A stretch of 64,000 nucleotides of DNA from Chitinophaga pendula (lineage in GTDB: Bacteria > Bacteroidota > Bacteroidia > Chitinophagales > Chitinophagaceae). The DNA lies in NCBI RefSeq assembly GCF_020386615.1, contig NZ_CP077769.1:4340001-4404000 (forward strand), read 5' to 3'. This document shows, piece by piece, positions 1-64,000 of this stretch (the first letter of the stretch is position 1; the number at the start of each line of letters is the position of its first letter). Under the pieces are notes generated by a model that saw nothing but the letters and a program-made list of their open reading frames with translations, was not told where the DNA came from and searched no databases. The position numbers and the translations under genes are program-made.

Positions 1-904
1 GTTGTTCACCTGCCAGTTGAACGGCGATGGCGATGAGGTGACCTGGCGGGGTGAAAGTGCCGCCACCGTCGGCCCAGTAGAGGGCGATGGTACGTTCTTC
101 GGGGGTGAGGGTGATGCCTTTGTGGTATACGAGCCAGGCGGCTTTATAGAATGCGGAGGTGGTGTCGGTGGCGTATGGGGGGTGTGGGATGTTGGGTACA
201 TCGGGGGTGGCGGGGCGTACCAGTGGGCGGTTGTTGCCCCAGTATGGGAGTAGTGCGCGCTGGAATTGTGGGGGTGTGGGTACCCATAGGCCGGGGCCTA
301 CTGGCGGGATGTAGTCTGTGGGGAAGTTGTTGGCATAGCCATCTTTGCCACCATCGGTGTTAGACCATTGGAGGATGGCGGCGGCGATTTGTTTGCCAAA
401 GTTTACGGAGCGGCTGACCTCTGCGGAGTCGCAGTTGTTGGAGAGGGCGGCGAGGTTATCGGTTTCGAGTTGGTTGATGGCGGTGACGTTTGCCGGGGAG
501 GCGTTGGGATACAGGTTTTTGGTGATGGCGGCGAGGGCGCTGTTGGCGGCGATGCTCCATTTATATCTTTTGAACCTGTCGGGGCGGGGTAATTGGGAGA
601 GGCCATTGAGTTGTCCATTGAGGGAGGGGTATCCCTGTATGCCCGGGGCGACGGCTTCGTAGCCGGCTACGCCGGTGTATGCGATGGCGCGTGCGGCTAC
701 GGGCGGGCTGAAGCCGGGGGTTTCTTTTATCAGTTTGAGTTGCAGCTGGTACCAGGATGCGGGTATGGCTGTTTCGCCGATGCGGGCGAGGGATTCGGTG
801 ATGGGGGCACGTTGATCGTCTTTGATCTGTTGTTCTTTGCGGCATGCGAAGATGCAGAGGAGTAGCAGGCAACAAAGTCCGTTGCGCAAATAGTTGGGTT
901 GCAT
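1..904 (-). CDS. Vanadium-dependent haloperoxidase / PAP2-type lipoprotein (C-terminus off the window)
   Basis: The minus-strand frame is open from the ATG at 904 to the left edge (301 codons, no stop). Residues 1-21 form a lipoprotein signal ending in FAC (Cys21). The mature part has ASWYQLQLKLIKETPGFSPP and, later, a GTFTPPGHLIAIA stretch, both typical of the N-terminal helical half of vanadium chloroperoxidase-like proteins of Bacteroidota. The vanadate/phosphate-binding His and Arg residues lie in the C-terminal half, which is outside the window, so haloperoxidase versus acid phosphatase activity cannot be judged. It is probably an envelope-anchored, periplasm- or surface-facing protein. 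Family call is from remembered motifs. Confidence 0.75.
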   Translation of the reverse strand, partial: MQPNYLRNGLCCLLLLCIFACRKEQQIKDDQRAPITESLARIGETAIPASWYQLQLKLIKETPGFSPPVAARAIAYTGVAGYEAVAPGIQGYPSLNGQLNGLSQLPRPDRFKRYKWSIAANSALAAITKNLYPNASPANVTAINQLETDNLAALSNNCDSAEVSRSVNFGKQIAAAILQWSNTDGGKDGYANNFPTDYIPPVGPGLWVPTPPQFQRALLPYWGNNRPLVRPATPDVPNIPHPPYATDTTSAFYKAAWLVYHKGITLTPEERTIALYWADGGGTFTPPGHLIAIAVQLAGEQ

Positions 905-1048
905 GGTTTAAACATTGAAGGTGTTAACAATAATGACAAGGGTTGCTAATGAATTATGATGGTGCTGATGGTGCTGGTTTCCGGTTGTAAGGTCGGGAGG
1001 GGCTACGCTGTGTATCGGCGTGATGGGATTTGGGTGTTCACTAAAACA

Positions 1049-1077
1049 TTAACGGACAGGATGGGCCTGTCCGTTAA
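1049..1077 (-). terminator. Hairpin after the VOC gene
   Basis: A 12-bp perfect stem (1049-1060 with 1066-1077) and 5-nt loop sit 20 bases beyond the stop of the minus-strand VOC gene. On that strand the stem is followed by TGTTTTAG, a weak U-tract, so termination is likely but not certain. Confidence 0.55.
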
Positions 1078-1097
1078 TTAAGTATGGTCACTGTTCT

Positions 1098-1502
1098 TTA
1101 TTGTTGTACGGCGTTGGGATCCATGTAAACGATCTCCCAGCGGTGTCCATCGAGGTCGTTGAAGGTACGGCTGTACATGAAGCCATAGTCGGTGGCCGGC
1201 TTGGGTTCTGTGGCGCCTGCGGCTACTGCTTTGTCTACCAGCTCTATCAGTTGTTCTTTGCTGTCTGCGGAGAGGGCGAGGATCACTTCATTTACTTTGG
1301 AGGTGTCGGCGACCTCTTGGTTGCTGAAGGATTTAAAGTATTCTTCTGTGAGCAGCATGGCGAAGATGGTATCGGAGATGACGAGGCAGGCGGCTTTATC
1401 GTCGGTGAATTGCGGATTAAAGCTATATCCCAGTTGGGTGAAGAAGTCCTTTGATTGCTGGAGGTCTTTAACCGGGAGATTAACGAAGATCATTTTAGCC
1501 AT
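1098..1502 (-). CDS. VOC family protein (glyoxalase/bleomycin-resistance fold)
   Basis: A 134-residue protein beginning MAKMIFVNLPVKDLQQSKDFF and ending with NDLDGHRWEIVYMDP. This is the usual single-domain VOC pattern: an opening beta strand with conserved Asn/Leu-Pro-Val, then a closing D-x-x-G-H-x-W-E-I strand that supplies a metal-ligand Glu. Such proteins in soil Bacteroidota are often annotated as lactoylglutathione-lyase-like, with unknown substrate; no substrate can be assigned here. No signal peptide, so cytoplasmic. It stands alone between a DoxX gene on the same strand and its own terminator hairpin. Confidence 0.8.
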   Translation of the reverse strand: MAKMIFVNLPVKDLQQSKDFFTQLGYSFNPQFTDDKAACLVISDTIFAMLLTEEYFKSFSNQEVADTSKVNEVILALSADSKEQLIELVDKAVAAGATEPKPATDYGFMYSRTFNDLDGHRWEIVYMDPNAVQQ

Positions 1503-1555
1503 GATGTTGCGATTTAGGAAGTTAAGTTAATTCGTTTTTAATGTTGATGGTATTA

Positions 1556-1960
1556 CTATTTGTGTATCGGGATGAGTTTACGTACGGCGGGGTCGGTGAG
1601 GTACAAGGCGGCCCATGTGAGTATGCCCATGATGAGGCAGAAGTAGATGGGTTGGCCTGCGCGTATCATGACGGCGGTGGCGCCACCGAGGTATCCTGTG
1701 AGGAGGATGGCGCCGAGTACGGCGGTCCGAGGGATGATATACAGGATGGTGCTGACGAGGAGGGCGATGCCTATACCTTGTACGGCGTCGGCGGGCCAGC
1801 CCAGCTGTACGGAGCCTTCCATGGAAGGGGCGGCTTTTATGACTTTCATGATGGCATCGACGAGCATGAACAGGATGACGAGGATACCGATGATACGGCC
1901 GGTCCATAATGCCGCTTTTGACGGTGTCTGTATGGTGGGTGTGATGTGAACAGCTTCCAT
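1556..1960 (-). CDS. DoxX-like small integral membrane protein
   Basis: 134 residues from the ATG at 1960. An upstream TTG at 1993 would add 11 residues but overlaps the likely -7 promoter element, so the ATG is preferred. Four hydrophobic segments are visible: about 19-35, a GIGIALLVSTILYIIP stretch, AVLGAILLTGYLGGATA, and IYFCLIMGILTWAALYL. The fourth-helix region and the TGYLGGA turn are typical of DoxX/DUF4870-sized proteins in Bacteroidota. The biochemical role of this group is not settled. It follows no clear operon. Confidence 0.75.
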   Translation of the reverse strand: MEAVHITPTIQTPSKAALWTGRIIGILVILFMLVDAIMKVIKAAPSMEGSVQLGWPADAVQGIGIALLVSTILYIIPRTAVLGAILLTGYLGGATAVMIRAGQPIYFCLIMGILTWAALYLTDPAVRKLIPIHK

Positions 1961-1990
1961 GATTATTATGTTTTGATTGATTTGATAATG

Positions 1991-1998
1991 CAAACGTA
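1991..1998 (-). promoter_or_regulatory. Bacteroidetes-type -7 element for the DoxX gene
   Basis: On the minus strand the sequence reads TACGTTTG, an exact TAnnTTTG match, followed by CA as is common in Bacteroidota. No clear TTTG is found 19-21 bases further upstream. It lies about 31 bases before the ATG at 1960. Confidence 0.5.
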
Positions 1999-2395
1999 GT
2001 TTGATTTCTTTTTTATCAGGCTGTGTGATTGCGACAATCCAGGGGGGAAATCAGGACAAAAAGTGTTTTTTGTTATCTGCCGGCCTGTAATTGCGGGAGG
2101 GATTAGCGCGCTATCTGTGGAGGTATGATATATATTATCGAGGCAAGGAGGTGGTGCCGTTGATATTTTATTAAGGGCTTAGCGGCATATCAGGGGATAT
2201 TAATACAAAAAAATACGATTAGTGCATTTGTTAGTTTGTTTGTTAAGGCAGTTGGCTTTGCTTTGTGTTGTTTGTTAAAATTCCATTAAAATTCCATGTT
2301 ATGCACCTGTTCATACTACCTACCGGACCCTAGTGTGTATTATCTTGCGCGCCTTATTTGCACACCATATCCAATTATTAAAAACTCAAGAAGCT
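1999..2395. other. Intergenic region, T/G-rich with a short tandem repeat
   Basis: About 400 bases separate divergent genes. No convincing ORF was found. On the + strand, 2227-2275 is T/G-rich with several TTTG tetramers that could act as -33 elements. At 2275-2297 the 11-mer TAAAATTCCAT occurs twice in tandem. The promoter of the GH99-like gene is probably near 2345-2365 but no perfect TAnnTTTG is present. Confidence 0.5.
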
Positions 2396-4078
2396 ATGAA
2401 AACCAGTAAAAATGTCGGACAGACATTTATCCGAATGAAGCGGGTATCTACTTTTCTGCTTGCCGTTGTGGCATTATTTCTTTTTAGTTGTACGAAGCAG
2501 CACGAGGATGTAGCCGGTGACGGTCGTGTTGTGAAAACGGAGGCTTCGCCTGTGGGGGATGTAGTTGGCAAGGTGACGGTAGGTTACCAGGGGTGGTTTG
2601 CCTGTGCGGGGGATGGCTCACCTATCAATGCCTGGTGGCATTGGACGCAGAACTGGGGGCAGTTGCCCTCGGCCGGTAATAACGGTATTAAGTCGTGGCC
2701 GGATGTGCGGGATTATACTGCTACGTATGTGACGGCATGGCCTAATCTGAACAACGGTCAGCCGGCGCGATTGTTCTCTTCTTTTTCTGATCAGACGATC
2801 AATACGCATTTCCTGTGGATGCAGCAGAACGGTATTGATGCGGCGGCGTTGCAACGATTTAATCCCAACGGGCAGGAAGGGCCTGTGCGGGATGCGATCA
2901 CGGCGAAGGTGCGGAATGCGGCGCAGACTTATGGGCGAAAGTTTTACATCATGTATGATGTGAGCGGCTGGCAGCATATGCAGCAGGAGATCAAAGCAGA
3001 CTGGACGAATAAGATGTCGGCTTATACCTCTTCTTCTGCATATGCGTATCAGAATGGGAAGCCGGTGGTATGTATCTGGGGATTTGGTTTTAACGACGAC
3101 AATCACCCATGGCCGGCGGATGTGTGCCTGGATGTGATCAACTGGTTTAAGGCGAGGGGTTGTTATGTGATTGGCGGGGTACCTACGCACTGGCGTAACC
3201 AGGAAAGTGATTCCCGGCCGAATTTCATTGGGGTGTACCGGGCATTTAACATGTTGTCTCCCTGGATGGTGGGCCGTATTGGTAACATTAACGACGCTGA
3301 TAATTTCTTCAATAATGTGAATACGCCTGACCAGTCGTATTGTAATGCTAATGGCATTGACTATCAGCCCTGTATATTACCCGGTGATCTGCAGGAGCAT
3401 CAGCGTGCGCACGGGGATTTTATGTGGAGGCAGTTTTACAATATGATACGGGTAGGTGCGCAGGGGTTGTATATTTCGATGTTTGACGAGTACAATGAAG
3501 GTAACCAGATTGCGAAGACGGCGGAGAATGCCGCTATGATACCGGCGGGTTCTAACTTTGTGACATTGGATGAGGACGGGGTTGTATGTTCGGCGGACTA
3601 TTATCTGCGATTGACGGGTGATGGTGGGAAGATGTTGAAGAAGCAGCTTGCATTGACGGCTATCCGGCCTACGCCGCCGGTGCCAGGCGGTAGTAATCCG
3701 ACGGTCCCATTTGGCCAGACGATCACGTTACGCGGTTCTAACGGGCAGTATGTAAGCAGTGAGAACGGTGCGCAGCCGATGCAATGTAACCGTGCGGTGG
3801 CGCAAGGTTGGGAGCAGTTTACGGTGGTGAATGCCGGTGGCGGCAAGGTGGCCTTGCTGAACGGCGGTAAGTATGTGAGTTCTGAGAACGGTACACAGCC
3901 TGTGAATTGTAACCGGCCGGCGATAGGTCCCTGGGAGCAGTTTGAGTGGGTGGTGAATGCGAACAATACGATTTCGCTGAAGGGAAGTAACGGGCGTTAT
4001 CTTTCTAGTGAGGGCGGTACGCAGGGGATGACCTGTAACCGTACGACGATATCTGCTACGGAGCAATTTACTTTTTAA
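2396..4078 (+). CDS. GH99/GH71-like glycoside hydrolase with C-terminal fascin-like beta-trefoil, lipoprotein
   Basis: 560 residues from the ATG at 2396; an in-frame ATG at 2435 (MKRVSTFLLAVV) is an alternative. The lipoprotein signal ends LFLFSC. The catalytic part opens with VTVGYQGWF and has a GLYISMFDEYNEGNQI segment, corresponding to the acidic end-of-barrel motif of the GH99/GH71-like superfamily (endo-alpha-mannosidase and relatives). A short proline linker (PTPPVPGG) leads to three repeats of a fascin/beta-trefoil type (GSNGQYVSSENG, GGKYVSSENG, GSNGRYLSSEGG), probably carbohydrate binding. Likely a surface or periplasmic glycan-degrading enzyme; substrate inferred only as mannan-like or related alpha-glycan. 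Confidence 0.75.
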   Translation: MKTSKNVGQTFIRMKRVSTFLLAVVALFLFSCTKQHEDVAGDGRVVKTEASPVGDVVGKVTVGYQGWFACAGDGSPINAWWHWTQNWGQLPSAGNNGIKSWPDVRDYTATYVTAWPNLNNGQPARLFSSFSDQTINTHFLWMQQNGIDAAALQRFNPNGQEGPVRDAITAKVRNAAQTYGRKFYIMYDVSGWQHMQQEIKADWTNKMSAYTSSSAYAYQNGKPVVCIWGFGFNDDNHPWPADVCLDVINWFKARGCYVIGGVPTHWRNQESDSRPNFIGVYRAFNMLSPWMVGRIGNINDADNFFNNVNTPDQSYCNANGIDYQPCILPGDLQEHQRAHGDFMWRQFYNMIRVGAQGLYISMFDEYNEGNQIAKTAENAAMIPAGSNFVTLDEDGVVCSADYYLRLTGDGGKMLKKQLALTAIRPTPPVPGGSNPTVPFGQTITLRGSNGQYVSSENGAQPMQCNRAVAQGWEQFTVVNAGGGKVALLNGGKYVSSENGTQPVNCNRPAIGPWEQFEWVVNANNTISLKGSNGRYLSSEGGTQGMTCNRTTISATEQFTF

Positions 4079-4101
4079 TACCCGATACCCATTTTTTCCG
4101 G

Positions 4102-4129
4102 GGCCGGTCTTGGAAGACCGGCCTTTTTT
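4102..4129 (+). terminator. Strong intrinsic terminator of the GH99-like gene
   Basis: A GC-rich 9-bp stem (4102-4110 with 4115-4123), 4-nt loop and a run of T to 4129, starting about 24 bases after the stop codon. Confidence 0.9.
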
Positions 4130-4164
4130 ATGCGGGAGGGGATATAGAAACGGTATATAGCAGT

Positions 4165-4193
4165 TATACGAATGATACGGGAGCGGTGGACGC
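4165..4193. repeat. 29-bp dispersed repeat, copy A
   Basis: Matches 23660-23688 at 27 of 29 positions (starts TATACGAATGATAC, ends GGTGGACGC). Both copies are intergenic, each lying just beyond the stop codon of a minus-strand gene. Confidence 0.6.
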
Positions 4194-4216
4194 GACTTAT
4201 AGATGTTACAAGTTTG

Positions 4217-5401
4217 TTATTGAATCCCTTTTAAGAATCTGTCCCAGCGGGGGCCATGTTTGCCATAGCTCATCCAGGTGATCCAGGGTTTGCCGACGAT
4301 GTGGTCTTCGGGTACGAAGCCCCAGAAGCGGGAGTCGAGGGAGTTGTGCCTGTTATCTCCCATCATCCAGTAGTAGTCCATTTTGAACGTATAGGTGTTG
4401 GCGGGGTTGCCGTTGACGAGGAAGTTACCTTCATTTTCGGCGAGGGTGTTGCCTTCGTATACGCTGATGATGCGGCGATATATTTCGATATTATTGCGGC
4501 TGAGGGAGATTTGTGTGCCTTTATGCGGGATGGTGATGGGGCCGAAGTTGTCCTGGTTCCAGTGGTACAAGGCGGTATCGTGGGGGAAGACGGCTCTGTC
4601 GGCCACTCCCCTGCCGTTGATATCTTTCTGCACCTGTTTTACTACCGGGAAGTTGTGTAAGGTGGCGGAGTCGGCGGTGGTGAGATTATAGAGGAACTTG
4701 TTATTTTCTGTCTGTGCCAGTATGGGGTCGATGACGCCCAATTCGTCCAGCCGGTCGGGGTTGAGGGCATCGCCGGTGGTTTGAATCCAGTAGGTGGTTT
4801 CTCCCTGTGGAGGGGTGAAAGCTTTTTGTCCGTTGACAAAGAGTACGCCATCGATGCTTTGGATTACATCGCCAGGTATGGCGACGCATCTTTTGATGAT
4901 ATTTTCCCGTTTGTCGACCGGGCGGGCGATGACGTGGAATTCTTTCCAGATGCTTTCGCGGCCATATCTTCTGACGAGGTCGTAGTAGTTGCTTTTATCT
5001 TCTATTTCGAGGGCGACGGTATCTCCTTCGGGGGCGTTGAATACGACGATATCGTTACGACGGATATTGGCGAGCCCTGGTAGCCGGTGATATTTCCATT
5101 GTATGGCGGTGGTATAGGACGGTGTATGTGCGGTGAAAGGCAATTTGTTGTGTACAAAAGGCGTTGCCAGCGGCGTCATGGGGGTGCGGGGGCCGTAGCT
5201 GATCTTGCTGACGATAAGGTAGTCATTGACCAGCAAGGTACGTTCCATGGAGCCGGTGGGGATGGAATAGGCTTCGAAGATGAAAGTGCGGATGAGGGTG
5301 GCGGCTATTACGGCGAATACGGCGGCATCGAGCCATTCGCGGAATATGGACTTTTTGCGCGGGTTGGCGGCGGGATCCTTTTTCTTCCATAGACGATTCA
5401 T
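4217..5401 (-). CDS. lepB: Signal peptidase I (large Bacteroidota type)
   Basis: 394 residues. An N-terminal membrane segment (about 26-43) precedes IPTGSMERTLLVND with the nucleophile Ser51; the general base is Lys170 in KRCVAIPGD; the C-terminal box reads MMGDNRHNSLDSR. These are the three conserved boxes of the S26 family. It is longer than the E. coli enzyme because of an insertion between the Lys box and the GDN box, common in Bacteroidota. It removes Sec/Tat signal peptides at the outer face of the inner membrane. It is not in an operon with the GT39 gene; a TonB-receptor remnant lies between them. Confidence 0.95.
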   Translation of the reverse strand: MNRLWKKKDPAANPRKKSIFREWLDAAVFAVIAATLIRTFIFEAYSIPTGSMERTLLVNDYLIVSKISYGPRTPMTPLATPFVHNKLPFTAHTPSYTTAIQWKYHRLPGLANIRRNDIVVFNAPEGDTVALEIEDKSNYYDLVRRYGRESIWKEFHVIARPVDKRENIIKRCVAIPGDVIQSIDGVLFVNGQKAFTPPQGETTYWIQTTGDALNPDRLDELGVIDPILAQTENNKFLYNLTTADSATLHNFPVVKQVQKDINGRGVADRAVFPHDTALYHWNQDNFGPITIPHKGTQISLSRNNIEIYRRIISVYEGNTLAENEGNFLVNGNPANTYTFKMDYYWMMGDNRHNSLDSRFWGFVPEDHIVGKPWITWMSYGKHGPRWDRFLKGIQ

Positions 5402-5470
5402 GGTATGCGATTTATGTTACTAAAAGTAAGGAATGAGGCAGCGGAAGTCCAGGGTATATTGATCAGCGGC

Positions 5471-5502
5471 AAAAAAGCCGCCATCCTTTTCGGGGATGGC
5501 GG
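5471..5502 (-). terminator. Intrinsic terminator downstream of the TonB-receptor remnant
   Basis: 9-bp stem (5478-5486 with 5494-5502). On the minus strand it is followed by CTTTTTTG. It lies about 30 bases after the old receptor stop codon at 5534, and appears intact although the gene is not. Confidence 0.75.
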
Positions 5503-5533
5503 TTAGCGAATATTATAATATTATCAAGTAGTG

Positions 5534-5864
5534 TTAGCAGGTAAGGGTGAGGCCGGTGTTGAAGGCGCGGTCTTTGCCTTTGGCGTAGAAACCCGGGATC
5601 ATGAACCACTATGCCCTGGCGGGGAGGTCGTCTTCATTGAACAGGTTTTCGACGCCTACGGTGAGGGTGGTGGCTTTATTGAGGCGGAGGCTGCCACCGA
5701 AGTTGAACAAGTTATACGCCTGTATGGGGCCTTCGTTGCCGTTGTAGGTATTATTGTTGTTTTTTGCAAATCGGTTTCGGGAGCCGCTGAGGTGGAGGTT
5801 TTTCAGCACATCATATAGCGGAGGCGCTGAGGAGTAATGCGGTAATAAGAGTGCTTTGACGCAT
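5534..5864 (-). pseudogene. Collapsed TonB-dependent receptor: signal peptide joined to the last ~90 residues
   Basis: The minus strand starts with an ATG at 5864 encoding a signal-peptide-like MRQSTLITALLLSASA, then shifts frame near 5806-5818 into the C-terminal barrel of a TonB-dependent receptor (GPIQAYNLFNFGGSLRLN, then TLTVGVENLFNED). An in-frame TAG at 5609-5611 stands where relatives usually have Gln before WF-MIPGFYAKG; the frame resumes after it with GKDRAFNTGLTLT and ends at TAA 5534. The pattern is a large internal deletion plus a nonsense mutation (CAG to TAG is inferred). Relatives are hemoglobin/siderophore-type receptors. No function expected. Confidence 0.75.
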
Positions 5865-5972
5865 GGTTTGCTTAGCGGTTTTTTTTTGATGATATGCAGG
5901 GCTGCAGACGCCGGAAGAAGGCGTGAAGTTAAGTATGGCGGGATGGGTGCTATTTACGAGATCGGGAAAATA

Positions 5973-7481
5973 TTACGGGTGATCTTCTTTGCCCGGGGGG
6001 CGATAGTTGTAGCAGCGATATACGAGGAATTTGCGGATGATTCGATCTCCTTTTCTGACGATGACGGTTGGTAGTGGCATTACGTTTTCGAAGTAGGGTT
6101 GCAGGTTGGCGGCGAATTCTATTTCGCTTTCTTCATTATCGATGTCGGGGACGGAGTTGATGAACAGGGCATTGCGGCCTTCGAGGGCTTGGAGGTTGGT
6201 ACCGATAAAGTCGAATTGCAAGGCAGGTTCGCCCAATATGTTAGCGGCGTAGACGGTGCTATCGAGGTAGACGTTGAGTACGGCGCTGGTTTTGTAGCTA
6301 TCTGCGGAGAAGACAAAATCCTGTGGGTAGCGGGATTGGAGAGTGTTGATCTCTATGGACAGTTCTTTCCATCCTAGCCATATATCGTCTGATTTGACGG
6401 GGATGGGATACCAGATGATCTCTATGGCGACGGCGATATGTATGACGGCGGTGCATATCCATTGCCAGTATAGTTGTTTTTTGCTCAGCCATTGGCTGAC
6501 CCAAATGATGCCGGTGATATAGGCAGGCATCATCCAGTTGAGTTTTATCCAGTAGAAGGGGGATATGAGGAAGAAGCCCAGGAAGGTGGGCAGGAAGAAA
6601 CAAAGCAGGAACAGTTGCGCGGCGGGGATGAGTGGCTGACAATCTTTATAGCGGCGGTAATTGCGATAGATGAAGTATAGGAGTGCGCAGAAGAGGACGG
6701 GCATTATGAGTAGTGCCTGGTGGCCGATGACGCCCAGTACGTCGGGCAGATTAAGGCTGATATCGGCGGCGCGGGCGGTGGATTGGAAGCGGATGGAAGC
6801 GAAGCCATGTTGTATATTCCATATCCATACCGGTGCGGTGGTGAGTAGCGCGAAGCCCAGTGAGATCCAGGGCCAGGGAGTGGATAGGTGTTTACGATGG
6901 GGAGGGCTGCTGAGGAGGAACAAGAGGATGCCCAGGGGAAGTGCGGCGGCGGTGTACTTGCTGTTGAATGCGAGCCCCATGGCGATGCCGGTCCATATCC
7001 AGTAGGTATTGCGCTGGCGGAAGACGGCCTGGTAGCAGCAAAGTAAGGTGAGTGTCCAGCATAGCAGGAGTGGTACATCGGGTGTGGATACCAATGAGAG
7101 CACGGTGATCATGAGTGTGGACAGCAGGAATAGCAGTGCATGGATGGCTTTATGTGTGCTCAGGAAACATTTGGCCAGGGCGTAAAAGGCTGTTATGGTG
7201 GCGGTGGTGATGATAGTATCGGCGAGTTTGAGTGCCCACACTTTTTTACCGAACAGGAAGGTGATGCTTTTTAGTATCCAAGCGATACCACCCGGGTGAT
7301 CGAAGTAGGACAATGCGGGATGTTGGCCATAGAAGGCGTAGTAGGCATCTTGTGGCATGAGGCCCATTAATCCGACGAAGGACCATCTTAGTATAACGAT
7401 AGCGCCTACTGCTTTTAACAGCAGGTGACTTCGGAATCTGTCAGTAGGTAGTATTTGTTGCTCCGCTCCGGCTCTCTCCAT
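5973..7481 (-). CDS. GT39-family (ArnT/PMT-like) membrane glycosyltransferase
   Basis: 502 residues. The N-terminal part has a short cytoplasmic tail, a first membrane helix, and then LMPQDAYYAFYGQHPALSYF, containing the Asp-Tyr pattern of the first periplasmic loop of GT39 enzymes, followed by FDHPGG. About ten hydrophobic helices follow, and a soluble C-terminal domain of about 130 residues. Members transfer a sugar from a polyprenyl-phosphate donor to lipid or protein on the periplasmic side. The acceptor here is unknown. The gene is monocistronic as far as can be seen; its neighbours do not suggest a pathway. Confidence 0.8.
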   Translation of the reverse strand: MERAGAEQQILPTDRFRSHLLLKAVGAIVILRWSFVGLMGLMPQDAYYAFYGQHPALSYFDHPGGIAWILKSITFLFGKKVWALKLADTIITTATITAFYALAKCFLSTHKAIHALLFLLSTLMITVLSLVSTPDVPLLLCWTLTLLCCYQAVFRQRNTYWIWTGIAMGLAFNSKYTAAALPLGILLFLLSSPPHRKHLSTPWPWISLGFALLTTAPVWIWNIQHGFASIRFQSTARAADISLNLPDVLGVIGHQALLIMPVLFCALLYFIYRNYRRYKDCQPLIPAAQLFLLCFFLPTFLGFFLISPFYWIKLNWMMPAYITGIIWVSQWLSKKQLYWQWICTAVIHIAVAIEIIWYPIPVKSDDIWLGWKELSIEINTLQSRYPQDFVFSADSYKTSAVLNVYLDSTVYAANILGEPALQFDFIGTNLQALEGRNALFINSVPDIDNEESEIEFAANLQPYFENVMPLPTVIVRKGDRIIRKFLVYRCYNYRPPGKEDHP

Positions 7482-7863
7482 GCTGGATTATTTGCTCATT
7501 CTGATTAGTTCGCGGTACGGGTATAAGGGATAAAGTAGCAGTGTGACAAATGTCATGGGCGATGCCGCAATATAAAGGGAGAAAATCAAAGAAAATCAAG
7601 TTCGCATATTGATCTTGCTGGCAAAGTGTTTCAGACATGTTTTTGTATCGCCATTGTTGGCGAGGTGATACAAAGTTTGTGTTTACTTATTACAAACGGT
7701 TGGTCAAAAAGTTCATTTCTTTCTGATAATGAGGGAAAAAGGATGTTTTTGTGGAGATGTGGTTGAGGCCGGTAAAAACTATCTGTTCCGGCGGCTCGTA
7801 TATAGTCTATGTATTTAGTGGACTAATTATTTTTACAGTTATCACCCTAAAAAAAACCAACCC
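7482..7863. other. Divergent intergenic region between GT39 and carbonic anhydrase
   Basis: No gene is supported. A short dyad, TGACA-AA-TGTCA, lies at 7544-7555, about 65 bases upstream of the GT39 start, and could be a regulator site. The stretch 7800-7860 before the carbonic anhydrase is A/T-rich and has no perfect TAnnTTTG. Confidence 0.4.
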
Positions 7864-8469
7864 ATGTCTACATTATTGCAACAAGAGCGCAGCGAGGTAC
7901 ACCAGGAGGTGTTGGCTGCGAATCAGCGTTATGCGTCGGAATTTGGGGAGAAGGGGGCGTTGCCGCTTCCTCCCGGGCGTCGATTTGCTATATTGACTTG
8001 TATGGATGCGCGGCTGGATCCTGCGAAGTATGCGGGATTGTCGGAAGGCGATGCGCATGTGATCCGTAATGCCGGTGGCCGGGCGAGTGATGATGCGATC
8101 CGGTCGTTGGTGATTTCGCACAAGCTGTTGGGAACGCGGGAGTGGTTTGTGATTCATCACACGGATTGCGGGATGCAGTTGTTTACGGATGATGTGATCC
8201 GTGATTTGTTGGCGGGCAGTCTGAAGACGGCGACGGTGGATGAGCACGGCTGGCGGAATGTGGAGGAAGGCGGTGGTTCTGCGGAGGCGCGTCATATTGC
8301 TTTTCTGACGTTCCGGGATCTGGCGGGGAGTGTGGTGGAGGATGTGACGCGTATCCGGCAGCATCCGTTGGTACCCGGTGACATTCCTATTTACGGGTAC
8401 ATTTATGATGTGAAGACTGGTAAGCTGCTGGAGGTAGCGGCGGCTACGCAGGCTGGCAGAGCGAATTAG
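7864..8469 (+). CDS. Beta-class carbonic anhydrase
   Basis: 201 residues. The zinc ligands are visible as Cys46 in LTCMDAR (with the Asp48/Arg50 dyad) and His99 and Cys102 in IHHTDCG, giving the Cys-His-Cys set of beta carbonic anhydrases. The Ala/Gly-rich VIRNAGGR segment is also conserved. No signal peptide, so cytoplasmic interconversion of CO2 and bicarbonate. The protein belongs to the shorter, soil-bacterial type rather than the plant-like type. Unlinked to neighbours. Confidence 0.93.
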
Positions 8470-8592
8470 CTATCTGTGTGTTGCTGACCCATTTTGTTCA
8501 GGAAGCCGCCTTTTTGCCGGATGCCCACCTCGCCAGCCGGAAGACGGCTTCGTTTATACGGTTATGAATATCCTTTTTTAACGATTATCTTT

Positions 8593-8614
8593 ATTACATT
8601 CTAAAGAATGTAAT
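8593..8614. promoter_or_regulatory. Palindrome overlapping the ThuA-like start codon
   Basis: ATTACATTCT (8593-8602), two bases, then its exact reverse complement (8605-8614). The annotated ATG begins at 8613, inside the right arm. It may be an operator or an RNA hairpin that limits initiation. Confidence 0.5.
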
Positions 8615-9446
8615 GCTCATGTTATCTGAATTCCGCCGCATGACGCTGCTCGGCGTCTTATTTGTTCTGGCCTTTTTCCCTTGTTTTGCGCAGACGGTAC
8701 CTTTTAAGGTGATTGCTTTTTATACGGGTAGGCATGACCGTGCGCATATTAGTTTTGTGCATGAGGCGAACCGTTGGTTTCCGCGGATGGCGCGGGAGCA
8801 TGCGTTTGTGTATGATTCTACTGCTGACTGGAGTAAGATGAATAAGGAATTTTTGTCGCAGTACCAGGTGGTGGTGTTTTTGGATACGCGGCCGGAGACG
8901 GCGGATCAGCGGGCGGCGTTTGAGGCGTATATGGAAGGCGGCGGTGCGTGGATGGGGTTTCATTTCTCTGCTTTTGCGTTGACGCCATCGGATTATCCGC
9001 AGGATTGGGATTGGTATCATAACCGGTTTCTCGGGTCGGGATCGTATGTGAGTAATACGTGGCATCCGACCAGTGCGCGTTTGCGGGTGGAGGACCAGCG
9101 GCATGCGGCGGTGAAGGGGTTACCGGCGGTATTTACGTCTGCGCCTAATGAGTGGTATCGTTGGGAGCATGATCTGCGTAAGAACCGGGATATCCGGATA
9201 TTATTATCTATTGACCCCAGTAGTTTTCCGTTGGGTACGGGACCTAAGCCGCATGAGATATGGCATAGGGGGTATTACCCGGTGGTGTGGACGAACAAGC
9301 GGTATAAGATGATCTATTTCAATATGGGTCATAATGACATTGATTATGATGGGGGTACTAATAAGGAGTTATCTTTTTCTTTTGACAACGAGACGCAGAA
9401 CAAGCTGGTTTTAAACAGTTTATTATGGTTAGGCGGCCGTAAGTGA
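8613..9446 (+). CDS. Secreted ThuA-like domain protein
   Basis: 277 residues. The signal peptide is MTLLGVLFVLAFFPCFAQ with cleavage near residue 27; start codons at 8613, 8619 and 8640 are all possible. The body shows FKVIAFYTGRHDRAHISFV, a GGGAWMGFHF turn and YKMIYFNMGH near the end, the class I glutamine-amidotransferase-like fold of ThuA (trehalose utilisation) proteins. In Bacteroidota such secreted proteins commonly accompany sugar metabolism, but their chemistry is unproven. The gene stands alone and is preceded by a 22-bp palindrome. Confidence 0.8.
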   Translation: MLMLSEFRRMTLLGVLFVLAFFPCFAQTVPFKVIAFYTGRHDRAHISFVHEANRWFPRMAREHAFVYDSTADWSKMNKEFLSQYQVVVFLDTRPETADQRAAFEAYMEGGGAWMGFHFSAFALTPSDYPQDWDWYHNRFLGSGSYVSNTWHPTSARLRVEDQRHAAVKGLPAVFTSAPNEWYRWEHDLRKNRDIRILLSIDPSSFPLGTGPKPHEIWHRGYYPVVWTNKRYKMIYFNMGHNDIDYDGGTNKELSFSFDNETQNKLVLNSLLWLGGRK

Positions 9447-9511
9447 TTTTTTTCCCTTTATTTTTTGTGCGCCGTAGGGGGTAAATGCATGTGCGGTGTC
9501 ACATGTAAGTA

Positions 9512-9557
9512 AGAAGCCCTGGCCACGCACTGTAAAAGGTGTGTTGCCGGGGCTTTT
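9512..9557 (+). terminator. Possible terminator after the ThuA-like gene
   Basis: AAGCCC near 9512 can pair with GGGCTT near 9548, with a long imperfect stem between, followed by TTGTG. Weak but in the expected place. Confidence 0.4.
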
Positions 9558-9611
9558 GTGCACCCTCAAATCCGCCACCACAGGGCATCACAACAGATCA
9601 ATCACTAATCA

Positions 9612-9643
9612 GACGGTTCAACATCTTCAATTGACGGTTCAAC
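9612..9643 (+). promoter_or_regulatory. Direct repeat with 21-bp period, LytTR-operator-like
   Basis: GACGGTTCAAC occurs at 9612-9622 and again at 9633-9643, a period of exactly 21 bp (two helical turns). LytTR regulators such as AgrA and AlgR-type proteins bind pairs of 9-bp direct repeats with about this spacing; ACGGTTCAA fits 7 of 9 positions of the remembered consensus [TA][AC][CA]GTTN[AG][TG]. The operon beginning at 9703 ends with a LytTR regulator, so autoregulation is likely. A near copy lies at 53317-53348. Confidence 0.6.
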
Positions 9644-9667
9644 GGAAAATGATTTGATTAGCGCGGC

Positions 9668-9675
9668 TATCCCTG
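9668..9675 (+). promoter_or_regulatory. Likely -7 element of the START/SDR/LytTR operon
   Basis: TATCCCTG followed by CAAT is one mismatch from TAnnTTTG and has the same context as the element before the OmpH-like gene (29185-29192). It lies 24 bases after the direct repeat and 28 bases before the ATG at 9703. Confidence 0.45.
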
Positions 9676-9702
9676 CAATTTTACACCATAAATATTTTTG
9701 AC

Positions 9703-10344
9703 ATGGTACACGCGGGATTATTGACGATCATTCATACGGTGCTGTTGCAGGCGATGCTGGCGGTGGCGCCGGCGCCGGATGATTTCAAGCTGGTGAAGCG
9801 GGATGGGACGTTATCGTTGTACGAGCGGTGGATCGCTTCGAGGAGTGGGGATAAGGTACGGGAGATCAAGGCGGTGTTTTCGGTGCGGAGCCGGACGCCG
9901 GATATTATTCACCTGTTGAAGGATGCTTCCAAGGGGAAACAATGGAACCCGGATGTGCGGACTTACCAGGTGGTGGGAGGTGCTGACCAGCACCGTTGGC
10001 TGACATATATACAATATGATTTTCCCTGGCCGCTGGAGGACCAGGACTGTCTGCTGGCATATCATTACCAGGCGGGGGTGACGGACCGTTCGGTGGAGAT
10101 CTCTTTTGAGAGTGCGTTGCACAGTCAGTTTCCGGAGAGCAGGAATGTAACGCGCATTACCGGTACGCGGGGGAAGTGGGTATTGGAGCCGCAAGCCGGG
10201 GATGAGTTGCGGATCACTTATATTATCACGACGGACCGTAGTAAAAAGATCCCCCGTTGGGTTTCTGATCCGATCGTTCATTCTCACCTGTTCAAGACTA
10301 TGTCCAAATTTAAGCGCCTTTTAGAAACTACTGCACATGAGTAA
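9703..10344 (+). CDS. START/SRPBCC-fold lipid-binding protein
   Basis: 213 residues with a weak hydrophobic N-terminus (possible signal peptide ending near AVAPAP). The segment DIIHLLKDASKGKQWNPDVRTYQVV and the later QYDFPWPLEDQD are typical of START domains, where the W-N/P-D and P-W-P-x-x-x-R/Q-D motifs line the cavity. It probably binds a hydrophobic molecule. It is the first gene of a tight operon with SDR, NAD-epimerase, kinase and regulator genes; the next ORF overlaps it by 8 bases. A link to lipid or polyketide-like metabolism is inferred only. Confidence 0.75.
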   Translation: MVHAGLLTIIHTVLLQAMLAVAPAPDDFKLVKRDGTLSLYERWIASRSGDKVREIKAVFSVRSRTPDIIHLLKDASKGKQWNPDVRTYQVVGGADQHRWLTYIQYDFPWPLEDQDCLLAYHYQAGVTDRSVEISFESALHSQFPESRNVTRITGTRGKWVLEPQAGDELRITYIITTDRSKKIPRWVSDPIVHSHLFKTMSKFKRLLETTAHE

Positions 10345-11146
10345 TCCAAGTAAATACACACTGATCACCGGGGCGAGTTCCGGTTTGGGGAAGGAGTTTG
10401 CCATTCAATGTGCGCGGAAGGGGATGAACATTATCCTGATTGCGTTGCCCGGAGGGAATACGAGTTCGCTGGCGTATCATCTGATGCTGGAGTACCAGGT
10501 GGATGTGCAGGTATTTGAGTTTGATCTTACGGATGTATCGTTGTTAAAGTGTAAGCTGGAGGAGATCATGCGGCGTTATGCGATCGACTTTCTGATCAAC
10601 AATGCTGGTGTGGGGGGTACGGCGGCTATTACGGGTGCGCCGGTGGACAAGATCGACCAGATCATCCTGGTGAATGTGCGTAGTACGGCGTTGGTGACGC
10701 GGTTGCTGCTCCCGCATTTGTTGCAGCATGAACGTAGTTATATCATGAATATTTCGAGTATGGCGGCATTTACGCCTATTGCCTATAAGACTGTTTACCC
10801 TGCCTCGAAGGCATTTGTTTCTTCTTTCTCCTTGGGATTGAAGGAGGAGCTGGCAGGTACGGGGTTGTCGGTGAGTGTGGTGTATCCCGGTCCTATTATG
10901 ACGAATTCGCTGACATCGCGGCGGATCATTGTGCAAGGGGCGAAGGGTAAGATGGGGTTATTGCCTACTTCGGAGATTGCGCGTATAGCGCTACGGAAGA
11001 CGCTGGCGGGGGATGGGGTGATCATTCCCGGGTTTATGAACCGGCTGAATCATATGTTGATGAACATTATTCCTTTAGCATTAAAACTAAAAATTGTGTC
11101 GAAGGCGGTGAAGAAGGAGATCCCCTACTCTTCTATGCCCGCCTGA
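10337..11146 (+). CDS. Short-chain dehydrogenase/reductase (SDR)
   Basis: 269 residues with the nucleotide motif TGASSGLG at residues 11-18, the NNAG stretch, and the catalytic Tyr-x-x-x-Lys as VYPASKAF, all in classical SDR order. C-terminal part ends with a hydrophobic helix (HMLMNIIPLALKLKIVSK), which suggests membrane or lipid association, as in DltE/HSD11-like SDRs. The start overlaps the START gene by 8 bases, indicating translational coupling. It likely reduces or oxidises a hydrophobic carbonyl/alcohol; substrate unknown. Confidence 0.85.
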   Translation: MSNPSKYTLITGASSGLGKEFAIQCARKGMNIILIALPGGNTSSLAYHLMLEYQVDVQVFEFDLTDVSLLKCKLEEIMRRYAIDFLINNAGVGGTAAITGAPVDKIDQIILVNVRSTALVTRLLLPHLLQHERSYIMNISSMAAFTPIAYKTVYPASKAFVSSFSLGLKEELAGTGLSVSVVYPGPIMTNSLTSRRIIVQGAKGKMGLLPTSEIARIALRKTLAGDGVIIPGFMNRLNHMLMNIIPLALKLKIVSKAVKKEIPYSSMPA

Positions 11147-11165
11147 GGTGATAACGACAGTAAGT

Positions 11166-12152
11166 ATGAGTAAAGTATTAGTAACGGGCGCCAATGGTTT
11201 TTTGGGTGCGAATCTGACCCGGGAGTTATTCCGGCTGGGGTATGAGGTGAAGGCGATGGTGCGGCCATCTGCGGATCTGAAAGGCATTTCGGATATTCCC
11301 TGTGAGTTGTTTTTCGGGCATATAGACGATGCAGCGGAGGTGATGCAGGCGGTGGCCGGCTGTGACATTGTGGTGCATACGGCCAGTATTACGGAGCAAT
11401 GGGATATTGACTTTGCGGCTTATGAGCGAGTGAACTTTACGGGGACCAAACATATTGTAGCGGCTTGTCTGGCACAGGGAGTGCAAAAGTTCGTGCATGT
11501 GAGTACTGCGAATACGATGGGGCCTGGCAATAAGGAAAATCCTGGTAGTGAGCTGAACGGTTTTGCGCTGTTCAATGCTAATTCGGGGTATATCAACAGT
11601 AAGTACCTGGCGCAGCAGTATGTGCTGGAGCAGATAGAGCACTGTAAGCTGCCCGGCGTGATTGTGAATCCGACGTTTATGATAGGGCCTCATGATACGA
11701 AGCCCAGCAGTGGCAAGTTATTGTTATACGGTTTGGGGAAGAAGGTGGTGTTTTATCCTCCCGGCGGTAAGAACTTTGTGCATATACAGGATGTATGTAT
11801 GGGTATTATCAAGGCGATAGAGCGGGGGCGTATAGGTGATTGTTATTTGCTGGCCGGTCATAACCTGAGTTATAAGGAGTTCTTTCAGCTGGTGAACGAG
11901 GTGGCTCGGGAGCCGAAGCTGATCGTTCGTATTCCGCCGGTGGTGTTGAAGGTGGGTGGTTTGATCGGGTCGATGGTGGAGCGGGTGACGCGTCGTTCGC
12001 AGAAGCTGAACTATTCTTCGGCTTACCTGTTGTGTCTGGAGAATTATTATACCGGTAAAAAATCGGAGCGGGAGTTGTCGGTGCGGTACACGCCGATGAA
12101 GACGGCGGTAGGTGATGCGTTGAACTGGTTTAAGGAAAATGCCTATTTTTAA
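11166..12152 (+). CDS. NAD(P)-dependent epimerase/dehydratase or 3-beta-HSD-like reductase
   Basis: 328 residues from the ATG at 11166; a GTG at 11148 is less likely. It opens with KVLVTGANGFLGANLTREL (Rossmann GxxGxxG) and has a Ser/Tyr/Lys set: VSTANTMG and NSGYINSKYLAQQYVL (YxxxK-like). The extended-SDR family includes dihydroflavonol-4-reductase and 3-beta-hydroxysteroid dehydrogenases; it resembles those more than sugar epimerases. It sits 19 bases after the SDR stop and 4 before the kinase, so the three enzymes and the two-component system are probably co-transcribed. Confidence 0.8.
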   Translation: MSKVLVTGANGFLGANLTRELFRLGYEVKAMVRPSADLKGISDIPCELFFGHIDDAAEVMQAVAGCDIVVHTASITEQWDIDFAAYERVNFTGTKHIVAACLAQGVQKFVHVSTANTMGPGNKENPGSELNGFALFNANSGYINSKYLAQQYVLEQIEHCKLPGVIVNPTFMIGPHDTKPSSGKLLLYGLGKKVVFYPPGGKNFVHIQDVCMGIIKAIERGRIGDCYLLAGHNLSYKEFFQLVNEVAREPKLIVRIPPVVLKVGGLIGSMVERVTRRSQKLNYSSAYLLCLENYYTGKKSERELSVRYTPMKTAVGDALNWFKENAYF

Positions 12153-12156
12153 TTTA

Positions 12157-13230
12157 ATGGACTTTCAAAAAAGCGAGCGATTATTTTCGAGCAAGCTATT
12201 CCGGTATTTATCGAGGATATTGGTATTGTATGTATTCAGTACGATCTTCAAGTCGTTTGACCTTTCTTTCCAGGAGCTGCATGTGTTTAATATGCGCGGG
12301 CATTTATTCAGCCTGTTCTATGTATTATTCGGTTTGTTGGTCTGGGAGGGAGCGATATGGGTATCGCGTAAGACGGAGCGGGCGGTGGAGCGTAAGCACT
12401 CTACGGCCCGGCTTTGGTATATCTGTGGGGTATTGTTGTTGTATGGGCTGTGTGCGGCGTTGTTATTCGGGTTCCTATATGGGTTGCTGGATGTGCTGGT
12501 ATTTAACCGTTATGAGGCCTGGGAGAGTTTTAAGGCATTTAGTTATGACCTGAACTTCGGGACTTTCCTTTTTTACTTATTGATACTGACATTTAACGGG
12601 GTGGTGTTTTACTACAAGGGGTGGAAGGAGTACCAGTTGCAGACGGAGCGGCTGATGCGGGAGAATATCCAGGCGAAATATGATGCGTTACGGAACCAGA
12701 TAGATCCACATTTTTTTTTCAACTCACTCAGTGTGTTGACCAATATCGTTTACAAGAGTCCTGACCTGGCAGCTGATTATATTACGCAGCTGGCGAAGAC
12801 GTACCGGTATATCCTGGACAAGAAGTTTGAGAACCTGGTGCCGATACAGACGGAGCTAGACTTTCTGGATTCGTATCTTTTCCTGATCCGTATCCGGCAT
12901 CAGCATAGTATACAGTTCATTTCGGAGATTATGGAAAAGGTGAAACACAAGGGGATGATACCACCGGCGACGTTGCAGTTGCTGGTGGAAAATGCGATTA
13001 AACACAATCGTTTTTCCGTGAATGATCCGTTGATCATTACGGTGCGTAGTGATGAGCATTCGCTGACGGTCACCAATCATATACGGCCCAAGCTGCATCC
13101 GGATCATTCGTGGGGGATTGGCTTGGAGAATATCCATAAACGTTATGAGCTGGCCAGTGGCCAGGGTATTCTTGTGAGCCAGGAGGGAGCGCTGTTCATT
13201 GTTAAAATACCTATTATATTCCAGTCATGA
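12157..13230 (+). CDS. LytS-type sensor histidine kinase
   Basis: About 357 residues from the ATG at 12157 (an ATG at 12139 would overlap the epimerase). Four predicted membrane helices fill the first 150 residues. The His_kinase (PF06580) block reads NQIDPHFFFNSLSVL with the phosphorylated His, and the C-terminal HATPase part has LLVENAIKHN and WGIGLENI. No periplasmic sensor domain is visible, so it likely senses a membrane-embedded or hydrophobic signal. Its stop overlaps the regulator start as ATGA. Confidence 0.9.
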   Translation: MDFQKSERLFSSKLFRYLSRILVLYVFSTIFKSFDLSFQELHVFNMRGHLFSLFYVLFGLLVWEGAIWVSRKTERAVERKHSTARLWYICGVLLLYGLCAALLFGFLYGLLDVLVFNRYEAWESFKAFSYDLNFGTFLFYLLILTFNGVVFYYKGWKEYQLQTERLMRENIQAKYDALRNQIDPHFFFNSLSVLTNIVYKSPDLAADYITQLAKTYRYILDKKFENLVPIQTELDFLDSYLFLIRIRHQHSIQFISEIMEKVKHKGMIPPATLQLLVENAIKHNRFSVNDPLIITVRSDEHSLTVTNHIRPKLHPDHSWGIGLENIHKRYELASGQGILVSQEGALFIVKIPIIFQS

Positions 13231-13991
13231 GAGTGGTCATATTTGAAGATGAAATGCATAATGCGGAGCGGCTGATCCAGTTGTTGCATCAATGTAATCC
13301 TGCGATAGAGGTGGTGGCTATTATTTCGTCGGTAGTGGAGGGGATGCGATGGATGGAGGAATCACACCGGGTGGACCTGATGATGATGGATATCCAGCTT
13401 TCTGACGGGAATTGTTTTGAGTTATTCAGCCAGACGAAGGTGCATACGCCTATTATTTTTACGACGGCTTATGATGGATTTGCGTTGCAGGCTTTTAAGG
13501 TGAATAGTATAGACTACCTGATGAAGCCGATCGATCTGAAGGAGTTGCAGCAGGCGCTGCAGAAGTATGAGCAGTTCCGGCCTGCACAGCCTTATAATAT
13601 TGATATTTCAAAGATTGCGGAGGAGTTTTTACGGCGGGACAATACGCGTTTTATCGGGCGGCTGAACAACCAGTTGATCTATGTGAAGGCGAAGGATATT
13701 TCGTTTATCCAGTTTGTGAAAGGAGGTACGTGGGCGACGACCAATACGAGCCAGCGGGTGCCATTGGACTATTCACTGGATCAGATAGAGAAGATGCTGG
13801 ACAAGGGCCAGTTTTTCCGTATTAACCGGCAATTTATCATTCATATAGACGCTATTAAAAAGATCACGGCTTATTATAACAGCCGGTTGATCCTGCAGTT
13901 GGAGCCTGCGGTGGATGAGGATGTGATCATCAGCCGGGAGCGGGTGGCGGATTTCAAGAACTGGCTGGAAGGCAAATATGAAGGTATGTAG
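13227..13991 (+). CDS. LytTR-family response regulator
   Basis: 254 residues. The receiver domain begins RVVIFEDEMHN and has the phosphorylation site in LMMMDIQLSDG, a FTTAYD Thr/Ala-Tyr motif, and the Lys in YLMKPID. A C-terminal LytTR DNA-binding domain follows (NNQLIYVKAKDISFIQF and QFFRINRQFIIHIDAI). Overlaps the kinase gene by 4 bases. The direct repeat at 9612-9643 upstream of the operon is the obvious candidate binding site. Confidence 0.92.
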   Translation: MRVVIFEDEMHNAERLIQLLHQCNPAIEVVAIISSVVEGMRWMEESHRVDLMMMDIQLSDGNCFELFSQTKVHTPIIFTTAYDGFALQAFKVNSIDYLMKPIDLKELQQALQKYEQFRPAQPYNIDISKIAEEFLRRDNTRFIGRLNNQLIYVKAKDISFIQFVKGGTWATTNTSQRVPLDYSLDQIEKMLDKGQFFRINRQFIIHIDAIKKITAYYNSRLILQLEPAVDEDVIISRERVADFKNWLEGKYEGM

Positions 13992-14085
13992 CTAATATTA
14001 CCCCATCCGTTAAATACTGTTAAACAACCTTGCCTCTTTGATAATTACTATATAATTTTACCCCAAAATAGTATTATTTTAGCAA

Positions 14086-14103
14086 CTCCTTTTAAAGAAG
14101 GAG
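14086..14103 (+). promoter_or_regulatory. Shine-Dalgarno sequestered in a hairpin
   Basis: AAGGAGGTGA (14098-14107) is fully complementary to the 16S rRNA 3' end, rare in Bacteroidota. CTCCTT at 14086-14091 can pair with AAGGAG at 14098-14103, hiding it. Confidence 0.45.
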
Positions 14104-14109
14104 GTGAAT

Positions 14110-14256
14110 ATGTTGTATTTACGTTGTTATTTGTTATTAATGCTCCCTGTTATTTCCCCATTGACCGCTGTGAATACTAAAGTATTCCGGATGCAGTCCC
14201 AGCTGGCGGTACGCGGTCATTTGGGGGCGGTGGTGCTGGAGGCATTGGAGTATTAG
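14110..14256 (+). CDS. Small secreted or membrane peptide, 48 aa, strong RBS
   Basis: Not recognised. The frame begins MLYLRCYLLLMLPVISPLTA, which looks like a signal peptide with a possible AxA-like cut, and continues for about 28 residues of mixed composition, ending LEALEY. The best support is an exceptionally strong ribosome-binding site 5 bases upstream and the following terminator hairpin at 14339. It lies just after a LytTR regulator gene, so it might be a regulated peptide, but no homology can be claimed. Could also be a chance ORF. Confidence 0.45.
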   Translation: MLYLRCYLLLMLPVISPLTAVNTKVFRMQSQLAVRGHLGAVVLEALEY

Positions 14257-14338
14257 TTTTGTCCTTTATTACTTATCCGTAATTACCCTATAAGAGATCT
14301 ACCTGTTAGTCAATCCTTTAGTGTTCAAAAATTCGACG

Positions 14339-14374
14339 CTGCCATCTGTTGAGAAACGGGTGGCAGTTTTATTT
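14339..14374 (+). terminator. Terminator after the small peptide gene
   Basis: CTGCCATC pairs with GGTGGCAG (one G-T pair); the stem is followed by TTTTATTTTA. Confidence 0.65.
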
Positions 14375-14412
14375 TATGGTACTTTTTAGGGGTATCGGTA
14401 AAAAGTACCATA
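14375..14412. promoter_or_regulatory. 14-bp perfect inverted repeat upstream of the AraC gene
   Basis: TATGGTACTTTTTA (14375-14388) and its reverse complement (14399-14412) with a 10-bp centre. It lies 40 bases before the -7 element at 14453 and could be the operator for the AraC regulator, or an extension of the preceding terminator. Confidence 0.5.
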
Positions 14413-14452
14413 ATAAGGAGGAAAGGTGCCATTGGGGGCGGTAGGTTTTCGA

Positions 14453-14460
14453 TAATTTTG
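14453..14460 (+). promoter_or_regulatory. -7 element of the AraC gene
   Basis: TAATTTTG, an exact TAnnTTTG, 20 bases before the ATG at 14481. ATTG at 14431-14434, 18 bases upstream, could serve as the -33 element. Confidence 0.55.
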
Positions 14461-14480
14461 TGTCAACCAAGTGATCCAAT

Positions 14481-15365
14481 ATGGCAAGTGCAGCGATACC
14501 GGTATATGATATTTGTAGTATCAGTAAAAATGGACATCCTCAGGACCTGCTGGCGGAGCGGTTTCCGGATTACCTGGAGCAGCATTACCAGTATTTGCAT
14601 CATCCGCATCGTCATACTTTTTATCATCTGGCGTTGTTTACGCGAGGAAGTGGTACGCATACGATAGACTTTGTCAAGTTTGAGGTGAAGGCATACCAGT
14701 TGTATTTTATGGCACCCGGACAGGTGCATAGCTGGAATTTTGAGGAGGGGATAGATGGGTTTGTGGTGCATTTTTCTGCTGATCTTTTCCGTTCTTTTTT
14801 GCTGGACCCGAATTACCTGGAGCAGTTTCCATTTTTCAGCGGCAACAGCCGGCAAGGTGTGTGCCAGTTGCCCGGCGCTGTGCAGGGGTTGGTGACGGGG
14901 TTGCTGGAGGATATTGTGCGGGCGGGCAAGCAGGCGCCGCATCCTGATGTGGATATTATCCGGTTGCGGTTGATTGAGTTATTCCTGACGGTGGAGCGTC
15001 ATTGTATGACGGCGGATGCTATTAAACATCCGAAGCAGCAGTCGGTGTTGCTGAACAATTTTCAGCAGTTGATCAACCAGTACTACCGTACGATGCGATT
15101 GCCGAAGGAGTATGCGGAGTTGTTGTATATCACGCCTAACCACCTGAATGCGTTGTGCCGGGCGTTGCTTGGCAAGACAGCCGGCGACCTGATACGGGAG
15201 CGGGTGTTGCTGGAGGCGAAGCGGTTGCTGACGAATGCACATATGAGCATTACGGAGATCGCCTATGAGTTGAACTTCCAGGACAACTCTTACTTCAACC
15301 GGTTTTTCAAGAAAAATGAGGGGATGACGCCGGAAGAGTTCAGAAAAGAATTTATTCATCAATAA
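14481..15365 (+). CDS. AraC-family transcriptional regulator
   Basis: 294 residues. The N-terminal half is a cupin-like sensor (HPHRHTFYHLALFTRGSGTH, then YFMAPGQVHSW). The C-terminal half holds two helix-turn-helix motifs of the AraC/XylS type, with AKRLLTNAHMSITEIAYELNF and YFNRFFKKNEGMTPEEFRK. The ligand is unknown. The next gene (DUF983) begins 13 bases after the stop, so the two are probably co-transcribed. A large inverted repeat lies in the promoter region. Confidence 0.9.
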   Translation: MASAAIPVYDICSISKNGHPQDLLAERFPDYLEQHYQYLHHPHRHTFYHLALFTRGSGTHTIDFVKFEVKAYQLYFMAPGQVHSWNFEEGIDGFVVHFSADLFRSFLLDPNYLEQFPFFSGNSRQGVCQLPGAVQGLVTGLLEDIVRAGKQAPHPDVDIIRLRLIELFLTVERHCMTADAIKHPKQQSVLLNNFQQLINQYYRTMRLPKEYAELLYITPNHLNALCRALLGKTAGDLIRERVLLEAKRLLTNAHMSITEIAYELNFQDNSYFNRFFKKNEGMTPEEFRKEFIHQ

Positions 15366-15377
15366 AATTATCAGATC

Positions 15378-15821
15378 ATGTGTGCCCACGCTAAACAGAA
15401 GAAGCCCAATTTGTTGCTCAGTATCTTACAGAATAAGTGTCCCCGTTGCCGCAGCGGTAAGATATTCAAGTCTGACAATGCTTATAACCTGAAACATTTC
15501 ACGGAGATGAATCAGACCTGTGCGGAATGTGGGCAATCTATCGAGATGGAGATAGGATTTTACTTTGGGACGGGGTATGTGAGCTATGCGTTGACGGTAG
15601 CGATCAGTGTGGCGTCTTTTATTGCCTGGTGGGTGATCCTTGGATTTTCCCTGTATGACAATCGTTTATTCTGGTGGTTAGGATTTAATGCTTTGTTGTT
15701 GATATTGTTGCAGCCACCGTTGATGCGGTTGTCCAGGACGATATGGCTGGCGTTTTTTGTGCGATACCAGCCAGATTATAAAGCGCATATGCACACGCTC
15801 CCGCAACAGACTGTGTCTTAA
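15378..15821 (+). CDS. DUF983 family membrane protein
   Basis: 147 residues. Two Cys-x2-Cys pairs (NKCPRCRSG and QTCAECGQS) form a probable zinc ribbon at the N-terminus, followed by two membrane helices (SYALTVAISVASFIAWWVIL and WWLGFNALLLILLQPPLM). This is the typical DUF983 arrangement. Function is not known. Follows an AraC gene by 13 bases and is followed directly by a strong terminator. Confidence 0.85.
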   Translation: MCAHAKQKKPNLLLSILQNKCPRCRSGKIFKSDNAYNLKHFTEMNQTCAECGQSIEMEIGFYFGTGYVSYALTVAISVASFIAWWVILGFSLYDNRLFWWLGFNALLLILLQPPLMRLSRTIWLAFFVRYQPDYKAHMHTLPQQTVS

Positions 15822-15825
15822 GCGA

Positions 15826-15856
15826 AATGCCCTCTCCGGAGGGCATTTCTTTTTGT
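15826..15856 (+). terminator. Intrinsic terminator after DUF983
   Basis: AAATGCCCTC and GAGGGCATTT form a 10-bp stem with a 4-nt loop followed by CTTTTT. Confidence 0.9.
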
Positions 15857-15864
15857 ATGGACAA

Positions 15865-16077
15865 CTATTCATGGCTGTATATCTTACAGATACCCGGCGG
15901 CATGGGCACTGCCAGGCCGGTATCACACACACAGCTATAAGGGCCATCTGTTTCGGGACAGCGACCTGGCAGACAAGTGCCTCTGCAATAGGCAGCAGCA
16001 TGTGCTGCGATCCCTCCTTTAATGTTTTTGAGCGCTTCGCGCTTCAGTCCTGCTCCAATGTTTTTGATGCTTTTCAT
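15865..16077 (-). CDS. GG-leader cysteine-rich secreted peptide / natural product precursor
   Basis: 70 residues. The leader LKREALKNIKGG (11-22) closely resembles the double-glycine leaders of Bacteroidales natural-product precursors (the TIGR04149-type GG family), with predicted cleavage after Gly22. The predicted core of 48 residues has six cysteines (31, 35, 40, 49, 51, 64) and no obvious modifying enzyme nearby, so it may be disulfide-bonded. It is 58 bases downstream of a 39-residue membrane protein and a DJ-1/PfpI gene on the same strand. No transporter is visible close by; the C39 peptidase at 49.2 kb is far away. Confidence 0.7.
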   Translation of the reverse strand: MKSIKNIGAGLKREALKNIKGGIAAHAAAYCRGTCLPGRCPETDGPYSCVCDTGLAVPMPPGICKIYSHE

Positions 16078-16135
16078 ACGTAAAGGTTTTGTAGCAGGAA
16101 TCTACGGCCTGTTGCTGTAATCTCCTCTCAGCCAC

Positions 16136-16255
16136 TTATATCCATTTCAGCAGCAGTAACAACAGGCAGCACAGCACGATCGCCACAGCCACCCTATTGG
16201 CTACATATAAAGTATTGATCAGGCGTTGTTGTTGTATGTTTTTTTCCATTATCAT
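16136..16255 (-). CDS. 39-residue single-span membrane protein
   Basis: Sequence starts MIMEKNIQQQRLINTLYVAN and ends in a hydrophobic segment (VAVAIVLCCLLLLLLKWI). The ATG at 16255 overlaps the TGA of the DJ-1/PfpI gene as ATGA, a coupling typical of real genes. It is too short for ordinary gene callers. Function unknown; it lies between the PfpI gene and the GG-leader peptide and could serve either. Confidence 0.55.
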   Translation of the reverse strand: MIMEKNIQQQRLINTLYVANRVAVAIVLCCLLLLLLKWI

Positions 16256-16983
16256 TTGTTTTTTCCAGGTACGTATTTAATGCCTGCCACGGGCTTGGGC
16301 CAGCTTTCTTCTTTGTGCGGTACGTATTGCATGGCCTTGGATACGATGGTTGCCAGCTGAGGGCCATTGAATTTACCGACCACATATATAGCGGCGTCGA
16401 TGCCGGAAGTGATACCGGAGGCGGTGATGATATTACCATCTTCCACGAAACGTACGTCTTTTTGCAGGTGGAGGCTGGGGAAGGTCTCCTGGAAATTATC
16501 GGCTACGAACCAGTGAGTGGTGGCATTACGGCCTTTGAGCAGCCCGGCATGGCCGAGGAGATAAGCGCCTGTGCATATTGACATGGTCGTACCTGCGCGG
16601 GCCGACATATCACGGATGAATGTGAGCAAATCGGTACTGTCTTTGAGGGCGGCGATCGTTTCCATAGCGGCGCCGGGTATTACGAACAGGTCTGGTTTTG
16701 GATAGTCAGTGTGGCTGTTATAATCCGGTTGTAAGCGGATCATTCCTTTTTCTGTCTGTATAGCGTTGGCTTCCAGCGCAATGGTATAGATATGATAGCT
16801 ATCCTTTGTGAGGCTACCTGCTTTGATGAATACATCGGTGGCGCCGGCGAAGTCCATAAGTTCGACACCCGGATAGATGAGTACTGCTACATTGATACGT
16901 TTGTGTTGGGCGGGGGCCTGCTGTGCCTGTGACTGCCAGCTGACGAGCAGCAGGCAGCAGCCTATGTAAAGTATCTTTTTCAT
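16252..16983 (-). CDS. Exported DJ-1/PfpI family protein
   Basis: 243 residues with a signal peptide ending SQAQ. The class I amidotransferase-like core has the nucleophile elbow AGTTMSICTGAYLLGHAGLL (Cys137) and an early VAVLIYPGVELMDF strand, like the sensor half of GlxA-type regulators and isonitrile hydratases. There is no DNA-binding domain and it is exported, which is unusual for the group. Activity unknown. It is the first of three minus-strand ORFs that end with the GG-leader peptide. Confidence 0.8.
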   Translation of the reverse strand: MKKILYIGCCLLLVSWQSQAQQAPAQHKRINVAVLIYPGVELMDFAGATDVFIKAGSLTKDSYHIYTIALEANAIQTEKGMIRLQPDYNSHTDYPKPDLFVIPGAAMETIAALKDSTDLLTFIRDMSARAGTTMSICTGAYLLGHAGLLKGRNATTHWFVADNFQETFPSLHLQKDVRFVEDGNIITASGITSGIDAAIYVVGKFNGPQLATIVSKAMQYVPHKEESWPKPVAGIKYVPGKNK

Positions 16984-17086
16984 GGTACAATATTACTTAT
17001 CGGGGGGCGAGGGGTTGTTTTGCATAAGGGGATTTGTATACTGTAAAAGCGGGGTTTTTATATTGTTTTTCGGGAGTGGGGGCGTA

Positions 17087-17115
17087 TAAAAAAAGCGGCA
17101 GGAAGGTCCTGCCGC
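17087..17115 (-). terminator. Terminator of the SusC/SusD operon
   Basis: Perfect 9-bp stem (17095-17103 with 17107-17115), 3-nt loop; on the minus strand it is followed by TTTTTTT. It lies 30 bases beyond the last gene of the operon. Confidence 0.9.
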
Positions 17116-17143
17116 GTGAGCCATGGAAGTAAAAAAAGGCGCG

Positions 17144-18262
17144 TTAGCGCTTGAACTGCGTTTTTGTGATGTTGAGGTACAGGTCGCCGTAGCTCTGTGC
17201 CGGTTCGAGTTGGGCATCGTTGTTCCAGTCGTTGAAGGCACTGATGAGAATGAGGCGGGTGGACTTGCTGGCGTTCATCTTAGCCACATTACACAACTTC
17301 TTATACAGTGTTCCATTGTCCTTCCGATCTACGGTAGGGTTCTGGTTGGACGGGTTCTGTATACGCCAGTCGTATGCCGGGAATATGTTGGGTACGTAGT
17401 CAACGCCCATTTGTTCGGCGAAATATTTCGTGGAGTATTTCCAGTTCTGGTCCATGATCTGTGGGAGCAGGTAGAAGCGATCGTAGCCATCGGGCAGGAA
17501 GGGCTGGTGGAAGATAGCATCTACGCAATGCTGGAAGCGGAAGGGGTATCTGCCTGGCGGGGACCATCTGTCCTGCATACCTACGATGTAGAGCTCCACT
17601 CCTTTTGTGGACAGGCGGCTACGGAGGGTGTTATATATAGCCGGGTTGTTGGCGGAGAAGAGGTTATGGGCATTCATGATGTAGAGCAGTTTTTTGTTGT
17701 TGACGGTCATGTATTTGGCATCTGTCATCCAGGCGGCTACTTTTTCCACATCGTTGAAGAACTGTTCTAATTTGACTGGATCGTTTTCCAGCAATGCGTT
17801 GGGTGAGATACCGAATACATCGTTGGAGAAGTTGTATGCCAATGCGAATCGAACGCTGGTGGGTGTGGCAGCGGACAGGTAGGCGCTGACGATGGCGGAG
17901 TCTCTTCGGAAGCCGGAGACATCTCTTGCTGCTGAGCGGAAGGAGAAGAGGAAATAGTCCAGTCCACCGGTGGCGGCGTATTGGAGGTGTTTGGTCATGA
18001 TATCCGGCGGGACTATGCCATTGAGCATGTTGTATTTACCCAGTATGGGTACCTGGGTGACGTTGGCGTTGAAAGCCGGTACATCCTGGTAGAAGGCACC
18101 TACGACGTAGTTGTCGGTGACGGGCACTTCGGGTATTTCATAATTGAGGAAGTTGTCTTTTGCATCGGGGCCATTTTCTTTTTTACAAGCTATGGTGGCG
18201 ATGCATAGTAAGGTGATGTATATGATGTTTTGGAAGTTCCTTTTCATAACGAGGTGTTTCAT
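17144..18262 (-). CDS. GH99/WbsX-like glycan hydrolase, lipoprotein
   Basis: 372 residues; ATG at 18262 shares its A with the SusD stop (TAATG), an internal start at 18247 is possible. Lipoprotein signal ending IATIAC. The body has YVVGAFYQDVPAF, GGLDYFLFSF and ISAFNDWNNDAQLEP, matching the barrel ends of the WbsX/GH99-like family; the usual NEWxEG motif appears as NDWNND, so the catalytic residues may differ. As the last gene of the SusCD operon it is probably the surface enzyme that cuts the glycan bound by SusCD. Could instead be a binding protein with lost catalysis. Confidence 0.7.
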   Translation of the reverse strand: MKHLVMKRNFQNIIYITLLCIATIACKKENGPDAKDNFLNYEIPEVPVTDNYVVGAFYQDVPAFNANVTQVPILGKYNMLNGIVPPDIMTKHLQYAATGGLDYFLFSFRSAARDVSGFRRDSAIVSAYLSAATPTSVRFALAYNFSNDVFGISPNALLENDPVKLEQFFNDVEKVAAWMTDAKYMTVNNKKLLYIMNAHNLFSANNPAIYNTLRSRLSTKGVELYIVGMQDRWSPPGRYPFRFQHCVDAIFHQPFLPDGYDRFYLLPQIMDQNWKYSTKYFAEQMGVDYVPNIFPAYDWRIQNPSNQNPTVDRKDNGTLYKKLCNVAKMNASKSTRLILISAFNDWNNDAQLEPAQSYGDLYLNITKTQFKR

Positions 18263-19998
18263 TATTGTTTATAAGCGCGGACGATCTTATAGGGAATGCC
18301 TTTGGCGCTGAGATCTTCGACGTTGTTGCCAAACCATTTCTGGATGAAGGAGAAGTTGAATGCTGCCGGTGCGGTGTTCCAGTTTTTGCGTTGTAGTGGC
18401 TGGAGGAAGCGGAGGTTGGTGTACGGCGAGTGTTCGTCGCCACTGAGTTTGCTGACGGCATCGGCGTATCCGGCGGCATTGTAGGTGACTACGGTAGACG
18501 GGTATATCCATCTGTTGGGTAGGTCGGCGTATATCTCGGAGATGTATTGATTAGCCGGGTTGGTGAGAGGTGGCAGGTCGAGGAACCTGGTTTGGCGTTC
18601 GAGGCACCAGGAGTCGAATCCGCCATCGGGGAAGTAGTTGATCCAGCGTTGTATCCAGATCTTATGGAGGTTATCTGCCGGTATATCCGTTCCTGTGATG
18701 TTGAGGTAGGTGCGGAAGCCTTTGCCTTCGGTGTCCCATAGTATGCCTGGTTGTGCTTTGTAGGTAGCGGCGGCGGTAGCTGGGACGTTCCAGTAGGAGC
18801 AATTGGCATCTATGCCGGTGTTGTAGTACTGTTCGGCGGCGGCGGGGCCACCGAATCCGAGGAGGGCGGCTTCTGCTTTGAGGAAGGCGGACTCGGCGTA
18901 TGACAGGAAGATGAAAGGCCGTTCGGGGGCATAGAAGGTACTGCGGCGCGGATCGGAGTAGGCGTTGATATTAAGCCCACCGATCGGATCGCCGGAGAGG
19001 CCCCATGCTGGTAGCAGGAAGGGCGATTTGGGGATACCGAAATAAGGGATGGGATAGGTGACGATGCGCAGGGAGTCGTCGTGGGTGCTGGTGAGTGTGT
19101 CGGTGAGTTGAAAGCGATTGATGACCGCTGGTATGGAATCGAAGTAGATGCCGATGCGGGGGTCTTTATACGACCGGAAGTAGGTGAAGAGGAGGTCACT
19201 CATTTTGGGCATGATATCGACCGGGTAGTAGTTACGAATGAACTTAGTGTAATAAGGGTTTTGGTTACCATCGATATTTTCGTAGGCTACTTTGGCGGTT
19301 TCATTTTCTGCGCTGAGGGTGCTGGCGGGGTCCTGCATGATCTCGCTGATGTGTTTGTCGGCGACGGTCTGCAGGTTTCTGCGGCAGCGGAGTGCGATGC
19401 GGAGGCGGAGGGTATTGGCGAAATGTTTCCATTTGAGTAGGTCGCCGCCGTAGAGGACATCGTAGGTGAGTTTATCTTTTGCCGGATCGATCTTGGCGGC
19501 GGCGTCTTTTAGGTTGTCGAGGATGGCGGTGTATACTTCATCTTCGGTATCGAAGAGGATGGTAGGGCCTTGATTGGGTTTGAGCGCATTTTTCATGGGG
19601 ATGGGTCCGTAGGTACCTACCAGCAAGGCATATACGAACTGTTCCCATATGCGGGCGATCTGCACGCGGTTGCCGAAGCCCTCTTTATCTGCGAACTGGA
19701 TATTTACCTGGTGGAGGTTGCCGAGGAGTTCTACGTAGGCGGTTTCCCAGAAGCCATCCTCTCCTACTCCGTAGCGGGAGCTGCCGGCGGTCATAGTGAT
19801 AAGATGGGAGTATGTCCAGTGATAGTTGGTGTTGGCTATTCCCATCATATCGCCGGTACGTTTGATGGCACCGGCGAGGAGTGCTTCGGGGGTGGATTTA
19901 CCGAACTGGTTAGGGTCGGTATTGGTTTCCGTGAAGTTTTTGGTACACGCAGCTAGTGTGAGTATGAGTGGGATGATATATCGTAGTAGTTTTTGCAT
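18262..19998 (-). CDS. SusD/RagB-like surface glycan-binding lipoprotein
   Basis: 578 residues with lipoprotein signal LILTLAAC. It has the SusD-like_2 opening (NFTETNTDPNQFGKSTPEALLAGA) and tetratricopeptide-like helices (LLKWKHFANTLRLRIALR). It forms the lid over the SusC channel at the outer membrane and captures oligosaccharide. The gene starts 11 bases after the SusC stop and overlaps the next gene by one base, so the three genes are one transcript. Confidence 0.92.
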   Translation of the reverse strand: MQKLLRYIIPLILTLAACTKNFTETNTDPNQFGKSTPEALLAGAIKRTGDMMGIANTNYHWTYSHLITMTAGSSRYGVGEDGFWETAYVELLGNLHQVNIQFADKEGFGNRVQIARIWEQFVYALLVGTYGPIPMKNALKPNQGPTILFDTEDEVYTAILDNLKDAAAKIDPAKDKLTYDVLYGGDLLKWKHFANTLRLRIALRCRRNLQTVADKHISEIMQDPASTLSAENETAKVAYENIDGNQNPYYTKFIRNYYPVDIMPKMSDLLFTYFRSYKDPRIGIYFDSIPAVINRFQLTDTLTSTHDDSLRIVTYPIPYFGIPKSPFLLPAWGLSGDPIGGLNINAYSDPRRSTFYAPERPFIFLSYAESAFLKAEAALLGFGGPAAAEQYYNTGIDANCSYWNVPATAAATYKAQPGILWDTEGKGFRTYLNITGTDIPADNLHKIWIQRWINYFPDGGFDSWCLERQTRFLDLPPLTNPANQYISEIYADLPNRWIYPSTVVTYNAAGYADAVSKLSGDEHSPYTNLRFLQPLQRKNWNTAPAAFNFSFIQKWFGNNVEDLSAKGIPYKIVRAYKQ

Positions 19999-20009
19999 GG
20001 TTGGATACT

Positions 20010-23000
20010 TTAGAAGTTGAATTTGAGATCGAAACCATATTGTGCGTATGGGAATGAGCCCCCTTGTTCTATGCCCTGTGCGTTGCCGGAGGTGTTGGCT
20101 GCTTCGGGGTCTATGCCTTTGGGAGTATGTTTTAGGATGGTCCAGAGGTTACGCCCTACCAGTGCGAGGCGGGCGCCCTGGAAGAAGCGGCGGGTGTTGC
20201 GGCTGAGAGGCAGGGAGTATCCGAGTACGAGTTCTGACACGCGTATGGAGGTAGCGTTGAAGAGGTTGTGTTCCATATCGAAGTCCATGGTCTGCCAGTA
20301 GCCCTGCGGGGATATCCAGTGGGCGTTGGGTGCTCCTGGTTGATATCGGCCATTTTTGTCCAGTATGGGTTTGCCGCTGGCATCGAGGAGGGGGTAGTAC
20401 CCGGGATGTCGCATGCCTTTGTTGCGAGCATCGAGGTAAGGGTTACCGTATAGGCCTACTCCTTTTTGTTCGTCGCCGGACTCTCCGAGGACGAGGGAAC
20501 TGAAGAGGAAGGCATCGCGGCCTTCCAGGCTGGCGATGGTGTTGCCGGTGACGTTAGCTTTGTGGTTGGATACGGAATAGATATCTCCCCCCCATTTAAC
20601 GGTGACGAGGAAGGAGAGATCGAAACCTTTATAGCGGAAGGTGGAGCCGAAGGAGCCTATCCAATCGGGCCGGAAGTTGCCCAGGTAGGCATTTTCATCG
20701 TAGTAGGGCTGTCCATTGGCCGGGTTGATGATCAGTTTGCCCTGGTTACGATAGGCGACGTTGCCACGCAGTACGCCGTAGGGCTGTCCTACTTCGGCGT
20801 TGGAGCTCATCATCCACCAGCTACCCAGTACGTAGCGATTGACGCCAGGTGTGAGGGATACTACTTTGCTATTGTTGGTGGCCCAGTTAGCGAGGAGGTC
20901 CCAGGTGAACTTATTGGTACGTACAGGCGTGGCTTTGAGGGACAGTTCTATCCCGCTGTTTTGTATTTCTCCGGCGTTGAGTATCTGTTCGGTGAAGCCG
21001 GTTTCTCTTGCCACCTGTGCGCGCATGATCTGATTGATGGTATTGGACTTGTATACGGTGGCGTTGATGGAGATGCGGTCTTTGAAGAGGGAGAGGTCCA
21101 GGCCTACTTCTCGGGAGGTGGTTTGTTCGGGTTTCAGGTTTTTATTCTTGAGGAGGTTTTCGTAGTCGAGCCAGGGGGTACCCAGGAAGAGGCCTCCGTA
21201 TTGGTAGTTGGATTGCAGGTAGTATGCGGGGGCGTCGTTGCCTACCTGGGCCCAGGATACCCTGAGCTTGCCGTAGTTGACGATGTTGCTGATACTTTCC
21301 AGGAACTGGGTGAAGACGAAGCTACCGCCTACGGATGGATAAAAGAAGGAAGCGTTGCCGGTAGGCAGGGTGGATGACCAGTCGTTACGGCCGGTGACAT
21401 CGAGGAAGAGGAAGTCTTTATATCCCAGGGTGGTGGCGGCGAATACGGAGTTGACCTTCCGGCGTACCAGTGATTCGGTTGCCCGTGGGTATGCGTTGCT
21501 GTTGGCGATGCTGGGCATATCGTGATTGATCAGCGAGGCTACGGAAGCCTGGCGGAAGAGGGAGTTGCCGAAGTTGAAGTTAGTACCCAGGCTGGCGGTG
21601 AGGCTGAAGTCGGGTTTAAGTTGTTTGTTGTACAGCAGGAGTCCTTCTATGTTCCAGTATTGGTTTTGCTGGTTGAAGTTGGAGTAGAAGCCATTTTTGT
21701 TCTGGCGGGCGCCTTTTTCGCGGTATTGGTAGCCGTTGCCGAAGGCGAGATCGCCGGCTATCTGTGCACGGAATTTCAGGTCGGGCAGCAGGTCGATGGT
21801 GGTGGTGACGCCACCGATGACGCGATGGTGCAGGTCCTGGTTTTCATTTTCGTTGATGCTCCAATATGGGTTTTCGTAGCCATCGCCTTGTGCGCCATAG
21901 GCGTAGGCATCTCCGTTGTCGTCCCGATAGGGATGCAGGGAGGCGATGTCTATGCTTCTGAGCAGGTATATGTAAGCGTTCATGGGGCTTTGGGGGTCCA
22001 TGTTACGATAGGTGCGGTTCCGCATGTTGTCGTAGGTGTAGAGGAGGCGGGTATCGACATTGACCTTTTTGCCCAGGCCGCGGCTGGCGGTGAGGTTGAG
22101 ATTGTGTTTGTTGCGGATGTTCTGGTTTTCCAGGACATCGTTGGCGCGGGTGTAGGTGTATGACAGCCGGAATGCGCTAACGGAGTCGGACTTGGCGATG
22201 GCGACGTTAGTGATATTGGTGAGGCTAGACCTATACAGATCGCGGACGTTATTGGGTTGTGGCAGGTATCCATGGGGCTTACCGCTGTAATCGTTGTATG
22301 GCTGGCCTAACATGGGGACACCCCAGCTGCGGGTGTTGGTGCCCATGTTGATAGCGTTAGTGCCCGGGACGATATTGTTGGCATTTTGTACGAGGCGGAA
22401 GGCGTTGCCTTCTCCGTATACGTTTTGATAGGCGGGAAATTCCGAGATGGTGTTCCACATCATGTTCTGGTTGACGGATACGCCCAGAGAGCGGTCGCCT
22501 CTGCCCCTCCCCTTTTTGGAGGTGATGAGGATGGCGCCGTTGGCGGCTTTGGAGCCGTAGAGGGCGGCGGCGTTGGGACCTTTGAGTACTTCTATGGATT
22601 CAATATCGTCGGGGTTGAGATCGGAGACACCATTGCCATAGTCGAGGTTGTCGCCGCGCCCATCGCCGGAGGGGTTATCGATGGGGACACCATCTATTAC
22701 CCACAGGGGTTGATTGTTGCCGGTGATGGAGTTGTCGCCACGGATGATGACCCTGCTGGAGCCACCTGGCTGGCCGCTGGTGGTAACCTGGAGGCCGGCT
22801 ACTTTACCGGCGAGGGTGTTGGCGATGTTGACATCGCGTGCTTCTGTCAGGCGGGTGGGATCGACGGACTGGGAGGAATATACGACGGATTTGGCTTTAC
22901 GGGTAAGGCCCAGTGCGGAGGTGACCACTACGTCTTTGAGCTTTACCGGGTCGCGGACCAGGCTCACATTTAGTTGAAGACGGCCTTCCAGGGGTATTTC

Positions 23001-23237
23001 CTGGGTGAGGTAGTTGATGTAATTAACGAGGACAGTGGTCTGTTTGGGGTCGTTGACCCTGATGGAAAATGATCCGTCGGGCTGTGTGACGGTGCCTGTA
23101 GTTGTTCCTTTGATACGGATGGTCGCACCCGGAAGGGGGACTTTGGTATCATCGGTCACTATTCCCCGGAGTAGTTCCTGACTGCTGGCGGATATTGTCC
23201 ATAGCGATAGCAGGAGCATCAGTAGATAAGTTTTCAT
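20010..23237 (-). CDS. SusC/RagA-family TonB-linked outer membrane transporter
   Basis: 1075 residues. Signal peptide ends WTISASSQ; a carboxypeptidase-like regulatory domain follows (LLRGIVTDDTKVPLPGATI), then the SusC marker KDVVVTSALGLTRKAKS, the plug (NIANTLAGKVAGLQVTTSGQ) and the long barrel that ends in YGFDLKFNF with a terminal Phe. Transports oligosaccharides across the outer membrane with TonB energy. First gene of the PUL operon; a membrane-spanning SARP-type regulator gene lies 532 bases upstream on the same strand. Confidence 0.95.
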   Translation of the reverse strand: MKTYLLMLLLSLWTISASSQELLRGIVTDDTKVPLPGATIRIKGTTTGTVTQPDGSFSIRVNDPKQTTVLVNYINYLTQEIPLEGRLQLNVSLVRDPVKLKDVVVTSALGLTRKAKSVVYSSQSVDPTRLTEARDVNIANTLAGKVAGLQVTTSGQPGGSSRVIIRGDNSITGNNQPLWVIDGVPIDNPSGDGRGDNLDYGNGVSDLNPDDIESIEVLKGPNAAALYGSKAANGAILITSKKGRGRGDRSLGVSVNQNMMWNTISEFPAYQNVYGEGNAFRLVQNANNIVPGTNAINMGTNTRSWGVPMLGQPYNDYSGKPHGYLPQPNNVRDLYRSSLTNITNVAIAKSDSVSAFRLSYTYTRANDVLENQNIRNKHNLNLTASRGLGKKVNVDTRLLYTYDNMRNRTYRNMDPQSPMNAYIYLLRSIDIASLHPYRDDNGDAYAYGAQGDGYENPYWSINENENQDLHHRVIGGVTTTIDLLPDLKFRAQIAGDLAFGNGYQYREKGARQNKNGFYSNFNQQNQYWNIEGLLLYNKQLKPDFSLTASLGTNFNFGNSLFRQASVASLINHDMPSIANSNAYPRATESLVRRKVNSVFAATTLGYKDFLFLDVTGRNDWSSTLPTGNASFFYPSVGGSFVFTQFLESISNIVNYGKLRVSWAQVGNDAPAYYLQSNYQYGGLFLGTPWLDYENLLKNKNLKPEQTTSREVGLDLSLFKDRISINATVYKSNTINQIMRAQVARETGFTEQILNAGEIQNSGIELSLKATPVRTNKFTWDLLANWATNNSKVVSLTPGVNRYVLGSWWMMSSNAEVGQPYGVLRGNVAYRNQGKLIINPANGQPYYDENAYLGNFRPDWIGSFGSTFRYKGFDLSFLVTVKWGGDIYSVSNHKANVTGNTIASLEGRDAFLFSSLVLGESGDEQKGVGLYGNPYLDARNKGMRHPGYYPLLDASGKPILDKNGRYQPGAPNAHWISPQGYWQTMDFDMEHNLFNATSIRVSELVLGYSLPLSRNTRRFFQGARLALVGRNLWTILKHTPKGIDPEAANTSGNAQGIEQGGSFPYAQYGFDLKFNF

Positions 23238-23768
23238 AATCGTGGTATTTAACTGTAAAGGGATATATGACCGATCAGTATGCCGGTTGGCATACTGTTC
23301 GAATCAACTGGAAGGTGGAATATGCTAACAGCCGGGTATTTACCAGCGGCTGTGTGACAGACCTGATATTCATGACGTGGAACTTTTTCAGTACGTGTTT
23401 ACAAATGAAGCCCGACTCCCCTAACAAATGGCCTAACGCGCACATTAACAGTAGTTTTTTCTTTGTTTTTATATTAAACAACTTATTAGTGGTCAATATA
23501 TCATTAGCGGTTATACGATTACGGGCAAGAGGGACTAGGTGATTCTTTCCCGAAGGGGATTCAGGGGAAGGCTATGGGGTGAATGATCCTTGTATTGCAG
23601 GGAGTGATCTGTACAAGGTGTGTATATAGGCTTTGCTTATAGGAATGTTATAGGAGAACTATACGAATGATACAGGAGAGGTGGACGCAAGCGGTTAAGA
23701 CGTTCATTATCGATAGACATAAACAGGCATTGTGTTACTGTTACGCGGAGCCTGTTTATGTTGATGGA
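23238..23768. other. 530-bp intergenic region upstream of susC
   Basis: A/T-rich, especially 23270-23540. No convincing gene: the two ORFs here (23267-23542 + and 23275-23496 -) lack a recognisable domain. It must hold the susC promoter and any site for the upstream regulator, but no perfect TAnnTTTG is seen. It also contains copy B of the 29-bp dispersed repeat. Confidence 0.5.
23660..23688. repeat. 29-bp dispersed repeat, copy B
   Basis: 27 of 29 positions match 4165-4193. See that entry. Confidence 0.6.
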
Positions 23769-26342
23769 TTATTCGCTGATGACATCCTGGAAGGATTCGT
23801 GATAATCTTCTCCGTAGATCTCTGCGTATTCGCGGCGGAACTTTTCGTAGGCTGTTTTGGCCTGGGAGTGGCGGCCGAGTGCGCTTAGGTTTTTACAGCG
23901 GAGGTGTAAGGCTTCTTCGTTGACCGGGTCAAAGAGGAAGATGGCATGAGCGATCCCGAGTTGCAGTTCGGCGTCGGTGGAGGTGTGGGTGGCGGCGTCG
24001 AGCAAGGTGTTGAGTACTTTACCAGATATTTCGGAGCGGATATCATCCAGCCAATCGTAGTCGGTATGGAGTAGTAGCTCTCCTCTGTTGACGAGGGAGA
24101 GTATTTCTCTGATCCAGTTTTTGCTGGTGTGGTCGCTATTGACCAGGAGGAAGAAGAAGCGGGCGAGGTCGATCTCTATTTCCTGTTCTTCCCATTGGAT
24201 GAGCCATCTATCGGATTCTTTCTGGATGGCGCAATGTCCCAGCTTATCGAGGATGCCTTTCAGTTTGACCATGTTGACAGAGCGGTTGTTCTGTGCGTCT
24301 TTGCTGGATTTGTCTTCCCAGAGGGTGGCGTATAATTTATTGGAGGATACCCCTTTGCCGGAGCGAAGGGTAAATACGGTAATGAGCAGGAACATTTCCT
24401 TCAGGAGAGGGGAGAACAGGCGGGTGAGGTCTTCTTCGCGGCTGTTGATCACTTCGAAGGGGCCGAACAGGAATATGCGTGACCTGGCTGGAGCGGTGGC
24501 GACCGGTTCGGGCGGTGCAGGCGTAGTAGTGGTGGCTGATGCAGGTGCTACTGGCGCTGGCGGTGGCTGAGTTATTTCGGGGGTAGGTTCGGGAGCGGAT
24601 GTTGCTGCCGGCGGGGGCAACTTGCGTCTGCGGCCGGTGGTCCCTGTGAGTATGACTACCAGGATTGCACCTGCCAGCAGGGCGAGGAGCAGGTATCTGC
24701 TTCTTTGCAGGAAGGCGGTACTTGTGTTGGTCGCCTGCCACTTGTCTGGTGGGAACTGGATGGTATAAATCTTAATGCTGGTGGTGTTGGTTTTATCGGT
24801 ATACAAGGTGACGGCGACCAGCTGTTGTGTCAGGGGGCTGTACCAGAGGTCGGCGAAAGAGGCGATATCATAGAATGCGTATGGGATGGCGCCGCCCAGG
24901 GGTTCCCAGGTGGGGGTATGCAGGGAGCCCCGGATGAGCTGTAGGGAGGAGTTGAAAACGTCGTTAGGATAAGTGAGTGCGTAGTATAGGCCGGACTGGC
25001 TGTCGATGACGAGGCTGTTGGCGAAACAGAACTGCCGGTCGGGCCGGGGCAGGTGATATATATTTTTGAAGCGATGGTTTTTAGTGCTGAAGGCGGTGAG
25101 GTCATAGTTGTATCGGGGGTTGATGACCTGTTCGCCGGTGGCGCTGCCGTAGCCCCCGAGGATATAGGCGGTATCGCCCGTGTCGTTGACGCCGAGGCCG
25201 GAGAGGTATTTGGGCATGAGGGTATCACCATGTACGGGGATGCTGTCCCAATGGCCGGAGGGGAAGTGGTAGCGCTGTACTTTGTTCTTGTATCGTAGCT
25301 GGCCGTAGCCGCCTACGATATACAGGGAGGTATCGGCGGGGTTGAAGAACTTGTTGGCCTGCCAGTATTCTGTAAGTTCCATGCTTTTGTAGGTGCTATC
25401 CCATTGGCGGCGGGTGCTGTCGTAGGCGGTAACGATCTTTTCATCGATATAGAAATTACAGAGGCGGCGTAGTGCGGGGATGAATATGGACTGGTTGCCG
25501 GCGGGCACTCTACCTCTGGGGATGGCTAATGCGACGGCGGAACGTTTTTGCCGCTGGAGGGCGTAGTCGTATATGGAGTCGGCGGTGGTGATGTATACGG
25601 TAGCGGATTGGCGGTCGAAGGCGATACCGGGACTGCCCTGTACTTGCCAGGCGGCTGCCAGCTCCCAGTTCTGGTGTTTGTCTTTCAGCCATACGGGGTT
25701 GCTGACGGTGGCGACTTTTCTTTGCAGGATATCCACCACCTGAGTGCCGGAGGTAGCATCGAGGGGCCAATGGTAGCGGGGATGGCCATTGATGTTGACC
25801 TGGATATCGCGGATGTTCATGGGTGGTATATCGCCGGTCCGGAACTCTTCGAGGTTGTTGGTACCGAAGTAGAGCTGGCAGCATGTTTTGCCAGCGGGTT
25901 GCCATTTGTGGGCGGCGGCGGGGCGGCCATTGGCGTAGAGGGCGACCTTTCCTGCGGCGGCATCGAATTGTACCCGGAAGGTATTCCACAGGTGATACAG
26001 CCGGGGGGTATCGATCTTATAGCTGCCCGCTACCTGTTCGCCGACGATAAAATCGAACTGGCGGAGGCGTTGGTTATAGATGAGGTCAATATTTTCTTTG
26101 TTGCCGATGATGAGGCGGAAGACATATCCGAAATATATCTCCATGCCTGGTCTTAGTTTGAGGCTGAAAGTGAGCTCTGCCTGTTTATCGAAGCAGAGAG
26201 GTGCTGCGGGGGTGAGTTGTAAGGAGGTTCTGTTTTCCTGAACGACCTCATGACTTAAAAACCTTAATCCATAGGACTGAGCGTGAGCGATCGGTTTCAG
26301 CAGATGCACCAGCAGATATAATAAAAGGGTCGTTTTTCGCAT
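23769..26342 (-). CDS. Membrane-spanning regulator: LamG-like and kelch-type sensor fused to a SARP/BTAD DNA-binding domain
   Basis: 857 residues. A signal peptide (to about 21) leads to a concanavalin/LamG-like region (to about 210), then kelch/beta-propeller repeats (for example YIVGGYGQLRY and AYILGGYGSATG). One membrane helix lies at about 548-569, followed by a Pro/Ala linker and from about residue 622 a winged helix (RIFLFGPFEV, then LYATLWEDKSSKDAQNN) plus a helical BTAD-like tail. The layout implies extracytoplasmic sugar sensing coupled directly to DNA binding without phosphorylation, a counterpart to the hybrid two-component systems of PULs. It probably controls the adjacent susCD operon; this is inferred from position. 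Confidence 0.75.
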   Translation of the reverse strand: MRKTTLLLYLLVHLLKPIAHAQSYGLRFLSHEVVQENRTSLQLTPAAPLCFDKQAELTFSLKLRPGMEIYFGYVFRLIIGNKENIDLIYNQRLRQFDFIVGEQVAGSYKIDTPRLYHLWNTFRVQFDAAAGKVALYANGRPAAAHKWQPAGKTCCQLYFGTNNLEEFRTGDIPPMNIRDIQVNINGHPRYHWPLDATSGTQVVDILQRKVATVSNPVWLKDKHQNWELAAAWQVQGSPGIAFDRQSATVYITTADSIYDYALQRQKRSAVALAIPRGRVPAGNQSIFIPALRRLCNFYIDEKIVTAYDSTRRQWDSTYKSMELTEYWQANKFFNPADTSLYIVGGYGQLRYKNKVQRYHFPSGHWDSIPVHGDTLMPKYLSGLGVNDTGDTAYILGGYGSATGEQVINPRYNYDLTAFSTKNHRFKNIYHLPRPDRQFCFANSLVIDSQSGLYYALTYPNDVFNSSLQLIRGSLHTPTWEPLGGAIPYAFYDIASFADLWYSPLTQQLVAVTLYTDKTNTTSIKIYTIQFPPDKWQATNTSTAFLQRSRYLLLALLAGAILVVILTGTTGRRRKLPPPAATSAPEPTPEITQPPPAPVAPASATTTTPAPPEPVATAPARSRIFLFGPFEVINSREEDLTRLFSPLLKEMFLLITVFTLRSGKGVSSNKLYATLWEDKSSKDAQNNRSVNMVKLKGILDKLGHCAIQKESDRWLIQWEEQEIEIDLARFFFLLVNSDHTSKNWIREILSLVNRGELLLHTDYDWLDDIRSEISGKVLNTLLDAATHTSTDAELQLGIAHAIFLFDPVNEEALHLRCKNLSALGRHSQAKTAYEKFRREYAEIYGEDYHESFQDVISE

Positions 26343-26529
26343 GCTAACGCAGGAGCTAAAGTTAATAACTCCTTAATTTAAAGATATTTTGATACAGATA
26401 CACCATTGTGGATTAAATGATGTGATGTGGATGCTGATATGGAGGAAGATACCGAAAGTCGGTCGATGTTGGTTTGCAGTCGTGGGATTGACCAGAGAGA
26501 TTGGCGAGCAGGTGCTTGGTGTGGTGAAT

Positions 26530-26559
26530 ACGGGTCTGCCTCTGTGTGGGCAGACCCGT
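26530..26559. terminator. Hairpin after the GH95 gene
   Basis: 11-bp stem (26530-26540 with 26549-26559), 8-nt loop. The U-tract on the minus strand is poor, so it may stabilise the mRNA end rather than terminate by itself. Confidence 0.5.
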
Positions 26560-26567
26560 AAGGTTTA

Positions 26568-29012
26568 TTATTTTTTTGCATCGTGCAGTTGGCTATCGAG
26601 GTGATAGGCCATGCCTGCTTTGGCGGTGAGTGTACGTTGTATGTTGCCGGTGCGGAGCTGGCAGGCGCCATTTTGCGTGGCATGTACGGTAGCGTTGGTT
26701 ACTTTACCTTCTTTCCAGCGGATGTCGATGATGAAGCCTCCTCTTGCGCGGAGGCCTTTTATTTCGCCGTTGGCCCATGATGAAGGTAGTGCTGGCAGTA
26801 AGGATATTTTACCATCCTGGCTTTGCAGCAGTAGTTCTGATATGGCAGCTACGGCGCCGAGGTTACCATCGATCTGGAAGGGGGGATGTGCGCAGAAGAG
26901 GTTGGGATAGGTACCACCCCCTGTTGACATATCTACTTCTCTTACTGGTACGAGGCGCAGGAGGCGGTCGAGTAGTTTGAGGGCTCTGTCGCCTTCATAG
27001 AGGCGGGCCCAGCAGGCTACTTTCCATGCCAGAGACCATCCGGTGCCGCTGTCGCCTCTTTTCTCCAGGGATTTGCGGGCGGCGGTGGCCAGTGCCGGGG
27101 TGCCGGACATGGTGATCTGGTCGCCCGGATATAGTGCGAAGAGGTGGGAGAAGTGGCGGTGGGTAGGTTCTGCTTCGCCGAAGGGTTGTGCCCATTCCAT
27201 GAGGCGGCCATCGGGGCCTATACCCGGCAGCAGTAGCTGGTCGCGGGCGGCGCTGATGCGTGTTACCAGCGGGTCATTGCTTTGCAGGGATTGGGCTGCT
27301 TTGAGCGTATTGTTGAACAAGTCATGGATCACTTCCTGATCGTGGGAAGGGCCCATACTGATCTGTGCGTGGGTGCCATCGGCGGTGATGAAGGTGTTTT
27401 CGGGTGAGCTGGCCGGGCCGGATACCAGTTTGCCGGTGGCAGGATCTTTTACGAGCCAGTCGAGGTAGAACCGGCACGCGTCGAGGAGGACGGGCATTAC
27501 TTTTTCCAGGTATTTTTTATCGCCGGTGAATGCGTAATGTTCCCAGAGATGTTGACATAGCCAGGCGCCGGCGCCGAGGTGGAGGCCCCAGCTGGGATGT
27601 TCGCCCGGCGCCGTATATCCCCATACGTTGGTGATGGGATGTACGCACCAGCCCTTGGCTTTATAATGTATGCCGGCGGTGCGTTTGCCCGGTGTAACCA
27701 GGGAGGCGATGAGATCGGTGAGTGGTTCCTGACAGTCGGCGAGGTTGGCCACTTCTACCGGCCAGTAGTTCATCTGTACATTGATGTCGGTATGATAGTC
27801 TCCGTTCCAGGCGGTTTGTATCTGATTGGCCCATATGCCCTGCAAGTTGGCAGGCAGGCTGCCTTTGCGGGAGGATGACAGCAGCAGGTAGCGGCCGTAC
27901 TGAAAATACAGCTGGTATAGCAGCGGGTCGTTGCCATTTGCGGTAAATTGTTCCAGGCGCTTGTCGGTGGGCAGGTTATCAGGCGGTGTGTTATCGAGGC
28001 GGAAGGTGACGCGGTTCATGAGACCGGCGACATCGGCAACATGTCTGTTAAGTAAAGCCTGATAGGGCTGTGCGGCTGTTTTTTTCGTCTGTGCTTCCAG
28101 CTGGGCCGCATAGTTATCGTTTACGTAGTCGGGATAATGTAAGCGGTAATTGGTGGCGGCGGTGAGGATGAGCACCACTTCATCCGCTTTGGTGATGAGT
28201 AGGCTATCGCCCTGTGCGGAGACCTTTCCTCCCTTCACTACGGGGGTGACGATGGTCTTATACTGCATGCCGTTGCCCCCTTTACCATTGCTCATGGCGC
28301 CGGACATTTCCAGGCGGCCGTTGGTAGCTTTGGTGGTGAACCGTTCGGGTCTGTCGGCTTTTACGCTAAAGGACAACGCTCCTTTAGCGGATGCGGTGAG
28401 GCGGATGACCATTGCCTTATCGGGATAGCTGGCGAATATCTCTCGCTGGTAGCTAACGCCTTGCTGGCTGTATTTAACGGTGACCAGTCCTTTTTCTATA
28501 TCGAGGCCGCGGTAGTAGTCGGACCAGGGTTGATCTTTATGGAAGTTGAGTCGCAGGTCGCCCATGGTCTGAAAGCAACCGAAAGGTACATTGGCACCAT
28601 TACCTTCTCCGGAGCCAGCACCTTTACACACCTGTGTTTTTTCGGTGAGGGCAACGGCCTCTTTATATTTGCCTGCGAAGAGCAGGTTCCTGATCTCCTG
28701 CAGGTGGGCATAGGCATTGGGATTATCATTATCGTCGGGGCTGCCGGACCAGAGGCTCTTTTCATTCAGCTGAATGCGTTCGCGGTTGACGTCGCCGAAG
28801 ACCATACCACCGAGGCTGCCATTGCCGATGGGGAGGGCATATACCCATTCCGGTTCATTCTTCCAGCCTTTGAGACTGTCGACAGCGGCGGCATTAGCCG
28901 GTTGTTGATACCAGATCCTTAAAGGCTGACGTTGCTGTGCCTGGGTCATTACCGGGACAGCGATCACACATGCTACTAATAGGCGCCTGAGACGCGAGGA
29001 TACGATCTGCAT
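26568..29012 (-). CDS. GH95 family glycosidase (alpha-1,2-L-fucosidase type), secreted
   Basis: 814 residues with a signal peptide ending VMTQAQ. GH95 marks are LRIWYQQPA and WVYALPIGNGSLGGMVFG near the start, LNEKSLWSG, LLLSSSRKGSLPANLQGIWA, the TDINVQMNYWPVE active-site stretch, and SGPASSPENTF with the probable acid Glu. GH95 enzymes remove terminal alpha-1,2-fucose (some act on L-galactose) by inversion. It is the most upstream gene on this strand of the PUL block, 225 bases from the SARP-type regulator, so the system may act on fucosylated plant glycans; substrate unproven. Confidence 0.9.
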   Translation of the reverse strand: MQIVSSRLRRLLVACVIAVPVMTQAQQRQPLRIWYQQPANAAAVDSLKGWKNEPEWVYALPIGNGSLGGMVFGDVNRERIQLNEKSLWSGSPDDNDNPNAYAHLQEIRNLLFAGKYKEAVALTEKTQVCKGAGSGEGNGANVPFGCFQTMGDLRLNFHKDQPWSDYYRGLDIEKGLVTVKYSQQGVSYQREIFASYPDKAMVIRLTASAKGALSFSVKADRPERFTTKATNGRLEMSGAMSNGKGGNGMQYKTIVTPVVKGGKVSAQGDSLLITKADEVVLILTAATNYRLHYPDYVNDNYAAQLEAQTKKTAAQPYQALLNRHVADVAGLMNRVTFRLDNTPPDNLPTDKRLEQFTANGNDPLLYQLYFQYGRYLLLSSSRKGSLPANLQGIWANQIQTAWNGDYHTDINVQMNYWPVEVANLADCQEPLTDLIASLVTPGKRTAGIHYKAKGWCVHPITNVWGYTAPGEHPSWGLHLGAGAWLCQHLWEHYAFTGDKKYLEKVMPVLLDACRFYLDWLVKDPATGKLVSGPASSPENTFITADGTHAQISMGPSHDQEVIHDLFNNTLKAAQSLQSNDPLVTRISAARDQLLLPGIGPDGRLMEWAQPFGEAEPTHRHFSHLFALYPGDQITMSGTPALATAARKSLEKRGDSGTGWSLAWKVACWARLYEGDRALKLLDRLLRLVPVREVDMSTGGGTYPNLFCAHPPFQIDGNLGAVAAISELLLQSQDGKISLLPALPSSWANGEIKGLRARGGFIIDIRWKEGKVTNATVHATQNGACQLRTGNIQRTLTAKAGMAYHLDSQLHDAKK

Positions 29013-29184
29013 AAGCGGAGAACAATTTTAGTCAGAGCCATTTTACGTGGAATACGGCCTGGACACAAAATAGCGCAGCGGGTAAAGAATCGCAACTGTC
29101 GCTGAATAAAGTATTAGTATTGGTGTAAAAAGCATTTAACAAAAAATTAGAAACCTGTTGACGAATTTTTCACAACCTGGATGC

Positions 29185-29192
29185 TATCCTTG
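29185..29192 (+). promoter_or_regulatory. Likely -7 element of the OmpH-like gene
   Basis: TATCCTTG followed by CAAT, one mismatch from TAnnTTTG. The GTG start proposed at 29197 would then lie almost at the transcription start, so the mRNA could be leaderless. Confidence 0.4.
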
Positions 29193-29196
29193 CAAT

Positions 29197-29802
29197 GTGC
29201 AACTAACCAAAAGACATACCTATCTGCTGATACTTTTTGCTGTGATAGCGGCGATGTACAGCGTGCGCGCAACAGCGCAAGACAAAACGGGTTACATAGA
29301 CCTGCAACTGTTACTCCGAAGTATGCCGGAGGCCAAACAGGCTTATGCCAGCTTACAGCAATATGAAAAGAGTCTGAATAGTCAGGGGCAGCTTTTGCTG
29401 GATGACTATACTAAAAAGCTAAGGGCGTTGAATAAACCGGTGCAGCCACTCAGTGATTCCGTAAAGCTATCTCTTATGCAGGAGATTGCGGCAGCGCAGG
29501 AGAGGATGGAGCATTACCAGGAAGAGGTAACGGAGAAGGTGTCGCAAAAAGAGCAGGAGTTAACGGCTCCGCTGGTAGAGAAAGCGCAGCAGGCGATACA
29601 GGCTGTTGCCAACGAGCAAGGTTATACGACGGTATTGAATAATGTACGAGAGGTGTTGCTGGTAAAGCCAGCAGGAGATGATCTCCTGCCGGCCGTGAGG
29701 CGTAAGTTAGGTATTGCCGCTACTGCTGTCACTCCTAAAGCGGCGCCGAAGCCAGCTTCTAAGGCAGCGCCTACAGCACCAAAAGCAAAAGGAGGGCGAT
29801 AG
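29197..29802 (+). CDS. OmpH/Skp-like periplasmic chaperone
   Basis: About 201 residues from a GTG at 29197, giving a clean signal peptide (QLTKRHTYLLILFAVIAAM, cut near ATAQ). A TTG at 29158 would place 13 extra residues before it. The mature part GYIDLQLLLRSMPEAKQAY and a long charged coiled coil, then GYTTVLNN, match the Skp/OmpH family, which holds outer membrane proteins in the periplasm. The tail is rich in Ala, Pro and Lys (about 30 residues). Its 3' end overlaps the convergent DUF1304 gene by 32 bases. Confidence 0.8.
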   Translation: MQLTKRHTYLLILFAVIAAMYSVRATAQDKTGYIDLQLLLRSMPEAKQAYASLQQYEKSLNSQGQLLLDDYTKKLRALNKPVQPLSDSVKLSLMQEIAAAQERMEHYQEEVTEKVSQKEQELTAPLVEKAQQAIQAVANEQGYTTVLNNVREVLLVKPAGDDLLPAVRRKLGIAATAVTPKAAPKPASKAAPTAPKAKGGR

Positions 29803-30133
29803 CGGCAGGTAGTGCCTGCTTGACGATGATACCTTTGCTGGCGGTGAGTCCACCATAAATGCCTGCTATTACCACACAAGCGAGAAAGAACAAGGCTATA
29901 TTCTTTGCCCACTCCACATCACTGATCAGTAATGACCAGCACAGTCCTGCTGCGAGGAAGCCGTTATACAGGCCCTGATTGGCAGCGAGTGCTTTGGTAG
30001 GTTCGAATAATTCGGGGGCAAGGGATTTGAAGGTTTTGCGGCCGACGGTTGTCCAGCCGAACATTTCGAGCCATAGGATGTAAACATGTTCGATAGCGAC
30101 GAGGGCTATCATGATCTTAGTAACTAAGTGCAT
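29771..30133 (-). CDS. DUF1304 family membrane protein
   Basis: 120 residues, four hydrophobic segments, beginning MHLVTKIMIALVAIEHVYIL and containing EMFGWTT, NQGLYNGFLAAGLCW, both hallmarks of DUF1304. Function unknown. Its end overlaps the convergent OmpH-like gene by 32 bases. Length matches the family. Confidence 0.85.
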   Translation of the reverse strand: MHLVTKIMIALVAIEHVYILWLEMFGWTTVGRKTFKSLAPELFEPTKALAANQGLYNGFLAAGLCWSLLISDVEWAKNIALFFLACVVIAGIYGGLTASKGIIVKQALPAAIALLLLLVL

Positions 30134-30192
30134 ACGTGGTGTATTGTTTGTATACCGGGAAGTTACACTTTCTAAGAAAAATTCAATAAATG

Positions 30193-30223
30193 TTTGGTGA
30201 AATAAAATTACTGGTTATATTTG
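30193..30223 (+). promoter_or_regulatory. Canonical Bacteroidetes promoter of tRNA-Leu
   Basis: TTTG at 30193-30196, exactly 19 bases, then TATATTTG at 30216-30223. This is a perfect -33/-7 pair, 22 bases before the tRNA. Confidence 0.85.
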
Positions 30224-30245
30224 CACCCCCAACACGGGGAAAGCT

Positions 30246-30329
30246 GCCCAGATGGCGAAATTGGTAGACGCACTGTGTTCAGGTCGCAGCGTTCGCAAGG
30301 ATGTGCTGGTTCGAATCCAGTTCTGGGCA
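30246..30329 (+). tRNA. tRNA-Leu (anticodon CAG)
   Basis: 84 bases. Acceptor GCCCAGA pairs with TCTGGGC; anticodon stem CTGTG/CGCAG with loop TTCAGGT gives CAG; a long variable arm follows (class II), and the T-arm has GGTTCGAATCC. The discriminator base is A; CCA is not encoded. Confidence 0.95.
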
Positions 30330-30330
30330 C

Positions 30331-30376
30331 AAAAATGGACAAATCGAAATTTATCTCGGTTTGTCCATTTTTATTT
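30331..30376. terminator. Terminator of tRNA-Leu
   Basis: AAAAATGGACAAA and TTTGTCCATTTTT form a 13-bp stem around a 16-nt loop, followed by ATTTTC. Works in both directions in principle. Confidence 0.8.
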
Positions 30377-30383
30377 TCGGGGA

Positions 30384-30427
30384 AACCCGCTTTCAATGCA
30401 TATAATAACCCGCTTTCAATGCATATA
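30384..30427. repeat. Tandem 21-bp direct repeat
   Basis: Two identical copies at 30384-30404 and 30407-30427 (start AACCCGCTTTC) with a 2-base spacer, just downstream of the tRNA terminator. Confidence 0.7.
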
Positions 30428-30469
30428 TTAGCTTAACAGCTTCGTTAAGCCGGGCGGCTTGATAATTGA

Positions 30470-30673
30470 TTCCGTCATAGGATTTAAATGCCACACCGCA
30501 AGCTATGCGTGATGCTATTGGTGCCTATGGGAAATCATTCAATTTTGCATTAATTACATTGAGCCAACCGTTATTACAGTGGCTACCTTTGGTATAGAAG
30601 GTTTGGCGACAAGTGGGGTTGTGAAGTCTCTTGCCGCTGTTCCAGCTTGGAGTTTCGCCGGAGGCTGGTAGTA
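30470..30673 (+). pseudogene. Degenerate ORF fragment downstream of tRNA-Leu
   Basis: Two overlapping + frames look protein-like: DLNATPQAMRDAIGAYGKSF from about 30480, then, in another frame, TVATFGIEGLATSGVVKS to a TAG at 30671. This suggests a coding remnant with a frameshift; family not recognised. The rest of 30430-30851 holds a 7-bp hairpin at 30431-30450 and A/T-rich DNA with no gene. Confidence 0.3.
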
Positions 30674-30851
30674 AATTTTAAAGGGATTTTTGAACCCGAA
30701 AATAATTTATTGTAAATAATCCTGTAATATCCATACTATTGCCCTACCTTCAGTAAGTCATTATTTTACTTTTTGTGATTTGGTTTGACGTTTTTTTCAT
30801 TATTCATCATTGTTTTTAAGTGGTGTATGATTTAAGCTAAAATTGTATATT

Positions 30852-31169
30852 TTGAACATTTTTGTAGGCAATGTAAGTGACAGAACAACTGAAGTTGAGA
30901 TTTGGTCACTGTTTGATCCATTCGGAGTGGTGTATAGTATTAACCTGGCTGTAGACAAGTACAGCGGTCGCCCCAAAGGTTTTGCATTCGTTGAGATGCC
31001 GGATGATTCCAATGCAGCGCAGGCAATTCAGGAACTGAATAACTCAGTTGTTGACGGCAAGACCATCGTAGTGTACGAGGCTCGTCCGAGACCTGAAAGA
31101 CCGGAGAATGACCGTTTCTCCAGATCCGGACCAAGGCCGGGCGGTAGAGGCTTCAGACCGAGATACTAA
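30852..31169 (+). CDS. RNA-binding protein with one RRM
   Basis: 105 residues from a TTG at 30852, which gives MNIFVGNV, the usual start of this family; the ORF is open to another TTG at 30843. RNP2 is IFVGNV and RNP1 is KGFAFVEM. The tail is rich in Arg, Gly and Pro (GGRGFRPRY). Bacteroidota carry several such small RRM proteins that bind RNA broadly and are often cold-induced; the target here is unknown. Confidence 0.88.
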   Translation: MNIFVGNVSDRTTEVEIWSLFDPFGVVYSINLAVDKYSGRPKGFAFVEMPDDSNAAQAIQELNNSVVDGKTIVVYEARPRPERPENDRFSRSGPRPGGRGFRPRY

Positions 31170-31206
31170 TAGGTTTTATAATCTGATTAGCTTTTTAGAA
31201 GATATG

Positions 31207-31252
31207 GGCAAAATCGCAGCATACGATTGGTAGTCTGCGTTTTTGCTATTTT
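31207..31252 (+). terminator. First hairpin after the RRM gene
   Basis: GCAAAATCGCAG pairs imperfectly with CTGCGTTTTTGC, then a T-rich stretch. Confidence 0.55.
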
Positions 31253-31311
31253 TGCTTGGACGATATTTTGATACCGGGCGTATTGCCAGCAGAAAATCCA
31301 GGTTCTTAAGA

Positions 31312-31345
31312 AAGCCTGTAAGTATCACTTACAGGCTTATTTTAT
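31312..31345 (+). terminator. Strong hairpin downstream of the RRM gene
   Basis: 12-bp perfect stem (31312-31323 with 31327-31338), 3-nt loop, followed by ATTTTATTT. Confidence 0.8.
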
Positions 31346-31467
31346 TTCCGTCCGATGGTCAGGACGAAGGATATAGGACAGCGTTCCAATGAGGCAAGTC
31401 TAACAGTAAATTTTTATCTTACACAGCATTCTGCGTATTTGGTATCTATTAAGGTAAAATAACTTTC

Positions 31468-32307
31468 ATGAGATGGATCACTCGTCAGCATCCTAAAATA
31501 GATCGCATTGCCTGTCCATGGCTCATACGAAGATTTATTGACCCGCATGCTGAGATCATCTACGTACCATTTGACGAAGTGCTGTCCAAAAGCATAGAAA
31601 TGGATGCGACCCCTTTTGATATTCCAGGCGTAGAATATACCCACTACGGTGACGCCTGCACTTTCGACTATTTTATAAGGAAGCACAAGCTCACCGATCC
31701 TGCGCTGAGCGCCATGGCGCCGATCATCCGGGGTGCAGATACAGATCGGCATGAGATCGCAGCCCAGGCGTCAGGGCTATGGGCTATATCTGCCGGTCTT
31801 GCCTACAACCATAAAGACGATTACGAACTGCTGGAGAAAGGCATGCTGGTCTACGATGCCCTGTATAGCTGGGCCACCCATCTGCAAAAAGAAAAACATA
31901 CACAACAACCTTTCGAGAGCCTGTTACTGGAGGTATTACAAAAATTTTTGAAAGGCAAACACGGAAGAAGTAAAAAAATGCCCGCCTGGGCGCAGGAACT
32001 TAAAGACCTGATCCAGGATCATATCGATGACAACCTGAGTCTGAAGGAAATTTCCAAAGACCTCGATATCAATCCCTCTTATTTATCGAGGGAGTTCTCC
32101 AAACACTTTGATAACCTGACCTTCGGCGAATACATCCGAAAGCAACGGATAGAAAAGGCCATTGAGCTGATGGCTGCTACTTCCCATTCACTTACAGATA
32201 TTGCCTATCTCACAGGATTTTCAGACCAAAGTCATTTTACCCGCATTTTTAAGCTGCACACCGGCGAGAGTCCTTCTGAATACCGGAAAAAGAATAAGAA
32301 AAAGTAA
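31468..32307 (+). CDS. ChrB-like chromate-resistance domain fused to an AraC DNA-binding domain
   Basis: 279 residues. Residues 1-140 match the C-terminal domain of ChrB (RQHPKIDRIACPWLIRRFID, FDIPGVEYTHYGDACTFD, then IIRGADTDRHEIAAQASGLW). Residues from about 170 are an AraC helix-turn-helix pair (LKEISKDLDINPSYLSREF, then LTDIAYLTGFSDQSHFTRIF). ChrB is a chromate-responsive repressor partner in other bacteria, so this is likely a one-component metal or oxyanion sensor. No chrA transporter is seen in the window. The fusion order (ChrB then AraC) is uncommon to my knowledge. Confidence 0.85.
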   Translation: MRWITRQHPKIDRIACPWLIRRFIDPHAEIIYVPFDEVLSKSIEMDATPFDIPGVEYTHYGDACTFDYFIRKHKLTDPALSAMAPIIRGADTDRHEIAAQASGLWAISAGLAYNHKDDYELLEKGMLVYDALYSWATHLQKEKHTQQPFESLLLEVLQKFLKGKHGRSKKMPAWAQELKDLIQDHIDDNLSLKEISKDLDINPSYLSREFSKHFDNLTFGEYIRKQRIEKAIELMAATSHSLTDIAYLTGFSDQSHFTRIFKLHTGESPSEYRKKNKKK

Positions 32308-32402
32308 TTCCTGTACCAACCAGTAATTTCTATTCTATTTAAGCCGACGAGCTATTAATAGTATTGTGATCTGATTGAACGGATCACAAATATTATTCGC
32401 TG

Positions 32403-32912
32403 ATGAATTACGGTTTCCTCTTATTATTTCTACTAGTCTTTATGGGCGCAACACCGACGGTTGCGCAGCCCATGTCTGCTTCTTTTCCAAAGATCACCGG
32501 CTATGTAGGCGTCATGCACCCCGTGGTGACTTTCGGCCGCGACAAACCGCATTACAATTTTGACGGCGCTTATGTAGGTGGCCTTCCCTGTGGCATCAAT
32601 ATCTGGAAGTCCAATAGTGTGGGCTTTTCGATGGAGTTTGTGCCCTTTGTACGTGCCGCTAATGGTACCAGCAAAATGAATAACCTCCTGTTCCACCCTG
32701 GTGCTTTGTTTAAACTGGGGCATGGCTTCGTGTTAGCAACGAGGGCCGCTTTTGAAACCTCCGGCCGCTATGGCGTTACACTTGTGCTGAATAAAACAGT
32801 CATCAAAAGAGCAAACAGTAGCTACTACGTGGCACTACCGGTACCGGCACGCTTTGGCAATGACCAGCCAGCCTCTGTATCGTTGGCCTTTCAATTCGGC
32901 ATTGCCTTCTAA
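32403..32912 (+). CDS. Secreted, outer-membrane beta-barrel-like protein
   Basis: 169 residues, not assigned to a family. Signal peptide MNYGFLLLFLLVFMGATPTVAQ; the rest alternates polar and hydrophobic residues and ends with FQFGIAF, a terminal Phe that is the outer-membrane insertion signal. It follows the ChrB-AraC gene on the same strand by 95 bases. Confidence 0.55.
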   Translation: MNYGFLLLFLLVFMGATPTVAQPMSASFPKITGYVGVMHPVVTFGRDKPHYNFDGAYVGGLPCGINIWKSNSVGFSMEFVPFVRAANGTSKMNNLLFHPGALFKLGHGFVLATRAAFETSGRYGVTLVLNKTVIKRANSSYYVALPVPARFGNDQPASVSLAFQFGIAF

Positions 32913-33031
32913 CAATGAATAATGAGCAATCTATCACGCCTTATAGGCTGCGGGAGCTGGTGATCTATTTTCTACAATGTCATGTTAAAATGATTCGATC
33001 TTTTTTTTCCGGTATCTATGCTTACACATCG

Positions 33032-33460
33032 TTAACTGCCCGGGTCAAACTCTATAATCCATTCAATACCATACTTGTCCCTGAACATTCCAGCATAGGT
33101 ACCCCATGGGCTGTCGCCAATTGGACCTTCCACTTCTCCACCCACTGACAAGCCATTAAATATTTTATCTGCTTCTTCCTGGCTTTCAGCATTCACGTAT
33201 ATTTTAGACCGGTTTTCATTTTCGCTTACCGGCCCCAAAAATCCCGGAACATCGTTGGCTACTAACACATTGTTTTTGCCAAGTGGCAGGCCGATGTACA
33301 TTATTTTATCTGCCTCTTCTTCCGGCACCTGAAACTCAGCACTCGCTAAATCTTTAAACCGGGTGATTTTTGTAAACTCGCCGCCAAAAACTGATTTGTA
33401 AAAAGTGAATGCTTCCTCAGCATTGCCATTGAAGTTAATCCAGGGATTAATTGCTCTCAT
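33032..33460 (-). CDS. PhnB-like VOC protein
   Basis: 142 residues. Starts MRAINPWINFNGNAEEAFTFY and has FRDKYGIEWIIEF at the end, characteristic of the 3-demethylubiquinone methyltransferase-like (PhnB) subgroup of the VOC fold. Substrate unknown; cytoplasmic. Convergent with the preceding secreted protein gene. Confidence 0.88.
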   Translation of the reverse strand: MRAINPWINFNGNAEEAFTFYKSVFGGEFTKITRFKDLASAEFQVPEEEADKIMYIGLPLGKNNVLVANDVPGFLGPVSENENRSKIYVNAESQEEADKIFNGLSVGGEVEGPIGDSPWGTYAGMFRDKYGIEWIIEFDPGS

Positions 33461-33710
33461 GATTGCTAGTTTTGGTTTACTTTGTTATTATTCTGCAATA
33501 AAGCATCGAATAGATCGCCCAATCTTTTAACATGCCTGTAAATCCGATCTCAAAGCCCCGCTCATTTTCTTATGATCAATTTATGTAAAATCCTTCAGAA
33601 GCATTGTTATAGGAATATGAAGTTGCTAAGTTGATGGTGGCCTTTATTTCAACTCAGGCAGCTTAATTCCTCAAGATCGGGGGGGCGAAGAGGCCCCGTT
33701 ACCGGTCAGT

Positions 33711-33751
33711 AAAATAGTAAGACCCGCTCTTAGAGCGGGTCTTACTATTTT
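33711..33751. terminator. Large bidirectional hairpin
   Basis: A 20-base perfect inverted repeat (33711-33730 with 33732-33751) whose flanks are A-rich and T-rich, followed by ATTTT on the + strand. It ends the minus-strand gene at 33818. The remaining gap (33461-33817) holds no gene that I can support. Confidence 0.8.
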
Positions 33752-33817
33752 ATTTTACGAGTAGTTCATATTCCATCTCCAATCGTTTGATTCTGGCAAA
33801 TGCCGTAATGAACGGCA

Positions 33818-34183
33818 TTAATCGCAAAAAGGATAAAGCGGGCAGAGTTTCAATTTCGCCTTTTTGATAGATTCGTAACTCACTTCAAACTCTTCGCTAT
33901 TGTTTGCTGTAGGGGTCTGTGCACCTTTAATTTCTGTTAACAATGTCCGGTAGCGTTCAATGATCTTGGCCAGGCTTTTACTTGACCTATCTCGCTGATA
34001 TGCCTCTGTTGCTCTCTGTGTGAAAAGATCAAACGACTTATTCGCGTTGTCGTTAATAACGACATTTGCCAATACCTCACGTTTGGCTTCCGTTAGCTTT
34101 AGGTTCAATGAATCTTTGGATTGTGCTTTGGCCTGCAGGCAAAAAAGCAATAGGAATCCACATAATAGTTTGTACATCTTCAT
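33818..34183 (-). CDS. Small secreted protein, unknown
   Basis: 121 residues. Signal peptide MYKLLCGFLLLFCLQAKAQ, then a mostly helical, charged body (LTEAKREVLANVVINDNANK). It ends CPLYPFCD with two cysteines that could form a disulfide. No family recognised. It lies 170 bases downstream of the ToxR-like regulator gene on the same strand. Confidence 0.6.
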   Translation of the reverse strand: MKMYKLLCGFLLLFCLQAKAQSKDSLNLKLTEAKREVLANVVINDNANKSFDLFTQRATEAYQRDRSSKSLAKIIERYRTLLTEIKGAQTPTANNSEEFEVSYESIKKAKLKLCPLYPFCD

Positions 34184-34353
34184 AAGATTTAGTTAAAAGG
34201 GAATTAAATGGTTGCTATGCCATCAGAGCGAATAGTAGCGTCTGGTGTTTATTGTTGCCAGGTATTTAATTCCTGAAGTTGTAAAAATACAACTACCTGG
34301 TAGTTTTACAAACTGGTTTAAAATGTTCGGACTTCGGAGTAAGGCGATCTTTC

Positions 34354-35268
34354 TTAAGCCGTGATTTCCAATTTATATCCTTTGCCACGCACAACGACAA
34401 TGTTAATATCAGGGTTCAGTTCCAGTTTTTTCCGAAGTTTTGATATGAACATATCCAGACTGCGACCTACAATCACTCCTTCATCTTCCCATATCTCTTT
34501 TTGCAGCCTGCTTCGTTCAATAGTCTCATTAGGCGACAATGCGAAAATGTGCAGTACACGGGTTTCAGTAGCGGTCAAATCTATTGGCTGTCCATTTATT
34601 ATGAGTTTGCGATTCCTGGCGTCAAATAAAACTGCGCCTAAAGTAATCATGCCAGTATGCTGGCTATTATCGGGAGAGGTGCTTTGGGGCTTAACAGGTT
34701 TTATAGTAGGATGAGCAGATTTCAGCAAGAGAAAACCAGCAAATGCTAAAAATGGCAGGCAACCTAGAAGGTACCCGCTTTTTGCAGTATTTAGGTCCGG
34801 CGTTTCAATTTTGATGTTAATCTTATAACATGCTTTAGGCTGTGTTCTTCCTGTACAGGTTATAATATCGTCCTTTCCACTTTTTGACATCACGTATCCA
34901 TAGACGACGCCGGAATCGGCACAGTTTAGTACGTTAACCACATAATTATGTGCCAGGGGGTCGTGGGTCAATAAGCGCCGGGTAGTATTCACCAGGGAGT
35001 CCGGTTGAAAAGTAAACTCATTCTCGAATCTGATCTGATATTCGTTTTCTGCGATCTTTTCTACCGGGAGCACCCTTGAGGTACTGTCTCCCGACTGTAA
35101 AAGCAGTTCATGTCCGATCTTACGGAGTAAGATTTCTCTCCTGGACATATCAACATCTCCCCTACCCTCCATGCTTAAAGCTACGCAGATCACTGAGATA
35201 GACAGCAGTAGTGTCAACCCGAACAGGTATTTGCGTTTCCCGGAGAGTGGATTCAGCCTAAGTCTCAT
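34354..35268 (-). CDS. ToxR-like membrane-bound winged-helix regulator
   Basis: 304 residues. Membrane helices at about 14-33 and 165-182 enclose a periplasmic region with three cysteines. The C-terminal OmpR/PhoB-type winged helix begins about residue 208 (LGAVLFDARNRKLIINGQ, LTATETRVLHIF, then RLQKEIWEDEGVIVGRSL). Unlike ToxR the DNA-binding domain is at the C-terminus. It likely links an envelope signal directly to transcription. Targets unknown; the small secreted protein downstream is a candidate. Confidence 0.8.
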   Translation of the reverse strand: MRLRLNPLSGKRKYLFGLTLLLSISVICVALSMEGRGDVDMSRREILLRKIGHELLLQSGDSTSRVLPVEKIAENEYQIRFENEFTFQPDSLVNTTRRLLTHDPLAHNYVVNVLNCADSGVVYGYVMSKSGKDDIITCTGRTQPKACYKINIKIETPDLNTAKSGYLLGCLPFLAFAGFLLLKSAHPTIKPVKPQSTSPDNSQHTGMITLGAVLFDARNRKLIINGQPIDLTATETRVLHIFALSPNETIERSRLQKEIWEDEGVIVGRSLDMFISKLRKKLELNPDINIVVVRGKGYKLEITA

Positions 35269-35475
35269 AGTGTCAACGTTTTATTTACAAAGTTTACATT
35301 TTTATTTACAATCCCTATCCCCTACTCTGAGCGATATCAAAGTATTTTCGCCACGTCACTTCGATACGATATGCAAAATAAAAACGGTCCTACTATCTGC
35401 AAAAAAAGAAAAAAGAGCGCTGTATCGTCTGCTATTGGAAAGGTGCAGCTATTACAAATATTAAATAAATAAATT

Positions 35476-36465
35476 ATGAAATCCATACCTGTCTATTTTT
35501 TGTGCTTGATGTCTGTCGTTCATACTTCCTGTGGACAACATCCAACAAACGCACCCAAAGGCCCTATAAAGACCAAGACTACAGACACCACTATTCCCCG
35601 GGTTCCCAAAGGGCTGACCCGGAATATAAAGAAAGCCAGCAACGGAGACATTTTGGTTGCTTCTCTCAGGGCTGTATTTCGCTACCATGGAAAATCGTTT
35701 ACCAATTTAACAAGTAATATTAGTTCGCCCAGCTTCTGGGATGTGCTGGAAGATCGAAAGGGCCATCTTTGGTTATCTACCAGAGATTCGGGTGTTTATT
35801 ATTACAATGGTAAGTCCTTTCAACATTTTACTACCCGGCAGGGGCTTCCTATGAATCAAGCCCTTGCTATTTATGAAGATAAAGCCGGTCATATTTGGTT
35901 CGGTTCCGGAGGTGGAGCCAGCCGCTACGATGGAAAGTCCTTCCGAAATTTCACCACGAAAGATGGACTGTCCAATAATGATGTCAATGTTATTATTGAA
36001 GACCAGACAGGTAAATTCTGGTTTGGCACGAGGGGTAATGCCTGCATATATGATGGGAAAACATTTACCATTTTAACACATGAAGGTCAACCTTTCAGGA
36101 ATGTCCGCAGCATCATCAAAGATAAAAAAGGCAATATCTGGCTAGGCGGTAGTGATGGTCTCTGGCGTTATGATGGCCATACATTTACCAAACTTACCCA
36201 ACATTTTATTGGTAATATCTACGAAGACAGTAAAGGAAACATCTGGACTACCAGTGAACGAAATCCCTATGAGACGGGCTGGACCCTTTCCCGCTATGAT
36301 CAAAAGTCTTTGTACGATCAAAAGCCCACTGTAACTGAGATAACCTCCATAAAAAAAATGCTCTGTGGTATCCTGGAAGCTCCCGATGGAAGTATTTGGT
36401 TTGGCTCCATCGATGGTGTGTATCGTTATGATGGAAAGAACATCACGAACTTTAATCGTTGCTGA
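35476..36465 (+). CDS. Two-component-regulator-propeller (Reg_prop) lipoprotein
   Basis: 329 residues with a lipoprotein signal ending VHTSC. It consists of about six propeller repeats with the core W-F/L-G-x-x-G (HIWFGSGGGASRYDGKSF, KFWFGTRGNACIYDGKTF, NIWLGGSDGLWRYDGHTF). Such repeats usually form the sensor of hybrid histidine kinases in Bacteroidota; here they stand alone, so it may bind ligand or act as a partner. No kinase is adjacent. Confidence 0.8.
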   Translation: MKSIPVYFLCLMSVVHTSCGQHPTNAPKGPIKTKTTDTTIPRVPKGLTRNIKKASNGDILVASLRAVFRYHGKSFTNLTSNISSPSFWDVLEDRKGHLWLSTRDSGVYYYNGKSFQHFTTRQGLPMNQALAIYEDKAGHIWFGSGGGASRYDGKSFRNFTTKDGLSNNDVNVIIEDQTGKFWFGTRGNACIYDGKTFTILTHEGQPFRNVRSIIKDKKGNIWLGGSDGLWRYDGHTFTKLTQHFIGNIYEDSKGNIWTTSERNPYETGWTLSRYDQKSLYDQKPTVTEITSIKKMLCGILEAPDGSIWFGSIDGVYRYDGKNITNFNRC

Positions 36466-36513
36466 CCCTCACATCATTTGTCTTTTATTCTTAATCAATA
36501 TTATTTCCGTAGT

Positions 36514-37155
36514 ATGAACAATAAACTATCCATCACTTATTTAATTTTACTTATCGCTCCTTTGTTCTTTGGTTGCCGTGGGGCAGTAACAGCCGAAAAT
36601 AAAAGCGATACATTGGCAAGCCCGGTATCTGTAGGGCAAGGATATACTATAGATACAAAGGAAAGTGTTGTAATATGGAAAGGTGCTATGCTCATTGGTG
36701 CTAATTTTCATACCGGGTATGTGCATATATCATCAGGGGAATTGCTGATTGAGAACAGTCGACTTGTGGGTGGTACCGCTACGATCGACATGAATACAAT
36801 GGGAGAAAAAAACGATGGGAGTGACAATGACCTTATTAAACACTTAAAATCGCCCGATTTCTTTGATGTTAAAAAATTCCCTCTTTCTACAATTGCCATC
36901 ACCGATGCTGCACCAGCAGGTGGTGCACATATAAAAGTCACGGGAAAGCTAACTATTAAGGGTATCACACATCCCATTACTTTTCCAGTCAAAATAGAAG
37001 TTAAGGACGGGATTGTCGAAGCGGATGGGAGGCTTGTGATTGATCGAACGAAATGGGATGTCCGTTATAATTCCGGAAAGTTCTATGACAATTTAGCTGA
37101 TGAAACTATTTCGGATTCTGTTGAATTCAATATAAAGATCATCGCTAAAAAATAA
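36514..37155 (+). CDS. YceI family lipoprotein
   Basis: 213 residues from the ATG at 36514 (a TTG at 36478 is open but less likely). Lipoprotein signal ends APLFFGC. The YceI lipocalin-like fold is seen as YTIDTKESVVIWKGAMLIG, SPDFFDVKKFPLSTIAITD and LTIKGITHPITFP. Family members bind isoprenoid-like or lipid ligands. 48 bases after the propeller protein on the same strand, possibly co-transcribed. Confidence 0.9.
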   Translation: MNNKLSITYLILLIAPLFFGCRGAVTAENKSDTLASPVSVGQGYTIDTKESVVIWKGAMLIGANFHTGYVHISSGELLIENSRLVGGTATIDMNTMGEKNDGSDNDLIKHLKSPDFFDVKKFPLSTIAITDAAPAGGAHIKVTGKLTIKGITHPITFPVKIEVKDGIVEADGRLVIDRTKWDVRYNSGKFYDNLADETISDSVEFNIKIIAKK

Positions 37156-37216
37156 GAACCTGCATGCCTGGCAACGGACCATCCATCCTGGTAAACATTA
37201 TGTCGAATTAAGTCGG

Positions 37217-37258
37217 CGCGGGTATCTTATTAAAAGACATTTATAGAAGATACCCGCG
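37217..37258. terminator. Hairpin between convergent yceI and S41 genes
   Basis: 12-bp perfect stem (37217-37228 with 37247-37258) and an 18-nt A/T-rich loop. No strong U-tract, so activity is uncertain. Confidence 0.5.
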
Positions 37259-37338
37259 TAGCAGGCACTGAAGCTGTATAAAAGTTGTATCGGGAGGATG
37301 GTCATTGGCCCAAGGCTCTTGCATTAAATGGAGCCCTC

Positions 37339-38586
37339 TTATTTTCCATTTAGAATCCATTCTATGGCCGGATCAATACCTCGTTTATATGCTTCAAGCG
37401 ACGGTAGTATCTGCTTATCCGGGCGGATACCATCCGAGTTTTTCTTTTGAAATGTATAAAACAGCAGCGAACAGGAAGCGTTCAGCAGAGAATTGGGGAG
37501 TTTGAACCATTTGATCTCCTGGTAGCCATTGGGCCTCGCGCCTGTGGGCTCTCCGACCAGTTCAGCCCCGAGGCAATCCTTAAAATGTACTGCGTTGGAC
37601 ATACCTGCAGAAAAAGTCTGTCTGCCAATCAGCACATAATATTTTACACCCGGATGCAGTGCATTATAGTTCAGAAACATGGGTAACATCAATTTCAGGC
37701 CTTTGTCAAAATTGCCACCACTATTCAACCGCATATCAATGATAATTTTGGTGGCTGTCTTTTTAAGATTTAAGCTATCATAGATGGACATGGTAGTCTT
37801 TTCAAAATCTTCCCACGAAGGATAGCCGGAAAAATTAACATAGTAAGTAGTAGGATTGATAGATTGATGCGTGATTGGCTCCTTAGGTTCCAGTCCATTT
37901 TTCAAAAACAACGGCAACGGATTATATGCCCATTGCCAATTGATGGATTTATTGGCTGGTATTGGCACGTTGACTTTTATCCTCTTTTTTTCATCTCCGA
38001 ATTCAAAAACGGCGGCATCTTTATCGGAAATAAATCCAAACGCCATCAGGTATTCCGGTATATTCAGCCGGTCTGTTTGTTGTTTAAGTACGTATGTGGC
38101 TGATTCGCCGTGATCCACAATAGTGTTTAATGAGTCCCTGATCTGCTTTATCGGGTGGTTATTGATGGAAAGGAGTGGTAATCCGAGGGCCGTTTTATAA
38201 GCGGCATCACTTCTGATCAATATTACCTGGTTGTTGAATATAAAATAGTCAAGTGGATATTTCCTGTAATTTTCAGGTTCAATCAGCATAGTGTGACCAT
38301 CTCCTGCCAGGGAGACCAATTGTTTGAAGCGCAAAAAGATCTGGTAGTTATTCAGCGTAGGTATCTCTTCATAAAAAGACGAATACTTCCTTTCAAATTC
38401 GGCCTTTGACGAAAAATGGTAAATGTTCAGATGATTTGCCTGAAGGCTATCATACAGGGCATGCAGATCATCCTGCCACTGTTTTTTAGTCAGACTTATA
38501 GGTTGATCATCTGCATTTTGTTGACTCCAGCCCGAAATAGTTGTCAATAGGCAGAACAATAAAATGTAAAATGGATGCCTTTTCAT
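37339..38586 (-). CDS. S41 family peptidase (tail-specific protease type), secreted
   Basis: 415 residues with a signal peptide ending ISGWSQ. The catalytic domain has IIDMRLNSGGN and the nucleophile in RQTFSAGMSNAVHF, then GEPTGARPNG. An N-terminal helical part and a divergent PDZ-like middle precede it. Substrate unknown. It is single, with its own promoter region shared with the divergent GH43 gene. Confidence 0.82.
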   Translation of the reverse strand: MKRHPFYILLFCLLTTISGWSQQNADDQPISLTKKQWQDDLHALYDSLQANHLNIYHFSSKAEFERKYSSFYEEIPTLNNYQIFLRFKQLVSLAGDGHTMLIEPENYRKYPLDYFIFNNQVILIRSDAAYKTALGLPLLSINNHPIKQIRDSLNTIVDHGESATYVLKQQTDRLNIPEYLMAFGFISDKDAAVFEFGDEKKRIKVNVPIPANKSINWQWAYNPLPLFLKNGLEPKEPITHQSINPTTYYVNFSGYPSWEDFEKTTMSIYDSLNLKKTATKIIIDMRLNSGGNFDKGLKLMLPMFLNYNALHPGVKYYVLIGRQTFSAGMSNAVHFKDCLGAELVGEPTGARPNGYQEIKWFKLPNSLLNASCSLLFYTFQKKNSDGIRPDKQILPSLEAYKRGIDPAIEWILNGK

Positions 38587-38742
38587 ATTATTTGTGCTTC
38601 CTGGTTCCTATGTAGAAAGAGACATCAATATAAATATAAAACCGATACCGCTATTTGTTTTCCCCTTAAGTCTCTGTGAGCTGCCGGCTTTAAATGTCTT
38701 TATCCTCTCTAAATTATCCAGGATAATTATTATTTTAAGGCT

Positions 38743-39717
38743 ATGTGGAACACCTCTTACAAACGTTTATGCTCTCTGGTGATTATTGCTGTCCTGATGG
38801 CTGTGGCGGTCAATAGTGCGGCACAGCCACCTGCTATTTTTCTTGCGGACCCTACCATATTCGTCGACAAGGGAATATTCTATTCGTATGGTACCGGCAG
38901 TAGTGAGGGTTTCCCCTATTATACCTCTTTGGACGGGAAGAGCTGGCGCCAGGGCCCCGATTCTGCCCACCGTTTGGCACTAACACATGGAGATGCTTAT
39001 GGGAGCAGTGGCTTCTGGGCTCCGCAGGTGTTTAAACGAGGGAACAATTACTATATGGCATATACGGCCAATGAGCAGATCGCTATTGCCAAGGCGTCTA
39101 GTCCGGCAGGCCCTTTCCGGCAGGATGCTCCCGTGTCGCTCAGTGGTTCAGGCAGGCAAATCGACCCTTTCCTGTTTTTCGATAAGGACGGTAAAGTGTA
39201 TCTCTACCATGTTAAGCTACAAGCAGGTAACCGGATCTTCGTTGCGGAAATGAAATCAGACCTGAGTGACGTAGTACCTGGAACGGAAAAGGAATGTATT
39301 GCCAGTACGGAAGCGTGGGAAAATACTGCCGGATCGGAATGGCCGGTAACTGAAGGGCCGACGGTATTCAAACGCAATAACCTTTACTACTTGCTCTATT
39401 CTGCTAACGATTTCCGCAGTAAAGACTATGCGGTAGGATATGCTACCGCCACCTCTCCTACCGGTCCCTGGAAGAAATATTCCGGTAATCCCATCATCAG
39501 CCGGCAAACGGTCCATCAAAATGGTTCGGGTCATGGCGATGTGTTTTACGGTAAAGACGGTAGTATGTATTACGTCTTTCATACCCACCGCTCAGCAGCG
39601 GCGGTATCTCCCCGGGCAACGGCTGCCGTGAGATTAACGTTCCGGCCGACAAAAAACGGAGCAGACGTACTGGAAGCTGACGGCCAGTCGTTCCGATGGT
39701 TGACAGTTGGGCCATAA
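38743..39717 (+). CDS. GH43 family glycoside hydrolase, secreted
   Basis: 324 residues, signal peptide ending NSAAQ. Five-bladed propeller enzyme with the general base Asp in FLADPTIF, the modulating Asp in RQIDPFLFFDKDG, and the catalytic Glu in WPVTEGPTVF, all in GH43 order. Likely an alpha-L-arabinofuranosidase or beta-xylosidase on plant cell walls; subfamily cannot be told. Followed by a terminator at 39783. Confidence 0.9.
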   Translation: MWNTSYKRLCSLVIIAVLMAVAVNSAAQPPAIFLADPTIFVDKGIFYSYGTGSSEGFPYYTSLDGKSWRQGPDSAHRLALTHGDAYGSSGFWAPQVFKRGNNYYMAYTANEQIAIAKASSPAGPFRQDAPVSLSGSGRQIDPFLFFDKDGKVYLYHVKLQAGNRIFVAEMKSDLSDVVPGTEKECIASTEAWENTAGSEWPVTEGPTVFKRNNLYYLLYSANDFRSKDYAVGYATATSPTGPWKKYSGNPIISRQTVHQNGSGHGDVFYGKDGSMYYVFHTHRSAAAVSPRATAAVRLTFRPTKNGADVLEADGQSFRWLTVGP

Positions 39718-39782
39718 ACAAGGGGGATACTGAATGATAATGATGTTACAACACCAGGGCTTTGACGCCGCTGGCACATATA

Positions 39783-39818
39783 AAAAGGCCGGCATGTGTG
39801 TAGTGCTTCGGCCTTTTT
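39783..39818 (+). terminator. Terminator after GH43
   Basis: AAAAAGGCCG pairs with CGGCCTTTTT around a 16-nt loop; functional in both directions, so it may also serve the chitinase gene. Confidence 0.8.
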
Positions 39819-39845
39819 ATATTCATTATTCACTGGCTTGCCTTC

Positions 39846-40907
39846 TTAAGGTGCAGGCGTATTAATGTTACGACCTATGGCCTGTAAGAGGCTGTAAGTG
39901 CCCTGCAGGTCCTGGGAAAGTTCCCATATCATCACGCCCTTAATATACTGGGCGGCATATTTAGTCTTTGCCTCTATTGCAGTAATGCCATTGTATTTGT
40001 AGCCATCATAAGTATCTACATATGCTACAGCCGATCCGTATTGTGATAATAGATTTTTGAAGGAGATCGCTCCTGCACCGACTGTTGGTTTATATCCATA
40101 GAATGGTACACCCAGTACGAGTTTTGACGCCGGGGCACCTGATTGCAAGAACTTTTGGATATGCGCAATGGCAGCATCGTAGGTAGCGTGATTCCCGGTT
40201 CCGCCCCAGCCGTTGTCGTAAGACATGATGTTTATCAGATCCAGGTAGGCGTATGATGATGAAGGTATCATACCATCATCGTAACCAGCGGTTGCTGCGG
40301 TTACCAGCTTGCCCATCGGATTGATCTTATTCCGTAAAGCGGCGATAAAAGGTGCATAGTTCTGTTCATTCTTAATGGTGGACAGGGTATTACCTTCTAC
40401 ATCGATATCTATCCCATCCAGGTTGAAGTAAGTGACGAATGCGGCTAGGTTATTAATAAAGTTTGTCCGGTTAGCCGCTCTGAACTGCACGGCCATGTTG
40501 CCTGCATTCGGATCGGGTGAACCACCGCCCAATGAAGCCAGTACTTTGCGTCCTTTTGCATGTGCTTTACTTACGACATAGTTAATTTCGGCTGCATTGA
40601 AATCGCTGTAGAGGGGCTGTCCGTTGGACATGACGGCGCCGGAGGTACTGGAGGCAAAAAATGCGAGGTTGATATGGGTTACGATATTAAAGTCAATCGC
40701 ATCTGTGACGCTCTGAACATTTACCCATCCGGGTACGTATCCTACTACTACTTTGCCAGGATTAGTGGCCGGGGGTGGCAACGCTTCATTTTGCGTATGC
40801 GCCTGCCCGGACTCTTTGCCTAATGATTGATCCGCTTGCTTACTGCATGCACAAAAGATGATGGTGAGCGAGGTAAAGTGGATGAAGAGATTGTGTAGGG
40901 TTTTCAT
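39846..40907 (-). CDS. GH18 chitinase-like lipoprotein
   Basis: 353 residues from the ATG at 40907 (an upstream start at 40982 would add 25 residues lacking a signal). Lipoprotein signal ends IIFCAC. The catalytic motif is DGIDIDVEG (DxxDxDxE), preceded by VLASLGGG and followed by INIMSYDNGWG. Single catalytic domain without chitin-binding module. Probably a surface chitinase or endo-beta-N-acetylglucosaminidase. A 14-bp palindrome lies 62 bases upstream. Confidence 0.92.
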   Translation of the reverse strand: MKTLHNLFIHFTSLTIIFCACSKQADQSLGKESGQAHTQNEALPPPATNPGKVVVGYVPGWVNVQSVTDAIDFNIVTHINLAFFASSTSGAVMSNGQPLYSDFNAAEINYVVSKAHAKGRKVLASLGGGSPDPNAGNMAVQFRAANRTNFINNLAAFVTYFNLDGIDIDVEGNTLSTIKNEQNYAPFIAALRNKINPMGKLVTAATAGYDDGMIPSSSYAYLDLINIMSYDNGWGGTGNHATYDAAIAHIQKFLQSGAPASKLVLGVPFYGYKPTVGAGAISFKNLLSQYGSAVAYVDTYDGYKYNGITAIEAKTKYAAQYIKGVMIWELSQDLQGTYSLLQAIGRNINTPAP

Positions 40908-41314
40908 TTTAGCTGATTTACGGGTTTGTGGAATTATAATTGGCATCTTTAACAGGGACTGCTGATATCCGTGTACGTACACGTCATAATTGAAAAAATA
41001 ATGCCTTCTTAAAAGGCAAGCGTTGATCCTGGCTGAATAGGGTACTAATTAACTGTGAAAAATCCATGCGACGTTAACGTACACGAATTTAACTATAATC
41101 ATTAAAAAATCAAATCTTTTCTTAAAGAAGTGGGGAGTTATTATGGTACTGCTAATTTTCAGCACAGGAGTGGATGTAGAAAGCAGTAACAGTCGTGCAG
41201 CACACGGGTGTGCGATTACAACAAATGTCATTCATAATACAACAACGACTGACAGCAGGCTATCAGCACTAAGACGATTATTCCGGGATAGCGTTCTATG
41301 TCTGTCTTGTAATA
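40908..41314. other. Intergenic region upstream of the chitinase
   Basis: Contains the perfect palindrome CGTGTACGTACACG at 40970-40983 and a partial second copy, ACGTACACG, at 41077-41085. No gene is supported here; the ORF at 41143-41340 (+) has no family features. Confidence 0.5.
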
Positions 41315-41887
41315 TTATGCTTTGGTGCGTGAAGGTTTGAAAACGTCGCAATACCAGGTGCCTCTTTCATTGCTGGTCTCTTGGCGTTTCACCCCTTCAA
41401 ACTTTTTCCTGATGAGGTCTACCAGAGAGATATTCCATTCATCATGATAAATAGAGGTAGCGAAAAGTCCGTCTTTCTCCAAATAATCTGTATACCGGTG
41501 TAGTAGTTCCAGGGGGGTATCGCTGTAATACAATGACTCATTAAAAATGATGATATCAAACTTGCTTCCGGGTACAAAATCTTCCATATCTGCACATTTG
41601 AATACGGTATTGGCATTTTGCAGGTGCTGTGTTTTCCGGATCGCTACTTCGGAAATATCCAGTCCCAGGAAGTATTGATAGGTCGACTTCAACCGGGGTA
41701 ATAACAGTCCTTCGCCACAGCCTATTTCCAATACGTTCCCGCCCTGGCAATACTGACTCGTGAGTGCTGCAAGGGTATTGAGCCGTGGCTCTTCCAACGG
41801 AGATCTGAGCACCTCCCATTGTCCCGCGGCATATTGGCGGTCCCAAAGGTCTTTTTTCTTGTTAAACGATGTGTCGGATCTGTTCAT
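41315..41887 (-). CDS. Class I SAM-dependent methyltransferase, NodS-like
   Basis: 190 residues. Motif I is VLEIGCGEGLLLP, followed by FLGLDISEVAI (motif II with acidic residue) and FDIIIFNESLYYSD (motif IV). Length and the ESLYY motif resemble NodS-type methyltransferases that act on chitooligosaccharide amines. It lies 36 bases after a NodB-type deacetylase, so a deacetylated-then-methylated amino sugar is a reasonable inference, not proven. Confidence 0.75.
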   Translation of the reverse strand: MNRSDTSFNKKKDLWDRQYAAGQWEVLRSPLEEPRLNTLAALTSQYCQGGNVLEIGCGEGLLLPRLKSTYQYFLGLDISEVAIRKTQHLQNANTVFKCADMEDFVPGSKFDIIIFNESLYYSDTPLELLHRYTDYLEKDGLFATSIYHDEWNISLVDLIRKKFEGVKRQETSNERGTWYCDVFKPSRTKA

Positions 41888-41922
41888 AAATTATCTGATC
41901 ATTTGCAGTGTATGTGACGTCA

Positions 41923-42816
41923 CTATCCGGTGAAATGGTCCAGGGTTTTAAATACAGCATTGTTTTCTTTCAGAAAAAGGATCAACGACTTTAGCTGCCT
42001 GGCGTCTCGTGTAAAGTCAGGGGCGGCACTTTTTCTGAAAGCCCTGTCATGCATCAACAGTACGACGCTGTTATGTGTTCCCAACGTCAGTACTCTCTGT
42101 CCAACATCTTCCCAACCCTCTATCAGCCGATCTTTTTCCAGGTGTTGGGCGTCGTACATATCGAAGTCCGGGTGTATGCTATCTTTATCGTGGTAGTTTA
42201 GGCGTCCTTCCTGCTGTGCTTCTTTTATTCTGGACACAGCCTCTTTGTGGAATTCAAAGCTCATACACCATTCTGCATTCCAGCCATACAGGTGATATCC
42301 ATCTTCGAATAAAGTCTTTGCCGGACGTTGGGTGCCTTCTTCGCAGTGAAAATATGGTTGACCGGTATTTGTAACTGTGCCTGCCGGTAGGTACCAGGAG
42401 TTTCTACCCGGAAGCCGGGCCAATTGTTTCTTCTGTCCTCTTGCCAGCAACCCGTTACGTTCCTCCCCATTTTTATTATAGATGATTCCTAGATAATGAT
42501 TCAATACGCTTCTATTCTTATCGAAATCCATCCTGATAGACATTCGCTCTCCCCTGTCGTTCAAACGGGGGCCATCTTCCCGGTAATAATCTGCGTAAAA
42601 GAAATTAGCATGTGAGAAGCTGTGATTACCGATGGCATGCTCTTCGCAGATCTCTTTCAATACCCGGAGACATGCGGTACTATTCCGTCTATAGGCATAA
42701 AATACCTGCATACCTACCAGGAAAAAAGTGGCTTTGACGCCCATCTCTTTCAATATGGCCAGCACCTCTTCTGTTCCCGGTTGTATCCCGTCGTCAAAGG
42801 TCAGATACACTTCCAT
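41923..42816 (-). CDS. NodB-like polysaccharide deacetylase
   Basis: 297 residues. Motif 1 TFDDG at residues 6-10, motif 2 NHSFSH (metal histidines), and later WNAEWCMSFEF and VLLMHDRAF near the C-terminus as in the CE4 family. No signal peptide is seen, so it may be cytoplasmic or use a nonclassical route. Its start overlaps the GT51 gene by 23 bases, implying coupling. It removes N-acetyl groups from a GlcNAc-type polymer or oligosaccharide. Confidence 0.85.
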   Translation of the reverse strand: MEVYLTFDDGIQPGTEEVLAILKEMGVKATFFLVGMQVFYAYRRNSTACLRVLKEICEEHAIGNHSFSHANFFYADYYREDGPRLNDRGERMSIRMDFDKNRSVLNHYLGIIYNKNGEERNGLLARGQKKQLARLPGRNSWYLPAGTVTNTGQPYFHCEEGTQRPAKTLFEDGYHLYGWNAEWCMSFEFHKEAVSRIKEAQQEGRLNYHDKDSIHPDFDMYDAQHLEKDRLIEGWEDVGQRVLTLGTHNSVVLLMHDRAFRKSAAPDFTRDARQLKSLILFLKENNAVFKTLDHFTG

Positions 42817-44977
42817 TTACAATTACTTTATTGGTAATATTCAAATGCACATTTTTCACTCTGAAGCAGGCTATATCCTGTTTATCAGGTGCGTTTCCGT
42901 CCCAGCTGATCTCTCCTGTGAGGTCTGCTGCTGCGATGAGTCCGGCGAATTTTACGAAGAGTGATGTTGCAGACCGGTTAATTCCAAAGCGGTCCCGGAA
43001 TAAAATATAGCATACTGAGGCTTCTTTTGTTCTAGGGGACTGTTCTGTTCGTGATATGCCAGGTTTGGGCAGCTCTCCATATTGCAGGTCCCATGCTTCG
43101 GCAGCGTTCATAAAAATTGTTCTCAGCGAGGGGTGTAGTCTCTTCATGTAATCATCCAGGGGAATGCTTCCCAGGCCGTTTGCAAATGTAAGTTCCTGTT
43201 GCCTATCGTTTTTTTCTTCTACGGTAAGCAATCCGCTCTCGAACATTTCTTCTGAAATACTGTCCAGGTGTTTTGTCAAATTTTCGTAGAGGATGCATGA
43301 GCCCTGTTTTAGTGCTTCTATAAAAAATTTAGGGCGGGGAACTATATACGATAAGGTGAGGCACTCTGTTAAGGAGAGTGATTCCGGGGATTTGGAAAAA
43401 TAGAAATCTGCCGCTGCCTTAATGCCATGGATACCCGGACCGAATTCTATTATGTTTAAATAGAGTTCGAGTATTCTGTTCTTACTTACTTTGAAAACAT
43501 CTTCCATGAGCCAGGTCAGGAGTAGTTCTTCTATTTTACGGTAGACGGTACGATCCTTATGGAGGAAGAGGTTGCGTATCAGCTGCATACTCAGTGTACT
43601 GGCTCCCCTGGTGAATCTCCGGGTTACCAGATTGACCATGATAGCCTGGCCGATTGCGGCCAGATCGATGCCTTTATGTTTATAAAATTTGCGGTCTTCG
43701 GATATAAGAATAGCATTTCGCAGATGGACAGGGATTTTGTGTAATGGCAGGAAGTTAGCGCCGGTGGAGTCAAGCGTTAGTGCTTTCAGTTCTCTCTCCT
43801 GCTCGTATACCGTATGTATAAACGAACTATTCAGGCGATCCAGGTTGAGCTGACCGGGATTGATGACGGTGATATTATTGTCGGGAAGCAGTTGCCATTC
43901 AAAGCGAAAAGGAGGTTGAAGTTTCATTTTCAGGGTTGCGGCAGCACCCAATTCACCCTTATATGTTGCTGAGTACAGGGCTTTATATTGAAATGCAGGC
44001 AATGCGCTCAATAGTTCTTCCATGGTACAAGGCTTTAGCCTGATATTGGTTTCAAGCGATCCATCGCCGGAAAACAGGTGTTTCAGAAAACCGGAGATGG
44101 TGAGATCATTAAAGCGGATAGTGGCTGTATCCTGTATGAAGAAGCCGGTGTGGTCCATGTTACCCACCAGGTCCAGCTGCAGGCTGCCGGGTCGGCTATC
44201 GAGGCCCGGTATATTTTCCAATACGAGGGTATTGGCTTTTACCCCTAGTGAACAGTGGGAGCTATAAGCAGTCTTCCAGCTGATAGCCATGTTGAGCTGC
44301 AGCGCCTTATCTGCCATACTAACCGGCGATGAGGCGCCATTTATCACCCATTTTGAGTCTATTTCGAATTCCATCTTTAAGGCCGCTGCCGCTGTTGTTA
44401 TATGAGTGCGGCCCTGTAACTCCAACTGATGTTCCTTACCTGCCTGTAGTACTTTCATTTTAAGCATACAGGTATCTTTCTTCAGCAGACAGGTATAGAT
44501 GTTTATTCTCCTATTACCTGATTGGTCTGCCATAATATCCACATTGGTAAGGTGCAGTGTTATGGGGAGGTATTTATGCAGGTGCCTGGCTTTCCTGAAG
44601 GTGCTCTTATAGATGTTCTTCAGTATGGCATCGTAATTGGTCCGGGCATTTGCTGTGGTATCACTACTCCTGCCTTGAATTTTTAATACTGCGTTGGTGA
44701 CGGTGAGTAGACTAATTTTCCGGCATGAACGCAGGCGGCTGATATTTATCCGTATTTTCAATTCTTCTGCAAGGAGTGATAATCCTCTGCGTTCGTCCCT
44801 ATAGTTTACGGCTGTCATGCTTAGACCATTTACACCCATTAGTTTAAAAGTGCTGTAGTCCAAGGTAACCTGATAGCGGAGTAGTAATTTTCTTTTCAAT
44901 GCTTCGTGTATGCGGTCTATCCACTTCACTTTTTTAAGCAAGCCTGTAACAAGTAATAGGAAGATACATACAATCAT
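42794..44977 (-). CDS. GT51 peptidoglycan transglycosylase fused to an AsmA-like N-terminal region
   Basis: 727 residues. One N-terminal membrane helix; residues to about 390 are beta-rich and AsmA/DUF3971-like (YSTFKLMGVNGLSM, AEELKIRINISRL). The GT51 domain has the catalytic Glu427 in ISEDRKFYKHKGID, GASTLSMQLIRNL and ELYLNIIEFGPGI. No transpeptidase domain follows. It polymerises lipid II-type glycan, or a related substrate, in the periplasm. First gene of the three-gene operon with deacetylase and methyltransferase, suggesting a modified envelope polymer. Confidence 0.82.
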   Translation of the reverse strand: MIVCIFLLLVTGLLKKVKWIDRIHEALKRKLLLRYQVTLDYSTFKLMGVNGLSMTAVNYRDERRGLSLLAEELKIRINISRLRSCRKISLLTVTNAVLKIQGRSSDTTANARTNYDAILKNIYKSTFRKARHLHKYLPITLHLTNVDIMADQSGNRRINIYTCLLKKDTCMLKMKVLQAGKEHQLELQGRTHITTAAAALKMEFEIDSKWVINGASSPVSMADKALQLNMAISWKTAYSSHCSLGVKANTLVLENIPGLDSRPGSLQLDLVGNMDHTGFFIQDTATIRFNDLTISGFLKHLFSGDGSLETNIRLKPCTMEELLSALPAFQYKALYSATYKGELGAAATLKMKLQPPFRFEWQLLPDNNITVINPGQLNLDRLNSSFIHTVYEQERELKALTLDSTGANFLPLHKIPVHLRNAILISEDRKFYKHKGIDLAAIGQAIMVNLVTRRFTRGASTLSMQLIRNLFLHKDRTVYRKIEELLLTWLMEDVFKVSKNRILELYLNIIEFGPGIHGIKAAADFYFSKSPESLSLTECLTLSYIVPRPKFFIEALKQGSCILYENLTKHLDSISEEMFESGLLTVEEKNDRQQELTFANGLGSIPLDDYMKRLHPSLRTIFMNAAEAWDLQYGELPKPGISRTEQSPRTKEASVCYILFRDRFGINRSATSLFVKFAGLIAAADLTGEISWDGNAPDKQDIACFRVKNVHLNITNKVIVNGSVSDL

Positions 44978-45159
44978 GATCCGGGATAAACGATATGCGG
45001 GTTAATAAATTGGCATAGATCTGCATTCAAAGTTGGATTATGTATCCTATAAAATTTGAATTTAGGGTATAAGTAATATACATCTTTTTCCTTAAAAAAG
45101 GCGGCCTTTGTGGGGTAGTTTTTGAAACAATAGCGAGCTCTTCACGGCCTGGTATGGAG

Positions 45160-46536
45160 TTATTGTCCTACTGCTTTATTGAGTGCGATGATTGCGTCTT
45201 TGAAATGTTGCCGGGCGATGAGGAATTGGAAATTGACTTTTCTTAATGCTACTCCAGCGCTGAGGATGTTAATTTCTGCATTTGCCAGGGCTGCGGTAGC
45301 TTTTGCCAGCAATCCTGGTTGATCCATGTTAGAACCCAGCAGGCAGACCATAGCGACGGGTTCGACGGTGACCTGTTCATACTTTTCTCTCAGGTCTTTC
45401 AGCAATTGTTGTTTCAAGTCATTTTCCCAGATGACGATACTGATGCTATTGGCACTGGTAGCTTTAAAGATGTAGCTGATGTCGTAACGGGCGAATACCT
45501 GCATGATATCGAGATCGCTACCTACCGCACCTACCATTAACGGATCGTATATATCGATGAGCAGTTGCTGGTCTGTACCGGTGATCACTTCCACTCTCTT
45601 ATGTTCGGAAATATAATTTTTGGTGATCAGGGTACCCGGATGTTCCGGTTCGAAGGTATTTTTAATGCGCAGGTTGATACGTGCTATTTCGAGTGGTTTG
45701 GCTGCTTTAGGATGAATGGCTTCCATGCCGACATCTGCCAGCTGGTCAGCGATGTCATAGTTGGTATAGCCAACGGGTTTAACGTTTTCTATGCCTACCA
45801 GCCCCGGATCTGCGGTTGAGAGGTGATATTCTTTATGGATAATAGCTTCTTCGGGACGCAGCAGCTCGGCGATCCTGCTGAAAGTTACTTCTGAGTATCC
45901 CCGGTCGAATTCTCTCATGATCCCTTCTGTACCTTTTACATAACCGGTGGCAATACAGAGACAATTTTTAAGGTCGATGTTTGCGAATTCTTCTTTGATA
46001 CGTTCATCAATTGTGAAGGAGCGTCCATCTCCCAGGCCACTTAGGTCTGCCAATGCTACATTAAGCCCCTTGTTGCGGAGGATATTTGCCAATATAAAGG
46101 CGGAATGGCTTTCTCCTATGGAGGCCAGTATTTCGCGTACAGCCAGCAGGATGCCTTCGTTGAGATATCCGGAAGCCAACATGGTGTTTGCGCTATCGAG
46201 ATACATTAGTACCCGGTTAATCATATTATCGGTCACTTCGTCAGCATGGGTGATGTTCAGTCCCAGCGGGCCGTAGTTGGCATTCAGCTGACGGAGATGC
46301 AGTCTAACGGATTCAAGTGCACTGCGATAGTCGTTTCCGGTGGCGAATTGGTGATAGACGCCGGGGGCCTTTGTTTTTTTATTTTCCAGTAACAGGTTGG
46401 TGACGCCGGAGAAGGCGGAAACAATGAATACGCGATTGTACAGGTTATTGCCGGTACGGTTATAATAAATGATATTATCTATTACGTCTTTCAGGGCACT
46501 CATGGAGGTGCCGCCAATTTTTTCCACTGTTAGCAT
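45160..46536 (-). CDS. Aspartate kinase, ectoine-type (Ask_Ect-like)
   Basis: 458 residues. Starts MLTVEKIGGTSMSALKDVID, the KxGGTS kinase motif, and has two C-terminal ACT domains (VSPECIAL-type segments such as VCLLGSNMDQPGLLAKATAA). The opening and length resemble the Ask_Ect subgroup usually found with ectABC. No ectoine genes are in this window. It phosphorylates aspartate, the first step to lysine, threonine and methionine. Divergent remnants lie upstream. Confidence 0.85.
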   Translation of the reverse strand: MLTVEKIGGTSMSALKDVIDNIIYYNRTGNNLYNRVFIVSAFSGVTNLLLENKKTKAPGVYHQFATGNDYRSALESVRLHLRQLNANYGPLGLNITHADEVTDNMINRVLMYLDSANTMLASGYLNEGILLAVREILASIGESHSAFILANILRNKGLNVALADLSGLGDGRSFTIDERIKEEFANIDLKNCLCIATGYVKGTEGIMREFDRGYSEVTFSRIAELLRPEEAIIHKEYHLSTADPGLVGIENVKPVGYTNYDIADQLADVGMEAIHPKAAKPLEIARINLRIKNTFEPEHPGTLITKNYISEHKRVEVITGTDQQLLIDIYDPLMVGAVGSDLDIMQVFARYDISYIFKATSANSISIVIWENDLKQQLLKDLREKYEQVTVEPVAMVCLLGSNMDQPGLLAKATAALANAEINILSAGVALRKVNFQFLIARQHFKDAIIALNKAVGQ

Positions 46537-46599
46537 GCAGCGAAGCTATATAATTTATTCGTGTAATAAAAGCATATGGGCTATAGATACCTGCAGGCT

Positions 46600-46864
46600 T
46601 TTCGCATCTGCAACCTGTTACCTGGTTCCAGTAATTTACAAAACCGGCGGGTGCGTTAGCAGCGGTTTTCTCTTTCCCTGTTGCGGCCTGGGGGTATTTA
46701 TCTTCATTGAGGCAACCGGCAAGCAGTATGTTGAGGCCACGGAGCGGGTTGGTGGAAATTCCGAATTCAATGCCCTTGCTGGATTGTTTGTCATCCTGTT
46801 TTACAAACCGGTCCCATTCCACACGGGTCGCATTGTCGATCTTGACGCCCCCTCCCACTGCCAT
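46600..46864 (-). pseudogene. TonB-dependent receptor barrel remnant
   Basis: The minus strand encodes a stretch like RVEWDRFVKQDDKQSSKGIE, then FGISTNPLRGLNILLAGCLN, NEDKYPQAATGKEK and AGFVNYWNQV, which matches the late barrel strands of siderophore-type TonB receptors (SKGIELxxxGNPxxGLNI...NDxKY). Both the preceding 600 residues and the usual C-terminus are missing, and the ORF runs on into the aspartate kinase region without homology. A decayed fragment. Confidence 0.55.
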
Positions 46865-46949
46865 TTCGTCGGCGAATATCCTTACTCGTCGGAATTCCGT
46901 TGTTGTCGCCAGTAGGAATTTGTTCTTTTGTCATCATAATACATACTGT

Positions 46950-47179
46950 ATAATAATAACACCCGACATCAATATTTCGATCCATGTAGGCGCCGGCGTG
47001 CTGGCATTATTTGCAGGGCTATCCGCTATCATGGTCGGTAAAGGTAGCAAATGGCATATGTGCCAAGGTTGGCTATTATTGTGACCGGCACTGCTCTTTT
47101 TGGTGTAATTATATTTGACCGTACTACCTTTCTCCTGGTGCTTACTTTACTTGTTATTATTCAACGGTGGCAGCCTTAA
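46950..47179 (+). pseudogene. DUF2306-like membrane protein remnant, frameshifted
   Basis: The + strand carries ISIHVGAGVLALFAGLSAI and MVGKGSKWHMCQGWLLL up to a TGA at 47082-47084, then, one frame over, TGTALFGVIIFDRTTFLLVL ending at 47177-47179. This resembles the N-terminal helices of DUF2306 membrane proteins (H-x-G-A-G, KGxxxH). A frameshift and an early end mark it as non-functional. Confidence 0.5.
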
Positions 47180-47390
47180 TGACCGTGACCATAGTATGAT
47201 CTATTTAAAGGTATTATGCCGATCCGGATGCTTAGAGCGGCGATCTTATATGAGCGCAGTTATAAAATGATAAGTGTTTAGAGTGCGATGGTATCAGCAT
47301 TCAGCGGCCCTGTATTATCAGCTTACAAACCATACAGCCAGTTACTTCCCTCCGCAGCCCGCATTATTTATATAATTTATATATTTACAA

Positions 47391-47454
47391 GGATCAGTAG
47401 TAAAAGGTTTTCATCAAAACAAGCGCATACTGATCCACTAACGAATCAGTATGC
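47391..47454 (+). promoter_or_regulatory. Leader with mutually exclusive stem-loops over a kinase start codon
   Basis: Segment 1 GGATCAGTA (47391-47399), segment 2 GCATACTGATCC (47425-47436), segment 3 ATCAGTATGC (47445-47454). Segment 2 can pair fully with 1 (9 bp) or with 3 (10 bp, 10-nt loop), and segment 3 includes the start ATG at 47451. A -7-like TATATTTA at 47380-47387 would start transcription near segment 1. Alternatively these are three copies of a protein site (ATCAGTA). Confidence 0.5.
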
Positions 47455-48491
47455 ATAGACTTATTAAAACATTACTGATCTGTATACTCATTGGTCTTGC
47501 CTTTGGTACGTACTTGTATATTGCATTTGATCACCGTTTGATCCGCATATTTAAATCGCTTTTATCGAGCGTCACGATAGGTATATTAATGATGTACTGT
47601 ATATACTACCGGCATTATTTCATCCATGTTACAGCTTCCCAGCCAGGCAAGGCCATTATCATGACTGTAGCTCTGATAGTTGCAGCAGTAGCCGGCACTA
47701 TTATTATCTTCCTGGTACAATCGCTACTTCCTTCAGCACCTGCCTTCCGGTGGGCGAACGGCAGCGATACTTATCTTTTGAATATATTGATCGTTCTGGT
47801 AACCGGACTTCCTATTTATATGAGTGAGGAGTGGAAGGGCCAGCTTAACTCCAGGATGCTGGTACAACAGTATCGTGTATTGCAACTGGAGCAGCAACAG
47901 ACGCTTTTCGAGCTGGAGTTATTGCGGGCAAAGATCAATTCACATTTTCTTTACAACATACATAATACTATTGCGGGGCTTATTACTGAAGCCCCTTCCA
48001 AGGCGGAGTCTCTTGTATTGTTGTTGTCTAAATTCTTCCGGTCTACTTTAACAAAAGACAATGTTGTTTTTCATGCTGTTCATGAAGAGCTGGACATCCT
48101 TTATACTTATCTCGAAATGCAGCAGTTACGGTTTGGCAGCAGGATGACTTCTAACATCCATGTGGCTGCGATCACAAGATTTATTCTTATGCCCTCTTTT
48201 ATATTACAGCCTATAGTAGAGAATGCGGTCAAACATGGTATAGAAGCAAATGCGGGAGATGGATTTGTACACGTAGACATTCAATCTGACGATACTAATC
48301 TTACTTTTACTGTAGCAGACTCAGGTCCTCCATTTCCTGATTTACCAGGGGGTGGAGTCGGCCTGCAACTGGTGATGAACAAATTAAAGTTCCTTTACGA
48401 TACTAACTATCAAATTGTATTCAGCAATACTCCTGAAAAACATGTCCGAATTACCATTCCCCGGCAGCCTGACAACCTTGCTTGTAGATGA
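47451..48491 (+). CDS. LytS-type sensor histidine kinase beside the lanthipeptide cluster
   Basis: 346 residues with four membrane helices in the first 125 residues and almost no periplasmic loops. Phospho-accepting His165 in KINSHFLYNIHNTIAGL, where the usual NPHF is NSHF. HATPase part has LQPIVENAVKHGI and GVGLQLVMNKL. Likely senses a hydrophobic or membrane-inserted peptide. The regulator gene starts 50 bases before its end. Convergent with, and adjacent to, the C39 peptidase gene. Confidence 0.9.
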   Translation: MHRLIKTLLICILIGLAFGTYLYIAFDHRLIRIFKSLLSSVTIGILMMYCIYYRHYFIHVTASQPGKAIIMTVALIVAAVAGTIIIFLVQSLLPSAPAFRWANGSDTYLLNILIVLVTGLPIYMSEEWKGQLNSRMLVQQYRVLQLEQQQTLFELELLRAKINSHFLYNIHNTIAGLITEAPSKAESLVLLLSKFFRSTLTKDNVVFHAVHEELDILYTYLEMQQLRFGSRMTSNIHVAAITRFILMPSFILQPIVENAVKHGIEANAGDGFVHVDIQSDDTNLTFTVADSGPPFPDLPGGGVGLQLVMNKLKFLYDTNYQIVFSNTPEKHVRITIPRQPDNLACR

Positions 48492-49215
48492 TGAAGAGGT
48501 TGCCATCAGCAGATTAAAAAAGCTCTTGCAGGTGCATCCGGAAATACATATTACCGGAGCGGCTACTGATGGAAGACAAGCTATTACCTTCATTAACCGG
48601 CATAAGCCGGCATTGGTATTTCTGGATATACAGCTGCCAGGTATTAATGGATTCGATTTGCTTTCAGCGTTGGAATATATGCCATTGGTGGTTTTTGTTA
48701 CTGCTTACGATGCTTATGCGATAAAAGCGTTTGAGATAAATTCGCTGGACTATCTCCTCAAGCCAGTGGTACCGGAGCGCCTTGCGGTGACCATCAAACG
48801 TATTATTGCACATTACGCAGATAACGTTGATGTGTTGTCGAAGATAAAGACGTTACTGACTAACCAGCCGAGCAGCGAGACTATCAGTACTATCCCTGTG
48901 AAGACGGGGAATAAGACCATGCTTGTACAGGTGGGTGATATTCACTTTTTAGAGGCACGTGAAAAATATTGCTATATACATACTAAAAGCGAGTCTTACC
49001 TGACTGACTTTACACTTACTTACCTACAGGAGCGCCTTCCTGCGGGCTTCCTTCGTATACACCGGAGTTTTATCATCAATAAGCTAAAAATCCAGGAGAT
49101 ACATAAGTATCTGAAGGGCACTTATCTTTTGATCATGGCCGATGTGCATCAGACGCGGATCAAAAGTGCTTATTCTTATTCGGAGATCATCAAGCAACAG
49201 TTGCTATTATTCTAG
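48442..49215 (+). CDS. LytTR-family response regulator beside the lanthipeptide cluster
   Basis: 257 residues from the ATG at 48442. Receiver with TLLVDDEEVAISRL, phospho-Asp in LVFLDIQLPGINGF, FVTAYD and YLLKPV; then a LytTR domain (FLEAREKYCYIHT, FLRIHRSFIINKLKI). A TTG at 48415 would lengthen it by 9 residues. Its 3' end overlaps the convergent C39 gene by 4 bases. Candidate regulator of the lanA promoter repeat at 53317. Confidence 0.9.
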   Translation: MSELPFPGSLTTLLVDDEEVAISRLKKLLQVHPEIHITGAATDGRQAITFINRHKPALVFLDIQLPGINGFDLLSALEYMPLVVFVTAYDAYAIKAFEINSLDYLLKPVVPERLAVTIKRIIAHYADNVDVLSKIKTLLTNQPSSETISTIPVKTGNKTMLVQVGDIHFLEAREKYCYIHTKSESYLTDFTLTYLQERLPAGFLRIHRSFIINKLKIQEIHKYLKGTYLLIMADVHQTRIKSAYSYSEIIKQQLLLF

Positions 49216-49685
49216 GTATTCGCGATGTGCGTATAGAATTTTTCTGAAGGGGACAATAGCAGCAGATATCCTTTCTCTTCGTCATACAGCCAGTTTTGCC
49301 TGAGGGTGTTGTTATCAACTATATGTTTACCACGAGCGGGGTCTGCCAGATAGTATTTCCCTTTTTTTGCATTTATCTTATATAAGACCACAAAATGGGA
49401 TGCTGTCCAATGTAAGATACAAGGCAGGGGTATAGTATCTGTAAGTTGCCGGATGGTGGTAGCGCCACTGATGGTAAGAAATCCCAGTTGTTGGGCTGCT
49501 TTATCGATATTATGCAGGCTGGCACCTTGTTCGGTGAGCTGTGAAATCCCGTTGAGATAATCAGGGTGGAATTTGCGGCCATAATACCTGGCGATCATGC
49601 GGATGCAGGCAGGGCCACAATCCTTGTTATGCAGCTGTTTGTAAAAAGGGAAAAGATACCGTTGTTTTAATGCTGTCCAATACAT
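49212..49685 (-). CDS. Free-standing C39 leader peptidase (no ABC transporter)
   Basis: 157 residues. Oxyanion Gln17, nucleophile Cys23 (NKDCGPACIRM), His97 (TASHFVVLY) and Asp115 (LADPARG) are all present, so the domain looks active. It stops at LLLSPSEKFYTHIANT, precisely where the membrane domain of a PCAT/LanT exporter would begin. Third gene after lanA and lanM, 15 bases from lanM. It probably removes the lanthipeptide leader after the GA/AG site; export must be by another transporter not in this window. Confidence 0.85.
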   Translation of the reverse strand: MYWTALKQRYLFPFYKQLHNKDCGPACIRMIARYYGRKFHPDYLNGISQLTEQGASLHNIDKAAQQLGFLTISGATTIRQLTDTIPLPCILHWTASHFVVLYKINAKKGKYYLADPARGKHIVDNNTLRQNWLYDEEKGYLLLLSPSEKFYTHIANT

Positions 49686-49700
49686 TGTTTCCGGTATTTT

Positions 49701-52700
49701 TTAGTCCAGCAAGGCAACTGCTTTGTATATGTCCGGGCGCGCGAATCGCAGGAGCTGATATCCTATTCCTGATAATCCCAACATAAATCCGGGGTTCTCC
49801 ACGCCCAATGCGACACCGCAGGTGTATCCATCTCTTCCGGTTTGTTGTAACAAGGTGGTTACCATCCTGTAGGTATCTGTTAGCAGTACCTGGTCGTCGA
49901 AGTGTAGGGCAGCAGATAGGAGTAGTTCCAGGTTTCCCATATCTCCATGGCAGATAGATTGGTTGGTACCTAATCCGCTTTCACGGGTAGTAGCGATGGC
50001 GACCCGGATATCTTTGGTAATGGACTCCAGTGGAAGATGGCGATGTATTTTTATGCGGCTCAGGCCTATGCCAGCTGCGCCATGGCACCAGGCGATCATA
50101 TGATAGTGTTCCTGGTGAGAAAGTTCCTGGTTACGTACCTGCCGTTTGTCCATCCAGTTACCTATTGACGGCATGAAAAGGCTGTTTTCGAATTCCAATG
50201 CTGCTATTGCATGATGTTTGTATTTTTCCATACCTGTCAATCCATATAGTTCCGACAGTGCCAACGCTATACCAGCGGCACCATGCCCCAGGCCTCCCAG
50301 GACATTACCGGTAATATTATTCCTCCAGCCTATCCCCTGCTCCAGTTGTTCTGCATCGGCTATTATCTTATCTCCCAATTTGGTCATAGTTGCTAACAGG
50401 CTTTCCTCTTGCTGTTGCAGATACAATATTTTAAGTGCACATATGATACCTGCGGCGCCGCTGATGATATCATGATCTATTATCTCTTCACAATGATCTA
50501 CTATAAAGCGGGCACATTTCATGGCATGTTCCTGCAGGGAAGGTTGTTGCATAAAATAGCTGAGATGGTAGCAGCTATAGGCTATGCCGGCGCACCCGTC
50601 GAATGCGCCCATATTTTGTGTAAAGCTTGCCTGCAAGAGATGATCGGATATTTGTAACATCTTATTGACGCAACGATCTGCCAATTCTTTAAACGCTGCC
50701 TGCTTTGTTTCGTGATATAATGCTCCCAGGAAGAGGGCTACGCCTGGCAGGCCGCTATAGAGGTCTGTTTGCAGGGGTTTTACATCAAAATTATCATTAT
50801 CTACGGCGATCAGGCTTACCCACTGTGCGTTGTCGTCTTGTGTGATGGCCAGTTCGGCTAATCTTTCTCCTATTGCGCAGGCGGCGTTGATCAAAGCATT
50901 TTTGTCCGGACTTCCGACGGCAGGTATAATATGATACCGTTTCTTATATGCATACTGGATCGTATCTGCATGCCTGGCGGTAGAAGAAGCCAGGGCAGCC
51001 CTTATAAACCAACATTGCTGCTCCATATCAGTGGTTGATAGTTGCCGGAGTTTGTCGGTCACTTCTTGTTGTCCGGAATTTGAGAAAAAGGAGGTGGTCG
51101 TTAATTTGTTGGCGCTGTATATATTTTTTTCCGAAGGGATGGCATTAAAAAAGGGTACATCCCTATTTTGTAAGGCTGTAATTTCTGCCGGAACGATATG
51201 TCGATAGGCATTGGTACGCGGTTCGGATTGCCATAACAAGTTAAATAGGGCGTCCTGTTCCAGTGCGTTCCGAAGGTGGTCCGGATGGAAAGCTGTTTTC
51301 AGTAGTTGAGAATAGGCAGCGGTAGGGCGTAATAAGATCCTGACATGGGTATCAAAACATGTAGGTAGCAGGGAAGTTGTATTCAACAATTCGTCGCGGT
51401 GTTCTTTTATGAGTTGATAACAATGTCTGAAGGCATTGTTGATGATGTCAGCATACTCGAGCGGTTGCACCAGTTGTTCATTGAAGCGGGGAATATTTGT
51501 ACCCGCCTTGAACTGGGCCTGTCGTTTCCCACTTCTCATGTGATCAGTAGCGGTATTTTCCCAGGTAGGTACTGGTTTGGGTATTTCTCTTCCATCTATG
51601 TTAGTGATACCGCTCATATCGATGACGCCCTCTTCCACATACATTTTAAAGGGCAGCAGGTGTATGTTAAGTACGGACTGTCTTATTTTGCCGGTGACAT
51701 TGCCATCGAGTGTATCTTCCACAGGCAGCGGATCAGGATGGAACAGGCTCTCGAGGTCTATCAGCATGGGGTGCGGGCCATTTGCGATGATGTTCTCGTA
51801 GTGAAAATCAGTGGCATTGATGGCGTATAGGACTGCCAGCAGGTATCCTATCCTGGTGTAAAATTCCTGTACGTCTGTGGTTGTGCGGCAGGGATGGTAA
51901 GAGATGAATTCCATCCATCCATATTGTTGTTTATCGAGTACTTTCAACAATTTGAAAGCGGGTTGGAGTTGTTTGCTATTAAACCATTGCAGGAGTTGTT
52001 GAAAGTGTCCATCGAGGGATAGGCTGCGTGGTTTGTAAACCAGCCGTTTGCCAGAAGTGAATGTATAAATTACTACTGTTTGTCCGCCATTATGTCGATC
52101 TCCGGCGTTCATCCGGAGGCCGGTGATCTTGTCGTCGCCGGCTATATCAAAATGTTGTCTGATATCCTGCCAGTCGTCGTTTAGCCGCTGTAGTAAGGTA
52201 AAACAATTTAATTCCCATCGTTGCATGTATTCATAGATGCAGCGAAAGAGTACGGGGTATTCTGCTACAAGGGTGTTCCTTTTTTCCGGTGTGGATAGCA
52301 GGTGTATAAAACTTTCGAATCTTTCTCCGGGTGTATTTCCCTGCAGCTCGTTTTTGACCCGGGCGACATTTAGTTCCAGTACGAGGGTGCGGTCTACCAT
52401 TTCGAATACGGAGACAGCTATTTCGTTTAGTAGTTGGGGTATTATACGTTCCAGTTCGAAGGGACCTTTTTTTTGATGTGCGGTATATTGCCGGAGGGCG
52501 TTGGTCAGTTTTGTGACATAGGGGATAATAATAGGATCAGCCACATTAAAGAAGCCAGCCAATGGTATCTGTCCGGTTATCAGTGTTGCAAAGCTACTGT
52601 TACTTTGATCATAGGTGTTATACAGGCGAATAATGCTGGAGGTCCAATCCGGCAGCGGGATATCCAGTTGGCTTACCAAGGCGGGAAATTCTTCTGTACA

Positions 52701-52943
52701 GACGGCTGCCAGCTCGTCTCTGCTGATTTGCCGGGAGGTTAGCCATTCATCGAGGTATACCGGTTCATTGTATGGCGGCTGGGTAATCAAACGTTGATAA
52801 GCTTGTATTGCGGCCGGGCTGCTGCTTAGGGTGACCAGGGCATTTCTCAATGCAGCGTTACTGGTTACCAACTGTATACGTTCATACAGGTACAGGCCGT
52901 TTAGCAGCAAGGCGGGGCTTAGCTCTGTATCCACTGTCATCAT
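49701..52943 (-). CDS. lanM: Class II lanthipeptide synthetase LanM
   Basis: 1080 residues. N-terminal kinase-like dehydratase domain has RLVYKPRSLSLD, DFHYENIIANG and MLIDLESLF for phosphorylation and elimination at Ser/Thr. The C-terminal LanC-like cyclase keeps all three zinc ligands: Cys953 (AWCHGAAGIG), Cys998 and His999 (SICHGDMGNLE). It should dehydrate Ser/Thr and add Cys thiols to form (methyl)lanthionine. It lies 80 bases downstream of the precursor gene, in the same operon. Confidence 0.95.
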   Translation of the reverse strand: MMTVDTELSPALLLNGLYLYERIQLVTSNAALRNALVTLSSSPAAIQAYQRLITQPPYNEPVYLDEWLTSRQISRDELAAVCTEEFPALVSQLDIPLPDWTSSIIRLYNTYDQSNSSFATLITGQIPLAGFFNVADPIIIPYVTKLTNALRQYTAHQKKGPFELERIIPQLLNEIAVSVFEMVDRTLVLELNVARVKNELQGNTPGERFESFIHLLSTPEKRNTLVAEYPVLFRCIYEYMQRWELNCFTLLQRLNDDWQDIRQHFDIAGDDKITGLRMNAGDRHNGGQTVVIYTFTSGKRLVYKPRSLSLDGHFQQLLQWFNSKQLQPAFKLLKVLDKQQYGWMEFISYHPCRTTTDVQEFYTRIGYLLAVLYAINATDFHYENIIANGPHPMLIDLESLFHPDPLPVEDTLDGNVTGKIRQSVLNIHLLPFKMYVEEGVIDMSGITNIDGREIPKPVPTWENTATDHMRSGKRQAQFKAGTNIPRFNEQLVQPLEYADIINNAFRHCYQLIKEHRDELLNTTSLLPTCFDTHVRILLRPTAAYSQLLKTAFHPDHLRNALEQDALFNLLWQSEPRTNAYRHIVPAEITALQNRDVPFFNAIPSEKNIYSANKLTTTSFFSNSGQQEVTDKLRQLSTTDMEQQCWFIRAALASSTARHADTIQYAYKKRYHIIPAVGSPDKNALINAACAIGERLAELAITQDDNAQWVSLIAVDNDNFDVKPLQTDLYSGLPGVALFLGALYHETKQAAFKELADRCVNKMLQISDHLLQASFTQNMGAFDGCAGIAYSCYHLSYFMQQPSLQEHAMKCARFIVDHCEEIIDHDIISGAAGIICALKILYLQQQEESLLATMTKLGDKIIADAEQLEQGIGWRNNITGNVLGGLGHGAAGIALALSELYGLTGMEKYKHHAIAALEFENSLFMPSIGNWMDKRQVRNQELSHQEHYHMIAWCHGAAGIGLSRIKIHRHLPLESITKDIRVAIATTRESGLGTNQSICHGDMGNLELLLSAALHFDDQVLLTDTYRMVTTLLQQTGRDGYTCGVALGVENPGFMLGLSGIGYQLLRFARPDIYKAVALLD

Positions 52944-52979
52944 GAGGTCGTTATTGTAGAGATGGGTAGGGCTGTAGCT

Positions 52980-53007
52980 ACAGGCTGACCATTGCTGATC
53001 AGCCTGT
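52980..53007 (-). terminator. Intercistronic hairpin between lanA and lanM
   Basis: ACAGGCTGA and TCAGCCTGT form a 9-bp stem with a 10-nt loop, no U-tract. Such hairpins in lantibiotic operons let part of the transcripts continue and keep precursor mRNA in excess. Confidence 0.6.
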
Positions 53008-53023
53008 ATGTGGCAGGTTACTA

Positions 53024-53278
53024 TTAGTTAAAGATATTTACGAATGGGTTACAGCTTTGGCCGCCCATACATTCACCGCTCCAGGTACAGATCAAGCCAC
53101 TTGAGTTAGCTTGTTGTGCCTGTGATTTTGTGCCGGCGCCCATCAGCATGGCATCCAGTCCTTCGCGAGCATCTTCGATAGGATTAGCGGGAAGGGTTGC
53201 CAGTTGCTCAGCGGATAATTGGTTACGATAGGATGCATCTTTCCATGCACGAACGACATCAACTTGTGTGATTTTCAT
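53024..53278 (-). CDS. lanA: Class II lanthipeptide precursor with CTxSxEC core
   Basis: 84 residues. The leader (VVRAWKDASYRNQLS, LPANPIEDAREGLDAML) matches mersacidin/lichenicidin-type leaders; cleavage is predicted near MGAG, residues 46-49. The core (about 50-84) has Cys64, Cys70, Cys76 and Ser/Thr at 50, 52, 59, 60, 65, 67, 75. Residues 64-70, CTWSGEC, fit the T-x-S/T-x-E-C ring of mersacidin and lacticin 481 that binds lipid II. At most three lanthionine rings. First gene of lanA-lanM-C39. Antibacterial activity is inferred. Confidence 0.9.
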   Translation of the reverse strand: MKITQVDVVRAWKDASYRNQLSAEQLATLPANPIEDAREGLDAMLMGAGTKSQAQQANSSGLICTWSGECMGGQSCNPFVNIFN

Positions 53279-53316
53279 GGTGAGTTAAAAATTTGTGGAT
53301 AAGAGTGACAGTAAAA

Positions 53317-53348
53317 GTTTAACGTTATTATACCTGGGTTGAACGTCA
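53317..53348 (-). promoter_or_regulatory. LytTR-operator-like direct repeat of the lanA promoter
   Basis: On the minus strand TGACGTTCAAC (53348-53338) is followed, 21 bases later, by TAACGTTAAAC (53327-53317). Both fit 7-8 of 9 positions of the LytTR consensus. The downstream half lies 39 bases before the lanA ATG. The half sites are very like those at 9612-9643. Confidence 0.6.
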
Positions 53349-53683
53349 GGGTTATTAAGCGGGCCTGATGCCGCCATACAACATGGCCACCAGCGTATGG
53401 CCAATAGCTGGGGTGTATGTTGTGTTTTACCGGTAAAGAGATCTGATAATTATATAGCGGTTTTTTGTTGCTCGGTTGACATTTATATAAAGTTGGGTAT
53501 TTCTGCCCAGCAAAAGAATCCCGGAAAATGGCTATTTATGGATAAAGGCGCGGGGCACTAACCTTTATCCGTAACCGTTATTACATATAATGAAGATAGA
53601 CAATGCGGTAAACCGCATTCAGTAGTCTGTTTTCTTCCGATTCTACTTTTTCATTATGCTGAACGGTCTGTAGGTCGTATGTA

Positions 53684-53713
53684 AAAAAGGACAAGTAGTT
53701 ACTTGTCCTTTTT
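53684..53713. terminator. Bidirectional terminator
   Basis: 14-bp perfect stem (53684-53697 with 53700-53713), 2-nt loop, A-tract and T-tract at either end. It ends the minus-strand lipoprotein transcript before the lanA promoter region. Confidence 0.85.
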
Positions 53714-53783
53714 GTTATGTTGTATTAGTATTGTCGTTATTTCTTTTTCTTAAACTTCACGGTAACGGTAGCTTCTGACCTTA

Positions 53784-54701
53784 TTATTTACCATAGGTGT
53801 AGTCAATGGTAGCAGCGGAAGTAACCGGTTTTGGATTGCCGGGACTATAAATGGTGCTGGTGAAAGTATTTTTTACGGGGCGTTTTTGTGTATTATACTG
53901 GAAACTGTTCTTTGTTATGGTCACAATAGTATCTCTTTTGTTATTGAAGTTGACATATTGTATGTTTTTTGTTTCCGATGCATTCTGTTCGCTGAATGCT
54001 TCATTTTCCACGATATCCAGCAGGTAGGGCAGTAAAGAGCCGGTGACATAGGATTGTTGTCCATCAACGGCAATTACGGTTAATTCAGAGATAGCCTGTC
54101 CGTTGCCGGAGCGGGTGATGCGGACCACATTTGTTTGTTCGTAATACAGGGTAGTCAGTACTTTCAGGTTATCATATTTGCTTGCCGTGGTGGTGCTGAT
54201 CGTGTGTACTTTACCCGTTGCATCATACGTATAGCGGGTATCTTCCTGTGTGCTGCTTTCCTGATCGTTGAATAATTTCTTTACAATTTTATTATTGTTA
54301 TTCCATTCAAAGGTTGTATTTCCTGAAACGGTGAATTTCCCTTTTTTAAAAAAATCAGGTGTATAGTGTATTATTTTTTGCAGTTTGCCGGTTGTGTTAT
54401 AGATCACCGAATCTTTTTCTGTAAGGAGGTTACCGGCATAGCGGGTCATTACAAGTGGTTGCTGGCGGCTATTATAGCTTATTTGTTGTACTATGCCATT
54501 GTTGCCGATGTTGATACGTGTAAGCAGGCCGGCAGCTACTCCTTCCGGGGTTACTTCGATGGGATCGGCACCGATCCCGGCGGGTGCCTCTACAGGGGAA
54601 ATTGACTTTTCGCAGGCGGTACCTGTTGTTAGTAAAGTGGCTACTATCGCGATATGCAATAGGATGCGATGACGTTGGGAACTGGTTACCCGATGTTTCA
54701 T
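53784..54701 (-). CDS. Lipoprotein with YD-like repeats (DUF4595-like)
   Basis: 305 residues, lipoprotein signal ending TTGTAC. Repeating strands like QISYNSRQQPLVMTRYAG, DTRYTYDATGKVHTIS and NTQKRPVKNTFTST resemble DUF4595/YD-repeat proteins on the Bacteroidota surface. Function unknown. Divergent from the kinase gene at 54951; its terminator separates it from lanA. Confidence 0.6.
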   Translation of the reverse strand: MKHRVTSSQRHRILLHIAIVATLLTTGTACEKSISPVEAPAGIGADPIEVTPEGVAAGLLTRINIGNNGIVQQISYNSRQQPLVMTRYAGNLLTEKDSVIYNTTGKLQKIIHYTPDFFKKGKFTVSGNTTFEWNNNNKIVKKLFNDQESSTQEDTRYTYDATGKVHTISTTTASKYDNLKVLTTLYYEQTNVVRITRSGNGQAISELTVIAVDGQQSYVTGSLLPYLLDIVENEAFSEQNASETKNIQYVNFNNKRDTIVTITKNSFQYNTQKRPVKNTFTSTIYSPGNPKPVTSAATIDYTYGK

Positions 54702-54950
54702 AAAGTTTCGGTTTAGGTATTTAAGTCAGAGAATTGGTTTTTCAATACCGGCTTATAGGTGTTACCGGCGGTTTATGCACACAAAGAAAACGTAATTAGT
54801 TACTTGGGGATTTTGATTTTGATCAGTTGACGGCATTTGTTGACTAATGTGCAGGAATGCGTTACTATCTGTCAGAAATAACGATAAAATGATGTATGCT
54901 ATCACCGATGATTTGCGTTTTATTTACTTTTTTGCAGTAAATCTGTTCTG

Positions 54951-56024
54951 ATGCCTGGACAATCTCTTCTTAACCGCAGCTGGCTGATCATACTTATTGT
55001 TTGGACGTTAGACACTTGTTTTACCAGTTTCCAGGTTCACATGCAGGGGATCTCATATTCCAGGGCGTTGACGCTGGCGCTTACGGGCTCTGTATTTTCG
55101 TGTTTGTGTGCTAGTTTTCTCAGTTATATATTGTTACCGAGGTTGATACGGCTACAGCGCTTGTTGTTATTTATTGTATTAGCGGTGTTGCTTTGTTTGT
55201 TGGTAAGCTGTGTTATTGTGTATTTCTGTCTGCCATTGTTATGTAGTTCGTATCAGGATTTGCTGATTACACCCCGTAGTTGCAGTTTTATATCCCTGGT
55301 ACCGGGTTATTTCATTAGTGTGCTTTTTACCAGTGGCACTGTTTGCGGGTTTCGTTTTTACCAGGAGTATGCGACTACTGTTATAGCGCATGAGCAGTTG
55401 CGTACTGCGCACCTGGAGGCGGAGCTTACCTTGTTGCGTGGGCAGCTCAATCCTCATTTTGTTTTCAATATGATGAACGGGATACACGTGTTGATCCAGC
55501 GGGATGCGCGGCAGGCGGCGGACATGGTACTGGAGTTTTCCGATATGCTTCGGTTCCAGCTATATGACTGTTCGCAGCCTTTTATATCTATACAACAGGA
55601 AATCAACTATTTGCAGCATTATGTAAGTGTGGAGCGAAAACGAAGGGGGGATGTGTTAAAAGTGGACTGTTATTGGGGAGATGCCTTACCTTCCGGTTAC
55701 ATTTCTCCATTGATACTAACGCCATTTATTGAAAATGCTTTTAAACATGTGTCTTGCGGGGAGGGAACGGCTGGTTTTATACGCGTATCACTTTATGTGG
55801 AGGGGCATCAATTGTTCCTGACTGTAGATAACAGCCGGGAGTCCTTACCGGCTATTCCTGACCCGCTACACCGGGGGAAAGGGATAGGATTGGCCAATGT
55901 GAAGAAGCGATTATCGTTGCTCTATCCGGGCCGGCATTTACTACAGATTAAAGAAACGGCGGAGCGTTTTGCCGTGTTCCTTGAAATTGATATCAGTCCA
56001 CAATATCCAAAACAGCATAATTGA
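54951..56024 (+). CDS. LytS-type sensor histidine kinase (second flanking system)
   Basis: 357 residues, four membrane helices, His in LRGQLNPHFVFNMMNGIH, HATPase with LTPFIENAFKHV and GIGLANVKKRL. No extra sensor domain. The regulator's ATG follows 5 bases after its stop. A dyad CGTTA-N14-TAACG is found at 54860-54883 upstream. Role unknown, but position next to the lanthipeptide cluster allows a part in immunity or sensing. Confidence 0.9.
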   Translation: MPGQSLLNRSWLIILIVWTLDTCFTSFQVHMQGISYSRALTLALTGSVFSCLCASFLSYILLPRLIRLQRLLLFIVLAVLLCLLVSCVIVYFCLPLLCSSYQDLLITPRSCSFISLVPGYFISVLFTSGTVCGFRFYQEYATTVIAHEQLRTAHLEAELTLLRGQLNPHFVFNMMNGIHVLIQRDARQAADMVLEFSDMLRFQLYDCSQPFISIQQEINYLQHYVSVERKRRGDVLKVDCYWGDALPSGYISPLILTPFIENAFKHVSCGEGTAGFIRVSLYVEGHQLFLTVDNSRESLPAIPDPLHRGKGIGLANVKKRLSLLYPGRHLLQIKETAERFAVFLEIDISPQYPKQHN

Positions 56025-56029
56025 ACAAG

Positions 56030-56749
56030 ATGGAAATTAGATGTTTAGTTGCAGATGATGAAGCGTTGGCCAGAGAGGGGTTAGAAAACTATATACAGGC
56101 AAGTGAATATCTGACGCTAATGGCGTCGTGCAACAGTGCTATGGCGGCCAGGGAGATATTAGAAACGGCGCCGGTCGACCTTATGTTCTTGGACATCAAT
56201 ATGCCGAGGATGAGTGGTTTGCATCTCCTGGAGACGCTTACTACGCCACCGGTTACGATATTGGTCACTGCTTATCCGGATTATGCGCTGGAGGGTTTTC
56301 GGCTGGATGTATTGGATTATCTTTTAAAACCTGTTTCTCCTGATCGTTTTGCCAAGTCGGTCCAGAAGGCGCTGTCGTACTTCAGCTTGCGCAGGCCGGC
56401 ACCGTTGGTCCAAACGAATGCTATTGCTGATCATATTTTTGTAAAGCACAAGCAGGTATATGAGCAGGTGATGTTATCAGATATTTTGTATGTGGAGGGT
56501 ATGCAGAACTATGTGGTGATACAGACGATACGTACTAAAATTGTTGCTTATCTGACTTTTAAGAGTGTCGAGCAGCAGTTACCATCTGACACCTTTCTGC
56601 GGATACATAAATCTTATATTATCAATTTACGGCAGGTGCATACGGTAGATAGTAATATGGTACAGATAGGGCCTTATGCGTTGCCGGTAAGTAGAAGTCA
56701 GCGTGACCTGCTGATGCGGGTGGTGAATAGCCGATTGTTGTCGAAATAG
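56030..56749 (+). CDS. LytTR-family response regulator (second flanking system)
   Basis: 239 residues from the ATG at 56030 (TTG at 56021 overlaps the kinase). Receiver: CLVADDEALAREGL, LMFLDINMPRMSGL, LVTAYPDY, YLLKPVSP. LytTR: ILYVEGMQNYVVIQT, FLRIHKSYIINLRQV. Partner of the preceding kinase. Confidence 0.9.
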   Translation: MEIRCLVADDEALAREGLENYIQASEYLTLMASCNSAMAAREILETAPVDLMFLDINMPRMSGLHLLETLTTPPVTILVTAYPDYALEGFRLDVLDYLLKPVSPDRFAKSVQKALSYFSLRRPAPLVQTNAIADHIFVKHKQVYEQVMLSDILYVEGMQNYVVIQTIRTKIVAYLTFKSVEQQLPSDTFLRIHKSYIINLRQVHTVDSNMVQIGPYALPVSRSQRDLLMRVVNSRLLSK

Positions 56750-56790
56750 TGCGGCTAATAATTTTCGACGCGTGTATTTGAAGCGTGTAT

Positions 56791-57297
56791 TTAGAAAGCA
56801 GTGGGTGCATAGAGTGGGGAATAGCCGTTGTAAGTACTTCTGCTAACATTTATACTACCAGAAACCGAAAAGGTCTTATCGTTGCTGATATACATGACGC
56901 CTATTTGTGCGGCGGGGTTTATGCTAAAGTTCCGATTCGGCTGCATCGGGTTGTAGGTCATGTCGAATCCAGGCTGATAAAATGCAGGGCCGGAGCCTTG
57001 TATGAGTGATGGTGTAAGGGAGACGCCTCCGAATGCATATACGTTATTATGCAGCTGGCGGCTTACCTGCAAGCCTAAGGGTACTGACAGGAAGCTGGCG
57101 CCTCCGCCTTTGAATGCTATAAAGCCGGCATTAACGGCGGAGTACCTGCTGAAGGACCATTTTTTCTGAAGTCCGCCAGTATCGGTTGGCTGGTTCATGC
57201 TTTTATATCCTGACAATGTGTTATACGGAGCAGCAAACTGTGCTTTTACAGACATTACGGATATCAAAATTGCAATGAATAGGACGGCGCGTTTCAT
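56791..57297 (-). CDS. Secreted protein of unknown function (OmpW/porin-like)
   Basis: 168 residues. Signal peptide AVLFIAILISVMSVKAQ. Body rich in Gly, Ser, Asn, Tyr, with alternating strands (AGFIAFKGGGASFLSVPLG, NVYAFGGVSL, INPAAQIGVMYIS), suggestive of a small outer-membrane barrel; ends APTAF with terminal Phe. No family assigned. Confidence 0.6.
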   Translation of the reverse strand: MKRAVLFIAILISVMSVKAQFAAPYNTLSGYKSMNQPTDTGGLQKKWSFSRYSAVNAGFIAFKGGGASFLSVPLGLQVSRQLHNNVYAFGGVSLTPSLIQGSGPAFYQPGFDMTYNPMQPNRNFSINPAAQIGVMYISNDKTFSVSGSINVSRSTYNGYSPLYAPTAF

Positions 57298-57376
57298 AGT
57301 ATGAAGTTAATCACCCTTTTTGTTAATATTGCTAACGAAATCTTAATATTTCTGGTCATTCGATTATTATCGATAT

Positions 57377-57414
57377 AAAAAGAGCCGTTCCGATGTCCGG
57401 GAACGGCTCTTTTT
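57377..57414. terminator. Bidirectional terminator
   Basis: 14-bp stem (57377-57390 with 57401-57414) with 10-nt loop, A-tract and T-tract. Lies between the alpha/beta hydrolase stop and the start of the preceding minus-strand gene. Confidence 0.9.
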
Positions 57415-57430
57415 ATCATTAGTATTCATT

Positions 57431-58219
57431 TTATTTTACTTCCTGAGCAGCTCTGATGATGACATCTGCTACTTCTTTCGGATGGGAGATAAATACAGCG
57501 TGGCTGCCTTTTATCTCTGTGATTTTATCATTTCCTCTCTTATACATTTTGCGTTGGATGGAGGGCAATATGGCTTCATCCTGGGTGGCTACTATACCGT
57601 AGGCGGGTTTGGTCTTCCAGGCTGCTTTGGTCATTTTAGCATCCAATGCAGCGAATGCGAACCGGCCCTGGGAGGCGTACATGAAGTCTGTCAGGTCTTT
57701 GGGCAGGTCGCTGGCGAATCCGTCATGGAACTTTGCTTTATCATAGTACAGGATACCTTTTTCGTCCGGAGGCAGGATGCCTGCTTTAGGGGAGGAAGGT
57801 TCTGTTTTGGCCCAATCCAGTGCTGATTCTCCTTGATCCGGCTGAAAGGCTGCCAGGTATACGAGGGCGGCAACATTTGGATGTTCGCCGGCTTCTGTGA
57901 TAACGGAGCCGCCGTAGGAGTGGCCTACCAGGATCGCCGGGCCATCTTGTCTGTCGAGAGCTGCCTGGGTGGCTGCTACGTCGTCGGCCAGTGAGCTTAA
58001 CGGATTTTGTACTACTGTGACGTTATATCCTTTTTTGGTGAGGATGTCGAATACGCCTTTGTAACCGGAACCATCCACGAAGGCGCCATGAACGAGCACT
58101 ACATTTTTAATTGCTTTTGCAGACTGGGCGGCTACGTTGGATACATTACCGAACGTGCCGAATAATATGGCGGCGGCGGCCAGGGATTTGATCTTGTTTA
58201 TCAGGGAAAAGTTTTTCAT
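57431..58219 (-). CDS. Secreted alpha/beta hydrolase
   Basis: 262 residues from the ATG at 58219 (open to 58294, but the upstream extension lacks features). Signal peptide ending SNVAAQ. Typical fold: NVVLVHGAFVDGSG (oxyanion), nucleophile in VGHSYGGSV, late acid and His in IKGSHAVFISHP. EstC/salicylate-esterase-like in remembered similarity. Substrate unknown. Divided by 117 bases from an AraC regulator gene on the same strand. Confidence 0.85.
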   Translation of the reverse strand: MKNFSLINKIKSLAAAAILFGTFGNVSNVAAQSAKAIKNVVLVHGAFVDGSGYKGVFDILTKKGYNVTVVQNPLSSLADDVAATQAALDRQDGPAILVGHSYGGSVITEAGEHPNVAALVYLAAFQPDQGESALDWAKTEPSSPKAGILPPDEKGILYYDKAKFHDGFASDLPKDLTDFMYASQGRFAFAALDAKMTKAAWKTKPAYGIVATQDEAILPSIQRKMYKRGNDKITEIKGSHAVFISHPKEVADVIIRAAQEVK

Positions 58220-58291
58220 TTCTTTAGTATTAGCTGGTGATTGAATAAGTTTTCTGTCTTGTATCGTTCTGTTTCCGATTCGTTGACGATA

Positions 58292-58299
58292 CAAAAGTA
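58292..58299 (-). promoter_or_regulatory. -7 element of the alpha/beta hydrolase gene
   Basis: TACTTTTG on the minus strand, an exact TAnnTTTG, 73 bases before the ATG at 58219. No clear -33 element. Confidence 0.5.
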
Positions 58300-58336
58300 C
58301 GCCGGCTACACGCCGAAAAAAATATCAAAAAGTTGA

Positions 58337-59206
58337 TTAAAATTGTACTTTTTCCTCCTGATGGTACTTTTTCTTAAAAACGGCCGGAGAATCCCCTGTT
58401 TTATTGGTAAACATGCGATTAAAGTAAGCGGGATCGTCGTATCCCAGTTGATAGGCTATTTCTTTGACGCTGTTGGAGGTATAACATAGCAGGCGTTTTG
58501 CTTCGAGTACGATTCTGTCTTTGATGATATCATTGGGAGGGGTAAGGTGCAGGCGGCTGAATTTGGCGGATAGGGTTTTGGGAGCCAGGCCCAGCAGGTC
58601 GGCATATTCTGAGACGGCATGTTTACTCTTGTAGTGAATCTCTACTAATTTGCTAAAGTCCCTAAAAAATTCGATCTCTCGTTCCGGTTCATCCTGCAGG
58701 TGGTTTAATTGTTGTTTTTTCCACAGCCTGGTACCTCTTATGATCAATTGTTTGAGGCAGGTACGGATCATTTCTTCGTGGGAGGATTCTTTTTGTGTCA
58801 GTTCATCTATGAGGAGTGTATACACATCATTTACTGCTTTGGCTTCGGGCGCCGGCAGTTTTGTCATGGGCATGTTATAGATATTATTGAATACGATGCC
58901 ATCGCAGGCTACTTCGGCGTCGTGTATCTGTATGCAATAGAAATCGCGGGTATAGTAGATATAATGGGCTTCTGCTGTTCCCGTTTCCAGGATCTGTATA
59001 TATTGATTACCGCTTACGAAAAAGAAAGCCGGTCCGTCGGTGGTGTATTCGTTAAAATCGATTTTCAGTTTATATCCCTGGGGCAAATAGAATATCTGGA
59101 TGTACATTTTGTACTTTCCGGCATTGATGTCCTGTACTGCTTGCTGGTCTATTATTAAGTGTCCGAAGAACTTATAGTTAGATTCAAAATACCTGGGCGT
59201 AGACAT
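58337..59206 (-). CDS. AraC-family transcriptional regulator
   Basis: 289 residues. N-terminal cupin-like sensor (FLPQGYKLKIDFNEYTTDG, FFVSGNQYIQIL), then two HTH motifs (VSEYADLLGLAPKTLSAKF, VKEIAYQLGYDDPAYFNRMF). It resembles AraC regulators that control the neighbouring hydrolase in soil Bacteroidota; that link is positional. Confidence 0.9.
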   Translation of the reverse strand: MSTPRYFESNYKFFGHLIIDQQAVQDINAGKYKMYIQIFYLPQGYKLKIDFNEYTTDGPAFFFVSGNQYIQILETGTAEAHYIYYTRDFYCIQIHDAEVACDGIVFNNIYNMPMTKLPAPEAKAVNDVYTLLIDELTQKESSHEEMIRTCLKQLIIRGTRLWKKQQLNHLQDEPEREIEFFRDFSKLVEIHYKSKHAVSEYADLLGLAPKTLSAKFSRLHLTPPNDIIKDRIVLEAKRLLCYTSNSVKEIAYQLGYDDPAYFNRMFTNKTGDSPAVFKKKYHQEEKVQF

Positions 59207-59229
59207 GGCTGTTTGTTCTATTTAGCGTG

Positions 59230-59237
59230 CAAAGATA
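59230..59237 (-). promoter_or_regulatory. -7 element of the AraC gene
   Basis: TATCTTTG on the minus strand, exact TAnnTTTG followed by CA, 24 bases before the ATG at 59206. Confidence 0.6.
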
Positions 59238-59279
59238 CTACAATAGACAGACAGCCTTTTTTTATATGGGTGTAGGTGA

Positions 59280-60635
59280 TTAGGGCCAGAGTTGTTCGGG
59301 TAGTTGTGCTGCTTTCAGTTTTTCTGCATTAGCGAGTAAGATGTTTTTTTTATCCGGATGGCCATCCAGGAAAAAGTCTTCGCTGGCTTGTTGCATCATG
59401 TTGATGGCGGCGGCTTTTTCGCCATTGCTGAATAGCAATCCTGCATATACGGCTTTAGCGGAAAAATGGGGGAAGGAAGCATCTGCCAGGCGGGCCCATT
59501 CCATTGCTTTTTTCATGGCGGCGGGTTTACGATAGTTTTTGTATACGGCTTCTGCGGCATCGCGTAGCTGGTAGGCGTAGGTGATCCTTTGTTCTGCCTG
59601 TTTAAGACGGCAATTGATCTTCCAGCCGGGCACTTTCGATGAATCCTGTGTACCATTGAGGTAGGGCGCCATAAATGCCTGGAAGTTGGCGGAATCTTGC
59701 TGTGCGAGGGCGGGGAGGGCCGGAATCACAAAATCCTCTATCAGGTCGTGGGTAGCCTTCCACATTCTGACGGAGTCGCCATTGTATCGATAGTAGATCA
59801 TTGGCAGGCTTTTGGCCATCAGTATTCCATGTTTATCGTCGATGGTCATGGCGATACTCAGTAAATTAGATTGGGCCAGGCGCAATCCTGTTTCTTCCCC
59901 TTTTATGCTGGAAGCATAGATACCGGCAAATAATACCTGTAGTGAGCGGGCATCTCCCAAGGTATTGTTTATAGCCTGGTAATGCTTTATGGTATAGCGA
60001 AAGGCATGTCCGCCCGGCTGAAACATCCGGTCGTCTGTATATACCATTTTCATGAGTGTGGTATCCGTTGCATCTTCGGGAGATAATACTTCGAAGACCT
60101 CTTCCAGTAGTTGTGCATCCCTGATGTTTTGGGTCATTTTCTTTTTGAAGTAGGCGACAAGGAATGTTTTTCCGCGTTTACCTGCTGCGTATTCGGCTTT
60201 CCATTGTATCAGTGGCTTAGGGTCTTCTTTTTCGATGAGTGCTGCCTGGGCGTACGATATAAATCTTTCCGCATTAGTACTTCCTACGACCTTATACACC
60301 AGCTGGCCGTCGCCATTTACAAACAGATAGGTGGGATATCCTTTGACATCGTACAGGCGGGCTATCCTGCCCCCTCCTCTTTCCGCATCCATTTTGACAT
60401 TAATAAATGCGGCGTTAAAAGCCTCGCCCACGTCTTTGCGGGTAAAGACCTCTTCATCCATCATTTTACAAGGTTTACACCAGGTGGTATATACATCTAT
60501 GAATACCAGTTTATTTTCGGCTTTGGCCTGTTGGAGGATATGATTCCAGGATCCTGTGGTAAACTGTATGCCTTCCTGGGCATATACGCGGAGTACGGTA
60601 CATAATACCGCCAGCATGAGGGTGATTTTTTTCAT
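59280..60635 (-). CDS. Secreted thioredoxin-fold protein with long C-terminal helical part
   Basis: 451 residues with a signal peptide ending RVYAQ. Thioredoxin domain to about 130 with the active site YTTWCKPCKMM (Cys53, Cys56) and the cis-Pro in VKGYPTYLF. The rest is helical (TPR-like) with no catalytic motif. Acts in the periplasm on disulfides of unknown partners. Similar 'thioredoxin family' proteins are common in this phylum. Confidence 0.85.
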   Translation of the reverse strand: MKKITLMLAVLCTVLRVYAQEGIQFTTGSWNHILQQAKAENKLVFIDVYTTWCKPCKMMDEEVFTRKDVGEAFNAAFINVKMDAERGGGRIARLYDVKGYPTYLFVNGDGQLVYKVVGSTNAERFISYAQAALIEKEDPKPLIQWKAEYAAGKRGKTFLVAYFKKKMTQNIRDAQLLEEVFEVLSPEDATDTTLMKMVYTDDRMFQPGGHAFRYTIKHYQAINNTLGDARSLQVLFAGIYASSIKGEETGLRLAQSNLLSIAMTIDDKHGILMAKSLPMIYYRYNGDSVRMWKATHDLIEDFVIPALPALAQQDSANFQAFMAPYLNGTQDSSKVPGWKINCRLKQAEQRITYAYQLRDAAEAVYKNYRKPAAMKKAMEWARLADASFPHFSAKAVYAGLLFSNGEKAAAINMMQQASEDFFLDGHPDKKNILLANAEKLKAAQLPEQLWP

Positions 60636-60808
60636 GGGGTTTGCTATTAATAACAGTACAGGGTGTAATTCAAGGGCGAATATAAGGAGGTTTTTTCATT
60701 CGGGTAATAATTCTCTCGGATGATGTTTTATAGTTATTTTGCAGTTCTTACAAACGCTGCTTACAATTACAAAATATAAGCGGGGAAAATCAGGGAATAA
60801 GTATCAAC

Positions 60809-61573
60809 ATGAAAATCCAGGCAATATCTGATCTGCACATTGACTATACGGAGAATCTCAAATGGCTGAAAGGTCTTTCCCGATATGACTACCAAGAGGA
60901 TGTTCTTATACTTGGAGGGGATATTTCCCATCATATTCCGCTTGTAGAGACTGCTTTTTATCATCTGAAGAAAATATTCAAGGAGGTGATTTTCGTACCC
61001 GGCAATCATGATCTGTGGATAAAGGCCAGTACGTTGAATCATTCGCTGGAGAAATATGAGCTGACCAATCAGTTGGCTAAGTCTTATGGTATACATACGA
61101 CTACTTTGCACCTGGAGCAGTTAACCATTATCCCATTGTTAGGGTGGTATGACTATTCGTTTGGGTTTCCTACCCAGTATGCGATGGACAGCTGGCAGGA
61201 TTTTTATGCCTGTCAATGGCGTGGGTTTGCTGACATGGCGGCAGTGACCCGGCATTTTCTGGGACTCAATGAGCCAGCGTTGTTATCTATACGGCCCGAT
61301 ATTCCGAGGATTACTTTTTCTCATTTTTTGCCCCGGATCGATGTGATGCCTGACTATATTCCTGAGGAGCGCCGTTTCATTTATCCTTTCCTGGGTAGTA
61401 GCGGGCTGGAGGAGCAGTTGCGGCGGGTGAGTCCTATTATGCATATATATGGGCATAGTCACCTGAACAGGCGGGTGAGCCTGGATGGGGTTGAATACAT
61501 CAATAATGCTTTTGCTTATCCTGATGAGACACGTATCAGTAAGAAGGAGCTGTTATGTGTGTATGAGTATTAA
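60809..61573 (+). CDS. Calcineurin-like metallophosphoesterase
   Basis: 254 residues. Metal motifs in order: ISDLHIDY, LGGDISHH, VPGNHDLW, and HSHLNRR near the end. No signal peptide. Family includes cyclic-nucleotide and other phosphodiesterases; substrate unknown. Convergent with the LytTR regulator gene by 4 bases. Confidence 0.92.
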   Translation: MKIQAISDLHIDYTENLKWLKGLSRYDYQEDVLILGGDISHHIPLVETAFYHLKKIFKEVIFVPGNHDLWIKASTLNHSLEKYELTNQLAKSYGIHTTTLHLEQLTIIPLLGWYDYSFGFPTQYAMDSWQDFYACQWRGFADMAAVTRHFLGLNEPALLSIRPDIPRITFSHFLPRIDVMPDYIPEERRFIYPFLGSSGLEEQLRRVSPIMHIYGHSHLNRRVSLDGVEYINNAFAYPDETRISKKELLCVYEY

Positions 61574-61577
61574 TCTA

Positions 61578-62291
61578 TCAGTAACTGTTGGTATCGCCTT
61601 TTAACAATCGTTCTACTATGGCGGCATAGGCGGCCCCTATGCTGATGGTGGCATCGCCTATATAGATCGCATAGCGGTCGGCTTTTTCGATCTTGTTGTT
61701 GGCTACTATGAAGGATCGATGAACGCGAGAAAAGGAGGATGCGGGCAATAGTGTCAGCGCCTCCTGCATAGAGAGGCGGGAGAGGATATTACGTTGTTTC
61801 AATACAAAGCTCACGTAGTTACCTGCGCTCTCCAGGTATAAAATATCGTCGAGGGCTACTTTCAGTTGTTCGTAACCACTTTTTATAAAGATGTATTCGG
61901 GAGTTGCCGGTATTTCCTGCTGGGCTTTCTTTTTCAGCTGTTGCAGTTGGTTGGCTTTGTTGCAGGCTTTCAGGAAGCGTTGCAGGGAGAATGGCTTTAG
62001 CAGGTAATCTACTGCATCGAGTTCGAAGCTCTGTACTGCATGTTCTGAGTAGGCGGTCGTAAAGATGATCATGGGGGGATCTACCAGGCTGCTTACGAAT
62101 TCCATGCCGCTGATATCGGGCATTTTAATATCCAGGAATATCAGGTCTACTTTTTCTTTTTGCAGGAAGTCGAGTGCTTCGAATGCGTTGGTAAAATACT
62201 CCTTTACCTCCAGGAAGGGGGTGAATGCGGCGTGGTTTTTTATTACGGAAAGTGCCACCAGTTCATCATCTATAGCGATAGCAGTCAGCAT
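61578..62291 (-). CDS. LytTR-family response regulator (DUF4407 operon)
   Basis: 237 residues. Receiver: IAIDDELVALSVI, LIFLDIKMPDISGM, FTTAYS, YLLKPFS. LytTR: ILYLESAGNYVSFVLKQ, FSRVHRSFIVANNKI. Last gene of a three-gene operon; the kinase lies two genes upstream, separated by the DUF4407 gene. Confidence 0.9.
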   Translation of the reverse strand: MLTAIAIDDELVALSVIKNHAAFTPFLEVKEYFTNAFEALDFLQKEKVDLIFLDIKMPDISGMEFVSSLVDPPMIIFTTAYSEHAVQSFELDAVDYLLKPFSLQRFLKACNKANQLQQLKKKAQQEIPATPEYIFIKSGYEQLKVALDDILYLESAGNYVSFVLKQRNILSRLSMQEALTLLPASSFSRVHRSFIVANNKIEKADRYAIYIGDATISIGAAYAAIVERLLKGDTNSY

Positions 62292-62319
62292 ACCTATTCT
62301 TTATATTATGTACGTTCTT

Positions 62320-63318
62320 CTATTGATGTAAGGTTCTTTGCAATTGTTGCAGCTGTCCTGTGCTGCTTTTATTTCCACGTGCAGCGATCTTTGCATCATA
62401 TTCTCCCGGCGGCATTAATAATTTGCTAAGGACCGGCAGTACTTCGATCAGGGTGATGAGGAAAACGACCAGCCGGTATTGCTGTTGCAGGGCACTGTGT
62501 TCGGCGGTCAGTTCCTGCAAGGCTTCGATCTGGGCCAGGAATCCATCTGACAGTTGGCTGCGATAGGCCTGGGCTTTGGCTTCCTGTGTTTGTCTCAGTG
62601 TATCCAGGTTAGCCAGCCGGGCGGTCTGTTGTGGCGCCAGTGTACGGCGTAGCAGTATCAGTTCCTCTTCTGCTTTAAGGTATTCTGTTTTTTTGACACG
62701 GGAAATAGCGGCATCTCCTATTTTCCCTGATCCGCCGGTGCCATCGGTTTCGCGGATGTAGGCATCTTTGTATGCTTTTACCTGTATTTCTTTTTCTTCC
62801 AGCTGTTGTTGCCAGCGTTTGATATCATTGTCCCAGGTGTTTTTCATGGCAGCATCCATTGTCATTTCTTTGCGGCGGAACTCTTCCAGTTTGCGTTGTT
62901 TACTGATTTCCAGCTGGGCCAGTACATCTTTTTTGAAGAGCATTAGTACGACGGGTTGGGAGATAAAGAGGCCGATGGTGATAGCGAGGGTGAGCCGGAA
63001 GAAGACCGGCAACCATTTTCTGCGGCCCTGGCTGCGGGTCATTGCGCTTAAAAGTACGCGGTCTATACTGAGGATGGCAAATCCGAAAAATAATGCCAAG
63101 GCGATTACGGCGAGGCTATCGTTGGTAATAGTGGAGAAGAAGTATCCCCAGGCCAAGGTGGCAAATATCCAGGTGACCAGTACTGCGAGGCCGGTAAGGC
63201 GATATCTTTCGTGATCGGCAGGTGATTCTTGCAGGACGGACACGTCGGCAGCTGCGAGCCACCAGAGGAAACGGTCCATACCATCTATTGTAGTATGTGA
63301 GGAGGATGAGGCTGGCAT
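62320..63318 (-). CDS. DUF4407 membrane protein between kinase and regulator
   Basis: 332 residues. Four hydrophobic segments (LTGLAVLVTWIFATLAWGYF, LAVIALALFFGFAIL, LTLAITIGLFISQPVV, and one near 285-300) and a long charged coiled coil of about 130 residues between the third and fourth. FLWWLAAAD near the start is the DUF4407 signature. Starts with the A shared by the kinase stop (TAATG) and ends 28 bases before the regulator. Function unknown; position suggests it modulates the signalling pair. Confidence 0.85.
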   Translation of the reverse strand: MPASSSSHTTIDGMDRFLWWLAAADVSVLQESPADHERYRLTGLAVLVTWIFATLAWGYFFSTITNDSLAVIALALFFGFAILSIDRVLLSAMTRSQGRRKWLPVFFRLTLAITIGLFISQPVVLMLFKKDVLAQLEISKQRKLEEFRRKEMTMDAAMKNTWDNDIKRWQQQLEEKEIQVKAYKDAYIRETDGTGGSGKIGDAAISRVKKTEYLKAEEELILLRRTLAPQQTARLANLDTLRQTQEAKAQAYRSQLSDGFLAQIEALQELTAEHSALQQQYRLVVFLITLIEVLPVLSKLLMPPGEYDAKIAARGNKSSTGQLQQLQRTLHQ

Positions 63319-64000
63319 TATTCGGTATCTATCGTTAAGTGAACAAAAAATTCGGTGGCGGTGTGTCGTATGGTCAGCTCATGTTTGCCAGGATACAGCA
63401 GGTTGAGCCGTTGTTTGACGTTATTGAGTCCGATTCCTAGGTTTTCTCTTTCGGGGTCATTTTCGGGTCTTTCGTGTACGGTATTATATACATCGAAAAA
63501 GATATGTTTTTGTGTGCAGCTTAGCGAGACGACTATGCGGGACCGGTACCGCATGCTGATACCATGTTTAAAGGCATTTTCCACGAAGGGGATCAGGAGC
63601 ATGGGTACGATCCAGAGGTCCCAGTCTTTTTCTTCGATGTTGACTTCGATGACGATGTTAGGAGCGGCTTGTGTGCGTAGTGTTTGTAGTGCTATATAGT
63701 TACGCAGGTAGGCGACTTCTTTTTCGAGTGGTATTTTTTCCTGGTGGTTGTCGTGCAGCATGAACCGCATCATGTCTCCCAGGCGTTGTATGCCTTCGCT
63801 TGTGAGGGATGCTTTTTCCTGAAGAGCGGTACCGTAGAGGGTATTGAGTGCATTGAACAGGAAGTGTGGATTAATCTGCGAGCGATGGAAGTCGAGGGTG
63901 GCGGCGGATGTGCCTAATGCGATCTGTAATCCGCTGACGGTGGCTTGTTGTGACCGGCGGATACGGTAGAGCCACCAGCTGAGGGGCAGGATGATCAGTA
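63318..64000 (-). CDS. LytS-type sensor histidine kinase (N-terminus off the window)
   Basis: About 227 residues are visible, open through the right edge. A membrane segment is cut at the edge (LPLSWWLYRIRRS follows), then SQINPHFLFNALNTLYG with the His, and HATPase with LIPFVENAFKHGI and GIGLNNVKQRL. An ATG at 63773 gives only a truncated ORF; the true start lies outside. Its stop overlaps the DUF4407 start by one base. Confidence 0.9.
   Translation of the reverse strand, partial: LIILPLSWWLYRIRRSQQATVSGLQIALGTSAATLDFHRSQINPHFLFNALNTLYGTALQEKASLTSEGIQRLGDMMRFMLHDNHQEKIPLEKEVAYLRNYIALQTLRTQAAPNIVIEVNIEEKDWDLWIVPMLLIPFVENAFKHGISMRYRSRIVVSLSCTQKHIFFDVYNTVHERPENDPERENLGIGLNNVKQRLNLLYPGKHELTIRHTATEFFVHLTIDTE

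What the first reader, a model, noticed from the sequence alone, without database searches (positions are those of the whole stretch)
49212..53278. Class II lanthipeptide cluster with a lipid-II-type ring motif in a Bacteroidota genome
Precursor, LanM and C39 peptidase form one minus-strand operon. Core residues 64-70 (CTWSGEC) fit the T-x-S/T-x-E-C ring of mersacidin and lacticin 481 that binds the lipid II pyrophosphate. Known lipid-II-binding lantibiotics come from Firmicutes and Actinobacteria; known Chitinophaga lanthipeptides (pinensins) are class I and antifungal. A class II, mersacidin-like one here would be new to my knowledge. The sequence shows the motif and intact LanM zinc ligands; activity is inferred.
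Basis: partly seen in the sequence, partly recalled or inferred. Interest (0 to 1): 0.82.

Follow-up and report, generated by a model that had tools for sequence, protein, structure and literature searches.

The report
Lipid-II-type class II lantibiotic in Chitinophaga
A bacterium of the Gram-negative genus Chitinophaga carries a small gene cluster for a ring-shaped peptide whose core looks like known cell-wall-blocking antibiotics of Gram-positive bacteria, which would be an unusual source for such a molecule if it is made and active.

Summary
A minus-strand operon encodes an 84-aa precursor (53024-53278), an intact LanM (49701-52943) and a C39 peptidase (49212-49685) in a Chitinophaga genome. 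The precursor passes the mersacidin/lichenicidin leader model; residues 64-70 are CTWSGEC. Homologous precursors from an unnamed close relative, C. tropicalis and two Adhaeribacter species share the core: 5 of 5 keep S-x4-C-[TS]-x-S-G-E-C-x-G-G-x-x-C-N-P-[FY]. The closest characterised core is plantaricin C (NSSGDICTLTSEC against NSSGLICTWSGEC), a lipid II binder, but the plantaricin C family cut-off is not met. LanM is 27% identical to the plantaricin C LanM and groups with Bacteroidota-type LanMs; the leaders look cyanobacterial. The unnamed relative has the same stand-alone C39, so a recent break is unlikely. Modification, export and lipid II binding are inferred. TIGR03898 precursors are rare: 2 of 79 Chitinophaga and 1 of 395 sampled Bacteroidia genomes, the window's own included.

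The parts
53024..53278 (-). lanA: 84-aa precursor with mersacidin-type leader
   Evidence: TIGR03898 40.9 bits, cut-off 23.5; 4 homologues with the same core pattern
53135..53278 (-). leader, residues 1-48, ending in the double-glycine-type site Gly47-Ala48 (cleavage point inferred)
   Evidence: compared by eye with the GG ends of the C. tropicalis and Adhaeribacter leaders; TIGR03898 match at residues 7-33
53027..53134 (-). core, residues 49-84 (GTKSQAQQANSSGLICTWSGECMGGQSCNPFVNIFN): 7 Ser/Thr, 3 Cys
   Evidence: start inferred
53069..53089 (-). lipid-II-type motif CTWSGEC, residues 64-70; predicted rings Ser59-Cys64, Thr65-Cys70, Ser67-Cys76, with Ser60 as Dha (by analogy with plantaricin C)
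   Evidence: ring assignment inferred
52979..53008 (-). 13-bp hairpin between lanA and lanM, probable attenuator or mRNA end stabiliser
   Evidence: 80-nt intergene MFE -24.3 kcal/mol, z -4.2, 0 of 200 shuffles as low; hairpins at the same place in L009, L010, L024 (no shuffles)
49701..52943 (-). lanM: 1080-aa class II lanthionine synthetase, catalytic residues intact
   Evidence: TIGR03897 914 bits; LicM2 6st5 and CylM 5dzt by sequence; residues
49212..49685 (-). stand-alone C39 peptidase, 157 aa, corresponding to the N-terminal domain of a LanT transporter; Cys23, His97, Asp115 present (roles recalled)
   Evidence: PF03412; 52% identity to residues 4-147 of the 742-aa C39-ABC of C. tropicalis; match to solved C39 domains

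Best explanation
The operon makes a class II lanthipeptide antibiotic. LanM recognises the WKDxxYR-type leader, dehydrates Ser/Thr and closes about three thioether rings (predicted Ser59-Cys64, Thr65-Cys70, Ser67-Cys76). The stand-alone C39 peptidase cuts after Gly47-Ala48, and the peptide leaves through a C39-ABC/HlyD exporter encoded elsewhere in the genome. Outside, the T-x-S-G-E-C ring binds the pyrophosphate of lipid II of Gram-positive neighbours and stops cell-wall synthesis; the producer's outer membrane gives most of its self-protection. Shown: the genes, the residues, the conserved core, the absence of a linked exporter. Inferred: modification, ring pattern, cleavage, export in trans, target, self-protection.
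For: Leader and LanM pass curated models. Core motif conserved in 5 of 5 precursors whose LanMs are 81% down to 38% identical to the window's. The window core shares 9 of 13 residues with plantaricin C over NSSGxIC-T-x-[ST]-x-EC; plantaricin C forms a complex with lipid II (PMC6107846, abstract and passages). Lipid II pyrophosphate binding by this ring region is modelled from NMR for nukacin ISK-1 (PMC6156582, passages); for mersacidin, changing Glu17 to Ala abolishes or markedly reduces activity (PMC9863751, passages). C. tropicalis carries ABC genes next to its homologue whose best NCBIfam matches are lantibiotic-protection families, both below cut-off: ATPase TIGR03740 216.6 under 309.75, permease TIGR03732 52 under 145.2. 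An unnamed relative has a precursor 98%, LanM 81% and C39 81% identical, placed on one contig by their shared longest-contig length of 271,011, as expected if the peptide is the most constrained part. The own genome has five full-length C39-ABC proteins elsewhere; one (L080 6873-9065) is 60% identical to the C. tropicalis exporter, and my filter found no precursor near it.
Against: No exporter and no immunity gene in the cluster; the only match to the C. tropicalis permease in the genome is 26% identical. The plantaricin C family cut-off is not met (20.8 against 29). Class II peptides of other Gram-negatives need not act on lipid II: nostolysamide C gave no lipid II response (PMC13060382, passages), and mersacidin-type leaders can carry unrelated cores (PMC9576775, passages). 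The role of the Glu in binding is itself called unclear, and in simulations of lichenicidin alpha it did not contact pyrophosphate (PMC9863751, passages). In two Adhaeribacter cores the first ring residue is Ser, not Thr. No expression, mass or activity data.
Confidence: 0.6

Rival explanations
1. The peptide is a real, modified lanthipeptide but does not act on lipid II: it is a membrane-active or antifungal peptide, or a signal, and the TxSxEC ring is kept for structural reasons.
For: Pinensins of Chitinophaga are antifungal and disrupt membranes, and nostolysamide C of Nostoc, class II, does not involve lipid II (PMC13060382, passages). The Bacteroidota cores share a C-terminal G-G-x-x-C-N-P-[FY] that the six Bacillota rows aligned lack.
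Against: Glu and the spacing are invariant in 5 of 5 and match plantaricin C across the preceding ring too; C. tropicalis has lantibiotic-protection-like genes.
Confidence: 0.25
2. The cluster in this strain is decaying: the exporter lost its ABC half and immunity genes, so the peptide is no longer secreted.
For: C39 alone where C. tropicalis and Adhaeribacter aerolatus have a full C39-ABC plus HlyD; no linked immunity genes.
Against: An unnamed relative has the same stand-alone C39 (159 aa, 81% identical), a full-length LanM and a 98% identical precursor; at this divergence unused genes would be expected to break. C39 Cys, His and Asp are kept. Selection was not measured: the relative's DNA was not among the loci I fetched.
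Confidence: 0.12
3. Ordinary recent transfer of a Gram-positive plantaricin C/mersacidin cluster into Chitinophaga.
For: Core resemblance to plantaricin C; patchy distribution, 2 of 79 Chitinophaga genomes.
Against: LanM is 27% identical to the plantaricin C LanM and lies in a group of Bacteroidota-type LanMs (SH-aLRT 100) that holds no Bacillota row; operon GC 46.8% against 47.8% for the window.
Confidence: 0.03

Closest known systems
Plantaricin C (Lactiplantibacillus plantarum LL441, plasmid pLL441-1; L101)
   Same: NSSGxICT-x-[ST]-x-EC core, LanM, class II, double-glycine-type leader, precursor-then-LanM gene order
   Different: LanM 27% identical; window core has one Cys after the motif instead of two and ends GGQSCNPFVNIFN; no linked full LanT or immunity ABC genes, which L101 has
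Mersacidin / lichenicidin alpha group
   Same: Leader passes TIGR03898; TxTxEC-type ring (PMC7268733, passages)
   Different: Ser at the third ring position and Gly before Glu; no decarboxylase in the operon; no linked full LanT
Lacticin 481 / nukacin ISK-1 group
   Same: T-x-S-x-E-C ring A (sequence recalled), lipid II binding in nukacin (PMC6156582, passages)
   Different: NF040664, lacticin 481 family, not matched at E 1; an extra upstream ring Ser59-Cys64 is predicted
C. tropicalis and Adhaeribacter clusters (L009, L010, L024)
   Same: Same leader type and core pattern, same LanM group, hairpin between lanA and lanM
   Different: Full C39-ABC and HlyD in L009 and L010 (L024 not examined for this); C. 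tropicalis also has lantibiotic-protection-like ABC genes
Pinensins (Chitinophaga pinensis)
   Same: Genus, lanthipeptide
   Different: Class I, antifungal (PMC13060382, passages)

Membership tests
Class II lanthipeptide | Single LanM with DUF4135 dehydratase and LanC-like cyclase next to a precursor | tested here: met
Class II lanthipeptide | Zinc ligands and dehydratase residues intact | tested here: met
   C953, C998, H999; K304, D379, H381, N384, D396; residue roles recalled from CylM work
Class II lanthipeptide | Dehydration and thioether rings in the product | not testable with these tools
   needs mass spectrometry
Mersacidin/lichenicidin family (TIGR03898) | Precursor over curated cut-off | tested here: met
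   40.9 against 23.5 bits
Plantaricin C family (NF000539) | Precursor over curated cut-off | tested here: not met
   20.8 against 29 bits, aligned 12-76; C. tropicalis 20.8 and Adhaeribacter aerolatus 15.6, also below
Lipid-II-binding class II lantibiotics | Tx[ST]xEC motif in the core, conserved in homologues | tested here: met
   window TWSGEC; [TS]xSGEC in 5 of 5 precursors, first residue Ser in 2 of 5
Lipid-II-binding class II lantibiotics | Binding of lipid II | not testable with these tools
   no assay
Lantibiotic cluster with dedicated LanT | C39 peptidase fused to an ABC exporter in the cluster | tested here: not met
   C39 alone, 157 aa; five full-length C39-ABC proteins elsewhere in the genome
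Lantibiotic cluster with LanFEG immunity | Immunity ABC genes in the cluster | tested here: not met
   none among the eight ORFs scanned between 47451 and 56749; only match to the C. tropicalis permease elsewhere 26% identical
Pinensin (class I) | LanB dehydratase and separate LanC | tested here: not met
   LanM instead

The most novel reading that the evidence does not exclude
Bacteroidota evolved, or acquired by exchange of the core alone, a lipid-II-binding lantibiotic on a LanM and leader system related to the cyanobacterial one. The plantaricin-C-like double ring would then have arisen independently of the Gram-positive lantibiotics, and in this lineage it is matured by a free C39 protease and exported in trans, with the outer membrane replacing dedicated immunity.
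Probability: 0.3. Interest if true: 0.68.

Novelty: new variant of a known kind. Interest (0 to 1): 0.5.

Why it matters
Lipid-II-binding lantibiotics are known from Gram-positive producers (recalled; the passages I read name no Bacteroidota example). A Gram-negative maker would test how such a peptide crosses two membranes without harming its producer, whether immunity genes are dispensable behind an outer membrane, and whether this pyrophosphate-binding ring evolved more than once. It also gives a compact core, with Gly beside the conserved Glu and a GGxxCNP[FY] end, that the Bacillota cores aligned do not have.

Tried and rejected
Rejected: chance motif (shuffles; conservation). Judged unlikely: recent truncation of the C39 gene (P0126). 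Rejected: the adjacent two-component system as a conserved cluster regulator. Its kinase has matches at E <= 1e-60 in 11 of 79 Chitinophaga genomes, the own one included; in the five of the ten other loci that I read over about 19 kb, tblastn at E 1e-10 shows no LanM, C39 or precursor, nor does the kinase appear in L009. Rejected: foreign composition. Considered but not claimed: that Bacteroidota LanMs are sister to cyanobacterial ones. The trees are unrooted, 'quick' and drawn at the midpoint; support for that side is 93 and 87.

Against a simple picture: one more Bacteroidota LanM, L006 (G761), falls outside the Bacteroidota-type group on a long branch in both trees. The Bacillota motif carrier L040 moved, to the side of the tree that holds Bacteroidota and Cyanobacteria, at a fork with support 12.

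Rows dropped: one search left out 16 of 64 loci and one search left out 11 of 65, because no LanM frame met my text filter; L007 and L008 are among them in both. In one search the L011 hit was discounted as an ORF overlapping LanM in another frame, and second hits in L040, L049 and L055 as spurious. One search scanned with two peptide patterns and kept 61 of 100 stretches, so LanMs without those peptides were not seen. Precursors beside the metagenomic LanMs P0008-P0016 were not seen.

Led nowhere: a plasmid search with the precursor gave 8 records, none named as Bacteroidota. The supplement of PMC7268733, whose text names lipid-II-motif families II 18 and II 32, could not be read (cap of zero), so one of them may be this group.
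Full report
What is there. The minus strand at 49212-53278 carries three genes in one direction: an 84-aa precursor, an 80-nt gap with a 13-bp hairpin, a 1080-aa LanM, a 15-nt gap, and a 157-aa C39 peptidase. The genome is one 7,663,439-base contig. It shares its genus with G006, whose contig of 232,312 bases and precursor are those of C. tropicalis NZ_WRXN01000013.1, hence Chitinophaga. LanM passes TIGR03897 (914 bits, cut-off 304); the precursor passes TIGR03898 (40.9, cut-off 23.5) and falls short of NF000539 plantaricin C (20.8, cut-off 29). By sequence, LanM matches the solved LicM2 (6st5) and CylM (5dzt), and the C39 protein matches solved C39 domains of PCAT and ComA transporters. Catalytic and zinc residues are present (roles recalled).

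Is the motif real? Residues 64-70 are CTWSGEC. Shuffling the core gives [ST]x[ST]xEC in 0.26% of 200,000 draws and S-x4-C-[ST]x[ST]xEC in 0.0025%. Better evidence is conservation. A protein search, limited to relatives sharing exact 5-residue words, gave 4 hits: an unnamed relative at 98%, C. tropicalis at 60%, and two weaker proteins with a related leader but another core. Among 61 loci that encode LanM relatives in named genomes, the 3 Bacteroidota loci (C. tropicalis, Adhaeribacter aerolatus, A. rhizoryzae) each have a precursor with the pattern. With the window and the unnamed relative, 5 of 5 keep S59, G61, C64, S67, G68, E69, C70, G72, G73, C76, N77 and P78. The first ring residue is Thr in 3 and Ser in 2. 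By my reading, 19 of 27 Bacillota loci also have a plausible precursor with the motif, and 0 of 31 cyanobacterial, chloroflexal, acidobacterial and myxococcal loci do; several of those contigs are short, so that zero is soft.

What it resembles. Aligned cores put the window near plantaricin C: NSSGLICTWSGEC against NSSGDICTLTSEC, 9 of 13 identical; the BLASTP alignment ends on this stretch. Plantaricin C has one Dha, one lanthionine and three methyllanthionines and forms a complex with lipid II (PMC6107846, abstract and passages). Rings Ser59-Cys64, Thr65-Cys70 and Ser67-Cys76, with Ser60 left as Dha, are predicted by that analogy; which residues pair in plantaricin C is recalled. For nukacin ISK-1, binding of the lipid II pyrophosphate by backbone amides in and next to ring A is proposed from NMR and docking (PMC6156582, passages). 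Replacing Glu17 of mersacidin abolishes or markedly reduces activity, though its role in binding is called unclear (PMC9863751, passages).

Where the enzyme comes from. The window LanM is 81% identical to that of the unnamed relative, 48% to C. tropicalis, and 34-42% to the rest of the 120 proteins listed of 921, cyanobacterial ones among them. Named Bacillota loci give 27-32%, the plantaricin C LanM 27%. In two quick trees 11 rows form one group with SH-aLRT 100: the window, its relative, C. tropicalis, two Adhaeribacter and six metagenomic proteins of unknown host and precursor. No Bacillota row is in it. Another Bacteroidota LanM, L006, lies outside it on a long branch. The leaders (WKDxxYR, LPxNP) resemble cyanobacterial and acidobacterial ones by eye. 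So enzyme and leader look unlike those of plantaricin C while the core looks like it. Convergence or exchange of the core both fit; the unrooted trees cannot decide.

The missing exporter. In C. tropicalis the genes run precursor, LanM, ABC ATPase, permease, 742-aa C39-ABC, HlyD. The ATPase and permease have lantibiotic-protection families as best NCBIfam matches, both below cut-off. Adhaeribacter aerolatus has precursor, LanM, 733-aa C39-ABC and HlyD. The window C39 protein aligns with residues 4-147 of the C. tropicalis exporter at 52% and stops there; its stop overlaps the end of a convergent response-regulator gene by four bases. The unnamed relative has the same short C39 protein (159 aa, 81%); that it lies beside its LanM and precursor is inferred from their shared longest-contig length, 271,011 bases. 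Five full-length C39-ABC proteins lie elsewhere in the genome. One (L080) is 60% identical to the C. tropicalis exporter, and my filter found no precursor near it. Of the other four, two sit by small GG-leader ORFs, one by a LanC-like gene, one in unclear surroundings. Export in trans is therefore plausible, not shown.

How common. TIGR03898 precursors: 2 of 79 Chitinophaga genomes, 2 of 394 family members sampled, 1 of 395 Bacteroidia sampled, each count including the window's own genome. LanM at E <= 1e-100: 4 of 395 Bacteroidota sampled, again with the own genome; within the 4.5-5.8 kb held, the other three show no precursor with the motif. Hairpins stand between precursor and LanM in L009, L010 and L024 as well (folded without shuffles), which suggests attenuation that keeps the precursor in excess, as in other lantibiotic operons (recalled).

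Literature. I made nine searches in the open PMC library (one search was for nukacin, for C. tropicalis). Their listings show no report of a class II, lipid-II-type lanthipeptide from Bacteroidota; some listings were partial (25 of 55, 10 of 32, 12 of 14). PMC7268733 (passages) says that only pinensins had been isolated from the phylum by 2020, gives TxTxEC as the mersacidin lipid II motif, and names uncharacterised families with such motifs whose members I could not see. PMC9576775 (passages) warns that mersacidin-type leaders can carry unrelated cores; here the core was checked separately. Most subscription journals are not covered.

Verdict. An accurate observation and a reasonable interpretation, improved by plantaricin C as the nearest model and by the missing export and immunity genes. 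It is a new variant of a known kind with a testable, unproven target.

Noticed in passing
L082:10463-12922 (-), G000:C1 4210462-4212921: Seven small ORFs with GGG leader ends and Cys-rich C-termini between a C39-ABC/HlyD pair and a 547-aa protein with C39, VKOR and thioredoxin domains; looks like a multi-peptide disulphide-rich bacteriocin cluster.
   Followed up: partly
L081:8394-12351 (-), G000:C1 3448393-3452350: C39-ABC next to a radical SAM protein (PF04055) and a 74-aa GG-leader peptide: possible radical-SAM peptide cluster.
   Followed up: no
L083:6847-14527 (+), G000:C1 3086846-3094526: C39-ABC followed by 901-, 307- and 639-aa ORFs, the last holding the LanC-like match: possible class I lanthipeptide cluster.
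   Followed up: no
window 47451-49215 (+) and 54951-56749 (+): Two histidine-kinase/LytTR-regulator pairs flank the operon; the first has relatives elsewhere in the genus not linked to LanM in the five loci read.
   Followed up: partly
L008:1495-3384 (-), G661: A Bacteroidota LanM-like ORF of 629 aa that matches only model positions 2-521, with no cyclase zinc motif in the ORF.
   Followed up: no
proteins P0001, P0006, P0126 of an unnamed relative: Precursor 98% identical to the window's while its LanM and C39 are 81%: the peptide seems to change far more slowly than its enzymes.
   Followed up: partly
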